Source: a virus. From it: DNA of 48,453 bases. The first letter of the stretch is position 1; each line of letters opens with the position of its first letter. Location: positions 1 to 48,453 of the IMG/VR virus record IMGVR_UViG_3300003691_000010; one strand, given 5' to 3'. The translations under genes and the position numbers were made by a program. Positions 1 to 48,453 of the stretch are shown in pieces. The notes below the pieces were generated by a model. It saw only the letters and a program-made list of their open reading frames with translations. It had not been told where the DNA came from and did not search any database.

Positions 1-299
1 CGAAAGCTAAACTTCCTTTTTTTTGCCAAAAGGTTGTAGATGAATCTAAAAAAGATAATTTTCATTCAGCTATCTACTTACTTAAGGAAGGCGCAACAAC
101 TGCATGGTTCAGACCGTTACGTCCCTATTTAACCGCATATTTAGACCAACGAGTAAAATTTATTGATGGTACCACTGGCAAAATTTGTCAATCGCCCACA
201 TCAGGGCATTGTTTAGTTTATCTTGGCGACGATGTTAAAAAGTTTATCAGCGTAATGAGTGCTGGCGGTTTTTGTTATTTTCCAAATATGAATTATTAA
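1..299 (+). CDS. dam: Phage Dam methyltransferase, C-terminal part, cut by window start
   Basis: Reading from base 3, 98 codons are open to a TAA at 297-299. The motif AIYLLKEGATTAWFRPL, followed by VKFIDG and a LVYLG strand, is the C-terminal half of the phage Dam family, where a LLP-type strand and a W-F pair follow the NPPY motif. It pairs with the N-terminal half at 48215-48453. No start codon belongs here: it is a fragment because of where the window was cut. Confidence 0.72.
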   Translation, partial: KAKLPFFCQKVVDESKKDNFHSAIYLLKEGATTAWFRPLRPYLTAYLDQRVKFIDGTTGKICQSPTSGHCLVYLGDDVKKFISVMSAGGFCYFPNMNY

Positions 300-309
300 G
301 GAGCAGATA

Positions 310-501
310 GTGAGCACAAGAAAAGATACAATTGACTTTCTAATCGGCTGGGATGCGGGAGTAGCGGCACAGAATGTTAAGATACAAGATTTGATTAATG
401 AGTTGAGCGGTGATTATTCGCACAGTTCACTCGAGGGAAAGGCATGTTTATCAGCATTCATACAGGATTTAAAGAAAGTAATAGGTGATATTGATGAATA
501 A
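310..501 (+). CDS. Hypothetical protein, 63 aa
   Basis: Starts with GTG at 310 behind AAGGAGCAGATA, a good ribosome site, ten bases after the Dam stop. The product is small, slightly acidic and probably helical. It overlaps the NinB-like gene by 8 bases, so the two are likely translationally coupled. No family recognised. Confidence 0.65.
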   Translation: MSTRKDTIDFLIGWDAGVAAQNVKIQDLINELSGDYSHSSLEGKACLSAFIQDLKKVIGDIDE

Positions 502-898
502 ATTTCATCAACTAATCCGATTCGGCGAATACACTCAAAACCAAAAGGCTCGAGTCATTGAGTTTATCTCTAATTTAATTATTGAAGAGAAGAAAGAGTA
601 TAAAATCACGATTGAACCATACAAGGAGAATAAAACACTCGAGCAGCTTGGTTATTATTGGTCGACGATAGTCCCTGTTTGCATGGATTGGCAGGGTTTG
701 GTTAAGGATGATGCGGATATATGGTTGAAGGAAAAGTGCGCCATACCGCGTATTATGACCGTTATGGGTGAAGTCTTTGAAGTGAGAGCTTCCATTGCAA
801 AAATGAAGGTCGACGAAATGAGCCGATATATTGACGATTGCATTAATTTTATGGGTTCGCAAGGGCAATACACGCCACCACCAAGATATAAATCATGA
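494..898 (+). CDS. ninB: NinB/Orf-like recombination mediator
   Basis: The ATG at 494 is preferred over GTG 485 because AGGTGAT lies about six bases upstream. The 134-aa product has the KTLEQLGYYW helix and the following WQG/VKDDADIWLKEKC segment, resembling the EQN-x-KLWAML core of NinB (lambda Orf). Those proteins bind ssDNA and help load annealing or recombination proteins. Its place just before NinG supports the call. Sequence identity to lambda NinB looks low, so it could be an unrelated small DNA-binding protein. Confidence 0.55.
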   Translation: MNKFHQLIRFGEYTQNQKARVIEFISNLIIEEKKEYKITIEPYKENKTLEQLGYYWSTIVPVCMDWQGLVKDDADIWLKEKCAIPRIMTVMGEVFEVRASIAKMKVDEMSRYIDDCINFMGSQGQYTPPPRYKS

Positions 899-1047
899 CA
901 CACCACCCAAGACAGCTAGAGTGTGAGAAGTGCGTGAAGTCAAAACAAGTCTGTAACCTGGATTTTAGCAAGATGAAGGTTGCGGGAGAATATGCCGGCG
1001 TTTCAATTATAGTTTTGTGTGATAAATATTTGGAGAGAGTGAGATAG
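895..1047 (+). CDS. Small Cys-containing hypothetical protein, 50 aa
   Basis: The ATG at 895 overlaps the NinB-like stop (ATGA), and its TAG overlaps the GTG of ninG by one base. The N-terminal ECEKC followed by C20 suggests a metal-binding knuckle. The tight overlaps on both sides argue that it is real and coupled to its neighbours. Confidence 0.6.
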   Translation: MTHHPRQLECEKCVKSKQVCNLDFSKMKVAGEYAGVSIIVLCDKYLERVR

Positions 1048-1610
1048 TGGCTACAGGTAAATTAAAATGCAAACATTGTCGGGACTGGTTTGATAGATTT
1101 GGCATGATTCAAACTAGAGTTGGTAGGTTTTGCAGCACTGAGCACCAAATCCAGTGGGCTATTGCGAATAAGGCAAAAGGCAGGAAGAAAATTGAGCAAT
1201 CCGAACGTAAAATTACTATCGCAGCGAAGAAGAACAATCTTAAGACTAGAAAAGATGCAGCAAAAAAAGCGTGCCATGATTACATCAGAGCCAGAGACTC
1301 AGGGAAAGGGTGTATCTGCTGTAATAAGCCTCTTGGCAATAACTTCCACGCTGGCCACTGGTTGGAGTCAGGAAATAACCCCCAAATCAGATATGACGAA
1401 GATAACATCCACGGACAAAGGTTGGATTGCAATTTCTTCAAGGGTGGAGACTCGGGAGACTATCAAGAGAACCTTATAATTAAAATCGGGTTAGATAGGG
1501 TTAATAAGCTTAAAAACTTAACAGGCGGCACCGTTAAGCGCTCACCTGATGAATACAAAATTATAGAAAAATATTACAAAAACAAGCTGGAAGAACTTAA
1601 GCGTCTATAA
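1047..1610 (+). CDS. ninG: NinG/Rap recombination nuclease
   Basis: 187 aa, the usual NinG length. It has an N-terminal zinc knuckle (C8, C11, C29), a basic helix at about 45-75, then DYIRARD, a second Cys cluster (C89, C91, C92), AGHWLESG and DNIHGQRLDCN, the HNH-like core of NinG/Rap. Known Rap proteins are structure-specific endonucleases acting on recombination intermediates. The GTG start at 1047 overlaps the preceding stop. It is the last gene of the + strand operon and ends ten bases from the convergent tailspike stop. Confidence 0.9.
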   Translation: MATGKLKCKHCRDWFDRFGMIQTRVGRFCSTEHQIQWAIANKAKGRKKIEQSERKITIAAKKNNLKTRKDAAKKACHDYIRARDSGKGCICCNKPLGNNFHAGHWLESGNNPQIRYDEDNIHGQRLDCNFFKGGDSGDYQENLIIKIGLDRVNKLKNLTGGTVKRSPDEYKIIEKYYKNKLEELKRL

Positions 1611-1619
1611 GGTATGGTC

Positions 1620-3521
1620 TTATACAAAAGTATATCCAGTCCCAAATGCATTATTTATAACCGCTTTAACTTCCCAGAAACCATCATCATAACAATGTAA
1701 AGTAACACCCGTCCAATCAGATGAAATTCGAAGTTTTTGCCCTGCTGTGCCGCCTCTAATTGTCTCCGTACCATCAGGTATCATTTCGTAATGAAAACCG
1801 CCTCCAACTGTATCACTTCTTATTCCTGTGAATTCCATTCCAGTTTTAGCTGGTGGTAAGGTTAAATTAGCTGTTGTTGCGAATTTACTAATATAAGACC
1901 ATCCACTAACAGAAGGATTTGCTACTTCTGCAAAAGTTGTTTGTATTATTTGTTTAGAAACTGATTGTACGCCGAATAATTCAGGTAACATGTTGTTCGC
2001 GGGGTCTTCCGCGAATGAGAATGGGTCTGATTTAAAGTTATCTAATTCAACCTTAATTATATCTTCTTTACCTGCCATCAATGTTGTTAAATTAACGCCA
2101 GAACCAGCAACTAAAGCTACTGTTTGATTGAATCCTGTATTTCTTTTCATTGCTAACAAGTTGGGTGTATCAAACAACCTGACTACGCCGCGCCCTGTTG
2201 TTAGCGCTCCGTCTACTGTGTAAGCATCAGAGTTTGTTATGCTAACAACTGTTGGTCTAATGTCCGAATCGTTATTGGCAGGGGCAAAGTTGTTGACTAA
2301 CGTTTTAGAACCATTCTCACCGCCTGCTCGGAATCTGTCTATGATAACTACACCAGTTCTATGTCCTCCAGCGGTAGCCCTGTTGTTTATCCATGCTGTT
2401 TCAGAGAACCCACCGGTGGCCCCCGGTACGCCTAAAACATTCTTCAGAATAAGTTTACCGGCGTTTTCAATACCCGCCTGCTGATTGGCTGTTCTGTCTT
2501 TTTGCTTTATCCAGCCTCCGTCAATTACTACATAATCACCTTTAATTACATTGATTTCAGTAGCACACTTAAACCATGTGCAGTCTTTAAATAGTCCATT
2601 TGTGCTTTGACATTCATATTCTACAGCGGTAATACAACCTAGGAACTTACACTGCTCAACAAGTATTTTCCCTGTATCCTGATTATTGTTGCTAATATCT
2701 AAAGCGTTGTTATCTTGAAAGCTAAAACCTTTCATCTGAAATCTAAAAAATGAATTGGCAATGCTTCCATCGAATGCAAAATGACTTGCACCGCAAATAA
2801 TTATTGCATCATCACCTTTATAATTTAAATACGAGCCTAAGCTTACTGGTAGCGTTTCAAAATTATAAACCCCCTTTGGATAAAACACTTTCATTACAGT
2901 CTTATCGCCCAGACCAACAAAAGTACCGGATTGAGTTGCTGCTGCTGCAAAATCTTCAGCAGCTTGGCAGGCTGGTTGGTCATCAAAAGCGGCACCTATA
3001 GCTTTTGCGCCAAATTCTCTAGTATTTACCGGGCTAGTAACTATCAGCACAAAACTAATTAAAGCATTTGCTGTACTAACAATAACGTTTGCGCCTTGGG
3101 TTGATCCAGTTGGTAAAGGCGTAACGCTTGAAGTTAGAACAGTATTATAGTCAGCGCCGCCACCGTTGCCGGTCGAGAATTCTTTTGTTGTGCCTTTATC
3201 GCCAACCCTTAAGTGCTTGCTGGCCGTCATTTCTGCGACAGTATCAAATGTATTTCTTGTACCGTTATCAATGATTACAGTCTCAATTCTTGCAGCACTT
3301 TCAATCTTATATATTCCAGCCTCAACCCAAAACTCTAGCACGCCATTTGAATCTGTGACCGCTCCAGGCTGAGTTATTGGAGATGCACCTGCACTATCGC
3401 TATAAATGACAGCTAAAGAATCATCCAGCTCAACTCTTACCTCAACATCTTGAGCAGGCACCGCGTTAATCGTTGGATCTGAATCCTTTAATGCTGTGAA
3501 TGAATAATTAACTAAACTCAT
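1620..3521 (-). CDS. Tailspike / receptor-binding protein, beta-helix type
   Basis: 633 aa. The N-terminal 110 residues form a beta-rich attachment domain. A NTREFGAKAIGAAFDDQPACQAA motif near 165-190 is the usual entry to a pectate-lyase-like right-handed beta-helix, followed by repeated short strands (SFFRFQMKGFSFQDN, LVEQCKFLGC, GLFKDCTWFKC) typical of parallel coils. The C-terminal 100 residues look like a separate beta domain. It is the last late tail gene. Likely role: host surface recognition, possibly polysaccharide cleavage. Its ATG overlaps the upstream stop (ATGA). Confidence 0.8.
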   Translation of the reverse strand: MSLVNYSFTALKDSDPTINAVPAQDVEVRVELDDSLAVIYSDSAGASPITQPGAVTDSNGVLEFWVEAGIYKIESAARIETVIIDNGTRNTFDTVAEMTASKHLRVGDKGTTKEFSTGNGGGADYNTVLTSSVTPLPTGSTQGANVIVSTANALISFVLIVTSPVNTREFGAKAIGAAFDDQPACQAAEDFAAAATQSGTFVGLGDKTVMKVFYPKGVYNFETLPVSLGSYLNYKGDDAIIICGASHFAFDGSIANSFFRFQMKGFSFQDNNALDISNNNQDTGKILVEQCKFLGCITAVEYECQSTNGLFKDCTWFKCATEINVIKGDYVVIDGGWIKQKDRTANQQAGIENAGKLILKNVLGVPGATGGFSETAWINNRATAGGHRTGVVIIDRFRAGGENGSKTLVNNFAPANNDSDIRPTVVSITNSDAYTVDGALTTGRGVVRLFDTPNLLAMKRNTGFNQTVALVAGSGVNLTTLMAGKEDIIKVELDNFKSDPFSFAEDPANNMLPELFGVQSVSKQIIQTTFAEVANPSVSGWSYISKFATTANLTLPPAKTGMEFTGIRSDTVGGGFHYEMIPDGTETIRGGTAGQKLRISSDWTGVTLHCYDDGFWEVKAVINNAFGTGYTFV

Positions 3522-5764
3522 GATACCAATCCTATGATTTGTTCCGAGTTATTCCCGGCTATAATTGTTACTGTATTTCCGTTTTTATTGATTGCAGCAC
3601 CTGCAGCGCCGCCACTTGCATCTGGAGTATTTGCGCCTGCCTCAGCTAGTGCGCCGCCACCACCACCAGGTGAACCTTTTGTACCGCCTGAGCCGTTTGT
3701 TCCTTGGGTGTTGCCGGGGCCGCTTGCTGCGCCAGCTAAACCGCCGCTACCACCAGAACAGCCTTGCCCACCGCCGCCACCATTACCGCTGACAGTTCCA
3801 GCACCTTTAAATCCACCTTCACCACCACCGCCGCCAGCAATCAAGCCAAATCCGTTATCTATTATAGCATTAGTCGTTATATTTAGGGCTAGACCTCCAG
3901 CGCTTCCGTTTGTTGGTACACCCAATACTTGGGGAGCTTCTATATCGCCACCAGTGCCACCGTTTCCACCTTTACCGAAAATAGAGCCTAGAATTATTAA
4001 TTTTAGTGTTGCGCCAGCAAAAAAAGTACCTTGATCGAATGTGGAACAAATATCAACACCAGTATTTATTACAACAACATATTCGCGAGCTTCGGTTGTC
4101 GTTAATTCATCAGTCAGCAAATAATTTGTTTTATCTACACTTATAAATAGATCGGCGTCTGCCGGTACTGCAGCGACATAAGATAATCCAACAAAGTCCC
4201 ATTGCTGATCTCTTGAAGATGGTCTTAAAGATATGCATTGGCAAGTGGTGACCTTATTATTTAAGCCTGCGTCCGGTATTTTGCTCGTGTTTATATTAAA
4301 TATTGAGCCTAACCACATCCTACCGCCGGTCACAGTGTCGATATATCTTTGATCGACAGTACCAGAAACCTCAAGAGGAGTTTTTCCAAAACGGTTAATA
4401 TTCCTTTGCACAAAATTTGTTGCTAAATTATTGTCTTCGACTGTATTTATTATCCAGTTTGAAAATAATGGTTTACCTTCAGATACCACACTTTCGTCTG
4501 CATCACCCTCCACAACTCCGTCAATAACCTGGAAGTGTTTGGAATAGTTTTCTTCGCTATTACTTTCTGTTATATCTGTTTTGTTCCAATGTATTGTTTG
4601 CCTTGTAATTTGTTTTTTAGGGTTTGGTTTAGCTTTTATTTTACCCTGCATTAAATGCTCAACTTCGTCAAAAGTAATGACAGGTGTAGCAAAATCTGGA
4701 GCTGTAACAATAACTAGCTCTTGCTCTATAATGTCGACAAACATGGATAAACCAGCCAATGCAATCAAATCATTGAGGTGCTTTTTAATCTCTTCAGGCT
4801 TAAATAAAATATTTGTTAGATTGTAATTAGCTAAATCTCCCGCTTTTAACGCAGCCCAATCAACAGTCGGGATATATGAAGTTGGTATTTTTGTATGGTC
4901 AGTAATCAGTTGTGTAATGATATCAATTATATTCACATCATCAAAAACAATACATTTTTGAAGTGTTTCACCTGACTTATGTTCTTTTGCTTCAGATCTA
5001 ATACCTCTAACTATATCCATTGTGGTGGTGGTTGCTACCGTATAAGACATAATCTCTTTTTCTATAGCAATGTGACCAGTAGCAGAAACAGCGCCGTATT
5101 CATCTGTTATAGGGCTTGTAAACGAAAGAGTTAACTGGTTACTAGTAATATCTCCAGATAGCTCGCCTTTACTTACTTCTGGCGCTACTGATTTTTTAGT
5201 CTCGACCAGTATTAATTCATCAACAAGATTAACAGACCAGTTCCCTCGATCATTTGGTGGCGTAAATGAATCAATTAAATAATTTTCAACTTGTGCATTG
5301 GCTTCTGAGTATTCAAAAGGATTGTAACCTCTGATTATTTTGCCTCTTCTGTTTATAAGATGATTTCTAGCTATCGTTTTTAAAGCATGGCTTCCATCAA
5401 CCCGCCGATCATCGTAGGGCGGTGGTAAAGAAAAATGATCGCCATCGTTAAAGTCTTGGAGCTCTACCGATCCGGTTGCTCTAAATCCAATTGTTTTACC
5501 TGGATCGATTCTTGGGGGATTACTCTTTGCTTTAATTAGTCCAGGAAAATGATCAACACCAAATAGCTGTTGGTCAGAATATCGGTAAACCCTAAAATCA
5601 GTGCCTGTGAAAGCGTTGGCGTTATCGGTTGTTTTAGGTGTTGCATAGCTATCAGCCTGCAATGCAAAAGTAGCATCTAATGCAGGATCGTTTTTATCCA
5701 GATGCATTTCAAAAACTGTAAAAGCCTTTCTTCTTGCTTTTAATTTTTCAGTGTCAAAGTTCAA
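3518..5764 (-). CDS. Tail tip / baseplate hub protein with Gly-rich C-terminal domain
   Basis: 748 aa. Residues 1-200 resemble the N-terminal part of marine siphophage tail-tip proteins. A segment near 210-265 ends in MDIVRGIRSEAKEHKSGE, a typical short tail-protein domain. Residues 280-500 look like a hub fold. From about residue 590 to 740 the chain is very rich in Gly (GGNGGTGG, GGGGGEGG, GGGGGQG), consistent with a polyglycine-helix adhesin domain. The position between a Dit-like gene and the tailspike supports a hub or central-fibre role. Confidence 0.65.
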   Translation of the reverse strand: MNFDTEKLKARRKAFTVFEMHLDKNDPALDATFALQADSYATPKTTDNANAFTGTDFRVYRYSDQQLFGVDHFPGLIKAKSNPPRIDPGKTIGFRATGSVELQDFNDGDHFSLPPPYDDRRVDGSHALKTIARNHLINRRGKIIRGYNPFEYSEANAQVENYLIDSFTPPNDRGNWSVNLVDELILVETKKSVAPEVSKGELSGDITSNQLTLSFTSPITDEYGAVSATGHIAIEKEIMSYTVATTTTMDIVRGIRSEAKEHKSGETLQKCIVFDDVNIIDIITQLITDHTKIPTSYIPTVDWAALKAGDLANYNLTNILFKPEEIKKHLNDLIALAGLSMFVDIIEQELVIVTAPDFATPVITFDEVEHLMQGKIKAKPNPKKQITRQTIHWNKTDITESNSEENYSKHFQVIDGVVEGDADESVVSEGKPLFSNWIINTVEDNNLATNFVQRNINRFGKTPLEVSGTVDQRYIDTVTGGRMWLGSIFNINTSKIPDAGLNNKVTTCQCISLRPSSRDQQWDFVGLSYVAAVPADADLFISVDKTNYLLTDELTTTEAREYVVVINTGVDICSTFDQGTFFAGATLKLIILGSIFGKGGNGGTGGDIEAPQVLGVPTNGSAGGLALNITTNAIIDNGFGLIAGGGGGEGGFKGAGTVSGNGGGGGQGCSGGSGGLAGAASGPGNTQGTNGSGGTKGSPGGGGGALAEAGANTPDASGGAAGAAINKNGNTVTIIAGNNSEQIIGLVS

Positions 5765-6534
5765 GCAACACCCCGAATAGTCATATTGATTGAACTTAAC
5801 AATGAGCTTTCAAAGGTTGGCGCTGATGCTGTCCAATTACCATATACAGCCTGATCATTATTATTTTTATTCCACAAGAAAAATATTGGCAATCCCTTGG
5901 CATCATTAATAAAATCCTTAAATGTTGTTTCCATAAACGAAGTCTCAACGAAATTAATCTTAAATATTTCGGTCGTTCCCCGCGCCCGGACACCAGAAGG
6001 GCCGAATTGGTTAGCCTCGGTTCTACTTGTTGTCACAATGTCGTTACTAGTCCATCTGCCTGGTTGATATCCAACTGATACGTTGCGAGGGAATAATATT
6101 GATTCACCAAAATAAACCTCACCAACTTCTAGCAGTGTGTTGGAGCATGAAAATTCAAATTTAATAGTTGTTTGAACCGCCTTATCTATAATCAATAAAG
6201 CAGGTTGATTATCTTTCAATCCGCTAATAGTTGCCAAAGTACTCCCGCCCGAATCTTTAACCGTCAAAGAACACCCTGCAGTCAGCCAATTTACACCAGC
6301 CAATGCAATGTAATCCACATCCGAAAACGAACCATCAAATTGAAGTGTCGGGGCTGCGTTTGCAGGTCGCCATTTTAAGGTTGTTAATCCGTCAAAAGTT
6401 TTCTCTGCCCCAGATGTATCATGACTTGCCGTGACCGTTGCTGCAGTAGATGCAAGATTATCAAATGCAATTCTTGGATCTTTATCCGCCCCCAGCTCTG
6501 GAGTTATTGCTGTTACTACAAATACATTACTCAT
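5761..6534 (-). CDS. Minor / distal tail protein
   Basis: 257 aa between the tape measure and hub genes, overlapping both by 4 bases. The N-terminal half has PRIAFDNLA and ALAGVNWLTAGCSLTVKDSGG, resembling a discoidin-like beta-sandwich. The C-terminal half has SVGYQPGRWTSN and the ending SINMTIRGVA, as in minor tail proteins that join tube and tip. Position and fold suggest a distal-tail (Dit) function; this is inference. Confidence 0.55.
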   Translation of the reverse strand: MSNVFVVTAITPELGADKDPRIAFDNLASTAATVTASHDTSGAEKTFDGLTTLKWRPANAAPTLQFDGSFSDVDYIALAGVNWLTAGCSLTVKDSGGSTLATISGLKDNQPALLIIDKAVQTTIKFEFSCSNTLLEVGEVYFGESILFPRNVSVGYQPGRWTSNDIVTTSRTEANQFGPSGVRARGTTEIFKINFVETSFMETTFKDFINDAKGLPIFFLWNKNNNDQAVYGNWTASAPTFESSLLSSINMTIRGVA

Positions 6535-8900
6535 GATTCACCGCCAAACCTTTCAGCTTCTGCTATTCCCGCTACTATTCTTTGTGCAAATTCTACAGGT
6601 ATTTGCTCGCCAGGATCTAAATTTTCTAGAGCTGCGGCAACTTCAGCTAACCCTCTAAACTCTAATACATTTGTTTGCTGTATTGGATCTTGTCTTTGGG
6701 CTTGAGATTGTTGTGCACCTCCACCAGGAAAAGAGCCACCGCCACCGCCACCACCACCGCCACCAGAACTACCAAGCTTAAGAACTGAATTTGCAGCAAT
6801 AATACCTAAAGATACGCCGCGCTGAGTCTCTAATGCCGCTATAAATGGAGCTGCAGCGATACCTAGCTGGGCTGCTACATGCGCTTTAGCAACTTCTATC
6901 TGCATCCACACTTCACTTGCTGAAGCTCCTGCATCTATGGCAATTTGAGCCTTCTTGCTTTTAATTTTATCTTTTAATAATGCAGCACCGAACGCTATTA
7001 TCATTCCATTTGTTTGACGATTAATGTTAGCCAATTGTTTTGCTGCTTGGATATCCATCTCTATTTTTGTATCGCTTTCATCTTTCGCTATTAACTTTCT
7101 ATCTTCCGCTGCAGTTCTCTCGATATCTGTTTTCTCTAATTCAAATATTCTTTTTTGATCTAACTCTTGCAGCTCTAATTCAGCACCTAAAACCAATCTG
7201 GCTTCAGAGGTTAACTTATCGTTAGTTAGTAAAGCCTCTCTACGTTGCTCAAAATCAAGCGCTGCATCTGTTTTTGCTGTTTCCAGTGCTGCAAGGTCAG
7301 CTAAACGATTAAATTCTGTAATAGCTCGCTCTTGGTCTGCCGTGCTTGCAAATAATGATATTGCGGTGTCGTTAAACGCTCTCTGAACGGCTAACCTTTC
7401 GTTTAACTCAGCTTTAAGGCTTGCTGTTTTGAATCTCTCATTGTTGATAAATGGATCGTCTTGTTTTTCTACTTTGGGTTTGCCGGTTAACCCGCTTTGG
7501 TCTGTCGCACCGCGTAAATTAAACGCTACTCCAGCATCGAAAAGCGCGTCCCTTAGCAATAAAGCCTCTTTTCTTAGCTTTACTAGCTTCTCCTCTTCCT
7601 TCCCTATACCCGAAAACCCCAATTCTTCCCCGCTTTTCCTTGCGGCCAAAATAGCTGAGTCTAGACGGTTTACCTCAGTGACTGCATTTCTTATCTTTGC
7701 ATCTAGTTGACCTCTATTTAATTTACTAAAACTTGCAGCTAGAGTTTCGACCTCTTCCGCGAGCTTCTCGGTTGGTGACTTAGCATCTTCCGCGCTTGTT
7801 GCGAAAACGGCAATTGCGCTTGCGGCTATTAAAGCGACTCCAAGAGGGCCACCTAAGAACGCTAACGCACCCCTTAATCCTGTAGCAGCTAAAGTTGATA
7901 ATCTCATTGCTGTAGTTTGAGCAACTATGTTTTTTGTTGTGAAGTTAACGCCAGTATTAACAGCTTTTGTTACCGGTACGCTTGCGAGTTTTGCTGCAGT
8001 ATTTTTAACTGTTTCAATAGTATTGAGTATTACGCCGGCGGTAAGCTTACTAAACCCTGTTATGGCTGCAACTAATAATACATTTGCAATCGAATCAAGG
8101 TTTTCAGATAAGAATACAATTGATTCACCAGCATTGCCCATTGATGTAGTCACAAGGTCACTTGCGCCCACAAAAGCGATCGCGTTACTTTCTGCAATTA
8201 CCATTGATTGCGCCAAAGTCTCAACTGAATTAATCATTTTTTCATCAATGACACCAGCAGCCTGAGAGAATGCTGTTACCATTATTTCCGCAGTGATACC
8301 ACCGGTTGCCGCAAATTCTCTTAATTCGCCAGCGGTTAACCCTAAGCTTCTCTGTAATGCCCTCATTAATTCGGGCGCACCTTCCGCGATAGAGTTAAAT
8401 TCATCACCCCTCAACGCTCCAGATCCGAATGCTTGACCTAATTGGCGAATAGCGCCTGCTGATTCTGCGGCGGACTTTCCAGATATGGCGAATGACTTGC
8501 TGATGGTTTCAGTTAGTCTAATTTGTTCTTCAGTTGATAAATTAAGATTTTCAGTTGATAAAGTTAGCTGAGTGTATAAATCCGCTGTCTCGGTAAATCC
8601 AGCGCGCGACCTATTTGCGACCTCTAACAATGTAGCAGTTCTTTTTGTTAGTTGTTCTGTCGTGGTGGTGGTTTGTCTTATTTGATTTTGTAATGATGTA
8701 AATGCATCGGCATACTGAGCAACTACACGTATCTGAAGTGCTGCAGCCACAGCAATAACGGTTGTCTTAAGTTTTCCGAATGATTGGTTGGTTTTATCTG
8801 CAGCAGAGCCTAAGCCTCTCATTGAGCCGTCTAGCTTGTCAACTTTACGCTCCGCACCTCCCGAATCAACCTTAATTTTAATTGTTCGTTCCAGCGCCAT
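6531..8900 (-). CDS. Tail tape measure protein
   Basis: 789 aa. Residues 60-240 match the tape-measure N-terminal domain (ADAFTSLQNQIRQ, RSRAGFTETADLYTQL, SAAESAGAIRQLGQAFGSGA, RGDEFNSIAEGAPELMRAL). Hydrophobic stretches near 265-290 and 335-370 are probably membrane-inserting segments; the rest is mostly helical. A run of ten glycines lies near 715-730. Tape measures set tail length and are released during DNA entry. The ATG overlaps the stop of the frameshifted chaperone (TAATG). Confidence 0.93.
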   Translation of the reverse strand: MALERTIKIKVDSGGAERKVDKLDGSMRGLGSAADKTNQSFGKLKTTVIAVAAALQIRVVAQYADAFTSLQNQIRQTTTTTEQLTKRTATLLEVANRSRAGFTETADLYTQLTLSTENLNLSTEEQIRLTETISKSFAISGKSAAESAGAIRQLGQAFGSGALRGDEFNSIAEGAPELMRALQRSLGLTAGELREFAATGGITAEIMVTAFSQAAGVIDEKMINSVETLAQSMVIAESNAIAFVGASDLVTTSMGNAGESIVFLSENLDSIANVLLVAAITGFSKLTAGVILNTIETVKNTAAKLASVPVTKAVNTGVNFTTKNIVAQTTAMRLSTLAATGLRGALAFLGGPLGVALIAASAIAVFATSAEDAKSPTEKLAEEVETLAASFSKLNRGQLDAKIRNAVTEVNRLDSAILAARKSGEELGFSGIGKEEEKLVKLRKEALLLRDALFDAGVAFNLRGATDQSGLTGKPKVEKQDDPFINNERFKTASLKAELNERLAVQRAFNDTAISLFASTADQERAITEFNRLADLAALETAKTDAALDFEQRREALLTNDKLTSEARLVLGAELELQELDQKRIFELEKTDIERTAAEDRKLIAKDESDTKIEMDIQAAKQLANINRQTNGMIIAFGAALLKDKIKSKKAQIAIDAGASASEVWMQIEVAKAHVAAQLGIAAAPFIAALETQRGVSLGIIAANSVLKLGSSGGGGGGGGGGSFPGGGAQQSQAQRQDPIQQTNVLEFRGLAEVAAALENLDPGEQIPVEFAQRIVAGIAEAERFGGES

Positions 8901-9597
8901 TAGTTTGCTCTCTGTTTTATTTTCTTCGCTTGCTGTTCTAACCAGTAGCTATCAATTGATTCTATTACATAAAGGCTTTTATCAGGGTAATCCAAATGGC
9001 TTATCTCTTTGGATATATGTTCCTCTTGTAGTGGTCTGTGGTCTATTCTTCTCCTGTTAAGAGTTGAAAAAACATTAGATAATTGCGCTTGCCTATCGTT
9101 TAGTTTTGGATTTTCCTTATCATAATCAATGTCGAAAATTTTACAATGCGCTCTGGCTGTTTTATCGTCTTTAAACTCATCATTCCAATCTATTTTTTTT
9201 TTAGCTTTTCCACATCATCATAAGCTTGATCGTGCAGATAACATTCAAAGTTAGTTGCATGAGTAATTAAAGCTTGATTTAAGCTCAACCAGTAAGACTC
9301 AGTTAAAAACAACTGCCTGCAAGAATCTTTTGTATATTCCATTGGCTCATCGTTTTCATCGTCCGTTACATTTTCCCAGCCAACAACACCGTAATAAGCA
9401 AGCCAATTAGCAAACACTTTGTTTTCGTTAATCTCTCCAGACTTAGGGAATATGCCGTAAAGCTTCTCTCTGATTTCCTTAAATTCAGAGATGGATTCTT
9501 TTGTGCCAATTCGAGCAACGTAGAAGGTCATCTGAGCGATATGGCACGGACTACCTTTCTTGTGTTTTTCTAAGTCCTCTCTGTATAGTGTCAGCAT
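8900..9597 (-). CDS. Tail assembly chaperone, frameshifted (gpGT-like) fusion
   Basis: After the A10 run at 9193-9202 the -1 frame is open for 97 codons, has no good start of its own, and ends with TAA at 8900-8902 overlapping the tape measure ATG. A -1 slip would give a fusion of about 232 aa. This mirrors lambda G/GT, where a minority of ribosomes slip to make a two-domain chaperone. The extension (IDWNDEFKDDKTARAHC... ending KKIKQRAN) is protein-like throughout. An assembly error in the homopolymer is the alternative. Confidence 0.72.
9190..9597 (-). CDS. Tail assembly chaperone, short (gpG-like) form
   Basis: 135 aa, starting 10 bases after the tail tube gene and ending in LKKK just before TAG, inside a run of ten A residues. 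Its position between tail tube and tape measure is that of lambda G. It is acidic and helical with no recognised catalytic motif. The long form made by frameshifting is listed separately. It would bind the tape measure during tail assembly and not be part of the virion (family knowledge). Confidence 0.75.
   Translation of the reverse strand: MLTLYREDLEKHKKGSPCHIAQMTFYVARIGTKESISEFKEIREKLYGIFPKSGEINENKVFANWLAYYGVVGWENVTDDENDEPMEYTKDSCRQLFLTESYWLSLNQALITHATNFECYLHDQAYDDVEKLKKK
9193..9202 (-). other. Slippery A10 site for programmed -1 frameshift
   Basis: On the - strand the codons AAG CTA AAA AAA AAA TAG contain ten consecutive A residues, allowing tandem tRNA-Lys slippage into the -1 frame, where translation continues through ATA GAT TGG. 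The in-frame stop directly after the run limits the short form. Confidence 0.68.
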
Positions 9598-9606
9598 ATT
9601 GGCGGC

Positions 9607-10773
9607 CTACCAATCTTTGTATATCGCACAAGTGATATTTCTGGAATCTTCTTCAGCTGTAAAAGTCATTTCGGAATTCGCTACAACATTCGATCCATCT
9701 GGCATTGTATGATCAGTAATAATCGCCTGAGGGACTTCAATAACAGTATGTCTTGTTGCGCTGTGAGTGATTTCAATAGCGATAGCAACGTTAGTTCCAT
9801 CATTGTATCTATCTCTCCACGCTAACGAGTCATCAATGCGGTTACGGGCATTTAATGAGCCTGATAGCGTGATGTCACCATTACCAAATTCGGCACCTTC
9901 GCAGCCTGCAGCTTGGTCTGACTGCAAGTTATTGGAGAAATCAAAACCCATTGATTTAATAGTGCAAACTGGATCTGTGTCTAAACCATCCACCCAAACT
10001 CTAACTATGTCATTAATTGCATTCAATACTTCTGATGCGTCTAAAGCGTTATCCGTTTGACCGGATATAATTGCAGTACCAGCCGTTAATGATTCAAATC
10101 TGAACGCCATAGAGCCTGCAACTATTCCTGTCTCACCAACCTCAAAACTTGCTGTGTCGATAATTCCATCAAAAGGCGTGAAATAATCAATTGAGCCAGC
10201 CTTGGAAGTATCAACCGTCCGAGTCTGGCCAGTGTAATAAGCAATCGTTGAACCAGATGTGGTTTTTCTGGTTTGAACTGTTGCCGTTGCGCCTGCTGAT
10301 TCGGTTACTGAAGGGGAGGGTGAAGTTGTAAGCTCGCCAGTCGTAGCAACTGTGACTCTATAAACCCTATTAAGCCCTGCGGCTGCCATACCGCTAACGA
10401 AAATGTAATCACCAACCGACTGAGTAAACCCGGTACCAGAATCAGTAAACCCTGTTGCTGTGGCCGCTATTGTAATACCTGTAACTGTGGCGATAGCCTC
10501 AACGCCCTGGATAGCATCTTGAAGAAAGCCAATCGTTTGCTCGGTCATCTCAAATGAGACTTCACCATCATAGGTGACGGAATCTTTGATATTTGAGCGC
10601 GCCTGCCGATTGGTCTTTACTTCGGTTGATTGAACATAAGAAGTGGTCTTTCTAGACTTACCCTCTGTCCTACGAAATTCATCAAAGGCTGGTGAGCCGT
10701 CAATCGCGCCTTTTGCTGTTTGTTTGGATAAATGGAGACTAATGTCATTACCATTTGCTAATCGTGCTGCCAT
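9607..10773 (-). CDS. Major tail tube protein
   Basis: 388 aa, with a strong AGGAGATTATAAA ribosome site before the ATG. The N-terminal KTTSYVQSTEVKTNRQARSN and the DGEVSFEMTEQTIGFLQDAI segment are typical of the phage tail-tube family. A Ser/Thr/Ala-rich insertion at about 95-185 resembles an extra surface domain. The C-terminal half repeats tube-fold features (MGFDFSNNL, GDITLSGSLNARN). Its position upstream of the chaperone and tape measure agrees. Confidence 0.85.
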   Translation of the reverse strand: MAARLANGNDISLHLSKQTAKGAIDGSPAFDEFRRTEGKSRKTTSYVQSTEVKTNRQARSNIKDSVTYDGEVSFEMTEQTIGFLQDAIQGVEAIATVTGITIAATATGFTDSGTGFTQSVGDYIFVSGMAAAGLNRVYRVTVATTGELTTSPSPSVTESAGATATVQTRKTTSGSTIAYYTGQTRTVDTSKAGSIDYFTPFDGIIDTASFEVGETGIVAGSMAFRFESLTAGTAIISGQTDNALDASEVLNAINDIVRVWVDGLDTDPVCTIKSMGFDFSNNLQSDQAAGCEGAEFGNGDITLSGSLNARNRIDDSLAWRDRYNDGTNVAIAIEITHSATRHTVIEVPQAIITDHTMPDGSNVVANSEMTFTAEEDSRNITCAIYKDW

Positions 10774-10796
10774 TTTATAATCTCCTAAAATTTATA

Positions 10797-11210
10797 TTAA
10801 ATATTGCCTTCGTAGTACCCATCAATCGAGACTTGCACCATGTACCAGCTGCCATCTTCTCCAGGCTCAGTTATTAGAGCCTCCTGACAATTGACACCTA
10901 AAAACTTTTGATTCTCAAACGTTGCCGCAATCTCTTCGGCTTCTGTTAGCTGCACAAGCGTATCGTCACCAGTTGGATAAAACAAATCAACAACAAATAA
11001 AAACTCGTATCGCTTCCATAAACCACCTGCCTGCACATTATCAGCCGTTTGATTGATAACTGTCACCCTTAACCATTTGGATGCGTCCGGCGTGTCAAAC
11101 GTCCTATTTGGTAGCTTAACGGTCGCAGTTGTGTGTCCAGTCGGCAAATCAGCCAGCAATCTTTCAATTAACTGCTCATGAGCATTCTTTGTACTCGGAT
11201 TAGCCGCCAT
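10797..11210 (-). CDS. Tail terminator protein (gpU-like)
   Basis: 137 aa. LPNRTFDTPDASKWLRVTVI followed by a strand pattern and FLGVNCQEALI fits the tail-terminator family (DUF4128/gpU-like) that caps the tail tube and contacts the connector. It lies directly before the tail tube gene. The gene overlaps the upstream small gene by 11 bases. Confidence 0.6.
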   Translation of the reverse strand: MAANPSTKNAHEQLIERLLADLPTGHTTATVKLPNRTFDTPDASKWLRVTVINQTADNVQAGGLWKRYEFLFVVDLFYPTGDDTLVQLTEAEEIAATFENQKFLGVNCQEALITEPGEDGSWYMVQVSIDGYYEGNI

Positions 11211-11388
11211 TTTCTAACAGTTCCAATTCTTCATTCATGCCCGGTGGTAATTTATTTTTGTACTTCTCAATCAAGGCTTTTTGATCGCAGCCTTTAATCT
11301 TTAATTCGTTAATCATCTCTAAAACTAGATGTTTATGATATTTTTCAATTAAGTCTTTCAATGGATTGCTTTTAGTTTCTTTTTTCAT
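11200..11388 (-). CDS. Small hypothetical protein, 62 aa
   Basis: Lys/Glu-rich helical protein with overlaps on both sides inside the connector cluster (ATGA with the upstream gene). No family recognised. Its site suggests a neck or assembly accessory, but nothing in the sequence proves this. Confidence 0.6.
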   Translation of the reverse strand: MKKETKSNPLKDLIEKYHKHLVLEMINELKIKGCDQKALIEKYKNKLPPGMNEELELLENGG

Positions 11389-11753
11389 CTTATAGCTCGC
11401 TTAATTGCAGTTTCGACAAATTTTTTCGGCGCTTGCAGGCTGTGGCCGTTATTTAATGCGGTTATATGTTTAACGTTGTTAACTATCCAGATAGTAGGGT
11501 ACTTAATAGTTTTAGCTGATTCAATGGTTGAAACGCCTTTGTTAATTGTTAATCCACCTGACCGGTCAATAGCTTCTGATTCGGTTAATATAGGGGTTGA
11601 TATTGATACCTGCCAACCACCTCTAGCTTCACCTTTATCTACTGGAGTTCCTAACACGACACCATTCAATGCTTTGAGTGCTGTCCTTCTGGCCGCTTGA
11701 CTAACATCTTGAGCCAACTCAACGCTAATTGATAAATCTGATGCGTTGCTCAT
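11385..11753 (-). CDS. Neck / tail completion protein (HK97 gp10-like)
   Basis: 122 aa. TPVDKGEARGGWQVS near 36-50 and IWIVNNVKHITALNNGHSLQAP near 88-110 are the hallmarks of the HK97 gp10-like family, in which a VDTG-x-R-x-W motif is followed by N-x-x-x-YA-x-x-x-E/N-x-G-x-S. The ATG overlaps the upstream stop. It joins the head connector to the tail. Confidence 0.75.
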   Translation of the reverse strand: MSNASDLSISVELAQDVSQAARRTALKALNGVVLGTPVDKGEARGGWQVSISTPILTESEAIDRSGGLTINKGVSTIESAKTIKYPTIWIVNNVKHITALNNGHSLQAPKKFVETAIKRAIR

Positions 11754-12106
11754 TTTCTTCTCACTGTTAAAAAGAAAGCTGCATCATCTGCATCCTTTTC
11801 AACTAAAATAATTTGTAATTTCACGCCGTCGAATATTAAATCAACATTATCTAGCTTGGGGTCTGTCGTCCATTGGCTAGCATTTGTAAATAACAAGAAA
11901 TCACCGGCTTCAATCATTTGACTATCGAACATCGAAAAGTCTAATGATAATGGTATTGCTTCGCCAACTTCAGAAGAATAGGTTTGAGGAGCGCCGAATA
12001 CCGGAGCATCGGCCGTTCTCATTGTTAATGATTTTTTAAAGGCCGCAAAAGTGTCATCCATGAACTGATTTGCTAAAGTTTGGAATGTGCCTGCAGCGAT
12101 ACCCAT
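11750..12106 (-). CDS. Head-tail joining (head closure) protein
   Basis: 118 aa between the adaptor and gp10-like genes, where head closure proteins normally lie. Small beta-barrel-like pattern ending DAAFFLTVRRK. LKLQI and VEKDADDAAFF strands fit the joining-protein fold, but no diagnostic motif is visible, so the call rests mainly on order and size. Confidence 0.5.
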   Translation of the reverse strand: MGIAAGTFQTLANQFMDDTFAAFKKSLTMRTADAPVFGAPQTYSSEVGEAIPLSLDFSMFDSQMIEAGDFLLFTNASQWTTDPKLDNVDLIFDGVKLQIILVEKDADDAAFFLTVRRK

Positions 12107-12597
12107 TACTGTCTGACCGTTCTAGAAATGCCGCCAGAAACTAAAAGTGGTCTGAGATAATTGTCAACACGTTCAATGCGTATCGTTTCCCAGCTTCCAC
12201 TATCGAAATATTCAACCTCTAATTGTCCTAATCTTGACTTTTTAACATTACTTTCTTTTTTGTTAACTAGTAAAGCAAATGCTTTTGCAGCAATTCCACC
12301 CTCCATTTGAGCGTTTTTAAGCTCGGTCGGTATAGCGTCACTATCAAGCAAAACACTTCTAATATAGACGTTTTCACGAGGGTAAATATTTTCTTGATCG
12401 TCGAGCGTCCTTGTACCGCGCATATTTCTCTCGCGGTTAAAAAGATAGTCCATTGATTTAATAAGCTCAATCTTCCTTGCTGTAGCAGTCGAGCCGATAG
12501 TTAAACCGCGATCAGCAGCGTATGATACATATTCATTGTCAGTGACATAAGAATTTGCACCTGATATTCCCGCTCCTGTTTCGATAACTAAGCTCAT
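12106..12597 (-). CDS. Head-tail adaptor (DnaT-like phage family)
   Basis: 163 aa. The start MSLVIETGAGISGANSYVTDN, the YAADRG helix, IELIKSMDYL and IPTELKNAQMEGGIAAKA match the phage family often labelled DnaT-like, whose members act as connector adaptors between portal and tail (family knowledge). Gene order (coat, small acidic protein, adaptor, closure) agrees. It starts 3 bases after the upstream stop. Confidence 0.7.
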   Translation of the reverse strand: MSLVIETGAGISGANSYVTDNEYVSYAADRGLTIGSTATARKIELIKSMDYLFNRERNMRGTRTLDDQENIYPRENVYIRSVLLDSDAIPTELKNAQMEGGIAAKAFALLVNKKESNVKKSRLGQLEVEYFDSGSWETIRIERVDNYLRPLLVSGGISRTVRQ

Positions 12598-12599
12598 AA

Positions 12600-12749
12600 T
12601 TATTTTTTAGCAGGCTCTTTTTTGGTTTTTACTTCTTTCTTAGCTTTAGGCTCATACAGTAAATGATTATCGTCGTCAAAATCTGACTCATTGATAATCA
12701 TAAAGCCCTGCTCGTTATCACATGCAACTTTTACTGTTGGACAGCTCAT
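12600..12749 (-). CDS. Small acidic/basic phage protein, 49 aa
   Basis: ATG at 12749 behind a very good AAAGGTGATAT ribosome site. The sequence holds GFMIINESDFD and a Lys-rich tail. Similar small proteins are common between coat and connector genes in siphophages. Function unknown. Confidence 0.7.
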   Translation of the reverse strand: MSCPTVKVACDNEQGFMIINESDFDDDNHLLYEPKAKKEVKTKKEPAKK

Positions 12750-12767
12750 ATATCACCTTTTAAATTA

Positions 12768-12787
12768 AAGAGGCTATTACACCCCTT
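12768..12787 (-). terminator. Weak intrinsic terminator after coat gene
   Basis: On the - strand AAGGGG, an 8-base loop and CCTCTT form a 6-bp stem with one wobble, followed by TTTAATTT. It lies directly after the coat gene stop and would reduce read-through into the connector genes. Confidence 0.4.
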
Positions 12788-12792
12788 ATTGA

Positions 12793-13935
12793 TTAGCCAA
12801 GTAAAATACTTGTATGTTCAGGCTTGATGTTCTCAAAGCCCCATGCAATTGCAATCTCATATCGAACCTTACGATAACCAGGATAGATAGATACTTCAAA
12901 GCTCAATCCCGAACGATCATCTTGAATGATCATTCTATCAAGTGCCATATCACCTTCTTCAGGTAATGCAGGAGCGCGAGTAACTAAGTGTAATGCACTT
13001 CGAGAGAAAGCCATGTTAGAAGTAAAGTCACCGCCAATAGTCATAGCTGTTGCACTAGCTGCGATTGCCACCTTGAGTCCTGGAGCCGCTAACGTGATAG
13101 GGCCAGCAGCAACGGCACCAGTTTTAACCACATACTTGTTAGTATCACCGGCAAACGTTACAACGTCACCAGCAAGCACCGTACCAGTACCAGTGATCAA
13201 CGTAATAACCGTTGCGCCGACAGCATAACCGGCGGTATCAGTGGTATAAGCAGATCCTGTACCATTTGTAACAACTGCGGCCTTGGCAGATTCACGAATA
13301 GCAAAACCATGAACATCAAGCAAGACACCTTGACGCAATAAAGAATCGTCATTTGCCTCATTCGCTTTAGTTAGCTGAGTCAAAGTACGCATCTTAGCGC
13401 CAGCAGTTGAATCGATAACTAATTGCAAGTCGCTTAATGGTGCGCCGTTGTCAGATAAAATCTTTCTCACTTCTGCAGTCTGACTTAAATTAGACGCAAA
13501 TGGAGTAGTCCCAGCAGTACCGAAAGCGCGTGATGTCTTTTTGTAAAGAGTCGCAATGTCGGTTTCTACTTCATTAGTAAGTGCGCGCATTGCTTGAGCC
13601 ATCATACCGGCTTGAATAGTTAAATGACCGGGGCCATTACTTAAGCCTCTTTGCTGCTCACCAACCCATCCGAACTCTGCAGCTCTAGATTTGGTAATGG
13701 TGATAGGGACATTTGTAATAACTTGTCCAGTTGGTTCTGGAGTAGTCATTGCGGGCGTAATATCTGCAACATTAGCCGCAGGTGAGATAGGCACTCGTAC
13801 AGCCTCATCAACTGCCGCGCGTCCATCAGTAGCGTTTAAAGTAACGGCAGAGATAAAACCAACCTGCTCGCGTGATACGACATCAAGTGCCGCGTATAGA
13901 TCTGGAATTAGATCCGTTAGTGTTTGGTCAGCCAT
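12793..13935 (-). CDS. Major capsid protein, P22 coat-like
   Basis: 380 aa. The N-terminal LIPDLYAALDVVSREQVGFISAV, the VRVPISPAANVADITPAM segment and EFGWVGEQQRGLSNGPG resemble the P22 coat-protein family (HK97 fold). An Ala/Thr/Gly-rich beta insertion at about 225-300 could be the I-domain equivalent. It ends KPEHTSILLG. It lies just downstream of the scaffold. A good ribosome site (AAAGGTAATAT) precedes ATG 13935. Confidence 0.85.
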   Translation of the reverse strand: MADQTLTDLIPDLYAALDVVSREQVGFISAVTLNATDGRAAVDEAVRVPISPAANVADITPAMTTPEPTGQVITNVPITITKSRAAEFGWVGEQQRGLSNGPGHLTIQAGMMAQAMRALTNEVETDIATLYKKTSRAFGTAGTTPFASNLSQTAEVRKILSDNGAPLSDLQLVIDSTAGAKMRTLTQLTKANEANDDSLLRQGVLLDVHGFAIRESAKAAVVTNGTGSAYTTDTAGYAVGATVITLITGTGTVLAGDVVTFAGDTNKYVVKTGAVAAGPITLAAPGLKVAIAASATAMTIGGDFTSNMAFSRSALHLVTRAPALPEEGDMALDRMIIQDDRSGLSFEVSIYPGYRKVRYEIAIAWGFENIKPEHTSILLG

Positions 13936-13947
13936 TGTATATTACCT

Positions 13948-14703
13948 TTAATTAAGTATTTTTGTGCCCTTTCGTGCGACTGCATTTTTTTCATGCTGTG
14001 GAAGCTCGTCGAAAGCTTTGCGAGACATTGTATTGCCATCACCGCCACTTTTTCCGCCTTTTCCACCATAACCGCCTTTAGAGCCTGGAAATTTAGCGTA
14101 GTGCTTTAGTTCGGGGTCTTTATTTAAAACTTCAATTACCCGATCCATGTCACTATCTACCGCGTCGCCACTGGCATTAGTAAATACTGACTTACCATCA
14201 ACGTTCTTAATGTGATTCATCATTAGCAACTTGCTGAATGAACCCACTAATTCTGATGGGACGTACTGCCCAGCAATTTTAGTTGCTAGCTGAAGGTTTT
14301 CTTTCTCTACTAGAGAATCTTGTAAACCTGTAAAGCTTTTTTCTAATTCTGTGTAGCTATCAGATAACGACTTGTTTTTATCGGCCGCTTGCTGTAATTC
14401 TAATTCATGTAATTCCGATAGCTTTCCACTATCCTTTAATTCTAATTTTTGCTTTTCTAAAGCCGCAGCTTGAGCCGCTTTAGCGGTTTTAGTTGCTTCG
14501 TCGCGCTTTAAATTAATGTCCGCTTTAAACGTTTCAAAATCTTTCGTTAATGTGCTTAACTGCCCTTGATGTCGAAATCCTACTTTTTTCGACTCCGCCA
14601 AATCCGAATGCATCCATACTTTTTTGTTATCCTGTTCAAACTCCACGAAATCCTTTTCTTCGCCTTTTGGAATGTCGGCTTCATTATCGAACTGTAATTG
14701 CAT
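13948..14703 (-). CDS. Scaffold / minor structural protein
   Basis: The ATG at 14703 gives MQLQFDNEADIPKGEE, a typical scaffold beginning, with TAGGG upstream; GTG 14748 would add 15 residues that overlap an inverted repeat. Residues 40-150 are highly charged coiled coil, then a glycine-lysine linker (GGYGGKGGK near 220) and a basic C-terminus, as in scaffolds that bind coat protein. It directly precedes the coat gene. It would guide procapsid assembly and then leave. Confidence 0.75.
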   Translation of the reverse strand: MQLQFDNEADIPKGEEKDFVEFEQDNKKVWMHSDLAESKKVGFRHQGQLSTLTKDFETFKADINLKRDEATKTAKAAQAAALEKQKLELKDSGKLSELHELELQQAADKNKSLSDSYTELEKSFTGLQDSLVEKENLQLATKIAGQYVPSELVGSFSKLLMMNHIKNVDGKSVFTNASGDAVDSDMDRVIEVLNKDPELKHYAKFPGSKGGYGGKGGKSGGDGNTMSRKAFDELPQHEKNAVARKGTKILN

Positions 14704-14732
14704 TATGTTAGACCCTAACTTATTGCTTGCAC

Positions 14733-14747
14733 TGACCAACATGGTCA
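14733..14747 (-). promoter_or_regulatory. Operator-like inverted repeat
   Basis: TGACCA, three bases, TGGTCA: a perfect 6-bp inverted repeat about 20 bases downstream of a predicted -10 box and just before the scaffold gene. It could be an operator or a leader hairpin. Confidence 0.4.
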
Positions 14748-14766
14748 CATAGTGCTTTAGGCTAAT

Positions 14767-14796
14767 ATTGTATCAAATTAACCAGATATTAGTCAA
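14767..14796 (-). promoter_or_regulatory. Sigma70-like promoter for scaffold/coat genes
   Basis: Read on the - strand: TTGACT, an 18-base spacer, TACAAT. It lies inside and just after the end of the portal gene, pointing at the scaffold and coat genes, which need high expression. Confidence 0.55.
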
Positions 14797-16282
14797 TTCC
14801 ACCACCAATATCAGCCCTGTTTAATAATTCTTCAGCTTCAACGGTCAAAACCCCACCTTTTTCAAGCTGCCTTAACGCTTCTTGCTTGTCGATTAGAGCA
14901 AACATAAAGTGCTCTCTAATTTCTTTCTGCTCTTCTGCTGTGAGCTTGATTTTATTAAACTCTTTGTTGAGGTTAATTTCTATCTCAGGAATCTCGGTAT
15001 TTGTTGACATAAATGAAAAGCACCAGCCAATAACCCTAATATAAGACTCCTCAATTGATGATTGTATGTTAATTAATGCGCTTAACTCTTCAGCACTACG
15101 AAGCTTTGCGACACCCACAGCTTCATCTTTTGGGTCTGATGTATCGAACCTGGCTCCGAGCGCTTTTGCTTCCTTTTGGTTTTCTTCAAGGTATTTAAAC
15201 ATTGCATTACTATCGGCGTCCCATTGTAAATAACCTATTTCAGAATCTTTGGGTAAGGGGATATGAGACATTGAACCAACAGCTATATGGTCATGGCCGG
15301 TCATTTCTTTATAAACTTCAAAGGAATGCTCTGTCCAATTGCTCGACCATGATGTAGGTTGTGCGTTTTGATGTATCGCTTCTTTTAAATCCGCGTTCAC
15401 CTGGTACCGAGCAATAGCTTTTAAGCAAATAGGGTATAAAATACCTAATGCTTTTGGTATTGAGGATGATTTTTGCTTCTGATCAATAACGATTTCAAAA
15501 GGAATTGAGCTTAACCGGCCTTGATTGTTTTCTGGATAAAGAAGGTCGCTTACTGTTTCGTTGCCTTTTTCATCTTTCAATATTTGCTGCTGGTAATATT
15601 CGCCATTCTCATCAAGTGCTAGCACTAATTGATTATCTACAGTAGTTCTTTTAAATGTAGTTTTATCGATTTCGCTAACTTGCTCAGAAAGCTTTACAAA
15701 CGTTAATTGGTTTTGATTGTTAACAACGCCATAATCCCAATCAACTATCGACTCTCTTGGGTAGTGTTTAATTGTTGCTTTAATATCGAGGACTTTTGCT
15801 TGTGCAATTGTTAACTGTGGTTCTTCATCGTTAATATCAACCTGAGTTAATCCGTTAAAATCAACCAGAAGTCCATGAAATTTAACTTCTAATAAATTTG
15901 CTTGAGTTATTTCAATTGACTCAGCTAACGATAAATTATCGCCGTCTGAGTTAGTAAGAAGGTATTCTAATTCGTTTGGTATTTCTGCAAAGTCTGGTGC
16001 TACTGAATTGAGCGCACCTAAATACCCGCTTTCTGTGCGAGCAGGGAAGCTATCGTACTCAGCGCGGTCTTTGTATGACTTGTATCTATTTATTGCGTCT
16101 TGTTTATCTTGGCCTTGCAGGACGGTTGGATCGACTGGATTGGGTAAGTATATTTTAGACCTATCGCCATTCTTAACGGCGTTTGATCCTTCAATAGCAT
16201 CTCGAACGGTTTTTACTTCGTCAATCGTCTGATCATAGTCAGGATGATGCAGATTCATTATATCATTATGAGTATGAGGCAT
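14789..16282 (-). CDS. Portal protein (DUF4055 type)
   Basis: 497 aa, the usual portal length. It begins with a short helix, then NRYKSYKDRAEYDSFPARTESGYLGAL near 65-90, a pattern of the DUF4055 portal family. A long central helix region (NADLKEAIHQ, EENQKEAKALGARF) and the C-terminal helix (EIREHFMFALIDKQEALRQL) match the portal stem and crown. The portal is the DNA channel and motor dock. The 3' end contains the -35 of a promoter for the next gene. Confidence 0.85.
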   Translation of the reverse strand: MPHTHNDIMNLHHPDYDQTIDEVKTVRDAIEGSNAVKNGDRSKIYLPNPVDPTVLQGQDKQDAINRYKSYKDRAEYDSFPARTESGYLGALNSVAPDFAEIPNELEYLLTNSDGDNLSLAESIEITQANLLEVKFHGLLVDFNGLTQVDINDEEPQLTIAQAKVLDIKATIKHYPRESIVDWDYGVVNNQNQLTFVKLSEQVSEIDKTTFKRTTVDNQLVLALDENGEYYQQQILKDEKGNETVSDLLYPENNQGRLSSIPFEIVIDQKQKSSSIPKALGILYPICLKAIARYQVNADLKEAIHQNAQPTSWSSNWTEHSFEVYKEMTGHDHIAVGSMSHIPLPKDSEIGYLQWDADSNAMFKYLEENQKEAKALGARFDTSDPKDEAVGVAKLRSAEELSALINIQSSIEESYIRVIGWCFSFMSTNTEIPEIEINLNKEFNKIKLTAEEQKEIREHFMFALIDKQEALRQLEKGGVLTVEAEELLNRADIGGGID

Positions 16283-16345
16283 TTGACAGTCCGGTAATTA
16301 TTTAGTCAATTTTACCGCTTTTTAATCAAATGCACAAATTTTTGG

Positions 16346-17464
16346 TTAAATAGGCGAAACTCCCAACTCTTCCAAGGTTAAAGTGCGGCCTGTTATATCA
16401 GTGAATCTTTTGACGCTGAATTTTTTATTGATAAATAAGTCCGCTCTGGTTTTGCCAAGGGTTGAAACTATAAACGCATTCGGTTGACGTCTTAGGAAGT
16501 CATCCGTGGTCGTATCTGCAGCCACTTGTTTGATGCCGTACACATCTAAATCACGCTTACCTCTAAATTTGATCTTGAAGTCATCTACATCATTAGATTT
16601 ACCACCGATAGCTGGTTTTGTGCCTTCAAGCGGATCATCGCCAACCAAGCGCACAATATAAACGCTCCTTTCGTTAAAGTGAAAGGGTAACCTAGGGTAA
16701 GAGTTATCGGTTATATCCCACTCTTGGAGATTTCTCGACATGCAGATAAAAGTTGTTCGGTTATCTAATGTGGCAATTAAAATCCTACCTTGAATAATAT
16801 CTGTATTGGCCGCGTACATTCTATCTCGTGCGCCGTTTGAAAAGTGACTAACTCCGGTTCTCACTAAAGCCTCAGATTGCGCCCTGGTAATACCGTTTAA
16901 TATTCCGCCTTCATATTGCTTGGTTGATCGGTTAAATATACCTCTGATATTCTGACCAATTTGGTCATTTGATAGGTTGGACGTATATCCAGACCAGATT
17001 GCACCATTGACCTGTCTGGTTGCTGCGTCTACGTTATCTCTCAGGAATTTAACCCATGTGCCAGCCTTGGTATTTTTGCCAGATGTAACCACCATAACAG
17101 ACTGCGCAATATGGCCTAATAGTATTGAATCGGCGGGGATTGATAATGTCACGCCTAGAATCTCACCGTACACACCAGCAACATGCTTTGCATCCAATAC
17201 CGCCATCTCGTTCATTTGAGAGGTTATATTATCCCACATACCAGTCCACGCTTTTGACATTTCAGCGTTAACAGCTCTTGTTACTATTCGGCGCTCACTC
17301 AACGTAAGGCTTTCGGCTGAACCAAATTCATTTAATAATGATGGGATTTTGCGAGAGAATGATTGTATTGTGCCGTCAACATCTTGATTCACAAGGAAGC
17401 TTGCAAACCTGTGAAGGAATATTTCCCTGCGTAGAATCGAGTCTGCAATTGTTTCGTGTGACAT
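16346..17464 (-). CDS. Minor head protein, Mu gpF-like
   Basis: 372 aa. The C-terminal half has ARTGVSHFSNGARDRMYAAN-like helix features (ALVRTGVSHFSNGARDR), then ATLDNRTTFICMSRN and YPRLPFHFNERS, the conserved metal/Cys region of MuF-like head morphogenesis proteins. It follows terminase-side genes and precedes the portal gene. It is probably packaged in the head. The ATG at 17464 has only a modest ribosome site. Confidence 0.8.
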   Translation of the reverse strand: MSHETIADSILRREIFLHRFASFLVNQDVDGTIQSFSRKIPSLLNEFGSAESLTLSERRIVTRAVNAEMSKAWTGMWDNITSQMNEMAVLDAKHVAGVYGEILGVTLSIPADSILLGHIAQSVMVVTSGKNTKAGTWVKFLRDNVDAATRQVNGAIWSGYTSNLSNDQIGQNIRGIFNRSTKQYEGGILNGITRAQSEALVRTGVSHFSNGARDRMYAANTDIIQGRILIATLDNRTTFICMSRNLQEWDITDNSYPRLPFHFNERSVYIVRLVGDDPLEGTKPAIGGKSNDVDDFKIKFRGKRDLDVYGIKQVAADTTTDDFLRRQPNAFIVSTLGKTRADLFINKKFSVKRFTDITGRTLTLEELGVSPI

Positions 17465-17503
17465 ACTTTAACTCAATAGGTTGGATGAGTTATTGTATCA
17501 TGA

Positions 17504-17821
17504 TTATTTTGTTAAATTATTAAAAGCCCTTTTAAAGAAACCTACTAATCCGATACCTTTATACTGCTTAGGTTTTATTTGCGAAATCTTCCCATGCAGA
17601 TAAGCGTCAAACCCATAATATTCTACGGCCACTTTAATCGCTGATCCATTATAAAACCTTACTGTTAATTTATTATCCGATTTGGTTATGGTCATAACCT
17701 CATCTCTCACGCAGTCAAATCTCTTTTGGCATAATATAACTCTATTATTAAAAGGGATTAAACAGGTGTCACCATTACATTCATCAACAACACAATACTC
17801 TTTTAAGTCTTCAAAGTTCAT
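17504..17821 (-). CDS. Hypothetical protein, 105 aa
   Basis: Beta-rich with several cysteines (C10, C15, C20, C31, C37). The ATG overlaps the upstream stop by 4 bases. No family recognised. Confidence 0.6.
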   Translation of the reverse strand: MNFEDLKEYCVVDECNGDTCLIPFNNRVILCQKRFDCVRDEVMTITKSDNKLTVRFYNGSAIKVAVEYYGFDAYLHGKISQIKPKQYKGIGLVGFFKRAFNNLTK

Positions 17822-18276
17822 TGTATATTTGCCTTGATATGAGTTGCTATCTCGTTAGCTATAAAATCAAAAGGTATAAAACTAAGGCCTTCTCGGCTAA
17901 TCGAATATCCAGCTTCTATATTTTGGCTATAAGGGTGAGTAAATCCAGACCTGAAATGAATCATTCTATCAAAATCATTATCTTTTAATGCTGATTCTAA
18001 CTTAAACATATCGATATGCTTAATATTAATAACCTGCTCAGGCATAGAACCATTGCAAACTCTCACACAACTTAAGGTGGGTCGAGCTGCGTATTCAGGA
18101 TAATAATCACCGTGCCTAGGCTCAAAACATATTGAATTAGGGCTTATCTGCATAGCTATCTGAACTATTGTTTTTGCAATTGATGTGTCGCACTTACTAT
18201 CAACTAATTGCTGTTCAAGTTCAGCAATTTTAGCCCTTGCTTTGCGTTTTTGCTGTCTGCCATATCTTCTACTCAT
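17818..18276 (-). CDS. Hypothetical protein, 152 aa
   Basis: The ATG at 18276 is chosen because GGGAG lies seven bases upstream; it overlaps the upstream stop by 8 bases. The first 30 residues are very basic (SRRYGRQQKRKARAK), followed by a mixed fold. No family recognised; the basic start could bind nucleic acid. Confidence 0.6.
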   Translation of the reverse strand: MSRRYGRQQKRKARAKIAELEQQLVDSKCDTSIAKTIVQIAMQISPNSICFEPRHGDYYPEYAARPTLSCVRVCNGSMPEQVINIKHIDMFKLESALKDNDFDRMIHFRSGFTHPYSQNIEAGYSISREGLSFIPFDFIANEIATHIKANIQ

Positions 18277-18676
18277 TATCAAGCTCCCGCCTCTTAGTCA
18301 ACCTAACAGGCAAAACACCTTTAGGCATAATCCACATCCAATAAATATTGCAATCGTCGACTAAATCACTCTCGGCCGGATAGTATTCGACAGCTACGGT
18401 TTCAGCACCAAATAACTCGTTTTTGATACTCTGCATCTCCCGCCAGTGATTAGGTATAGGCTTGTCATCGTGACGCTGAACCATGGCACAAATAGCCTCG
18501 ACATCGTTGGTCATCTTTGCGTTATTATCTACCATGACGGTATAGCGATTATTGCCGTAAGCAGCCGACATCCATTCGGGCGCATTTCTGCCGGTCAAAT
18601 CTATTTTATGAAACTTACCTTTTGGCTTTTTAAGCATTCTTCTGGCTTTTGATTTTTCTGCTCTTGCTCTACTCAT
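18269..18676 (-). CDS. Conserved phage protein (DUF7694-like), 135 aa
   Basis: The ATG at 18676 fits the AAAGGATGATG ribosome site better than the two upstream ATGs. The stretch IKNELFGAETVAVEYYPAES followed by LVDDCNIYWMW is a recurrent phage motif that I recall as DUF7694. The N-terminus is very basic. Function unknown. Confidence 0.6.
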   Translation of the reverse strand: MSRARAEKSKARRMLKKPKGKFHKIDLTGRNAPEWMSAAYGNNRYTVMVDNNAKMTNDVEAICAMVQRHDDKPIPNHWREMQSIKNELFGAETVAVEYYPAESDLVDDCNIYWMWIMPKGVLPVRLTKRRELDNE

Positions 18677-18740
18677 TTTCATCATCCTTTGTGGTCAATT
18701 CCACTTGGCAAACACCCAATACATCTCTTATAAATTTCAT
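18669..18740 (-). CDS. Possible tiny ORF, 23 aa
   Basis: ATG 18740 to TAG 18669, overlapping both neighbours. It fills the gap between two genes in a fully coupled cluster, but is too short to judge by content. Confidence 0.3.
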   Translation of the reverse strand: MKFIRDVLGVCQVELTTKDDENE

Positions 18741-18961
18741 AATAGAATTTCTCGCCAGTTAAGAAGCTTAAACTTTGCCGCCTCTAAATTCATTCTTTCA
18801 ACTATCGGTTTTAGCTTTCCAATAGTCTCAGTTTCAACCTTTAATAACAAAGTGTCTGGAGTTATACCTTTATGGGTTGAATATTTATAACCTTCTTTAT
18901 CCAGTGTTTTTTGAAATATTTGCAACTTCCAATCATCGATTACTATTGCAGCTGTTTTCAT
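18737..18961 (-). CDS. Conserved phage protein, 74 aa
   Basis: Begins MKTAAIVIDDWKLQIFQKTL, followed by GYKYSTHKGITPDTLLLKVE, a pattern I recognise from small uncharacterised phage proteins. Probably a small alpha/beta fold. One-base overlap with the upstream stop. Function unknown. Confidence 0.65.
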   Translation of the reverse strand: MKTAAIVIDDWKLQIFQKTLDKEGYKYSTHKGITPDTLLLKVETETIGKLKPIVERMNLEAAKFKLLNWREILL

Positions 18962-19278
18962 TATGAGCCTACTTTTTCGTTAGTGCCATCCCAATGAAAC
19001 TCATCAAGTGGCAAGTGCTCTCGACAACCAACACAGAAAGTACCACTATAAAACTTCGGATCCCTTGCATATGTTTCAGCAATAGACAAGTTCATCGTGG
19101 TTAATGCGCCGCACTCATCATGAACGTAAGACCTTCTGACTGGCCGAATAAATCCCTTCGATCTTTCATCTTCAGTTAAAACAACGTATGCTTTTTGTTG
19201 TCCGGTTTCACTGTTAATTTCTCTATGGTCTGCTGTAACATCAGATCCATCAACTAAACATTTTTTATCTGCACTCAT
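18961..19278 (-). CDS. Conserved phage Zn-binding-like protein, 105 aa
   Basis: GFIRPVRRSYVHDECG, then IAETYARDPKFYSGTFCVGC and HLPLDEFHWDG form a motif set repeated in many tailed phages. C7, C56, C82 and C85 could bind a metal. It overlaps the upstream gene by 4 bases. Function unknown. Confidence 0.65.
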   Translation of the reverse strand: MSADKKCLVDGSDVTADHREINSETGQQKAYVVLTEDERSKGFIRPVRRSYVHDECGALTTMNLSIAETYARDPKFYSGTFCVGCREHLPLDEFHWDGTNEKVGS

Positions 19279-19517
19279 TTCAAATCATCCTCTAAAAATT
19301 TAATTAAAAGCCAATCGGCTACCTTCTGCTCGTACTCTTTAACTGTCAGGTGCGATAGATGCCACATACCGCAACGCCTGCACTCATAAGCTGATTTAAG
19401 CCTACGTGTGCCGCCCCTCTGTTTCTTAAGTGCTGCTTTGGCCTGCTTTCTAGTAGTCCATCTATGCTTGAAGCATGAGCCCATGTAGAGCTTACCTGTG
19501 GGGGATTTTTTAAGCAT
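19275..19517 (-). CDS. Zn-ribbon hypothetical protein, 80 aa
   Basis: The ATG at 19517 follows GGAAAGATA and overlaps the upstream TAA (TAATG). Basic N-terminal half, then YECRRCGMWHLSH near 55-67, a CxxC-x3-H-x2-H knuckle. Possibly nucleic-acid binding. Confidence 0.6.
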   Translation of the reverse strand: MLKKSPTGKLYMGSCFKHRWTTRKQAKAALKKQRGGTRRLKSAYECRRCGMWHLSHLTVKEYEQKVADWLLIKFLEDDLK

Positions 19518-19720
19518 TATCTTTCCATTAATCCGTGACCCCTCCATGCAAGTTGATCATGATTAAGCGCCTTGACTTTACGAACTTCAGTCCATCCAAT
19601 ACGAATAAAACCAAAAGGAAGGTGGATTTCAATGTTGGGTTTGGTTGGACAAATATGAAAGCCAAAGCTAATACAGTCCCAACCAACAAACCAAAAATAA
19701 GCTATAAATTGTTTTTTCAT
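19517..19720 (-). CDS. Hypothetical protein, 67 aa
   Basis: Aromatic-rich start (FIAYFWFVGWDCISFGF) with a likely beta-hairpin layout. The HLPFGFIRIGW segment is typical of small phage proteins of unknown role. No family recognised. Confidence 0.55.
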   Translation of the reverse strand: MKKQFIAYFWFVGWDCISFGFHICPTKPNIEIHLPFGFIRIGWTEVRKVKALNHDQLAWRGHGLMER

Positions 19721-19755
19721 TTCGACACCCCATTATTTAATATTAAAAAATCCAA

Positions 19756-20013
19756 CTATTTTGAGAATGCATTAATACACTCTTCGTCCATAACCCTGTC
19801 ATAGACGTTTTGAACTCGCAAAACATATTTAATATGCGATTGCTCAGTATCTTGATTGACGATTAGCGACTTAATCTCGTAGCCTTTACGCCTTAGTCTG
19901 GCGATAATCTCACCTAGCCCGAACACATGGAGGTATTGAGCGGCGAATAGCTTATTCATGCCGTGACGACCTGCGATTTTTAGGATCCTTAAGATTTCCT
20001 GCTGTTGGTTCAT
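19756..20013 (-). CDS. Winged-helix DNA-binding-like protein, 85 aa
   Basis: ILRILKIAGRHGMNKLFAAQY, then FGLGEIIARLRRKGYEIKS and KYVLRV give a helix-turn-helix plus wing. It resembles the 67-aa protein at 45924-46127 along most of its length, so the phage carries two related copies on opposite strands. Likely a regulator or DNA-binding accessory. Confidence 0.6.
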   Translation of the reverse strand: MNQQQEILRILKIAGRHGMNKLFAAQYLHVFGLGEIIARLRRKGYEIKSLIVNQDTEQSHIKYVLRVQNVYDRVMDEECINAFSK

Positions 20014-20030
20014 TTTTCTATTCCTTTTGG

Positions 20031-20168
20031 TTAAATATCATCGTGACAGTTTTGCTCGCAAAATTCACAACAAGTACAAAGAGATTCTTGATCATCATCA
20101 ACGTCTGACTTCATCGGACAGGTATGTTCGTCAGTATCATTATCATCACAAGTACATTCGTCACTCAC
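20031..20168 (-). CDS. Cys/Asp-rich small phage protein, 45 aa
   Basis: GTG start at 20168, overlapping the regulator stop by 4 bases, behind GGGGTGA. It has nine cysteines and about a dozen acidic residues (SDECTCDDND, LCTCCEFCEQNC), as in recurrent small phage metal-binding proteins. Function unknown. Confidence 0.65.
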   Translation of the reverse strand: MSDECTCDDNDTDEHTCPMKSDVDDDQESLCTCCEFCEQNCHDDI

Positions 20169-20368
20169 GACTCACCCCACTTAATAAACTCTGAAACACT
20201 AACGCAAAAAATATTAGCCATATCATTTTGACAGCTATTACTCGGTATTGAATACCCGTTACACCACGAACTCACTGTCTCACGCCTCTTACCTAGAGAC
20301 TTAGCCAATTCTTCTTGATTCATTTTTTTCTTCGCTAGACCCATTCTAACGCTCGCTGATAAATCCAT
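20165..20368 (-). CDS. Cro/CI-family HTH regulator, 67 aa
   Basis: MNQEELAKSLGKRRETVSSWCNG (about 16-38) is a XRE-type helix-turn-helix with no dimerisation or protease domain, so it is Cro-like. It is transcribed leftward from a promoter whose spacer holds a perfect inverted repeat, which suggests autoregulation. It ends SVSEFIKWGES, nearly the same as the regulator at 40367-40573. Confidence 0.8.
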   Translation of the reverse strand: MDLSASVRMGLAKKKMNQEELAKSLGKRRETVSSWCNGYSIPSNSCQNDMANIFCVSVSEFIKWGES

Positions 20369-20398
20369 AAATATTCTCTGATTGCTAACTTATTGCCA

Positions 20399-20427
20399 TA
20401 TTAACCCCCAACACAGTGTTAGGTCAA
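20399..20427 (-). promoter_or_regulatory. Leftward sigma70-like promoter for the Cro-like gene
   Basis: On the - strand: TTGACC, 17 bases, TTAATA, about 30 bases before the ATG at 20368. It is set back-to-back with a rightward promoter, forming a lambda-like divergent control region. Confidence 0.6.
20410..20420. promoter_or_regulatory. Operator candidate (AACACAGTGTT)
   Basis: A perfect palindrome, AACAC-A-GTGTT, lies inside the 17-base spacer of the leftward promoter, where a bound Cro-like dimer would block RNA polymerase. The size fits Cro-type half sites. Confidence 0.55.
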
Positions 20428-20440
20428 GGCGAAATTTAAC

Positions 20441-20469
20441 TTTACACTATTCGCAATATCGTTTATTAT
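20441..20469 (+). promoter_or_regulatory. Rightward sigma70-like promoter
   Basis: TTTACA at 20441-20446, 17-base spacer, TATTAT at 20464-20469. The predicted start near 20476 is only about five bases before the tRNA-like element, so the transcript would begin with it. Confidence 0.6.
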
Positions 20470-20480
20470 TTAATTTCAAT

Positions 20481-20551
20481 GCGCAGATAGCTTAGTATTT
20501 GCTGAAAGCATCGTCTACATTGAGTCCTCGGTTCAAGTCCGAGTCTGCGCG
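20481..20551 (+). ncRNA. tRNA-like leader element, degenerate tRNA
   Basis: 71 nt. Perfect 7-bp acceptor (GCGCAGA with TCTGCGC), perfect T-arm (CTCGG, TTCAAGT loop, CCGAG) and a D-stem (GCTT with AAGC). I can find no 5-bp anticodon stem with a 7-base loop; the region between D-arm and T-arm is about six bases too short. No CCA is encoded, and GCCTTTTT follows the acceptor. It could be a decayed tRNA, a tRNA mimic, or an attenuator. It is not an ordinary working tRNA. Confidence 0.6.
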
Positions 20552-20577
20552 CCTTTTTAATTCTGGAGATATAAATA

Positions 20578-20790
20578 ATGACTAGTAGATTCATAATAAC
20601 CGTTGTCGAAAAAACACAAGAAATTAGAATTGAAGGGCGGGAATGGAAAGTGGGTGCGGGAGATGCGCCAGAAGATTGGGGTTACACGCCTGAAATAGAG
20701 AAATTCATTGATGTGAATCGTGAAGTGTTTAAGCAAAATGTCGATGAGTTAGATTTAGCAGAAGTAATTAAAGCCGTTAATGGTATTTAA
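20578..20790 (+). CDS. Hypothetical protein, 70 aa
   Basis: ATG after TGGAGATATAAATA, a good ribosome site. First gene of the rightward island. Contains VGAGDAPEDWGYTPEIEKF; acidic. No family recognised. Confidence 0.65.
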   Translation: MTSRFIITVVEKTQEIRIEGREWKVGAGDAPEDWGYTPEIEKFIDVNREVFKQNVDELDLAEVIKAVNGI

Positions 20791-20804
20791 CTTGGTGGAT
20801 GATT

Positions 20805-21002
20805 ATGAGCAAAGAATTAATTAAAGAAACACGCGATTATGAGAGCTTTGACTGTCATAGTGATGCTGGTACAGGTCTTAAGATTGAGTGTCCTAATTGC
20901 CGTGAAGAAGTTAGATTTGCAACTTATCAGTGGTGGGCATCAGAGTGTTCATGCGGTCAATGGGATTTGAAGGCGGTTTTAGATGCCACCAATAAGGGGT
21001 AG
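20805..21002 (+). CDS. Zn-ribbon hypothetical protein, 65 aa
   Basis: The ATG at 20805 lies six bases after GGTGG. IECPNCREEVRF and ECSCGQWDLKA form a CxxC...CxC ribbon at about 28-54. Second gene of the island; probably binds zinc. Role unknown. Confidence 0.65.
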   Translation: MSKELIKETRDYESFDCHSDAGTGLKIECPNCREEVRFATYQWWASECSCGQWDLKAVLDATNKG

Positions 21003-21008
21003 TGAGTA

Positions 21009-21218
21009 ATGATTAAATACAGTTCAGTAGGCCGTATTGTTAGAGTCGAGCACGATATATTTAGCGTTATTTTTATACAGTTTTGCGAACTATCAGAAGG
21101 TAGTGATTTATTCTACGGCAATACCGCTGAATCAATGGGTGTCCATACTTTAGAGATCAACTACAACCAAGAGCTATTAGAGAAGGAGTATCTTTGTGAC
21201 TTTACTAGAAATGATTGA
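21009..21218 (+). CDS. Hypothetical protein, 69 aa
   Basis: Begins six bases after the preceding stop. Beta-rich (GRIVRVEHDIFSVIFIQF). Overlaps the next gene by 23 bases. No family recognised. Confidence 0.5.
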   Translation: MIKYSSVGRIVRVEHDIFSVIFIQFCELSEGSDLFYGNTAESMGVHTLEINYNQELLEKEYLCDFTRND

Positions 21219-21732
21219 AGAGTGGCGCAAGGGTTGCTCAGACGCGTCTAATCCTGCTTGCTGCCATGATTGCACTAATGGTTTAATTGATGCTATGGAA
21301 AGTAATCTAAATAAGCAAGCTTCGATTAAGAAGCTGCAATCTGAGTTTGAGGTTGAGTTATTTAAAATCAAGCAGGACAACTATGGTTTTGCTGCTTTAG
21401 CGTTATCTGTAGTATGTGGAGCAAAATACGCGTCTAAATTAAGCGCATTACGTGAATCGATGCAGAAAGAAATTAAATTTGATTTCAACTACCCTCAAAA
21501 CTACCCTGAATGCCTTGACCGTATTGTTGATGCTGGAATGAAAGCTGCAGAAGCTAAAATCTTAGAGTTCAAGGAGCTTGACAGGGTTGAAAGAGAAATG
21601 AAATCCATATTAGTTACTGTTGGTAATGCGCATAAATATTGCGGTAGTGGAGGTCAAGGCGGTAATGGTATCGACGACTTGCATCCGGGCGACAGCATGC
21701 AAGCAAAACCTAAATTTATTAGGCATAAGTAG
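21196..21732 (+). CDS. Hypothetical protein, 178 aa
   Basis: GTG start at 21196, with AAGGAG seven bases upstream. Cys-rich N-terminus (CSDASNPACCHDC), a long helical middle and a Gly-rich tail (CGSGGQGGNG). Last gene of the rightward island; its stop abuts the convergent terminase stop with no gap. No family recognised. Confidence 0.65.
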   Translation: MTLLEMIEEWRKGCSDASNPACCHDCTNGLIDAMESNLNKQASIKKLQSEFEVELFKIKQDNYGFAALALSVVCGAKYASKLSALRESMQKEIKFDFNYPQNYPECLDRIVDAGMKAAEAKILEFKELDRVEREMKSILVTVGNAHKYCGSGGQGGNGIDDLHPGDSMQAKPKFIRHK

Positions 21733-23283
21733 TTAAAAGTGTTTGATTCGTGGTGGCATTGACGGCTGTCTTGTCAATGACGTTACGCGATACCTAAACG
21801 CATCATAATCATGATCTTCTGCATCCGTATCGATATCCTCTGGATTCTTTGAGTCTCTTGGCAAAACAGGCAATCTTGATATAATTCCTCTGCAATGCTC
21901 CATAAAATACACCGCTGGGCGCTCACCTACGCCGCTCTGACTCTCTTTAGCTTCAATGGCAGCCTCTAGCATCTCGCAGATTAAAGCAGCGCCAGCAACA
22001 CGGCTACCCGGCCTTTTATCTGCTTTCTCCCATCTAACGCCTTGAGCCTCCATTTTATCAGCTAAAGATATACTTTCGTCGTTATCATTGAAAATTGAGC
22101 TATCTGCAGCACCCTCCCAAACTCTTGAGCTAATAAGTCCAGGGACAATATTTAATTGACCTTTTATTTTGAAAGGTTCGGGGGTGTCTTTACCCTCCAA
22201 CCTACCGTCAACCCATTTAACAGCCTTAGCCACATTTGAAGCAGACATTTTTAATCCGGTGTTTATTAAGTCGGGTTCACATCCATAATACTCACCTATA
22301 CAAATAACAGAGCCTTTTGCGGGAGTCCATTCCTTGCCTTCTATCTCTACGCTGCATCCATCTGCCTCTGCAAACCATAAATTACTGAACGGCTTAGATT
22401 CTCCCCAATCATGAGAGCGGTCAACGTGCCACGATTCAGGTATATCAAACGACTTTACAACATGAATAGCAGGGTTCCATAAGTGATCAAACCGCCCGCC
22501 ACTTGTCACATCCCACGAACCATAAACCCACGCTTTCTTTTTGTTAGGATCTTTAATGTTCATTAAAAAAGCTAAATAAATCGGATCAATAAACTTATTC
22601 TCTTTCCATGAGCCGTGAATAGCGACGCGAGTTATCAGTACATCATCTTCTTTGTCTGTAATTGGATTAGGCACTTTGGTGATTATTCGATTAACTGTGC
22701 CTCTTGGAACTGGATCAATAAATCGCTTCTTTACCCATGAATGACCCACGCCAAAAGGGTTTGTGGTTGAAAAGCACATTAATGGTATTGGCGGTAAAAG
22801 TGTTCCGTCTTCTTTAGGGTAATCTTTTGGTCTGAATGATGTCCTCATACAACTGAACATTGATTCGTAAAACTCATCGTCTGGACGCTTAGTTAGCTCA
22901 TTATGTCCTATAAATGGATATTCCTGTCCGTGATAATTCCAGTATCCAGCAGCCCTTTCCTCATATCTAAAAAGCAATTCTTCACCCGATGGCCAAACCC
23001 ACTTTAATTCTGATGGCGATGACAGAAACCTTGCTCCATCGTTAAATCTTGAAAATAGCTTTTTTGATTGAGAAATTATGTCATCTAAATTCTTGTATTT
23101 AACATCAAATATCACGCCTTTCCAGAATGCGCCATAACCCATACCAACATAAGCCCTGAACTTCATAAGCTGAGTCGCTGTCTTCATACTTCCGCGAGTG
23201 CCCTCAAACAGGATTTCATTGCAGGGGCATGATAGGGATAGGGACTGGCCGCCCTTTTGCGGCTCAAAGGCTATTTTAGGCAT
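21733..23283 (-). CDS. terL: Terminase large subunit
   Basis: 516 aa. Walker A variant GTRGSMKT at about 28-35, Walker B-like EYPFIGHNEL at about 121-130, a coupling region (LMCFSTTNPFGVGHSWVKKRF) and a C-terminal nuclease beginning HVDRSHDWGESKPF, with a later acidic DHDYDAFRY motif. It pumps DNA into the procapsid and cuts it at packaging ends. The ATG overlaps the TerS stop by 8 bases. Confidence 0.92.
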   Translation of the reverse strand: MPKIAFEPQKGGQSLSLSCPCNEILFEGTRGSMKTATQLMKFRAYVGMGYGAFWKGVIFDVKYKNLDDIISQSKKLFSRFNDGARFLSSPSELKWVWPSGEELLFRYEERAAGYWNYHGQEYPFIGHNELTKRPDDEFYESMFSCMRTSFRPKDYPKEDGTLLPPIPLMCFSTTNPFGVGHSWVKKRFIDPVPRGTVNRIITKVPNPITDKEDDVLITRVAIHGSWKENKFIDPIYLAFLMNIKDPNKKKAWVYGSWDVTSGGRFDHLWNPAIHVVKSFDIPESWHVDRSHDWGESKPFSNLWFAEADGCSVEIEGKEWTPAKGSVICIGEYYGCEPDLINTGLKMSASNVAKAVKWVDGRLEGKDTPEPFKIKGQLNIVPGLISSRVWEGAADSSIFNDNDESISLADKMEAQGVRWEKADKRPGSRVAGAALICEMLEAAIEAKESQSGVGERPAVYFMEHCRGIISRLPVLPRDSKNPEDIDTDAEDHDYDAFRYRVTSLTRQPSMPPRIKHF

Positions 23284-23800
23284 TATTCAACATTGAATCT
23301 TGTTGTTTTTGCGCCACTTCTTCCCAGCCTTCTACGCTATCTGCAGTTGGCATAGGCATAATACTTTGTTGTCCTGGGTTTTTATTATCTATTTCAACTC
23401 TTTCACGCCATGTTTTTGCTTGGCGGTTATTAAGCCAGTATTTGATTGATATAGGGCAGGGAGGATAGTTTTTTGTGTATTCTTTTTCGTCTGATATTTT
23501 GCCTTCATGAGTTGCAAATTTAGTATCTTTGCATGAATATCCTGTGGCTTTTTGGTATAAACTTGCGACCACATCTGCATCCGCAAGGTCTTTACCTGCC
23601 TTTAAGGACTGTAAAAAGTCTTTATGTGCATGCTTCCAGTTATTGAGGGTTTTCTCTGTAACTTCAAAGAAATCAGCTAATTGAATGTCTGTATATCCGA
23701 GCAAGCATAATTTTCTAGCTTGTTCGTTATATTGTTTTTTATATTTTGTTGGTGCGCCACCTACATCTTTAGGCTCTGCTTTATTTTTGGTCTTTGACAT
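23276..23800 (-). CDS. terS: Terminase small subunit
   Basis: 174 aa. GAPTKYKKQYNEQARKLCLLG followed by the helix-turn-helix TDIQLADFFEVTEKTLNNWK is the standard TerS DNA-binding domain; the central helix region and KYWLNNRQAKTWRERVE segment are oligomerisation and TerL-contact features of this family. It lies directly before terL. Confidence 0.88.
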   Translation of the reverse strand: MSKTKNKAEPKDVGGAPTKYKKQYNEQARKLCLLGYTDIQLADFFEVTEKTLNNWKHAHKDFLQSLKAGKDLADADVVASLYQKATGYSCKDTKFATHEGKISDEKEYTKNYPPCPISIKYWLNNRQAKTWRERVEIDNKNPGQQSIMPMPTADSVEGWEEVAQKQQDSMLNNA

Positions 23801-23879
23801 TTAATCGACTCGATTTTAATAGTCTGGCAACTTGCCAATAACTTATATTAACATAATCGGTTAAATAGTAGAAATGTGT

Positions 23880-23963
23880 TTATTTGATTGCTCTACGCTT
23901 AGGTGTGGTTTTCTTTGGAATTGGCTTTTTCTTGGATCTTTTCTTGCCGGTATGTTTTGGCAT
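23880..23963 (-). CDS. Very basic tiny protein, 27 aa
   Basis: The ATG at 23963 overlaps the upstream TAA (TAATG). 14 of 27 residues are Lys or Arg (KHTGKKRSKKKPIPKK). Coupled to the structural gene before it. It could bind DNA or RNA, or be packaged; function unknown. Confidence 0.55.
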   Translation of the reverse strand: MPKHTGKKRSKKKPIPKKTTPKRRAIK

Positions 23964-24283
23964 TAGCAACCATCCTCAATATCAAAAGTAGTTTCATCGC
24001 CTATTGTGATTGTATCGGGCGTTGTGGCTGTATCGGTTCTTATTCCACATACACGCCACTTACCCGCTTTTGTGAAATCGGTTACTAATACGTTAAATTC
24101 CATGTACTCATTTGCTAAAAGTGCGCCTGATACGACTGCAGGGACTGTTACTCTTGGGTTTGATATGGTTGTCTCAACACCATCTGGATCAGTGAAGTTT
24201 AAATCTAATGAAGTATTAGCCGAAATATCAATACCTACCGCATACTGGAATAATTCGTTTGATTCTCCGACTTTTAAAGACAT
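23963..24283 (-). CDS. Ig-like/beta-sandwich virion accessory, 106 aa
   Basis: All-beta pattern starting LFQYAVGIDISANTSLDLNF, with EYMEFNVLVTDFTKAGKWRV at about 60-80, like phage surface or tail-appendage adaptor domains. It belongs to the run of virion-type genes between lysis and terminase. Exact role unknown. Confidence 0.55.
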   Translation of the reverse strand: MSLKVGESNELFQYAVGIDISANTSLDLNFTDPDGVETTISNPRVTVPAVVSGALLANEYMEFNVLVTDFTKAGKWRVCGIRTDTATTPDTITIGDETTFDIEDGC

Positions 24284-24285
24284 AA

Positions 24286-24504
24286 TTACTCCATTGAGCC
24301 TGTAACAGTGACGCCAGTTGTATCCATAGCTGATTGTACAGTAGTTTTAGTTGTCATGCTTGATAATGCTGTTATTCCGGTTGTGTCCATAGTGCCAACG
24401 ACAACAAAAGTTTGGCCTGTAAAAATAAACGGTGTTTTACCAGAGAATGAACCATAAAGGCTTCTTGCTATTCCAATTAATCCCTGTCTTGTTTTAATTG
24501 CCAT
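24286..24504 (-). CDS. Small virion-like protein with repeated MDTTGIT motif, 72 aa
   Basis: The C-terminal half carries two near-copies of a MDTTGIT/MDTTGVT motif separated by Ser/Thr-rich sequence. The ATG overlaps the preceding stop by one base. Probably structural, by context. Confidence 0.5.
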   Translation of the reverse strand: MAIKTRQGLIGIARSLYGSFSGKTPFIFTGQTFVVVGTMDTTGITALSSMTTKTTVQSAMDTTGVTVTGSME

Positions 24505-27323
24505 TATAAGATTACAAACGTATCGCCGTTGCTCGGGGCTTCGGTTGTTGCTGTATAAGTTAGTTTTTTGGCTGTGCCGTCATAATCTGTTATATCCGTT
24601 CCTTGACCGTTTAACACGCCTGAAGTCCACTTAATAATTAACCCGTTATAGTGGTCGTCTGTTGCTTCAGTTAAGTCTGTTGTCATTTCTGTTGTCGATA
24701 AGGTGCCGGTAATTGCTGCACCTGGCGTTATTGCTAAAGCTGATTTTTGTAAGTTAGTCGCTGCAGTTGTATTGCCGTCTATCTGGTCGGTGTTGGCAGT
24801 AACTCTATTTGTTATTGTTGAAACTGTTGGTATGACTGCCCCAATATGCGTTGTATTTGCCAATATTACGGGGCTGGCCGGTATCATTACATAACCTGAT
24901 GTTGAGTCAGGAGTTACGCCCCACGCCTTATCTAATGTTGCAATTTTAGTTGTACCATCGTAATCAATCACTATTCCCGCCTGATCGTCACCCGTACCAG
25001 ACCGAATAAAAACAATCTGACCCACATAAACATCATCTATTGAGCTTGCTAGCGTATTGAGGGTAATTGTTGTTGATGTGCCTGCCTGAGCGTTTCCTTC
25101 ATTAACATGCTCCCTACCTGCATTTGTCGTAATAGTGAATACTGAAGTGGCGTCTGGTGTTACTTTCCAGTTCCTATCAACAGTGGCGACTTTAGTCGCC
25201 CCCATATACTGAAGAATTAATCTCGATTGACCGGCACCAGTCCCTGATACAATCGTCACATCTGAAGGGTCATAAGTACCATCAACTGATGATGCTCCGG
25301 TTGACAGTGTTATTGTATTTGTCGAGCCGGCTTGAGCGGTATCTGTGAAGATTACAACCGAATCAATAACATCTCTAACGCGCTTTCCAGCAGAATTAAT
25401 TATATTATGGGTTGCGCCTGTTAGCACTCTATCCCATATTGCCTTGGCTATTTCTACCATTCCAATTGACGTTGATGCAATTGCGTCTAAACCTGTCGAT
25501 GATAGAGAATAACCTGTTTTATCACTGTTGGTTCCTACTGTCACACTATCAGCAGTAAAATCAAAGTATGCAGACGCCATTAGTGTTCTAGCATTAAATT
25601 GTGCGACTGATGGTGGGACTACTGTGTTAGCAGAATCTGTACCTCTCATGGTCGCAGTGTCAACGCCATCTGTTCCGCGCATAGTTGCGGTATCAACTCC
25701 GTCAGTACCCCTCATTGCTGTGGTTGGTATTGCATCAACTTTAGTTGTGTTGTCATCTGCTGTAATTGTTACGCCGCCAGTATTGGTTACTTTCCAGTCT
25801 CCTCGCTGATTGACCGTCCCACTTGAAGATGCGGCATAAATTATTTGGCCTTTTCCGCTTATACTAAATAAATCAGTACCAAGCGCATTAAGATTGCTGA
25901 TTTCTATGCCTTGCTCATACCCTGGCATTGTTAAATTAACATTCGCTACAGTTGCACCTGTATCAATTTCAGGGGTTAATGCGCCTGCAATAGACGAGTG
26001 ACACATTGCTAGCTCATAATCTCCGGCCGCTGAGAATGTTATTATACTATTTAACCCGCTATTTTTGGCAACGAAGGGAACTAAGGTGCACAAACCCATC
26101 TCGCAACCATCAAACTCAGGCCTTACTGCTCCCGTTCCGATACCGCTAACTACCGCACCTTGGAAATGCGCTCCCGATATCGATTGATTTCCTAGTTGCA
26201 GAGTCCAGTTATCTCCAAACAGTGAAAAGTTATCACTAGCTCCAGTTAATGCAATTGTTGATCCGTTTACAATGTGAAAGTCTGTTATACCAAGACTTGC
26301 CGAAAGAGTTAGTGCTGCAGCCCATGTTGATACAGGGTTATCTGCAACCCCATCAACGAAAGGCTCGGTGTTGGTATTTGATGCACCGGTATTAACCCAT
26401 ATCGACCCTCCAGCATAACCAACTGATCTTGAAGTGGATGATTTTGATACAAACACCTGATCGGTATCAAAGCTTGAGCTTGTTAATCCTGTGTTGTTAA
26501 TGCGAACCTGAACCTGACCTGTAATATCAGAAACAACCATATTAGAAAACATAGTGAATGTATGCACCACATCACTTGATGAATTTGTCCCGACTAGAGT
26601 ACCTAGTTGAATCCAGACTGGAGATGCGTCTGTCCCTGTATTGGCTGAAATTATAAAGCTGTCATTATTGCTATTATATACTCCAGTAAAAGTAACACTT
26701 ACTGGTGCTGCATCACCACCTATATCAAATTTATAAATCGCGTCAAGCGTGCCTGCGGCATCAGTTAATTCATGACGAGTACCATCTAGCGGAACTGTAG
26801 CATCCTCATCATTAACCTCCGACCCGGTTGTTAATGTAAAGCCGTTTGGTGCAGCGATAGTTGATACATTAATAGCTGCACCGACATTTGCGATCTGACT
26901 AAGACTATCGTTGAGCGCTGAGTTACCGAACACTGAGTCGTTTACAATTGCGTAACTATCCCCTGTTTGCGCTGTTCCACCTAAATTATTGAACGTGCCG
27001 GTTAATAAAGCATCAAATGCAGTTGCGGTTAATACTGTATAAACTGATTTTACAGCTAGAGCGCCAGCAACATGAACATAAATCTCAAGCATTCCTGCGG
27101 TATCTGAATCTGTTGCGTCTAGTGTACACTGATAAACGCCATTAGATATTACAGTTGCACCACCTGAGTTTTTATTAATTAAGGTTGTTCCGCCGTGCTT
27201 TCTGATTTTAATATCAGTATTAGCAATAGTTAAACCACCTTCCTCGGTATCTCCATCGGTTGAATCTAGGAACTGACCTAAACTGATCTCTTGGCTTGCC
27301 GTTGATTGTCTTAAATATTGCAT
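24504..27323 (-). CDS. Large fibre/appendage structural protein, 939 aa
   Basis: Residues 1-105 look like a BppU-type N-terminal domain found in siphophage appendages. The middle is a long beta-rich region with beta-helix-like coils (about 340-520). Three 11-residue repeats, MRGTDGVDTAT, lie near 535-565. The C-terminal 280 residues hold three divergent copies of a ~70-residue beta domain with YDGTTKIATL-type cores. Virion surface fibre or adhesin is likely. It is unusual that it lies between lysis genes and terminase, far from the tail cluster. Confidence 0.65.
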   Translation of the reverse strand: MQYLRQSTASQEISLGQFLDSTDGDTEEGGLTIANTDIKIRKHGGTTLINKNSGGATVISNGVYQCTLDATDSDTAGMLEIYVHVAGALAVKSVYTVLTATAFDALLTGTFNNLGGTAQTGDSYAIVNDSVFGNSALNDSLSQIANVGAAINVSTIAAPNGFTLTTGSEVNDEDATVPLDGTRHELTDAAGTLDAIYKFDIGGDAAPVSVTFTGVYNSNNDSFIISANTGTDASPVWIQLGTLVGTNSSSDVVHTFTMFSNMVVSDITGQVQVRINNTGLTSSSFDTDQVFVSKSSTSRSVGYAGGSIWVNTGASNTNTEPFVDGVADNPVSTWAAALTLSASLGITDFHIVNGSTIALTGASDNFSLFGDNWTLQLGNQSISGAHFQGAVVSGIGTGAVRPEFDGCEMGLCTLVPFVAKNSGLNSIITFSAAGDYELAMCHSSIAGALTPEIDTGATVANVNLTMPGYEQGIEISNLNALGTDLFSISGKGQIIYAASSSGTVNQRGDWKVTNTGGVTITADDNTTKVDAIPTTAMRGTDGVDTATMRGTDGVDTATMRGTDSANTVVPPSVAQFNARTLMASAYFDFTADSVTVGTNSDKTGYSLSSTGLDAIASTSIGMVEIAKAIWDRVLTGATHNIINSAGKRVRDVIDSVVIFTDTAQAGSTNTITLSTGASSVDGTYDPSDVTIVSGTGAGQSRLILQYMGATKVATVDRNWKVTPDATSVFTITTNAGREHVNEGNAQAGTSTTITLNTLASSIDDVYVGQIVFIRSGTGDDQAGIVIDYDGTTKIATLDKAWGVTPDSTSGYVMIPASPVILANTTHIGAVIPTVSTITNRVTANTDQIDGNTTAATNLQKSALAITPGAAITGTLSTTEMTTDLTEATDDHYNGLIIKWTSGVLNGQGTDITDYDGTAKKLTYTATTEAPSNGDTFVIL

Positions 27324-28322
27324 TTATCTTACGCCCTGATTTCTAAGATGATTCATTATAACAGGTATTGTAACCCCACCTACTCCAACATCCTGAAAAG
27401 CACCCATATCCCAGTTAGAACCTTTCGACACGCCAAGGCAATCAGTAGAAAATGGAAATAGCGAATCAGATGTTAAATCAGTTCCTAATGTTACCACATC
27501 GGCGTCACCGGTTGAATAATCATCATTAACCGCATCAGTGTAAGTAACCGTTTTACTTCTGTGCGCCGTATTTGGGCTTGTTGCGTCTGATGATAAATTA
27601 TTGTCAGTTGTAAATGTGCCATTCGTTGAGTAATCCGTAGTGCTTCCTGTAATTATATTGTTAAATATTCTAGAGCTGGCAGCATGTGTTGACGAGGTAA
27701 AAATACCTATATCGTTGCCAGGTAAAGTATTATTATATATTGCTAAAATTGCATTGGAATTACTGCCAGTTAAATCTAAAGCTCTATGACCAAAATCATA
27801 AAATACATTATTGACCACAGCAACTAAATCTGCAACAGTTCCGGTTGATACAAATTCAAATCCTCTCTTATTTGCGCCAGCACTTCCTTCACCAATATTA
27901 TTAATAGCCTGTATGGATCTTGTTGCTTTAATGCAAGTACTTCCTATATGATCTACTTTGAACTGTAACCCATCAGTAACAGTAAAAGGAATTTCTATTG
28001 AAATTAAATCTTGATAGTTTCCAGAGGTGATTTTATGATAATTACTTGCATTAAAAGCAGCCGTTCGTGACACTTGCGCTGATATTGTTACAAAATGTGT
28101 AGCGTCCACTGTCCAGCTAGCTGCATCAAAAGTAGTTGCGCCTGAATCAGCCCCACCAAAACACTGAAAATCCAAGCTAGCTGCTAATGTTATATCTCCC
28201 TGCTCAGCTGCTTCTGCTACCGTCAAGCTATTATAAGCGTGGGATCCATCGCCACTAGAATCAGTGTTAGTAGTTCCATCGCCACCCGCATCAGCCGTTG
28301 TTCTAACAAAAACATCAGTCAT
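27324..28322 (-). CDS. Beta-helix virion structural protein, 332 aa
   Basis: Repeated short beta segments (AILAIYNNTL, SSRIFNNIITGS, VVNNVFYDFG) are typical of parallel beta-helix fibres. It ends with PVIMNHLRNQGVR, a short C-terminal signature seen in some virion proteins. It starts one base beyond the 939-aa gene's upstream border, so the two are probably co-assembled. Enzymatic activity cannot be judged. Confidence 0.6.
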   Translation of the reverse strand: MTDVFVRTTADAGGDGTTNTDSSGDGSHAYNSLTVAEAAEQGDITLAASLDFQCFGGADSGATTFDAASWTVDATHFVTISAQVSRTAAFNASNYHKITSGNYQDLISIEIPFTVTDGLQFKVDHIGSTCIKATRSIQAINNIGEGSAGANKRGFEFVSTGTVADLVAVVNNVFYDFGHRALDLTGSNSNAILAIYNNTLPGNDIGIFTSSTHAASSRIFNNIITGSTTDYSTNGTFTTDNNLSSDATSPNTAHRSKTVTYTDAVNDDYSTGDADVVTLGTDLTSDSLFPFSTDCLGVSKGSNWDMGAFQDVGVGGVTIPVIMNHLRNQGVR

Positions 28323-28744
28323 TATAAATCATCTTCTGTTATAACGATGAGCGTGTCTTGAGTGTCATCTTCTTCCACATTTACAATCCTTCTAACTAAT
28401 ACGCTTTTTAATTGCTCCCATGTGCCAGTAACCTCTTTATTATCTCTCAACTCATCCTTGATTGATTTTGGCACTAAAGAATAATCAATCGACCATCTTC
28501 GCCTTCGTATTACTCTCATATTAGCTAAATTACTAGCGTCTTTTATTTCTGAACAAAGACCAAGCTTGAGTCTTCTTAGTAATATATCTGGAGGAGCTTT
28601 ATCCGGCACATCATTAATCTTAATCATTACAAGTCTAGGATGCCTGCAAGGACTACTACCCTGTAACGAAACTTCAACTATATCACCTGGTCGGTAAGTC
28701 GAACCCTCCGCAGGATCAGCTAATATTATCAGGCAAATATCCAT
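28322..28744 (-). CDS. Hypothetical virion-region protein, 140 aa
   Basis: Overlaps the next gene by one base and the previous by 29 bases. Contains EGSTYRPGDIVEVSL and a basic VIRRRRWSIDY segment. No family recognised; context suggests structure or assembly. Confidence 0.55.
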   Translation of the reverse strand: MDICLIILADPAEGSTYRPGDIVEVSLQGSSPCRHPRLVMIKINDVPDKAPPDILLRRLKLGLCSEIKDASNLANMRVIRRRRWSIDYSLVPKSIKDELRDNKEVTGTWEQLKSVLVRRIVNVEEDDTQDTLIVITEDDL

Positions 28745-29219
28745 ACTTTATCCTGTAGGGTTTAAGGGCAACTTCCACTTCTTCAGTTTTATGAATATCC
28801 CAAAGATCATAACCTATAGGATCTTTAAGCACACTTCCAACCGGTTTATTTTCGTAATGTTTTATTAATGTAGTGCCACAATGCACGGCTACTTTTTTTA
28901 ATTCTCCCTGGAAATCATCCGCATTTAATCTTAAATAAGTAACATCAAATAGTTTTTCTAACCTATCAAGTAAATCCCAATAAGTTACACAGAGTTTTAG
29001 TGTTTGATCAAACCCTTCAAGATTTCTGCTGAAATGAGTAGAAACCCATTGTAAAGCAGGATCTCTCATAGGAATCACGGCTTTTCCAGACTCCCACTGC
29101 AAATCTTCATATAATGCAGGCTCACTATGATACTGTCGATAATTAACCCCTAAGCTCTCCAGAAAGCCTCCGGTAAATCTAGTACCTGTATTAGGTACGC
29201 TTAGCAAAATAACAGTCAT
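28716..29219 (-). CDS. Sulfotransferase-like P-loop protein, 167 aa
   Basis: ILLSVPNTGTRFTGGFLES at the N-terminus resembles the sulfotransferase 5'-phosphosulfate loop (P-x-x-G-T/S-x-x), and VIPMRDPALQWVSTHFSRN near 49-68 resembles the 3'-phosphate-binding R-x-P...S motif. The size is small for that family (usually above 200 aa). If functional it would transfer sulfate from PAPS to a carbohydrate or protein. It sits among fibre genes, so a virion or host-surface target is possible. Kinase-like P-loop is the alternative. Confidence 0.5.
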   Translation of the reverse strand: MTVILLSVPNTGTRFTGGFLESLGVNYRQYHSEPALYEDLQWESGKAVIPMRDPALQWVSTHFSRNLEGFDQTLKLCVTYWDLLDRLEKLFDVTYLRLNADDFQGELKKVAVHCGTTLIKHYENKPVGSVLKDPIGYDLWDIHKTEEVEVALKPYRIKYGYLPDNIS

Positions 29220-29226
29220 AATCTAC

Positions 29227-29685
29227 CTAATTAATTGTTTTTGTTACTGTATTTGATGCGCTTGATTCTATATTATTTACTACTGCTGTCACGTAAAAAC
29301 TGTGATTTCCAGTAGGTAAACTAACCACGTGCGTTGATTTATCGCCAGTCAGGGTTACAGGTTCATCGTTGATATAAATCCTAAATTCATCTATTTTATC
29401 TATTTTTGTGTTGTCTGTGAATTCTGTGGGCGCATCCCATGATATAACTGTTTCGTTGCTTTCTTGAGTTACATTAACTCGAATGTCAGGCTGTTGACAA
29501 TAGTAAGTCCCGGCGCTTAAATTACTGGCTTTCTGTAAGCATCTGGCGTAATCAGTTGAACCAGTGACACCCTCGACTTTATTTTTATTTTCATCTAACA
29601 AGATGATTAACGGTTTGTTATATGTGTATTCAGCAAGCGCGCCAAAACTTGCAAACATTAAAGCTAAGATAATATATTTAACCAT
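29227..29685 (-). CDS. Exported FN3-like protein, 152 aa
   Basis: The first 19 residues form a clear signal peptide (VKYIILALMFASFGALA, cleavage before EY). C49 and C63 could form a disulfide. Residues 70-150 look like a fibronectin type III domain (ISWDAPTE, FRIYIND, SFYVTAVVN). Export from the infected cell or placement in the periplasm is predicted; possibly lysis or host-surface related. Confidence 0.65.
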   Translation of the reverse strand: MVKYIILALMFASFGALAEYTYNKPLIILLDENKNKVEGVTGSTDYARCLQKASNLSAGTYYCQQPDIRVNVTQESNETVISWDAPTEFTDNTKIDKIDEFRIYINDEPVTLTGDKSTHVVSLPTGNHSFYVTAVVNNIESSASNTVTKTIN

Positions 29686-29786
29686 TATTTACCCTTCATT
29701 CTCTCGTTATATTCTTTATTCCGCTTTAAATATCGCGCCTTTATGATGTGCTTTACTTCATCTAGATCAGTTTTTGTGTTCTTCAT
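29685..29786 (-). CDS. Small basic protein, 33 aa
   Basis: ATG 29786 overlaps the end of the lipoprotein gene, and its TAA overlaps the next ATG (TAATG). Helical and basic. Probably real because of coupling on both sides. Confidence 0.5.
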   Translation of the reverse strand: MKNTKTDLDEVKHIIKARYLKRNKEYNERMKGK

Positions 29787-30072
29787 TATGCGTATTTAAC
29801 AATGTGTTTACTCGCTCTTGCCTTAGCTTACAGTCGTTTTGATTGCGGTAAATCTTACGGCCTACAGATTCAATCATGCGGTCTTTTGTCGTTAGGTTTT
29901 TAGTATCTAACGGCTTTGGGAATACGTTAATCTTTTCTTCATTAGTTAGCTTTTTAAAATTGCAGTTATGCGGCAAGATTAATGGATCGTGTATTTTCTT
30001 ATGTTTAACAGTTGTACAGCTACTAAATATTGTCACGCCAATCAGAATCATCAAAATCTTTAATTTCTGCAT
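29767..30072 (-). CDS. Outer-membrane spanin candidate (Rz1-like lipoprotein)
   Basis: 101 aa. The signal sequence ends in a lipobox-like IFSSC with C19 as the lipidation site, followed by a polar, mostly helical chain. It overlaps the membrane-anchored gene before it by 50 bases in another frame, the typical Rz/Rz1 arrangement. It would link with the inner-membrane partner to fuse membranes in the last lysis step. It is longer and less Pro-rich than lambda Rz1. Confidence 0.55.
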   Translation of the reverse strand: MQKLKILMILIGVTIFSSCTTVKHKKIHDPLILPHNCNFKKLTNEEKINVFPKPLDTKNLTTKDRMIESVGRKIYRNQNDCKLRQERVNTLLNTHNEEHKN

Positions 30073-30259
30073 CTTCTTTCGCCTCCGCTTTGATTTCGGC
30101 TTTTTTGACTGCTTTTTGAATAGTGTCTAACTCCTCATGAGCTGCGTTTTCTTCTTCGAGGTTTTCAATTTTATGCGCTTGAAATTTATTTTTAACAAAA
30201 TAATACCCCAATAAGGTAAGCAAAAGACCACTGATTTTAATCCATAATCCTTTAAGCAT
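30023..30259 (-). CDS. Inner-membrane spanin candidate (Rz-like)
   Basis: 78 aa. An N-terminal membrane segment (LWIKISGLLLTLLGYYFV) is followed by a charged coiled coil to the end (IENLEEENAAHEELD, KKAEIKAEAKEDAEIK). This is the i-spanin layout. The overlap with a lipoprotein gene in a different frame supports it. Confidence 0.55.
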   Translation of the reverse strand: MLKGLWIKISGLLLTLLGYYFVKNKFQAHKIENLEEENAAHEELDTIQKAVKKAEIKAEAKEDAEIKDFDDSDWRDNI

Positions 30260-30459
30260 TACTTATCATCCAGAGATTTATCAGTGGTTTCTCGTGAATA
30301 CCACGCTAAAGCAGCGAAGAAAGCCAGTACATAAGGGTAGTTGCCGTTTAAAACTTCTCTTAATGTATTTGAGTACATAGTCATAAAACCCACGATAGAG
30401 GGCGCTATGGAGGTTAACCAGATAGTTTTTGATTTAAGTCTTTTCTTTAACCAGTTCAT
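30259..30459 (-). CDS. Small membrane protein, holin candidate 1
   Basis: 66 aa with a basic start and two likely membrane segments (IWLTSIAPSIVGFMTMY and YVLAFFAALAW), then a charged tail. It sits between the spanins and the endopeptidase genes. Holins make the inner-membrane hole; the pair at 31035 is an alternative. Confidence 0.55.
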   Translation of the reverse strand: MNWLKKRLKSKTIWLTSIAPSIVGFMTMYSNTLREVLNGNYPYVLAFFAALAWYSRETTDKSLDDK

Positions 30460-30545
30460 TGCCCTTCCTTTGTGCTTATAGCTCCGCCACCACCTTCAAT
30501 AACAGGGTCGTGACCGTCAATTATTAATTCGTAATCGTCTCTCAT
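30456..30545 (-). CDS. Tiny Gly-rich protein, 29 aa
   Basis: ATG at 30545, two bases before the upstream stop, and ATGA overlap with the holin candidate. Contains GHDPVIEGGGGA. Coupling suggests it is real; role unknown. Confidence 0.45.
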   Translation of the reverse strand: MRDDYELIIDGHDPVIEGGGGAISTKEGQ

Positions 30546-30546
30546 A

Positions 30547-31038
30547 TCATTCAACCTCAATATTTAAATATTCGATAGGCTCAACAAAACCATCACCTAT
30601 TATACACTCAATGTGAGCGTGAGGGGTTATTGCTGTTTTGTGAGTCTTATCTGCCGGGTAAATCTTTGTTAAATCCTGCGCTATGCCAATTGGATCGCCT
30701 TTCTTTACTCTATCATGCAGGGCTACTGATGGCGCTATGTAAAATAATCGCACCTTAACGCCTTGAAAATCGGTTATCTGAACGTATCTTAAGTTTCGTT
30801 TACGTCGATGCTTTGTTTTCTTTTCGTCGCTCCAAGATGGGTTGCAGGGGCTTTGTGAGTATGGGTAGCCTATTTTTGTTACTTCACCGTCACAAAATGC
30901 AACTTCTGAATTTAGTGGTTTGTTGATTAGGTCAACACCGTTGTGATATATTTTGTTGCCTTCATCATCCTCACCTCTTGAAGCCTGCCATGCTCCGGAA
31001 CCCCATGAATCTTGGCCGCGTATTTTTCTGGCAGTCAC
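30547..31038 (-). CDS. M23-type endopeptidase, endolysin candidate
   Basis: 163 aa. YHNGVDLI supplies the zinc ligands H32 and D36, and TPHAHIE supplies H140 and H142, the order of LytM/M23 peptidases. Such enzymes cut peptidoglycan cross-bridges. No signal peptide is visible, so it likely needs a holin. It is the only cell-wall hydrolase recognised in the window and is embedded in the lysis module. Confidence 0.75.
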   Translation of the reverse strand: MTARKIRGQDSWGSGAWQASRGEDDEGNKIYHNGVDLINKPLNSEVAFCDGEVTKIGYPYSQSPCNPSWSDEKKTKHRRKRNLRYVQITDFQGVKVRLFYIAPSVALHDRVKKGDPIGIAQDLTKIYPADKTHKTAITPHAHIECIIGDGFVEPIEYLNIEVE

Positions 31039-31283
31039 TCGTTAAGCTCCTTTTCCATTAACTTAACTTTCAATTCGTGCTCTTTTTTTTCTCTTCTGGA
31101 TTTCTTTATTTGAATAATTACAAGAATGACCGACCCTATTAAGCCGATAATACCCGACATTAAGCTTATATTTGCCTCTACCCAATGGAAAAAACCGCTA
31201 ACCGTTGTTAGGCTTGTCACTGTTATTGCTGTTTTGGGATGCTGAGCTATCTCTTGAACTGAGCTTATTATTAAGTTCTTCAA
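31035..31283 (-). CDS. Holin candidate 2, 82 aa
   Basis: Two membrane segments (about 18-36 and 41-58: ISLMSGIIGLIGSVILVII) and a highly charged C-terminus (KKSRREKKEHELKVK), a typical class II holin. The ATG overlaps the upstream stop by 4 bases and precedes the M23 gene directly. Confidence 0.6.
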   Translation of the reverse strand: MKNLIISSVQEIAQHPKTAITVTSLTTVSGFFHWVEANISLMSGIIGLIGSVILVIIQIKKSRREKKEHELKVKLMEKELNE

Positions 31284-31380
31284 TTTCTAATCGCCTTTTT
31301 GTTTGTTCGCAAAGCGATCTTGCTCGTATGATAATGAGGATGAAAATTGCTATGTAGGTTATTATTTCTATAAATCCCAC
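31198..31380 (-). CDS. Single-span membrane protein, about 60 aa, out-of-frame overlap
   Basis: GTG 31380 is preferred because AAAGGTGG lies five bases upstream. An N-terminal membrane segment (IITYIAIFILIII) is followed by coiled coil and a Ser/Asn-rich tail. It overlaps the 159-aa gene by about 100 bases and the holin by 86 bases, in another frame. An accessory holin, anti-holin or i-spanin is possible. Confidence 0.45.
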   Translation of the reverse strand: MGFIEIITYIAIFILIIIRARSLCEQTKRRLEIEELNNKLSSRDSSASQNSNNSDKPNNG

Positions 31381-31759
31381 CAGAACCACCTTTAAAGACA
31401 GTAAATAGTAAAACCGCTAAGAATAGCGATTCACATAAAAAGTTATAGATAAAGTGTTCAATATACGCATTATAGATAATCAATCCAAATAAATTCATAT
31501 AAATAAGCCACACACAAGCTCTCTGTAATATTCGAATTAACCCCGTAGGTTTTGATATGGTTGATAAAAAATGAATTATTGATAAATCTATAAGTGCAGC
31601 ACCTAAATAATAATCAGAGCCGACAAGGTAATAAATTTTGTTATGAAAGAATTGAAAAAAACCGCATATAGCGGCAAAAATTAAGATTGATATCCTATTT
31701 TGATCAAGGTGCAGCATACAGCTAGCACCTATAAGAAAAATTAAGACCGCAGTGTGCAT
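31280..31759 (-). CDS. Polytopic membrane protein, 159 aa
   Basis: Four or five hydrophobic segments (VLIFLIGASCML, ISILIFAAICGFF, LGAALIDLSIIHFL, YMNLFGLIIYNAY, LFLAVLLFTVF) and a polar C-terminus. First sizable gene of the lysis module. It may help host lysis or superinfection control; no family recognised. Confidence 0.6.
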   Translation of the reverse strand: MHTAVLIFLIGASCMLHLDQNRISILIFAAICGFFQFFHNKIYYLVGSDYYLGAALIDLSIIHFLSTISKPTGLIRILQRACVWLIYMNLFGLIIYNAYIEHFIYNFLCESLFLAVLLFTVFKGGSGGIYRNNNLHSNFHPHYHTSKIALRTNKKAIRN

Positions 31760-31830
31760 CAGTTAACCTTTGGTTTTGTCTCGCCGCCATCACCTGGTTT
31801 GGGTTTGGTTTGACCTTCTCCGTTCTTCAT
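31759..31830 (-). CDS. Tiny Pro/Lys-rich protein, 23 aa
   Basis: Both ends overlap neighbours (TAATG upstream, TGATG downstream). Sequence of KPKPGDGGETKPK type. Probably translated by coupling; function unknown. Confidence 0.4.
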   Translation of the reverse strand: MKNGEGQTKPKPGDGGETKPKVN

Positions 31831-31988
31831 TAAGCTACCTTTTTTAATTCACAGTTTTCAAAAGTCAAATCTATAGAGTTAACACTAGCTACAGCCAGCG
31901 CTATCTCTTTGCCACCAAATCCCCAAATATGATCTTCACCATCTTTGAGAATGAGCCAGCCGTATGTATACAGCCGTAAAGTAAACAT
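31830..31988 (-). CDS. Hypothetical protein, 52 aa
   Basis: Protein-like sequence (GWLILKDGEDHIWGFGGKE) from ATG 31988, ending in TAATG overlap. No ribosome site right before this ATG; AAGG lies before another ATG 14 bases upstream in a different frame. First gene after the predicted lysis promoter. Confidence 0.5.
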   Translation of the reverse strand: MFTLRLYTYGWLILKDGEDHIWGFGGKEIALAVASVNSIDLTFENCELKKVA

Positions 31989-32027
31989 TGTATCGACATT
32001 TTAAAACCTTGGTTGATTTGAGTCACC

Positions 32028-32056
32028 ATTTTAACTTATTGATTGACAAAGCACAA
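32028..32056 (-). promoter_or_regulatory. Sigma70-like promoter for lysis/terminase operon
   Basis: On the - strand: TTGTGC, 17 bases, TAAAAT, about 40 bases before the first lysis-region gene. The 32000-32117 gap carries no gene but also holds an orphan copy of the GGGGAAAATT start-site repeat. Confidence 0.45.
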
Positions 32057-32117
32057 ATGAGTTAAATTGACGGCAACTACTAATTATTGAAAAGTTAGTA
32101 TTTAATTTTCCCCGTAA

Positions 32118-32396
32118 CTATTTTAATTGATCTTCTTTCCATTTTGCGCCAGCTTTAAAACCTATTTCTAGGCTAGTAATGCTGCAAGCCATAGCTACAC
32201 CAGTTTTAGAGAATTCTTTTATCGCCTCTTCGACTGTTTCAGGTTTGACTCTATACTCACTTTCACACCAATCCCATAAAGGATTTATCAAAGTGTGCCA
32301 TTCACCACCTTCTTGACTTTGCTGTATGACTTTACCTGCTTCAGAAGCCTGCATAACCATAATTTTTCCTGCAGTCGTACTTGTGTTAATGCTCAT
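32118..32396 (-). CDS. Hypothetical phage protein, 92 aa
   Basis: ATG 32396 follows the GGGGAAAATTTTT start-site repeat. NPLWDWCESEYRVKPETVEEA is a pattern seen in small phage proteins with a W-x-CE-x-YR motif. Function unknown. Confidence 0.65.
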   Translation of the reverse strand: MSINTSTTAGKIMVMQASEAGKVIQQSQEGGEWHTLINPLWDWCESEYRVKPETVEEAIKEFSKTGVAMACSITSLEIGFKAGAKWKEDQLK

Positions 32397-32410
32397 AAAA
32401 ATTTTCCCCA

Positions 32411-32671
32411 TTAGTTAAGTTTCTTTCGTTTTAATTTAATCGGCTTACCAACAAACCACGCTATAGCCTCTTTCTTTGCATCTTTTAAGCACTCTGCATC
32501 AAGACGGTAAACACCTCGTTCACTTGTTGATAGGTTTGTCTTAGACGCCATAAAACCGCTACAAGAAAGCCAAACAGAAAGTTTAATCATGTCGCCATTA
32601 TCCGCTTTTGATGTAGCAAAACATTCAATCCAGTTCGGATCATCTTCTATTTTAATTCTTTCAAACTGCAT
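32411..32671 (-). CDS. Hypothetical protein, 86 aa
   Basis: Starts behind CGGAAATTTTT, a variant of the shared start-site repeat. Mixed alpha/beta with a basic C-terminus (GKPIKLKRKKLN). No family recognised. Confidence 0.6.
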   Translation of the reverse strand: MQFERIKIEDDPNWIECFATSKADNGDMIKLSVWLSCSGFMASKTNLSTSERGVYRLDAECLKDAKKEAIAWFVGKPIKLKRKKLN

Positions 32672-32689
32672 AAAAATTTCCGGTTAAGG

Positions 32690-32968
32690 TTAGAGCAAGT
32701 TTTTCACAAGCTCGATGTTGGTTGGATGGGCGCTCAAACTATCACCATGTCGGTAGAAGGCTCTCTCAGTTTTAAAGCCAAACCTTTTATTCCACTTCTT
32801 TTGAATTCTGAGGTGATATTTTGTTTTAGTCATCCAAGTTTTAAGTTTGTGCTTTCTCACTGGTACTTCACAAAATACCGGTAAAAATGTATTTGATATT
32901 AGTCTGATTCCGCAAATCTGATCAGCAAAACCTCTCATTAAATGTTCTGGCATAGTTCCAATTGACAT
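32690..32968 (-). CDS. Hypothetical basic protein, 92 aa
   Basis: ATG 32968 behind AGGAAACTTTGAC. Basic central segment (RKHKLKTWMTKTKYHLRIQKK, about 38-58). May bind nucleic acid; no family recognised. Confidence 0.6.
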   Translation of the reverse strand: MSIGTMPEHLMRGFADQICGIRLISNTFLPVFCEVPVRKHKLKTWMTKTKYHLRIQKKWNKRFGFKTERAFYRHGDSLSAHPTNIELVKNLL

Positions 32969-32979
32969 GTCAAAGTTTC

Positions 32980-33171
32980 CTATGATTGGCTGGTTGGAAA
33001 TAACACTTCTAGCTTATCGGTCATTTCTTTGGTTTCTTTTTCCTGGATCTCCTGCCATTTCTCGGGGTCTTTAAACATCAAAAAATCATTGGGACTTACA
33101 AAAATAGTACCATCAGGAATAGCCTCGTTAGCTATTATTTTAATACCATGGATATCACCTATTGAGTTCAT
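32980..33171 (-). CDS. Hypothetical protein, 63 aa
   Basis: Preceded by TTACGGGGAAAATTATT, a full copy of the shared start-site repeat. Contains FVSPNDFLMFKDPEKW. No family recognised. Confidence 0.6.
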   Translation of the reverse strand: MNSIGDIHGIKIIANEAIPDGTIFVSPNDFLMFKDPEKWQEIQEKETKEMTDKLEVLFPTSQS

Positions 33172-33188
33172 AATAATTTTCCCCGTAA

Positions 33189-33395
33189 CTAATTTAAAAA
33201 ATCATCAATTGCATACTTAGTCTGATCGCACTTTGTCTCTTCTCTCAACTTACCAAGAAACTCTTTAAGTTCTTTTTTGTAATCGTAGTACGCCCTTGAC
33301 AATTCACCGCCCAACTTCTGATAACCATTAACCTGAAAGTTTTCACCAGTCAGACCCATTAATATATTAAGCTTTTCTTCTGTTTGCTTGCTCAT
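33189..33395 (-). CDS. Hypothetical helical protein, 68 aa
   Basis: Preceded by TTACGGGGAAAGTTTT. Charged helical protein with a central KLGGELSRAYYDYKKELKEF. No family recognised. Confidence 0.6.
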   Translation of the reverse strand: MSKQTEEKLNILMGLTGENFQVNGYQKLGGELSRAYYDYKKELKEFLGKLREETKCDQTKYAIDDFLN

Positions 33396-33411
33396 AAAAC
33401 TTTCCCCGTAA

Positions 33412-33702
33412 TCATTTAGTTGATACTTTTGATAAACATTCAGCTATCACACGCCTTACATTACTTTTGTGTACAGCAATATTATCATCAATATTATAGT
33501 GATCTTTAGAATGTACATAAATTTGAATATGATTTTCAAGAGCTAAAGGCATTAATAAATTCCAATCATTAAAATTAAAGATCGTAGTGATGTGAGAGTT
33601 ATAAACAACCACATCACCGCCTTTAGAGCAAACTTTCCAATCGTCACCTAGTGATGCTAATGATAGCTCAGCAAGAGCCGTATTTAATTTAAAATCGTTC
33701 AT
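33412..33702 (-). CDS. Hypothetical phage protein, 96 aa
   Basis: ATG 33702 follows AGGAATTTTTTC. Begins with a helix (LNTALAELSLASLGDDW); contains WNLLMPLALENHIQI, a motif of small phage proteins of unknown role. Confidence 0.6.
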   Translation of the reverse strand: MNDFKLNTALAELSLASLGDDWKVCSKGGDVVVYNSHITTIFNFNDWNLLMPLALENHIQIYVHSKDHYNIDDNIAVHKSNVRRVIAECLSKVSTK

Positions 33703-33712
33703 GAAAAAATTC

Positions 33713-33904
33713 CTATGGTTGGAGCTCTATTGTTTTATGCCAAAGACGATTCCATAGATATTCGTCGTCCTTACCTTCTTCAGTAATACATTGTCCATCC
33801 TTAACCATCGACACAAAGAGAAATTTTTCACCGTTAACGTGATAGTGATTCATGCCGCATATTGACCATTCATTTAACGGCCTTTTCTGCCATGGATTTA
33901 TCAT
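33713..33904 (-). CDS. Hypothetical protein, 63 aa
   Basis: The ATG at 33904 (MINPWQKRP) is chosen because AAGGAAAATTTT lies directly upstream; a longer frame to 33976 lacks a ribosome site. Contains CGMNHYHVNGEKF. No family recognised. Confidence 0.6.
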   Translation of the reverse strand: MINPWQKRPLNEWSICGMNHYHVNGEKFLFVSMVKDGQCITEEGKDDEYLWNRLWHKTIELQP

Positions 33905-33914
33905 AAAATTTTCC

Positions 33915-34271
33915 TTATTTACCTTGCTGATCTTTAATTTGATAATATGATTGAGGTAAATCCATCCAGAATTCAACCTTTATTGGCTCACCCATACAAT
34001 CATCAAACGCCCCGTCATCGTAGTGGTGACACTCAAACACATCATCATCACAACACCCAATAACATTAAAATCGTTCTGTGGTAGATCTTTATCTATGCT
34101 TACCCAACCGTTAGAACTCATTAAGTTATTTATAGCTGCCAAGATCTCATTTAATCTTGAATCATGATCGATATTCAACGCCTCACAAATCACTTCGAAA
34201 TAGCCGTTATTTTTATCTAACTGCTGCAATAGATTGTTGATTCTTAAGGTTTCTTTTTGCTTTGCCTTCAT
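33915..34271 (-). CDS. DUF551-like phage protein, 118 aa
   Basis: The ATG at 34271 has GGGAGC ten bases upstream. The N-terminal half is helical. The C-terminal half, GWVSIDKDLPQNDFNVIGCC...VEFWMDLP, matches the DUF551 pattern (WI-x-V-x-D-x-LP ... W-x-LP). Common in phages; biochemical role unknown. Confidence 0.65.
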   Translation of the reverse strand: MKAKQKETLRINNLLQQLDKNNGYFEVICEALNIDHDSRLNEILAAINNLMSSNGWVSIDKDLPQNDFNVIGCCDDDVFECHHYDDGAFDDCMGEPIKVEFWMDLPQSYYQIKDQQGK

Positions 34272-34272
34272 C

Positions 34273-34929
34273 TTAAAAAGCTCCCTTTGATACTTCACCC
34301 ATGGTTAATGGGTCGCTATTGATTAATCGTTTAGTTGTTGCAAGCATTTTGTTACCTAGCAGCCAATGGATTGTAGATATGTGCTCACCCTTTCTATGTG
34401 CAGCCGTGGCAAACGTTCTGCGCCCTGATTGTGAGCCTGGGTTCTCTATGCCACCTTCACGTAATAAGTCTAATATGTGGCGTTTTAGAGAGTCGGCTCG
34501 CTCCCTTCCTTTAATAGTCGTTATTGCAAAAGGCTCACCCTTTAAAGTCCTAAATAAGAATTCATTTTTATATACATTATCCATCGATTTAATGTACTTC
34601 TTTAACAGCGTGGCAATATCCTGTTTAATATGCATTATTCTGTACTCACCATTAGATGCTTTATCGCCTCGAATAGTAAAACTCTTCTTAATCATATCGC
34701 CGTTTAACACGTCTGAAATAGTTATTTTATTAAGCTCTAATATCTCGCATGGCGAACCCAAGAAGAAAGCCAACAAACATAAATCTCTTTCAGGCCATTT
34801 ACTTTGCTTCTTGGTTAATTTAAATAACCATTCCTGATCTGATTTCTCGATTAACTCTGGCAAAGCCATGTATGTAAAACCTTTATTTATTAGACTATTT
34901 AATACATGAGTTAAGCTTAAACCCATCAT
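34273..34929 (-). CDS. Tyrosine-recombinase-like protein, degenerate active site
   Basis: About 218 aa, catalytic-domain size only. The layout is that of a tyrosine recombinase: FFLGSPCEILELNKITISDV, IRGDKASNGEYRIMHI, SGRRTFATAAHRKGEHISTI, HWLLGNKMLATTKRLINSD. The first catalytic Arg is absent (GSPCEI instead of GLRxSEI), the HxxR His is Ser, LGH is LGN, and the Tyr position reads Leu. Only the Lys and second Arg remain. It probably binds DNA without cutting. ATG 34929 or 34926; a start at 34869 is also possible. Confidence 0.65.
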   Translation of the reverse strand: MMGLSLTHVLNSLINKGFTYMALPELIEKSDQEWLFKLTKKQSKWPERDLCLLAFFLGSPCEILELNKITISDVLNGDMIKKSFTIRGDKASNGEYRIMHIKQDIATLLKKYIKSMDNVYKNEFLFRTLKGEPFAITTIKGRERADSLKRHILDLLREGGIENPGSQSGRRTFATAAHRKGEHISTIHWLLGNKMLATTKRLINSDPLTMGEVSKGAF

Positions 34930-34975
34930 AACCAATAGTCAAGCACTGATGGTTATTGAGTTATGGGGCATACCT

Positions 34976-35611
34976 TTACGCTTCATCAATACGATCTCTC
35001 GCTATATCAAAGTAATTCTCATTTAGCTCAATACCAACAAATGAGCGGCCAGTATTTTTACAGGCCACACCTGTGGTGCCGCTACCCATTGTGAAATCTA
35101 GAACGGTATCACCTTCGTTTGAGCTTGCTTCGATAAGTCTTTCAAGCAATGCTATGGGCTTCATCGTTGGGTGTAACTTACCTCGAGGGACAGGATGTTT
35201 AAAAACCGTATTTTTACAATGCTCATTAAATGTAGCGCATTTTTTCTTAGCGTATATAAAACACTCGACACCACTTAACCAAACGTGCTGGCCATTCATG
35301 GGGTTTGGGTTTGATTTCTCCCAAATGCACAATCTAGTAGTACACCTGTTTTTTACATAAAACGATCTAATGCCGCTTACCTGTTCAGTACTGCAAAAAA
35401 TATAAAAGCTCCCACTGCACACTCTAATCGTTTCATTTAGAGCTTCCTCTAAATTAAATGTAATTACATCCGCCTTACCTTTATCTAAATTTCTTAACCC
35501 GTTATCAGCTCTATTAGTTACGTTATAGGGTATATCTGTTAGTACGAGATCAACACTATTATCATCAAGCTCTATCATTCTTTCGACGCAATCGCCGCGC
35601 AATAAAACCAT
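34976..35611 (-). CDS. DNA methyltransferase (beta-type, DIPY motif)
   Basis: 211 aa. LVLTDIPYN at about 22-30 is motif IV (DPPY variant), and VLDFTMGSGTTGVA at about 165-180 is the SAM-binding motif I, in the order of beta-class N4-cytosine/N6-adenine methylases. LHPTMKPIALLERLI between them is typical of this class. No separate target-recognition domain or restriction partner is visible, so it is an orphan, probably anti-restriction enzyme. Confidence 0.85.
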   Translation of the reverse strand: MVLLRGDCVERMIELDDNSVDLVLTDIPYNVTNRADNGLRNLDKGKADVITFNLEEALNETIRVCSGSFYIFCSTEQVSGIRSFYVKNRCTTRLCIWEKSNPNPMNGQHVWLSGVECFIYAKKKCATFNEHCKNTVFKHPVPRGKLHPTMKPIALLERLIEASSNEGDTVLDFTMGSGTTGVACKNTGRSFVGIELNENYFDIARDRIDEA

Positions 35612-35693
35612 AATACTTACCTTTTAATTTCAGTCAATAGTTATCAAAATTGATACTCTAAGCCATATACTCTATGACTTGTAGGGAATCCCG

Positions 35694-36275
35694 TTAAACA
35701 AAGTTTCTATCGACTTCTATTTCTTTATAAATACAATTCCAGTGAAGCTTCATATCTGAACACTTGGCAAATCTATCTTTATAATGTTTGTCTGTACCTA
35801 ATGTGCCGCCGCCAGTGAAATAATTATCATAACTTTGTTTGGAATATAGATCTAAAATATTTAATTTGTGACTTTCTAACATTATCTTTACAAGTTTTTT
35901 ATTTACATTTGGTAAATATCTATCGTACCAATCCCAATCAACCGACAGATCGTCAAGAACCTCAATTGTTTTCGTGTGACTCACTGATGGTGCGCCTTCA
36001 AGACTGTAATCGATTAATTGGGTACCGTTGTTTATACCGTTCTCAAAGGAAATATTAACCTCCTCATCATCACAGCCAGCAACCTCTTTTGATAGCTCTA
36101 TATGATACGTATACTGAAGGCTGTGATGCTTCTCTACATCTAAACTTAAACTCCAGTTATCGCCTGTAATAAGGCAAGATTTCTCAGAGTCAAAAGCCTT
36201 ATTAATTAAGGTTTCAATTTCTTTATATTCTGAATCTGAATACTTATCTATAAAATCATTCTCAAAGTCATTCAT
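35694..36275 (-). CDS. Hypothetical acidic protein, 193 aa
   Basis: Acidic alpha/beta protein. EVAGCDDEEVNISFENG and DDLSVDWDWYDRYLPNVN are the most distinctive segments. It overlaps the upstream gene by 8 bases. No family recognised. Confidence 0.55.
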   Translation of the reverse strand: MNDFENDFIDKYSDSEYKEIETLINKAFDSEKSCLITGDNWSLSLDVEKHHSLQYTYHIELSKEVAGCDDEEVNISFENGINNGTQLIDYSLEGAPSVSHTKTIEVLDDLSVDWDWYDRYLPNVNKKLVKIMLESHKLNILDLYSKQSYDNYFTGGGTLGTDKHYKDRFAKCSDMKLHWNCIYKEIEVDRNFV

Positions 36276-36534
36276 TGTCTTTTACCTGTAAGTTTTTAGT
36301 ACGCTGAAGTTCTTTAAATTTACCTACAAGTCTTAATCTATTTGTCACTTGAGGCCACATAGTTTTATTTTTAAGACCATCTTTGTCAATAATCAAGCAA
36401 GCTGTTTTTGCAATGACAGATAAATCATTAAGTCTCAAGCCAAGTCTAAGCCCGTAGTAATGCTGATTAATAAAGTAATATGTGTTGTATCCGTTTGAAT
36501 ATTCGTGGATACCATCTTGATTTGTTTTGATCAT
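36268..36534 (-). CDS. Hypothetical basic protein, 88 aa
   Basis: Tyr-rich N-terminus (HEYSNGYNTYYFINQHYYGLR) and a basic C-terminus. Ribosome site is weak. No family recognised. Confidence 0.5.
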   Translation of the reverse strand: MIKTNQDGIHEYSNGYNTYYFINQHYYGLRLGLRLNDLSVIAKTACLIIDKDGLKNKTMWPQVTNRLRLVGKFKELQRTKNLQVKDNE

Positions 36535-36658
36535 AACTATTCGCCTATAGTTTATCGCCTGGTAGGTTAAAAACGATCGTCAATGGCGAAATTGATATAG
36601 AACCGCTAAGTCCCGACCGCCCATTAACAATAGACCTGTTTTAACCATTTATCAAACT

Positions 36659-36949
36659 TTATTTCATTAAATTAAAAGCTAAATCGAAACCTTTAATTTC
36701 AAGCTTTCTTTTAAGTCCAAGCTTAATCTTTTCGCTAGCACTTTTATTGTTATATTCAATTATTAAATCAATTGATTCCATTATTTCATCTATCGAATAT
36801 TTAAGTCCGTCACGGTCACTTACCTTGCCAGCCTTATGTTTTGGGATTAAACCTATTGATCGATATCTAAAAAATGTTGTGTTGTGGATTTTCTTGTTTG
36901 TAGAAAGCCCTATTATTTTCGCCGCCTCCCTAGATCCAACTAATCCCAC
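36659..36949 (-). CDS. MerR/excisionase-type HTH protein, 96 aa
   Basis: LVGSREAAKIIGLS, then FFRYRSIGLIPKHKAGK and KYSIDEIMESID, follow the wHTH pattern of MerR-like/excisionase DNA-binding proteins. It could regulate early genes or bend DNA. The catalytically degraded recombinase-like gene lies 1.7 kb downstream, but a link is only speculative. Confidence 0.6.
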   Translation of the reverse strand: MGLVGSREAAKIIGLSTNKKIHNTTFFRYRSIGLIPKHKAGKVSDRDGLKYSIDEIMESIDLIIEYNNKSASEKIKLGLKRKLEIKGFDLAFNLMK

Positions 36950-37128
36950 TCTAAATCTCCATCTTCAGCCTGTCGTTCCCAATCCAGATTGTCAGCGCTG
37001 CATTCTGGCTCAAGTTTTGATTTCTTACCGTTAAACCACCAGTAAGAATCAATAAAGGTACATCCGCAATCGTCACACCCCCACCACTTTGAGCCATCTA
37101 TAATCATTTGCGTTAGATTGTGATTCAT
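36940..37128 (-). CDS. Zn-ribbon-like protein, 62 aa
   Basis: WWGCDDCGCTFIDSYWW forms a CxxCxC knuckle. Acidic C-terminus. It overlaps the HTH gene by 10 bases and follows the terminator. Confidence 0.6.
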   Translation of the reverse strand: MNHNLTQMIIDGSKWWGCDDCGCTFIDSYWWFNGKKSKLEPECSADNLDWERQAEDGDLEWD

Positions 37129-37140
37129 ATCTACCTCTTT

Positions 37141-37168
37141 AAAAAGCCCACCCTATATAAGCGGTGGG
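37141..37168 (-). terminator. Intrinsic terminator after exonuclease gene
   Basis: On the - strand CCCACC, a 10-base loop and GGTGGG form a perfect 6-bp stem, followed by CTTTTT. It lies ten bases after the exonuclease stop. Confidence 0.7.
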
Positions 37169-37177
37169 AACAGGGGA

Positions 37178-37813
37178 TTAAATCGAATACTGGTTATTTA
37201 AGATAATCTCTTTTGATTTTTCTACGAGCTTTTTAAACTCTTTGATACGCAAATCAATCATTTCAAACTCTTTCTGATAATCGTCTTTATTTAACCGATG
37301 CACAAAAAGCTGCTTATCCTCTGGAAATTCTGAGCAGTAGCTAACAAAATCAAGCCAGTTACGACCGGTAAACTTTAAGTTACCGATACATTGCCACTTG
37401 TAAGCAGGATCTAATGATTGGCGTTTAACGGTTGCATATTGAGTTGAGGCTATTACAGACTTAATCTCAATCACTCCATCACTATCAACTAAACCATCAG
37501 GCGAGCAGCCCACAAAGTCAGACATAAAAAAACCACCTTCCGCAACATCGCAAAAATTATCATCTTCGTACAGCATTCTTGCGATTGGCTCTTGTTCGTG
37601 GCCGCGCTGCATGTGAGCGTTTGAGTAATCGCTTGGTATTGCATTGTCTGTTATCTGCTCAATTGCGATATTAACCGCGTATTTCTTCGCTGGCTCACCG
37701 AACGCTTTACCATAACTCGCCATAACAACGCCGAGTTTAGAGCTAGTTAGTCGACCTCCACGGAGCGCAAACCACTCTTCTGTATTCTGAGCTATATCAA
37801 TGAACTTAAACAT
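37178..37813 (-). CDS. YqaJ/lambda-Exo-like recombination exonuclease
   Basis: 211 aa from ATG 37813 (GGCGAG eight bases upstream). EEWFALRGGRLTSSK (residues 12-26), RGHEQEP (70-76), GCSPDGLV (102-109) and VIEIKS (114-119) are the four motifs of the YqaJ/lambda Exo fold; D106, E116 and K118 would bind metal and catalyse. It degrades one DNA strand to give ssDNA for annealing. The partner gene overlaps it by 8 bases. Confidence 0.88.
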   Translation of the reverse strand: MFKFIDIAQNTEEWFALRGGRLTSSKLGVVMASYGKAFGEPAKKYAVNIAIEQITDNAIPSDYSNAHMQRGHEQEPIARMLYEDDNFCDVAEGGFFMSDFVGCSPDGLVDSDGVIEIKSVIASTQYATVKRQSLDPAYKWQCIGNLKFTGRNWLDFVSYCSEFPEDKQLFVHRLNKDDYQKEFEMIDLRIKEFKKLVEKSKEIILNNQYSI

Positions 37814-38315
37814 TATTAATCTCGCCAATCATTAAATTTTGATCGTCTTGCGAAATATCAGCTCTAGCTAAAACCTTGTCAAAATTACCATCACGAATAA
37901 ATGCTTTCTTAGCGTTATCCCATTTTTGAGGGGTGTCTTTGGTTATGACTGGTTTTTGAGTTCTGACCACTTTAGGGCTAACTCTCACGCCCCCGACAAC
38001 TTCACCCATTAACCGAGCATCTCTATCAATGTAGAGTTGAATAGTCAGATTTCCCCAGTTTTCAACAAAACTACTACCCGTTAACTTACTCATTGTTTTT
38101 GAGTTAGTAGCGTTTAAAACTAACGGCTTTATACTCTCCTCGAAATAGGCGATATTAGCGTTTATTTTCTTACCTGCTACTTTGGCGTTCATCTCCTGAT
38201 TAACATGGCTTACCGTAAAGATTAAGGGGCTTCCTTTCTCTAAAAACTCCTCAAGGTCTGCAACGCCCAAATGGTCGCTTTTAAATACTTTTCTATAATG
38301 CGTTTGCTTATCCAC
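37806..38315 (-). CDS. Exonuclease-partner protein (ssDNA-binding/annealing candidate)
   Basis: 169 aa from GTG 38315, with GGAG eight bases upstream. KSDHLGVADLEE near 12-23 and LVLNATNSKTMSKLTGSSFVENW (about 83-105) followed by LTIQLYIDRD match a phage family encoded beside YqaJ exonucleases. The role of that family is unproven; ssDNA binding or exonuclease control is inferred from linkage. No RecT or Red-beta homologue was found. Confidence 0.6.
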   Translation of the reverse strand: MDKQTHYRKVFKSDHLGVADLEEFLEKGSPLIFTVSHVNQEMNAKVAGKKINANIAYFEESIKPLVLNATNSKTMSKLTGSSFVENWGNLTIQLYIDRDARLMGEVVGGVRVSPKVVRTQKPVITKDTPQKWDNAKKAFIRDGNFDKVLARADISQDDQNLMIGEINNV

Positions 38316-38478
38316 AGAAATCACTCCAAGTTAAATTACATCCGATAACGATACTGATAGCCACCGCTATTGCGAATAGAGCTACCAATATCGCTAAACT
38401 CTGCCAGTTAAAAGGTTTCTTCCACTTTGGCGCATGGTCTAATTGAAAGCTTACCTTCTTAAATTTTTGATTGCTCAT
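38308..38478 (-). CDS. Single-span membrane protein, 56 aa
   Basis: ATG 38478 overlaps the preceding stop (ATGA) and its TAA overlaps the next gene. Residues 27-47 (LAILVALFAIAVAISIVIG) form one membrane segment. Forms a pair with the next membrane gene. Function unknown. Confidence 0.55.
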   Translation of the reverse strand: MSNQKFKKVSFQLDHAPKWKKPFNWQSLAILVALFAIAVAISIVIGCNLTWSDFCG

Positions 38479-38618
38479 AATATATAAATCCCAATTGACG
38501 CTAAAGATATGACTAAGCCCATTAAAAGCGCGATAACAGTTAGAACTAAATTACCCCAATCTTTCTCGGATTCTAGTCTTTGTTGTTTGTCAGCGTATTC
38601 CATTTCTATTGTGTTCAT
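38475..38618 (-). CDS. Single-span membrane protein, 47 aa
   Basis: ATG 38618. A charged N-terminal helix, then a membrane segment (NLVLTVIALLMGLVISLA). Coupled to the 56-aa gene by an ATGA overlap. Possibly a small superinfection or membrane-modifying factor; not provable here. Confidence 0.55.
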   Translation of the reverse strand: MNTIEMEYADKQQRLESEKDWGNLVLTVIALLMGLVISLASIGIYIL

Positions 38619-38628
38619 TATCCCGCCC

Positions 38629-38976
38629 TCACATTAACCGTTGATTATCAAGTGAAATACCTTCTAAACGCTGGTCTTCCGCTTCGTCCTCACACTCCGA
38701 ATCTTCTTCAATATCTCTGAGAATACGCTTTATTATCTGCTTTGCGTTTGATGTGTATATTGCTTGGCACTCATAAGCCCGGTTAATTAAAGAGCTTAAA
38801 TCAAAATCTTTGACCGACTCGATTAAATCAGCATGGTCGATATTTGTTATCCCATCGTGAATGCCAGTATCGACATTGCTTGAGTAGATAATGAAAGATT
38901 TGACCATTTCATCAGACCAATGTTTTATTGGTAATTCAAAGAACTCTTCTTTGACGTAATCTTGTAATTTGCTCAT
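38629..38976 (-). CDS. Hypothetical acidic protein, 115 aa
   Basis: ATG 38976 follows the preceding TAA directly. Helical, with an acidic tail (DIEEDSECEDEAEDQ). No family recognised. Confidence 0.55.
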   Translation of the reverse strand: MSKLQDYVKEEFFELPIKHWSDEMVKSFIIYSSNVDTGIHDGITNIDHADLIESVKDFDLSSLINRAYECQAIYTSNAKQIIKRILRDIEEDSECEDEAEDQRLEGISLDNQRLM

Positions 38977-39150
38977 TTATCCCACCAGATCCATTGAAGA
39001 CTCAATTGATTTCTTCAGGTTATTCATTGAAACCACTAGCTTCACTCTCTCAACTGAACTTCTACAATCATCTATTTCAATATATAACTTGTCTAACTTT
39101 GCTTGCATCCGCTTTACATCTTGCTCTATTAACCTGGTTGTTGCGTTCAC
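38977..39150 (-). CDS. Helical protein, 57 aa
   Basis: GTG start at 39150 with GAGGGAATAACA upstream. Almost wholly helical (RLIEQDVKRMQAKLDKLYIE). No family recognised. Confidence 0.55.
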   Translation of the reverse strand: MNATTRLIEQDVKRMQAKLDKLYIEIDDCRSSVERVKLVVSMNNLKKSIESSMDLVG

Positions 39151-39190
39151 TGTTATTCCCTCTTGTTTGTTATACCCTTAAAGGGCTTTA

Positions 39191-39628
39191 CTAATCTGTA
39201 TAAACTTTAATATTGAAATATCCATCTTTCATTGAGAAATCAGCATAACCAAAACATACATTAAATTGAGATATTAGCTTTTTAACATCCCATCCTTTTG
39301 GATAGTACCCTCGATAAGTCATGGAGTAATAAGCGCCAGCAAAAGTTAAATAGTCAAAAGTTCCCTTCGTTAAATCTTCCATTGTCTTTTGTTTATAATA
39401 TGCGGGTCTATCACCTTTTGACGGTTGATCGTAATGCTTTGGTGCTGATTCATACTCTTCACTCGCACCATATTCAAAACTACATTCATCACATTCTAAA
39501 ATCATATCAACACAATGAGAGCAAGGTGGGTGAATATGGCAAGAACAGCAACTATCGTTATCTTGCTCTTGAAAAACGCCTTTACAGTTTTTATCAGGGC
39601 ATTTATCACCAATTTCATAATGCTTCAT
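39191..39628 (-). CDS. Zn-ribbon protein, 145 aa
   Basis: ATG 39628 follows AAAGGGTGAAGAGA. Nine Cys plus His in the first 50 residues (KCPDKNC, SCCSCHIHPPCSHC, LECDECSF) form two or more metal sites. The C-terminal half is Tyr-rich (AYYSMTYRGYYPKGW). Function unknown. Confidence 0.6.
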   Translation of the reverse strand: MKHYEIGDKCPDKNCKGVFQEQDNDSCCSCHIHPPCSHCVDMILECDECSFEYGASEEYESAPKHYDQPSKGDRPAYYKQKTMEDLTKGTFDYLTFAGAYYSMTYRGYYPKGWDVKKLISQFNVCFGYADFSMKDGYFNIKVYTD

Positions 39629-39676
39629 TCTCTTCACCCTTTAGTTAATCAAAATTTTATACCCAGAAAACCGCAT

Positions 39677-39751
39677 TTAAGCGGCTTCACGAAGAATCTT
39701 AAGCACTCCCTGTGCTAACCCATCTCTAAGGCTTTCGCCCTGACTTTGCAT
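39677..39751 (-). CDS. Tiny ORF, 24 aa, with good ribosome site
   Basis: ATG 39751 behind AAGAGGACAAGACA. The rest of 39638-39868 holds small GC hairpins (AAGCC/GGCTT near 39791-39808, CCCGT/ACGGG near 39828-39850) and a duplicated AATCTAATA, but no other gene. Confidence 0.35.
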   Translation of the reverse strand: MQSQGESLRDGLAQGVLKILREAA

Positions 39752-39868
39752 TGTCTTGTCCTCTTGAGGTCTCAGCTATTCAAATCTAATAAGCCGCTGG
39801 TAAGGCTTTAGCACTGACTCAAACCCGTCTAATCTAATAGTACGGGCTTTTGGTTAGTTAGTGGTTAA

Positions 39869-40207
39869 TTAACTATTTTCTTCTAAATATTCTTGCATTG
39901 AGTTTATTTGGTTTGCGTACCTCTCTTGAGAACTCATAAACTCTTGAATCTGGTTGTGTATAAGTAACTCTTTCCTTGTGGATAAAAGGTGGCTCTTAAG
40001 TGCCACGAAGAAATTATCAGAATCAACATTCACCTCTACATCTTCATTACCAATAACAACATTCATCTTAACTTGGCAATATTGGAATGTTGACCCGTTC
40101 GGCTCCCTTAATGCAGATTTAAGATTGTTAATCGCAGACTGTATTTTCGAGCGCTCCTTGTTAATAGCTTTTTTCTCTAAAGCTTCATAAAGTTTATTTA
40201 ATTCCAT
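39869..40207 (-). CDS. Coiled-coil early protein, 112 aa
   Basis: ATG 40207 is preferred over an upstream in-frame start because GAGGG lies eight bases before it. Highly helical at both ends with a central FQYCQVKMNVVIGNEDVEVNV. First leftward gene from the divergent control region at 40208-40366. Function unknown. Confidence 0.55.
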   Translation of the reverse strand: MELNKLYEALEKKAINKERSKIQSAINNLKSALREPNGSTFQYCQVKMNVVIGNEDVEVNVDSDNFFVALKSHLLSTRKELLIHNQIQEFMSSQERYANQINSMQEYLEENS

Positions 40208-40230
40208 CCTTCTTTCCCTCGTTGTTTTCG

Positions 40231-40243
40231 TTTGAGTCTCAAA
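40231..40243. promoter_or_regulatory. Operator candidate (TTTGAGTCTCAAA)
   Basis: A perfect palindrome with 6-bp arms and one central base lies between the leftward gene at 40207 and the rightward promoter. Probable binding site for the Cro-like protein encoded next to it. Confidence 0.5.
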
Positions 40244-40306
40244 TACTACTCTTATTGAAATATATTGCAAGCCCTAAATATAATTATTTTTATATTGCTT
40301 ATTCGA

Positions 40307-40335
40307 TTGACTATATTGGCTATGTGGATTATTAT
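40307..40335 (+). promoter_or_regulatory. Strong sigma70-like promoter, rightward early operon
   Basis: TTGACT, 17 bases, TATTAT, about 30 bases before the ATG of the Cro-like gene. No terminator is seen until 42975, so it could drive at least ten genes. Confidence 0.7.
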
Positions 40336-40366
40336 ACAGGAAGACTATTTAAAAAAAGGTAATAAA

Positions 40367-40573
40367 ATGAATATAGAGAAGTCCATAAGGCGTGCTATGG
40401 CACATAAAGGTGTTAGAAAGCAGTTAGCCCTTGCCAACATTTCTGGCGTTGATGTGATGACCATATCTAATGCTATTAACAACAAGCCAACATCGTTAGC
40501 TACAGTCAAGAAAATTGCTGATGCTTTGGATTATTCTGTTAGTGAGTTTATTAAGCTGGGAGAGGAGTTGTGA
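40367..40573 (+). CDS. Cro/CI-family HTH regulator, 68 aa
   Basis: ATG 40367 follows AAAAAAAGGTAATAAA; a longer frame reaching 40265 is rejected because it would cover the promoter. RKQLALANISGVDVMTISNAIN (about 18-39) is a XRE helix-turn-helix. The ending SVSEFIKLGEEL closely matches the other Cro-like protein (20165-20368). First gene of the rightward operon; likely autoregulatory. Confidence 0.75.
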   Translation: MNIEKSIRRAMAHKGVRKQLALANISGVDVMTISNAINNKPTSLATVKKIADALDYSVSEFIKLGEEL

Positions 40574-40974
40574 GTTATCCAGAAAACAGCACAGCAAGAA
40601 TTTATCAGGATTCGGATGGTAACGATATTACGCTCTATAACTTGGTTAGACTTGAGCCTGATTGGGCTGTAAGTAGAATTCAACATATGAACAAAGAAGT
40701 GTCCGGCCTTAAAGCTCAACTTGCTAACATCACTTCAGAACTTAGCGCTGCTAATGAAAATTTAGATCAAACATCTGAAGAATTGGATCAAGCTTTGACT
40801 CAACTTGCTAACTCAATACCTAAAGAGCGTATAGAGGCTTTGATTGAGCGCAATAGTAAGCTTTTATCGTATTGCACAAGCGATGATTTAATTCTTGAAT
40901 GTAATTTCAAAGCTATTCTTAATGCTTTAACGCCTTTACTTATTAACCAACCTATCAACCAAGGAGAGGGATAA
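40570..40974 (+). CDS. Phage coiled-coil protein, 134 aa
   Basis: GTG 40570 overlaps the regulator stop (GTGA). GNDITLYNLVRLEPDWAVSRI near 17-37 is a recurrent phage motif; then a long coiled coil (LKAQLANITSELSAANENL). Function unknown. Confidence 0.65.
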   Translation: MSYPENSTARIYQDSDGNDITLYNLVRLEPDWAVSRIQHMNKEVSGLKAQLANITSELSAANENLDQTSEELDQALTQLANSIPKERIEALIERNSKLLSYCTSDDLILECNFKAILNALTPLLINQPINQGEG

Positions 40975-41180
40975 TGTCAATTAACGATACTGCTAGAGGT
41001 GAATGCTCAGATAAATCAGCTTTAAATACTGACCCTAAATCACTTCAATCAGCAAAGATTCAGCGAGATATTGATAAATTTTTATCTAATCGCAAAAACA
41101 AAATTATTGTAATTCCTTTCGGGGTGTCGTATGCAGTCCATAAAACTTATGCAGATAAAGCAAGAGAGACGTTAAAATGA
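40974..41180 (+). CDS. Hypothetical protein, 68 aa
   Basis: Starts one base into the preceding stop (TAATG). Contains IVIPFGVSYAVHKTYADKA. No family recognised. Confidence 0.6.
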   Translation: MSINDTARGECSDKSALNTDPKSLQSAKIQRDIDKFLSNRKNKIIVIPFGVSYAVHKTYADKARETLK

Positions 41181-41371
41181 ACACTCAAGACCATACAATA
41201 TTAGAGCTTAAGGTTATTGATTTAGAGTGCGAGAATGAGAAACTTAAGAACACCTTAAATAAGATTGTTTCTTGGGATTCTCACACTGTAAAATTTTCGG
41301 TTGATTTTGGCAGTAATGGTGTTCGTGATTATTATAGAAGCGTTGCTGCTGAAGCGTTAAGCAAATGCTAG
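41177..41371 (+). CDS. Coiled-coil hypothetical protein, 64 aa
   Basis: ATGA overlap with the preceding gene. The N-terminal half is coiled coil (LELKVIDLECENEKLKNTL); the C-terminal half contains DYYRSVAAEAL. No family recognised. Confidence 0.6.
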   Translation: MNTQDHTILELKVIDLECENEKLKNTLNKIVSWDSHTVKFSVDFGSNGVRDYYRSVAAEALSKC

Positions 41372-41529
41372 CTAACTTCTTCCTACATTACATATCGTTT
41401 ATATCGGCCTGCTTTATCCTCTACGCCATTATAACCGATTTAGTATATGAAAGGGTAGAGTTAGCTTGTATTGACCTTATAGCGCCTTATTTTGGTGTTT
41501 TACGTGGATTATATTTAGGAGTTAGATGA
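41365..41529 (+). CDS. Single-span membrane protein, 54 aa
   Basis: ATG 41365 overlaps the preceding stop, and its TGA overlaps the next ATG. A hydrophobic N-terminus (FFLHYISFISACFILYAII) forms a membrane segment. Function unknown. Confidence 0.5.
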   Translation: MLANFFLHYISFISACFILYAIITDLVYERVELACIDLIAPYFGVLRGLYLGVR

Positions 41530-41918
41530 TGAGAAAAATTAAAATTAATGCGTACGATAAAGAGGAGTGCACAATGCTTGACGCTATGGACTTAAGTTTT
41601 TTAATGACCTTAGATCCAGTGCCTAAATCGCAAATGGATAATTTTATTTTATTACAATACTCTGGCCGCAAAGATAAAAATAATACTGAAATTTATCTTG
41701 ATAGTGACATCTTCAAGTTTAAATATATGAACTCTCCAACTGAACATATCGACCTTATTGGTGTCATGACTTTTAACGACGAAGATTTAAGGGTTGAAAT
41801 AGATATTTATCCTGAAACCGACGGTTATGTCTGTTTAAGTTATATCGGTAATGGTCAAATGTATGATTTTGAAATTATCGGAACCATGCAAGAAAACCCC
41901 GAATTACTAAAGGAATAA
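41526..41918 (+). CDS. Hypothetical protein, 130 aa
   Basis: Acidic alpha/beta protein starting at ATG 41526 or 41529. Beta strands such as VCLSYIGNGQMYDFEII near the end. No family recognised. Confidence 0.6.
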   Translation: MMRKIKINAYDKEECTMLDAMDLSFLMTLDPVPKSQMDNFILLQYSGRKDKNNTEIYLDSDIFKFKYMNSPTEHIDLIGVMTFNDEDLRVEIDIYPETDGYVCLSYIGNGQMYDFEIIGTMQENPELLKE

Positions 41919-42035
41919 ATCACAACCATTATAACAAAAATACTGAGCTTTATCTTAAATTTGTTGTTTTGGATTGTGGTTTTTATAGCGTGTTTAATTA
42001 GTTTTATATTGAGCTTGGGAGATGATGATGAATAA
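41919..42035 (+). CDS. Possible small membrane protein with non-standard start, 38 aa
   Basis: Open from ATC 41919, just after AAAGGA, to TAA 42035, with no ATG, GTG or TTG in the first part. It encodes a clear membrane segment (SFILNLLFWIVVFIACLI) and an acidic end that overlaps the next gene. The content is protein-like; the start is doubtful. Confidence 0.3.
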   Translation: MTTIITKILSFILNLLFWIVVFIACLISFILSLGDDDE

Positions 42036-42207
42036 CTTACACGAATTACTTGAACTTAAAAGCGAGAATAAGACTTTGAAGAACGTTAATAAAACTCTTA
42101 ACTCACAAAACAAGGCGTTAAGATACGTTTTAGCGCAATACGAGCCAGTACCTGAGATCAACCTGGTTGACGGTGTACGAAACCATTTAATTGATGAGGC
42201 GGGATGA
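42028..42207 (+). CDS. Coiled-coil small protein, 59 aa
   Basis: ATG 42028 is the third of three tandem ATGs, after GGGAG. Leucine/asparagine-rich coiled coil (LLELKSENKTLKNVNKTLN). No family recognised. Confidence 0.6.
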   Translation: MNNLHELLELKSENKTLKNVNKTLNSQNKALRYVLAQYEPVPEINLVDGVRNHLIDEAG

Positions 42208-42208
42208 G

Positions 42209-42433
42209 ATGAAAGTAGAAGATTTAGTTGTTGGGAATCACTATATAGATTCAGATTTTCCTAACGACCCTATGGTATATGTCGGCGTTAGCAAAGAAGG
42301 TGTATACCCCGGGCATCACGACTTTGACGCTATTGATGATAAATTTCATAGTGGCGCGTTATGTACTAACGAAGAGGTTGAGAAGTTTATTTATAAAGTA
42401 TTAGTAGACAAACAGGAGAGTGATAGTGGATAA
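42209..42433 (+). CDS. Hypothetical protein, 74 aa
   Basis: ATG 42209, just downstream of the preceding stop, with GAGGCGGGATGAG upstream. VEDLVVGNHYIDSDFPNDPMV is typical of small phage proteins. No family recognised. Confidence 0.6.
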   Translation: MKVEDLVVGNHYIDSDFPNDPMVYVGVSKEGVYPGHHDFDAIDDKFHSGALCTNEEVEKFIYKVLVDKQESDSG

Positions 42434-42608
42434 ATTACTACCTACACCCAGGGAGGCGTGTGAAAGGTTAAAGTTTCAACTCTCTGAAGATCAAGCTTAC
42501 GGTGTTATTTGTAATGTTTATAAACCCTTACTAGAGATAATTGAGAGGTTGGACGCTAAAATTAAGAGTATTGAAATTAAACTTGATAATCCAAAGGAGG
42601 TGATATAA
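42426..42608 (+). CDS. Helical hypothetical protein, 60 aa
   Basis: GTG 42426, with AGGAG upstream, overlapping the preceding gene by 8 bases. Helical (LEIIERLDAKIKSIEIKL). No family recognised. Confidence 0.55.
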   Translation: MDKLLPTPREACERLKFQLSEDQAYGVICNVYKPLLEIIERLDAKIKSIEIKLDNPKEVI

Positions 42609-42830
42609 GTGAGCATAATTCAATCGCTAATCAACAAAATAATGAATCATAGCGGCGTTCAGTGTGACGATTGCAAGAAACACTTTGCCGAGCTCACAAC
42701 AATATTCACAAGTAAAATCGGCTTCAAGGATGTATGCGATAAATGCAAATTAGGCCGCGAGAATCATTATAGCAGGGGATTAAATTCGTTCCCAAGTAAA
42801 ATAGAGTTTGATAAAAGGAGAGTAATTTAG
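42609..42830 (+). CDS. Zn-finger protein, 73 aa
   Basis: GTG 42609 behind AAAGGAGGTGATA, a near-perfect anti-16S match. CDDCKKHF and CDKCKLGREN form a four-Cys zinc site. Last gene before the long gene-free block. Confidence 0.65.
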   Translation: MSIIQSLINKIMNHSGVQCDDCKKHFAELTTIFTSKIGFKDVCDKCKLGRENHYSRGLNSFPSKIEFDKRRVI

Positions 42831-42848
42831 TAAAATAGATTTGCTGAT

Positions 42849-42975
42849 CGTACAGCGCCAAGTAAAACCTGATGACAAAAAGAGTCTTTAAAGCAAATTT
42901 CAGAGCCTTAGTTTTAATCGTTATCAGGTAACTAAACGCTATACGAACTGAGGTTTGCTTTAAGGACTTTTTTTT
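42849..42975 (+). terminator. Terminator with 21-bp stem and competing/pseudoknot pairing
   Basis: 42883-42903 pairs without mismatch (three G-U) with 42948-42968, and T8 follows at 42968-42975: a strong intrinsic terminator with a 44-base loop. In addition ACCTGATGAC (42867-42876) can pair with GTTATCAGGT in the loop (42920-42929), and CGTACAGCG (42849-42857) with CGCTATACG (42937-42945, one mismatch). These two nest with each other but cross the main stem, so they form either a pseudoknot or an antiterminator. Confidence 0.6.
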
Positions 42976-43041
42976 ATGGCTATAGTATGGGATTAGATAT
43001 CAACGTTAGGCTTCTCATGCTTAAGCCACCCTTCAAGCAAT

Positions 43042-43159
43042 AAGTGTTTATATGTGGTGGAGTTGTAAAGTTAGAGGTTGTTACTTATCCCAACCCTCGT
43101 AGCTAAGGGCAACACTCATTAATTGAAATTGGGTATAGCTCCCCTTCATATAAACACTT
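43042..43159 (+). ncRNA. Large stem-loop with 13-bp perfect closing stem
   Basis: AAGTGTTTATATG (43042-43054) pairs perfectly with CATATAAACACTT (43147-43159). Inside, GGAG/CTCC extends the stem imperfectly and GAGGTTG pairs with CAACCCTC (one bulge) as an inner hairpin. Part of the structured block. Confidence 0.55.
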
Positions 43160-43167
43160 CCTCAGAT

Positions 43168-43325
43168 AGATGATATAAATATATGCGCATGTGGCGGAAT
43201 TGGTAGACGCGCTTAACAGGTTAAAGTAAACGCCTGGTTAGGTGGGGTAAGTTATCTTTCTAGAATTTGCTTGCATAACCCGTGAAGGTTCGAATCCTTC
43301 CAAGCGCACCATATTTATATCATCT
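43168..43325 (+). repeat. 15-bp perfect inverted repeat enclosing the tRNA-like domain
   Basis: AGATGATATAAATAT (43168-43182) and ATATTTATATCATCT (43311-43325) are exact reverse complements. They lie directly outside the tRNA-like acceptor, so the acceptor helix would continue into a 15-bp AU-rich helix. The final A of ACCA belongs to the second arm. Confidence 0.8.
43185..43311 (+). tRNA. Oversized tRNA-Leu-like gene or domain
   Basis: 127 nt. The acceptor GCGCATG pairs with CAAGCGC (one A-A mismatch), followed by ACCA. The D-arm GGCGGAATTGGTAGACGCGC is class II leucine-like, and the T-arm GAAGG, TTCGAAT, CCTTC is canonical. About 40 bases more than a normal tRNA-Leu lie between them. The anticodon arm is unclear: ACAGG/CCTGG with a 12-base loop, or an arm around CAG or TAA. 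A GTTAT/ATAAC helix fits a long variable arm. Real tRNA, pseudogene, or RNA domain all remain possible. Confidence 0.55.
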
Positions 43326-43331
43326 AGATAG

Positions 43332-43465
43332 TTAGTATACCAAGTGAATTCTGCTAGTTAGGAACCCTAAAATCACTAATTACGTTTGTCGTCACGCAGT
43401 ATGTGATTGAAACCGCGTAGTTAACAGGATGTAGGCAGGTTACGGGGATTCACTTCTTATACTAA
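43332..43465 (+). ncRNA. Large stem-loop with ~18-bp closing stem
   Basis: 43332-43351 pairs with 43446-43465 in 18 of 20 positions, with one 2x2 internal loop. Inside, AATCAC pairs with GTGATT. It starts seven bases after the tRNA-like helix, so the two modules may stack in one RNA. Confidence 0.55.
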
Positions 43466-43706
43466 TTAAAGTCTTATCAACAATAGTTATTCTTATTCAG
43501 CAAAATTAACATTGAATTGTAATGCCAATTAAAAAACATCGTCAGGATAGCGAGACAGTAAATACGGCTATATAAATCCTAGCAATGCTGACTGCTTGTA
43601 TCTAGGTCATTTAATGGGAACCAGACTATGGTAATTAAAAGGGTAACGAGTACCAAGGTTAGTGAGTTAATGATACTTACCAGCCTATGGGAAAGGAGAT
43701 AAATAT

Positions 43707-44279
43707 ATGTCAAAGAAGCGTAAATGGAAGAAAAAGTCATTTAAACGGCTACTTTCAGAGAAAGAAGCCTTATTAGCAAAATTACATAAACTTGCTAAAG
43801 CGAATAGTACTGATGATAAGGATCGAAAAGTTGCTTACTCGTTAATAAATTGGCATTTGAGAATGAATGGTTTATCGCCTAGTCAATGGGATTACGCAGA
43901 CGCGATCATTAAAAGGTATGAAAACGTAAAGCTCACCCATCAAGTAGAGCAAAAACAATATCTATATGGAATATCTGATGGTGAGATGATTAAGCTAGGT
44001 ATGAGCAACAACATTAAAAAACGGTTAGAGGCGCTTCAAACGTCGAACCCTAAGACTTTAAGGATAGTTTGGGAGCTTTATACTGGTAGGTGCACCAAGT
44101 TGGTCAGAAGGCTTGAGAGGAAGCTTCACAGGCGATGTAAAAAATACAGAGTTAGAGGTGAATGGTTTTCAATAAACTGCTTTGACCTAGTTAAGACCTT
44201 TAGGGGTCAAGATCAGAAAAAAGAAGAACCGTTAAGCGATAATGATATTGAATTAATAAAAGAATCTCAGAAACATTAA
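43707..44279 (+). CDS. GIY-YIG / T5orf172-type nuclease, possible homing endonuclease
   Basis: 190 aa. A basic N-terminal region (KKRKWKKKSFKRL) is followed by the nuclease domain: YLYGISDGEMIKLGMS (85-100) with YLY as the GIY and KLG as the YIG variant, then IKKRLEALQTSNP (R106) and LVRRLERKLH (E137), ending EWFSI (152-156). This matches the T5orf172/MUG113 branch. AAAGGAG precedes the ATG. It lies directly downstream of the structured gene-free block. Confidence 0.8.
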   Translation: MSKKRKWKKKSFKRLLSEKEALLAKLHKLAKANSTDDKDRKVAYSLINWHLRMNGLSPSQWDYADAIIKRYENVKLTHQVEQKQYLYGISDGEMIKLGMSNNIKKRLEALQTSNPKTLRIVWELYTGRCTKLVRRLERKLHRRCKKYRVRGEWFSINCFDLVKTFRGQDQKKEEPLSDNDIELIKESQKH

Positions 44280-44323
44280 ACACAAGGTCTAGTGACCGTT
44301 ATATTTAAAATGAGGATGATAAA

Positions 44324-44935
44324 ATGCCTAGAATAACTTTATTAGAGCAATATAAAGCTTACGAAACGATTATAGATAAAATTACTAACGATTTTGGAAT
44401 GTCGTTTTTTCCTGATGGATTGCCTGAGTTTTGTTATGACATAGGTGTAAATCACCAAAAACATGAAAATGGTTACTATATAAGAAAAACAAAAGTCACT
44501 GATTTATCATATTTTTTGAAAGGTAAGAACAGAAAGCCTTATTATGAAAAAAGACCGTCAAAAGCGAGTGTTTTAAGAATAAGAAATATTAGTGAAAATT
44601 TATCATATGACGATCTAGATAAATCAAACATTCGCATTCATATGGTAGAAGGTAATAGTAGTTGGGCGTCTAGCTTTACAGATATAGAAACCGGTAAAAT
44701 AACCACATCTAGAGCAGATATGGCGCTTTTATTAGATGCTAAAATACAAAATTATGTTGATAATTACAAACTTAAAGGTAATCAATTCGCCTGCGCATAC
44801 TGTAGAAAAGCCGTTGATAACGATAAAAAGGTAGTGGGGACTGTTATTTCTAGGCAATACCAAAACTTTAGGAAAAACTTTGATTACTGCTCTAACAAAT
44901 GCGCCAGTCATGATCAAATGGCTCATGAAGGTTAA
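44324..44935 (+). CDS. Hypothetical protein with C-terminal Zn ribbon, 203 aa
   Basis: ATG behind TGAGGATGATAAA. C-terminal ACAYCRKAV and DYCSNKCASH form a zinc ribbon at about 158-197; the rest is alpha/beta with no recognised family. Lower G+C than its neighbours by eye, as is the preceding nuclease, so both may be recent arrivals. Confidence 0.6.
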   Translation: MPRITLLEQYKAYETIIDKITNDFGMSFFPDGLPEFCYDIGVNHQKHENGYYIRKTKVTDLSYFLKGKNRKPYYEKRPSKASVLRIRNISENLSYDDLDKSNIRIHMVEGNSSWASSFTDIETGKITTSRADMALLLDAKIQNYVDNYKLKGNQFACAYCRKAVDNDKKVVGTVISRQYQNFRKNFDYCSNKCASHDQMAHEG

Positions 44936-44960
44936 TTAGACTCAGATATAAGGATTAAAA

Positions 44961-45446
44961 ATGACTGTATTATTTGCCAGTGACTTACATTTAGGCCACA
45001 AACTCGCTTCTAAGTTGAGGGGATTTAACTCTGTTCAGGAGCATGATGATTTTGTTATTGATAGATTGGAAGAGGTTTGTTGTAAAAGAACATTGTTATG
45101 GGTTCTAGGTGATGCCGCGTTCAACAAACAAGCTCTATTTAGGTTGAAAGAAATCAAAGGCGTTAAAAAACTGGTTAGAGGTAATCATGATCAAGAAAAA
45201 CTATCTGATTATTGTGAAGTATTTGACGATGTTCACGGCTTCTTAAAGTATAAAAATATTTGGCTTAGTCATTGCCCTATTCACCCTCAAGAGATGTTTA
45301 GATGCAATGCTAATGTTCATGGTCATATTCACTTGAATGCTGCGACAACAAGTATTGGATTCCCTTATATCAATGTAAATTGGGATTTCTGGCAGAGGCC
45401 GGTAACGCTTGATGAAATTAGAGTTTTAATTAGAACCAACCCCTAA
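44961..45446 (+). CDS. Metallophosphoesterase, 161 aa
   Basis: All motifs are present: SDLHLGH (D8, H10), LGDAAF, RGNHDQ, SHCPIHP and HGHIH. These form the two-metal site of calcineurin-like phosphoesterases. Substrate unknown: nucleotides, RNA or phosphoproteins are possible. Similar genes are common in phages. Confidence 0.85.
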   Translation: MTVLFASDLHLGHKLASKLRGFNSVQEHDDFVIDRLEEVCCKRTLLWVLGDAAFNKQALFRLKEIKGVKKLVRGNHDQEKLSDYCEVFDDVHGFLKYKNIWLSHCPIHPQEMFRCNANVHGHIHLNAATTSIGFPYINVNWDFWQRPVTLDEIRVLIRTNP

Positions 45447-45463
45447 CTTAAAAGGTAATAGAG

Positions 45464-45679
45464 ATGATAGTAATGAAAACTGAAGATTGGCACGAAGATT
45501 TAGGTGATTGCTTATTTTTCCACTTTGAAAACTTTGAAGAGCCGCCGACTTGTGTTTGTGCCACTCCATTAGATAGTGTTTTTGAAGAGGGTTTCTTCAC
45601 TCATTTTGTTAAAGATTTTGATTTTAACGACTTGTTTGAGCAGGTTATACAGTTTGAATTAGGCATGAAAGATGACTAA
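45464..45679 (+). CDS. Acidic hypothetical protein, 71 aa
   Basis: ATG 45464, with AAAAGGT eight bases upstream. Very acidic and Phe-rich (CLFFHFENFEE, HFVKDFDFNDLFEQ). A DNA-mimic-like charge is notable, but no family is recognised. Confidence 0.55.
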   Translation: MIVMKTEDWHEDLGDCLFFHFENFEEPPTCVCATPLDSVFEEGFFTHFVKDFDFNDLFEQVIQFELGMKDD

Positions 45680-45728
45680 CCAACCAATAGACCTAGCAAC
45701 CTGTAACCGCTCTAAGGTGATTGTATGA
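45672..45728 (+). CDS. Tiny ORF, 18 aa
   Basis: ATG 45672 overlaps the preceding stop and its TGA overlaps the next ATG (ATGA). It could be a coupling minicistron. Low support. Confidence 0.25.
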   Translation: MTNQPIDLATCNRSKVIV

Positions 45729-45940
45729 ATCAAACTATTGACATTAACTGGATGCCAGATAAAACCCCGTCATGGAATTGGGATGACTATAATTATAAGG
45801 TTGCTCCAGTGACAGCAGAAGAGGCGTCCAAATGCCAAGGTAGAATATTTAAGAATGACGCGGAAAGAAGTGAATATCAAATAGGTTTTGTGGCTGGCGC
45901 TCAATGGCAAAAGGAACAAGACAATGAAGAAAATAGATAA
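45725..45940 (+). CDS. Hypothetical protein, 71 aa
   Basis: Trp-rich (INWMPDKTPSWNWDDYNY) and ends with a GFVAGAQWQKEQ helix, a motif shared with other small phage proteins such as the one at 32118. Overlaps the next gene by 17 bases. Confidence 0.55.
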   Translation: MNQTIDINWMPDKTPSWNWDDYNYKVAPVTAEEASKCQGRIFKNDAERSEYQIGFVAGAQWQKEQDNEENR

Positions 45941-46127
45941 GCTACAGCGATACATTAAAAAGCATGGCTCAATAACCAAACTTATTGCAGCTCGTAAATT
46001 CAACGAGTTCGGATTAAAAGGTAAAATTAACCGGCTTATTCGTCGCGGCTTGAATATTGAAACCGTCATGATTGAGCGACAGGATAAGCAGGCTTATGCA
46101 AGATATACTTTGGTTGTGGTTAGTTAA
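45924..46127 (+). CDS. Winged-helix DNA-binding-like protein, 67 aa
   Basis: ATG 45924 after AAAAGGAACAAGACA; a longer upstream frame is rejected. YIKKHGSITKLIAARKFNEFG, then KINRLIRRGLNIETV and ARYTLVV, form helix-turn-helix plus wing. A relative of the 85-aa protein at 19756-20013. Confidence 0.6.
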   Translation: MKKIDKLQRYIKKHGSITKLIAARKFNEFGLKGKINRLIRRGLNIETVMIERQDKQAYARYTLVVVS

Positions 46128-46310
46128 GTGGCTTGTATAATTAACAAAAAATGTCCGTATTGCGGAATTGTTTATATGGGCGAACTCTATTCGCTTGTAA
46201 ATGATTGCTACGTTTGTGAAGAAGTGGTGAAAAGAAACAAGCGATTACTTGAAAATAAATTAGCTAGACTAAAAATTGTTAGGCGTAAGAGTAATTGTAG
46301 AATCGTTTAA
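46128..46310 (+). CDS. Zn-ribbon small protein, 60 aa
   Basis: GTG start directly after the preceding stop. KCPYCGIVY and DCYVCEE form a four-Cys zinc site; basic C-terminus. Function unknown. Confidence 0.55.
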   Translation: MACIINKKCPYCGIVYMGELYSLVNDCYVCEEVVKRNKRLLENKLARLKIVRRKSNCRIV

Positions 46311-46316
46311 GCATAC

Positions 46317-46339
46317 GAGACAAAATGAACTTAAAATAA
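46317..46339 (+). repeat. Repeated leader with 4-codon minicistron, copy 1
   Basis: GAGACAAAATGAACTTAAA encodes Met-Asn-Leu-Lys-stop just upstream of the gene at 46354. Copies 2 and 3 lie at 46497 and 47061. Confidence 0.5.
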
Positions 46340-46353
46340 CTGAGGTATAGAAA

Positions 46354-46497
46354 ATGGGTTTTTCACTGGAAATGTTTTTTGAAGAATTGCAAGAAATTTT
46401 AAATAAAGATCAAAAGGCTGCGAAAACAGTCAGACAACTAAGAAAGCTGATTGATGAAAATCAAGCTTACGCGAAGTCATGCGGCTTAATTAATTAG
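46354..46497 (+). CDS. Small helical protein, 47 aa
   Basis: ATG 46354 behind TGAGGTATAGAAA. Helical (LEMFFEELQEILNKDQKAAKT). Follows leader copy 1; its TAG runs into leader copy 2. No family recognised. Confidence 0.55.
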   Translation: MGFSLEMFFEELQEILNKDQKAAKTVRQLRKLIDENQAYAKSCGLIN

Positions 46498-46519
46498 AGA
46501 CAAAATGAACTTAAAGTGA
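46497..46519 (+). repeat. Repeated leader with minicistron, copy 2
   Basis: GAGACAAAATGAACTTAAAG with stop TGA: again Met-Asn-Leu-Lys. Lies ten bases before the 175-aa gene at 46529. Confidence 0.5.
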
Positions 46520-46528
46520 GGTGATGAG

Positions 46529-47056
46529 ATGAAAACCGAAATACCTGAATTTTTGCTGGAAATGTCAAACCAGATAAACACTCAAGACAATCGTATAACA
46601 GCCGATCCTATTTGGATGGTTTGTTATGACAAAGAATACCCAACTTCAGAAGATTATGCAGATCATTACCAATGGATTGATTGCGAAAACGAATACCATG
46701 TTATTTACACAAGTAATTCAGATGATGACGAAACAGAACAAATGAAGGTTTATTTATTAGAACACGATGAAGATTGGGTTGAACAATACCTCCAAAGTCA
46801 AGGATGCGAAGATATTGACGAATGTTTCAATTATTTGAGTATTGACTGCCATGATTTGCCAAAAGGAATTGAAAAAGTTTGGGTGAATAAAAAGCAAGAA
46901 ATTGTAAAAGCTTGCTTAACTGAGTCCGATGCTAATTGGTTTATCAAGAGAAAGCAGCACGACTACCCGAAACTCTATACTTATGTTTACTCAATGTATT
47001 TTTGTCCGCAAATGATGGAATTAAGAAAGTGGATAATGAGTTTAACGGGTAGCTAA
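46529..47056 (+). CDS. Conserved phage-like protein, 175 aa
   Basis: ATG behind GTGAGGTGATGAG. Acidic, Tyr/Trp-rich. The C-terminal part (VKACLTESDANWFIKRKQHD, then LYTYVYSMYFCPQM) is a pattern seen in phage proteins of the ninx/ead-type accessory regions. Function unknown. Confidence 0.6.
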   Translation: MKTEIPEFLLEMSNQINTQDNRITADPIWMVCYDKEYPTSEDYADHYQWIDCENEYHVIYTSNSDDDETEQMKVYLLEHDEDWVEQYLQSQGCEDIDECFNYLSIDCHDLPKGIEKVWVNKKQEIVKACLTESDANWFIKRKQHDYPKLYTYVYSMYFCPQMMELRKWIMSLTGS

Positions 47057-47060
47057 ATCA

Positions 47061-47080
47061 GAGACAAAATGAATTATTAA
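47061..47080 (+). repeat. Repeated leader with minicistron, copy 3
   Basis: GAGACAAAATGAATTATTAA: same first 12 bases as copies 1 and 2, here encoding Met-Asn-Tyr-stop, before the gene at 47095. Confidence 0.45.
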
Positions 47081-47094
47081 CCTGGAGAGAATGA

Positions 47095-47439
47095 ATGAAC
47101 AAAGATATATTTACGGTAACCGAGAATCATTTGAAGTTAATTAAAAGAATGAATATTTCTTATAATTCTCATTGTGAATTTGGAGCGCCAGAAATCAACC
47201 CTAAACGACCTTATGGGAATAGTTGTGTATATTTTGATATTGGTGAGATATTAGGTATAAAGCCTGAAGTTATTGATGATTGGAATGAAGGTGAATTTTC
47301 AGAGTCTCAAGAGGCTTATATGGATAAAGTCCACAAAGAAACTCAAATAGCTTTGCAGATAGCAGTTTACACTCAAAAATTTCAGATTGGGAAATATGAA
47401 TCAGATCAATATAGAGACAATTGGCGTAAAGCAATTTAA
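47095..47439 (+). CDS. Conserved phage protein, 114 aa
   Basis: FTVTENHLKLIKRM, then CEFGAPEINPKRPYGNS and FDIGEILG, form a recurrent phage pattern. GGAGAGAATGA upstream. Function unknown. Confidence 0.65.
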   Translation: MNKDIFTVTENHLKLIKRMNISYNSHCEFGAPEINPKRPYGNSCVYFDIGEILGIKPEVIDDWNEGEFSESQEAYMDKVHKETQIALQIAVYTQKFQIGKYESDQYRDNWRKAI

Positions 47440-47474
47440 TTAATTTAACGCCAGTAATGGCAAGAGGTGAGAGG

Positions 47475-47723
47475 ATGAATAAGAAAGAGTGTGATTTGGC
47501 GGCAAAGATGCTCAATCAATTATCTGATATTTTAGGTAATCGCTGTTGTAATGATTTTAACTTTCCTGACAATTGGGATTATGATGATAAGTATAAATTT
47601 GTAAAAGCGTATCATAATTATAATGGCGACCCAGAAGAATTTGACGGTGAGAACTTGCGGTTGTCTGATTTCTGTGCTGCAGGGCTACTTGCGGATAAAT
47701 TAAGTAAGATGTTTGAAGTTTAA
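47475..47723 (+). CDS. Hypothetical protein, 82 aa
   Basis: ATG 47475 directly after AGAGGTGAGAGG. Helical start (MNKKECDLAAKMLNQLSDIL), acidic middle. A frame starting at 47457 would add six residues. No family recognised. Confidence 0.6.
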   Translation: MNKKECDLAAKMLNQLSDILGNRCCNDFNFPDNWDYDDKYKFVKAYHNYNGDPEEFDGENLRLSDFCAAGLLADKLSKMFEV

Positions 47724-47751
47724 CAATCTAACAACCTATTGGAGAAGTAAG

Positions 47752-47970
47752 ATGAAAATTGAATTTATATTAAGAGAGTCAACGATTGAAGATATTATCG
47801 ATAATTGGACTGCTATGGGTAATATTGATAACTCAAACGATGGCGGGTTTGTTTTTGAGAATGTTGAAGATTACACTATATTTGACGGCGGAATTATAAA
47901 ATTATTCGCTAACGAAATAACCTATATTTACAATCTATCTGATTTTTATCGAATTAAGATTACTGAGTGA
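47752..47970 (+). CDS. Hypothetical acidic protein, 72 aa
   Basis: ATG 47752 with GGAG nine bases upstream; the longer frame from 47713 has no ribosome site. Beta-rich (YTIFDGGIIKLFANEITYIY). No family recognised. Confidence 0.6.
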   Translation: MKIEFILRESTIEDIIDNWTAMGNIDNSNDGGFVFENVEDYTIFDGGIIKLFANEITYIYNLSDFYRIKITE

Positions 47971-48218
47971 TGCATAAATACTACACCCCAGAACTATCAG
48001 GAAGCGGACAATTTGGTATTTGTGTTAAATGCAAGAAACCTCCGACACATGAAGGTCATGATGGATGCTTAGGTACTTTGCCTGGCGGTAACATTATGAG
48101 CGCCTGTTGTGGTCATGGTGACGATAATTTTGCTTATATTCAGTATTATAGTAGGGTTATTATACGAGGCAAGGATGCTGTTTTAGAGATTGACAAGCTA
48201 TTGGAGAGAATTAAATGA
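47970..48218 (+). CDS. Conserved Cys-rich phage protein, 82 aa
   Basis: ATG 47970 (or GTG 47967) overlaps the preceding stop. CVKCKKPPTHEGHDGCLGTL and IMSACCGHGDDNFAYIQY form a metal-binding pattern widespread in phages. ATGA overlap with dam. Function unknown. Confidence 0.65.
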   Translation: MHKYYTPELSGSGQFGICVKCKKPPTHEGHDGCLGTLPGGNIMSACCGHGDDNFAYIQYYSRVIIRGKDAVLEIDKLLERIK

Positions 48219-48453
48219 AAGAACAATTAAGTCTATCTTCAGAGCTCAACTATAACCCAGACTTGGATACTGATAACTTAACTGATCAGTGGTATACGCC
48301 AATAGAAATCATCAATCGAGTCAAGGATGTTTTCGGTGGTACCATTGATTTGGATCCCGCTAGTTGTGCCGCGGCTAATAAAGTGGTGGGTGCATCTGAA
48401 TACTATGATGAATCAGACGATGGATTAAAGCAGGATTGGTACGGTAAAATTTT
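48215..48453 (+). CDS. dam: Phage DNA N-6-adenine methyltransferase (Dam), N-terminal part, cut by window end
   Basis: Partial gene. The ATG at 48215 overlaps the preceding stop (ATGA) and follows a GGAG ribosome site. The 79 visible residues match the start of the phage Dam family: QWYTP near residue 26, DLDPASC near 47 and DDGLKQDW near 70, directly before where the NPPY catalytic motif should come. The rest of the gene appears at 1-299. The enzyme would methylate adenine in phage DNA, possibly to evade restriction (inference). Confidence 0.8.
   Translation, partial: MKEQLSLSSELNYNPDLDTDNLTDQWYTPIEIINRVKDVFGGTIDLDPASCAAANKVVGASEYYDESDDGLKQDWYGKI

Follow-up and report, generated by a model that had tools for sequence, protein, structure and literature searches.

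A candidate large modular non-coding RNA locus with a predicted pseudoknotted leader and a tRNA-Leu-like head in a marine-type bacterial virus

Introduction

The locus studied here raises the question of what a bacterial virus encodes in 876 bases (positions 42831–43706) that hold no gene. The window, by which we mean the whole stretch of DNA that was analysed (48,453 nucleotides), is IMGVR_UViG_3300003691_000010, a virus record of 48.5 kb in IMG/VR. Its genes are of the siphovirus type and include those for tape measure, portal, major head protein and terminase, and also Rap/NinG. The source of the block is a marine-type bacterial virus, and the nearest named relatives of the portal protein are those of Pseudoalteromonas phages (40%). 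Elsewhere in the window, a 939-aa protein encoded at 24504–27323 has no PHROGs or Pfam match. A first-pass annotation had proposed that the block produces one large structured RNA, possibly GOLLD or ROOL or else a member of a new class.

Coding capacity and folding of the block

The absence of genes was borne out, as no ORF of at least 60 aa overlaps 42831–43706 and the largest ORF inside or overlapping it, on the minus strand, is 53 aa long. The block is by far the largest non-coding gap of the window, the runner-up being 358 bases. The four long inverted-repeat modules described in the first-pass annotation are real, but the pair counts given for them (21, 13, 15 and about 18) become 27 (42877–42903/42948–42974), 13 (43042–43054/43147–43159), 16 (43167–43182/43311–43326) and 8 + 10 (43332–43351/43446–43465). 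One further arm has to be added at 42977–43028, and the first module contains extra crossing helices, which move its start to near 42843, behind a promoter-like site. The whole window holds ten inverted repeats of at least 12 pairs within 400 nt; three of them, including the two longest, lie in the block.

The folding z of the block was −6.9, and 20 equal control stretches elsewhere gave values from −1.8 to +2.4. When the parts were analyzed separately, the z was −5.4 for the 5′ element (M1), −3.9 for arm A, −4.7 for the tRNA-like arm B and −3.3 for arm D. The value for the 3′ segment (−0.6) was not unusual, though this segment is conserved. Sequence comparison shows the following layout: a conserved leader, M1, which is pseudoknotted and ends in a U-run behind its terminator-like stem; an array of long-stem arms with interchangeable heads; and a conserved 3′ segment.

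The 5′ element M1

A sigma70-like promoter, TTGATA-17-TAAAAT (42808–42836, plus strand), precedes the RNA, with 10/12 matches, a score that by itself is no better than that of shuffles. The −10 box (TATAAT) is found at the same place in the homologous phage G039 (see below) and in Vibrio phages, and as TACAAT in G001, G003 and G008, which are relatives of the window in their structural genes; it precedes M1 in every named member read.

M1 (42843–42976, plus strand) is predicted to consist of the helices h1 (42843–42846/42853–42856), h4 (42848–42852/42942–42946), h2 (42868–42876/42920–42928) and h3, the 27-pair stem, which is followed by the U-run. Their order is h1 with the 5′ strand of h4 in its loop, the 5′ strands of h2 and h3, the 3′ strands of h2, h4 and h3, and the U-run, so that h3 crosses both h2 and h4. 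The element was assessed by a shuffle test, by covariation and with a model. The crossing helices of the window copy beat 99.7% of shuffles, and the shuffle fraction was ≤0.01 in half of the copies tested (6/12), the remaining copies being weaker. In an alignment of nine Vibrio phage copies, 84.5% of the cells pair and 11 pairs change on both sides; at most 1/500 shuffles reached four of the five measures (17/500 for the fifth), and slid versions of the alignment were paired to at most 59%.

Model R1, built from the nine Vibrio phage copies without the window, matched the window end to end at 42833–42979 when 401 bases were searched with the filters turned off (23.4 bits, E 2.4e-5). In a fast scan of 0.9 Mb, the window copy was not good enough for the E 5 cut-off and the G039 copy was found at E 1.7e-4. 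The window copy combines an R1 match with the crossing helices h2 and h4, which is how the M1 family is defined here.

Arms, tRNA-Leu-like fold and 3′ segment

Behind M1, all features lie on the plus strand. Arm 1 is a hairpin directly behind the U-run (42977–43028; 42977–42981/43024–43028 and 42984–42992/43013–43021). Arm A (43042–43159) has the 13-pair stem and carries the head M2 (GGAGTTGT...AGCTCC), and arm B (43167–43326) is a perfect 16-pair stem around a tRNA-like fold; both stems are AT-rich and partly alike in the window and G039. Arm D (43332–43465), the fourth module of the first-pass annotation, has the stems 43332–43339/43458–43465 and 43342–43351/43446–43455. The conserved 3′ segment (43541–43697) stands directly before a GIY-YIG gene; it is approximately 88–90% identical to that of G039 and has a weak match in Vibrio phage 1.110.O.

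The tRNA-like fold that had been noticed earlier is present within arm B (43185–43311), but it is not a normal tRNA, as neither ARAGORN nor the Rfam tRNA model made a call. The elements of a functional-tRNA body were found: an acceptor with 6/7 pairs (43185–43191/43301–43307), a D arm of exact tRNA-Leu type (43194–43210), a perfect T arm (43284–43300), A73 (43308) and an encoded CCA (43309–43311). The 5-pair, 7-nt anticodon arm with U33 that was sought in 43185–43311 is absent; an extended hairpin takes its place (43212–43242), followed by an enlarged variable region of approximately 40 nt (43244–43283). This head is accordingly predicted to be a tRNA-Leu-like body in which the anticodon and the variable region have been replaced. 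With the Rfam tRNA model, the window copy scored 17.9 bits, which is below the gathering score of 29, whereas the G039 copy passed with 39.9 bits. A pattern for expanded tRNA-Leu elements (see below) matched once in the window and never in 100 shuffles; a crude pseudoknot test on the insert of the window's fold was not significant. An 18-base pattern derived from the fold was discarded, since its sole match was coding and due to chance.

A second tRNA-like fold was seen at 20481–20555 (plus strand), with the acceptor GCGCAGA/TCTGCGC and a perfect T arm, followed by GCC and a T-run. Its anticodon region is shortened, and neither ARAGORN nor the Rfam tRNA model called it.

A homologous block in phage G039

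Filtering for G26 together with an encoded CCA left 14 contigs, one of which was a true homolog (L272/G039). In G039, a second IMG/VR phage, the block is complete and is likewise followed by the GIY-YIG gene. The acceptor, D and T arms of its tRNA-like fold are identical to those of the window, and a different hairpin replaces the anticodon arm. Tail, head and other proteins of the two phages are about 47–67% identical. Conservation between them is highest in the 3′ segment, where single-base indels indicate that it is not coding; a conserved reading frame was sought and none was found.

The heads of the arms have been exchanged between the two phages: M2 sits on stem A and the tRNA-like fold on stem B in the window, and the arrangement is reversed in G039. 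The G039 block also has one extra arm. In M1 helices h1, h2 and h4, arm 1 and the inner part of arm D, the two strands of either phage pair completely, but strands combined from the two sequences hardly do, as expected for compensatory change. Arm D of G039 shows a compensatory change from T-A to C-G and a re-paired inner stem. Thus, the idea of one large structured phage RNA linked to tRNAs gained support from the homologous loci and from compensatory changes, which were sought in related phages and are present both in the nine Vibrio M1 copies and in the G039 block.

The surroundings of the block differ between the window and G039, and so does its strand when the structural genes are taken as the reference. 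A search by the early-operon proteins found no block. The structural-gene relatives are without the block of the window but have M1-like loci elsewhere in the genome.

M1 loci in other phages and the genes beside them

In Vibrio phage 1.110.O, a relative of the GIY-YIG gene is preceded by a non-coding stretch that contains a similar hairpin and a tRNA-Met. The 5′ element of this phage recurs in 1.240.O, 1.242.O, vB_VaM_H2, 1.275.O, Seahorse, BT-1011, 242E40-1 and 1.054.O. Vibrio phage NF shares the promoter region by BLAST, and R1 finds its M1 at 60 bits. M1 is thereby present in at least ten named Vibrio phages.

What stands directly behind the U-run varies. Real tRNAs are found there in Seahorse (Trp, Arg and Gly) and vB_VaM_H2 (Met and Arg), a tRNA-like fold labelled 'tRNA-Und' by the depositors in 242E40-1, another tRNA-like fold in NF, and other hairpins, often with closing stems such as TTGTATCTG/CAGATACAA, in 1.275.O, 1.054.O and 1.242.O. 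A tRNA and a mimic can therefore occupy the same place. R1 also found further M1 copies in the structural-gene relatives G003 and G008. In G003, G008 and G001 (L061, L062, L064, L066 and L057), several gaps of approximately 470–720 nt per phage start with an M1-like terminator, and these gaps resemble one another, so that a single genome holds several such loci. In several of them the promoter overlaps a palindrome, for example CACCGC...GCGGTG, as though they shared a repressor.

The downstream neighbour of the block (43707–44279, plus strand) encodes a GIY-YIG (T5orf172/MUG113) protein. It is 62% identical between the window and G039 and 36% identical to the protein of Vibrio phage 1.110.O, whose gene is also 3′ of the RNA. 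A GIY-YIG gene is absent behind the RNA in most other M1 family members, and the genes downstream of M1 loci vary (GIY-YIG, phosphoesterase, methylase and unknown proteins).

Comparison with known RNA families

An Rfam scan of the window gave nothing at the gathering score, and within the block weak matches only (up to E 5). There was no Rfam or ARAGORN match in the window to OLE, HEARO, group I or II introns or tmRNA. Membership in GOLLD or ROOL, as suggested in the first-pass annotation, found no backing, as neither the window nor its relatives gave an Rfam match to these families. The same search recovered GOLLD in a viral contig (L200, 6857–7268) with 306 bits, showing that the search itself works; that contig also has a tmRNA, several tRNAs and two tRNA-Leu-like elements. 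A literature search, covering open-access papers, found no description of the RNA family or of an anticodon-less tRNA-Leu class. The alternative of a new class, also raised at first pass, fits the block RNA best: the family is absent from Rfam 15 and from the searchable open-access papers. That the family is real we regard as highly probable.

The block resembles GOLLD (RF02032) in being a large, ornate phage RNA that is linked to or carries tRNAs and has a conserved 3′ and a variable 5′ part, and differs from it in its exchangeable arms and in the pseudoknotted terminator at its start. The likeness to ROOL is that of a large phage RNA often near tRNAs, although the Rfam model of ROOL does not match. 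The vibriophage ICP1, which has no tRNAs, produces an approximately 800-nt non-coding RNA as its most abundant transcript from an unannotated, ORF-less 1-kb gap (PMC7567579). The large ORF-less gap in a Vibrio phage is the feature in common, and ICP1 was rejected as a relative because R1 found no M1 there and there was no significant similarity. Phage tRNA loci are similar in that real tRNAs occur at the same place in M1 relatives, whereas the window and G039 have a tRNA-Leu-like fold without a normal anticodon arm. Like transcription attenuators and T-box leaders, M1 is a structured leader with an intrinsic-terminator-like stem at its end; unlike them, it has crossing helices and no Rfam match, and its switching is putative. 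A type III toxin-antitoxin system was also rejected, since there is no tandem repeat of one unit and the downstream gene is GIY-YIG and not ToxN-like.

A wider class of expanded tRNA-Leu elements

With one strict pattern, consisting of a tRNA-Leu D arm and T arm with 20–50 nt too much between them, matches were obtained in at least 120 viral contigs. Among the matches listed, 82 of the 97 non-redundant elements have all seven acceptor pairs (44 different stems), the 51 distinct acceptors have a mean of 6.59 pairs compared with 3.48 with shuffled partners, and a normal anticodon arm (5-pair, 7-nt, U33) occurs in one of the 97 non-redundant elements. The elements lie mostly between genes of the same direction, with no recurrent partner among the neighbour genes. 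A crude pseudoknot score was enriched across the class, 31% being in the top 5% of shuffles. The class shares its body plan with the window; common descent beyond the tRNA-Leu ancestry was shown for G039 only.

The pattern also gave 69 matches in bacterial genomes; about a quarter of these fail the acceptor test, and some further ones turned out to be ordinary tRNAs in which an assembly gap or the joining of genes explains the match. The best plasmid match is an ordinary tRNA-Leu.

Proposed working and alternative explanations

Tentatively, and with somewhat less than even confidence in the explanation as a whole, we read the block as the gene for a large modular non-coding RNA that is attenuated and displays mimic or decoy heads. 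RNA polymerase would start at the promoter-like site, and part of the transcripts would stop at M1, giving a short RNA of approximately 130 nt. The remaining transcripts would continue past it whenever the crossing helices impede formation of the complete terminator stem. Since the connectors are so short that full-length formation of both the 21–27-pair h3 and the crossing helices is hardly feasible, M1 may be a leaky or regulated terminator; we consider the chances for and against attenuation evenly balanced. The long stems would then be substrates for RNase III, and the tRNA-like head would be processed by RNase P and CCA-handling enzymes. Once released, the heads might be mimics that bind host factors for tRNA or structured RNA, serving as a decoy or sponge and not in codon reading, a function that we regard as possible but doubtful. 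LeuRS depends little on the anticodon, which makes a tRNA-Leu body a plausible choice for a mimic. The apparently normal tRNAs at the first arm position of relatives suggest a phage tRNA locus as the probable origin of the block. Points that count against this explanation are the basis of two sequences in the comparison with G039, the ordinary folding stability of the conserved 3′ segment, the non-significant pseudoknot test on the insert of the window's fold, and the AT-rich, partly similar stems of arms A and B.

One large RNA, forming a homo-oligomeric cage of the GOLLD/ROOL type with tRNAs as cargo but without common ancestry, would agree with the similar size (480–1010 nt), the phage origin, the embedded or adjacent tRNAs (GOLLD linkers can contain tRNAs, PMC12286853) and the conservation of the 3′ part next to a variable 5′ part. 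We nevertheless find it unlikely, because in addition to the lack of Rfam matches the arms look independent and exchangeable and not like one compact fold, and both length and arm number vary. Another possibility is that the block serves the GIY-YIG nuclease as a regulatory leader or an RNA partner, by autoregulation, as a homing cassette or as a type III-like RNA antitoxin. The window, G039 and Vibrio phage 1.110.O each have a GIY-YIG gene directly downstream of the RNA, the most conserved 157 nt border on the GIY-YIG start codon, and block and gene occur together in different surroundings in the window and G039. As most M1 loci precede other genes and tandem antitoxin repeats are lacking, this partnership is distinctly unlikely as the explanation of the block.

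Two further possibilities take the tRNA-like fold as their starting point. A decaying phage tRNA array, in which the fold and the arms are functionless relics, could account for the intact tRNAs at the first arm position of relatives and for the loss of the normal anticodon arm, yet it is very unlikely: G039 has the same acceptor, D and T arms, the helices are kept through compensatory change, and the wider class keeps its acceptor stems paired while the anticodon region is replaced. A tRNA-Leu fragment used as a phage attachment site for integration has been proposed for cyanophages; S-CBP1 and S-CBP2 have such a fragment adjoining the integrase, and the cyanophage fragments beside integrases are probably attachment sites. 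The window does have an integrase-like gene (34273–34935), but it lies more than 8 kb from the block, so that the arrangement of a tRNA 3′ end fragment beside an integrase is not found, and M1, the arms, the altered anticodon region and the covariation would be left unexplained. This origin is extremely unlikely.

Returning to the modular RNA with displayed heads, the reading can be extended to the wider class. The tRNA-Leu body would be a scaffold on which phages swap the anticodon and variable region for unrelated structured domains, so that anticodon-less tRNA mimics would form a widespread class with at least 120 viral loci, and the window RNA would be a multi-head version with exchangeable arms behind an attenuator, acting as a decoy array against tRNA-directed host defence. 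This extension is speculative and rather unlikely. The modular arms of the family, in which a tRNA or a tRNA mimic can take the same position, offer a handle on why large phage RNAs and tRNAs co-occur. The isolates in which this can be tested are Seahorse, vB_VaM_H2, 1.110.O, 1.240.O, 1.242.O, 1.275.O, 1.054.O, 242E40-1, BT-1011 and NF.

Further tRNA-Leu-like elements

The class of tRNA-Leu elements without a normal anticodon arm escapes ARAGORN in default mode and mostly Rfam, and has therefore been overlooked in phage tRNA counts and annotation. Several groups of tRNA-Leu-like elements were seen in addition. One family (L103, L218, L225, L233 and L252) occurs in Bacteroidales genomes and a viral contig, its elements having a common loop close to TTGAGAGTCCGGATGCTAAA and a covarying closing stem. 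In pairs of elements (L088 and L137/L162; L129 and L197), the inserts have a pseudoknot in common whose strands differ by compensatory changes, one example being AGCTTT/AAAGCT versus TGTAAT/ATTACA. In Planctomycetota and Saprospiraceae (L213, L214 and L258), an apparent tRNA-Leu has a hairpin insert of approximately 26 nt inside the anticodon loop. Viral tRNA-Leu-like genes in L122, L274 and L278–L280 have an anticodon arm readable as an ochre suppressor (UUA), together with G73 and an encoded CCA.
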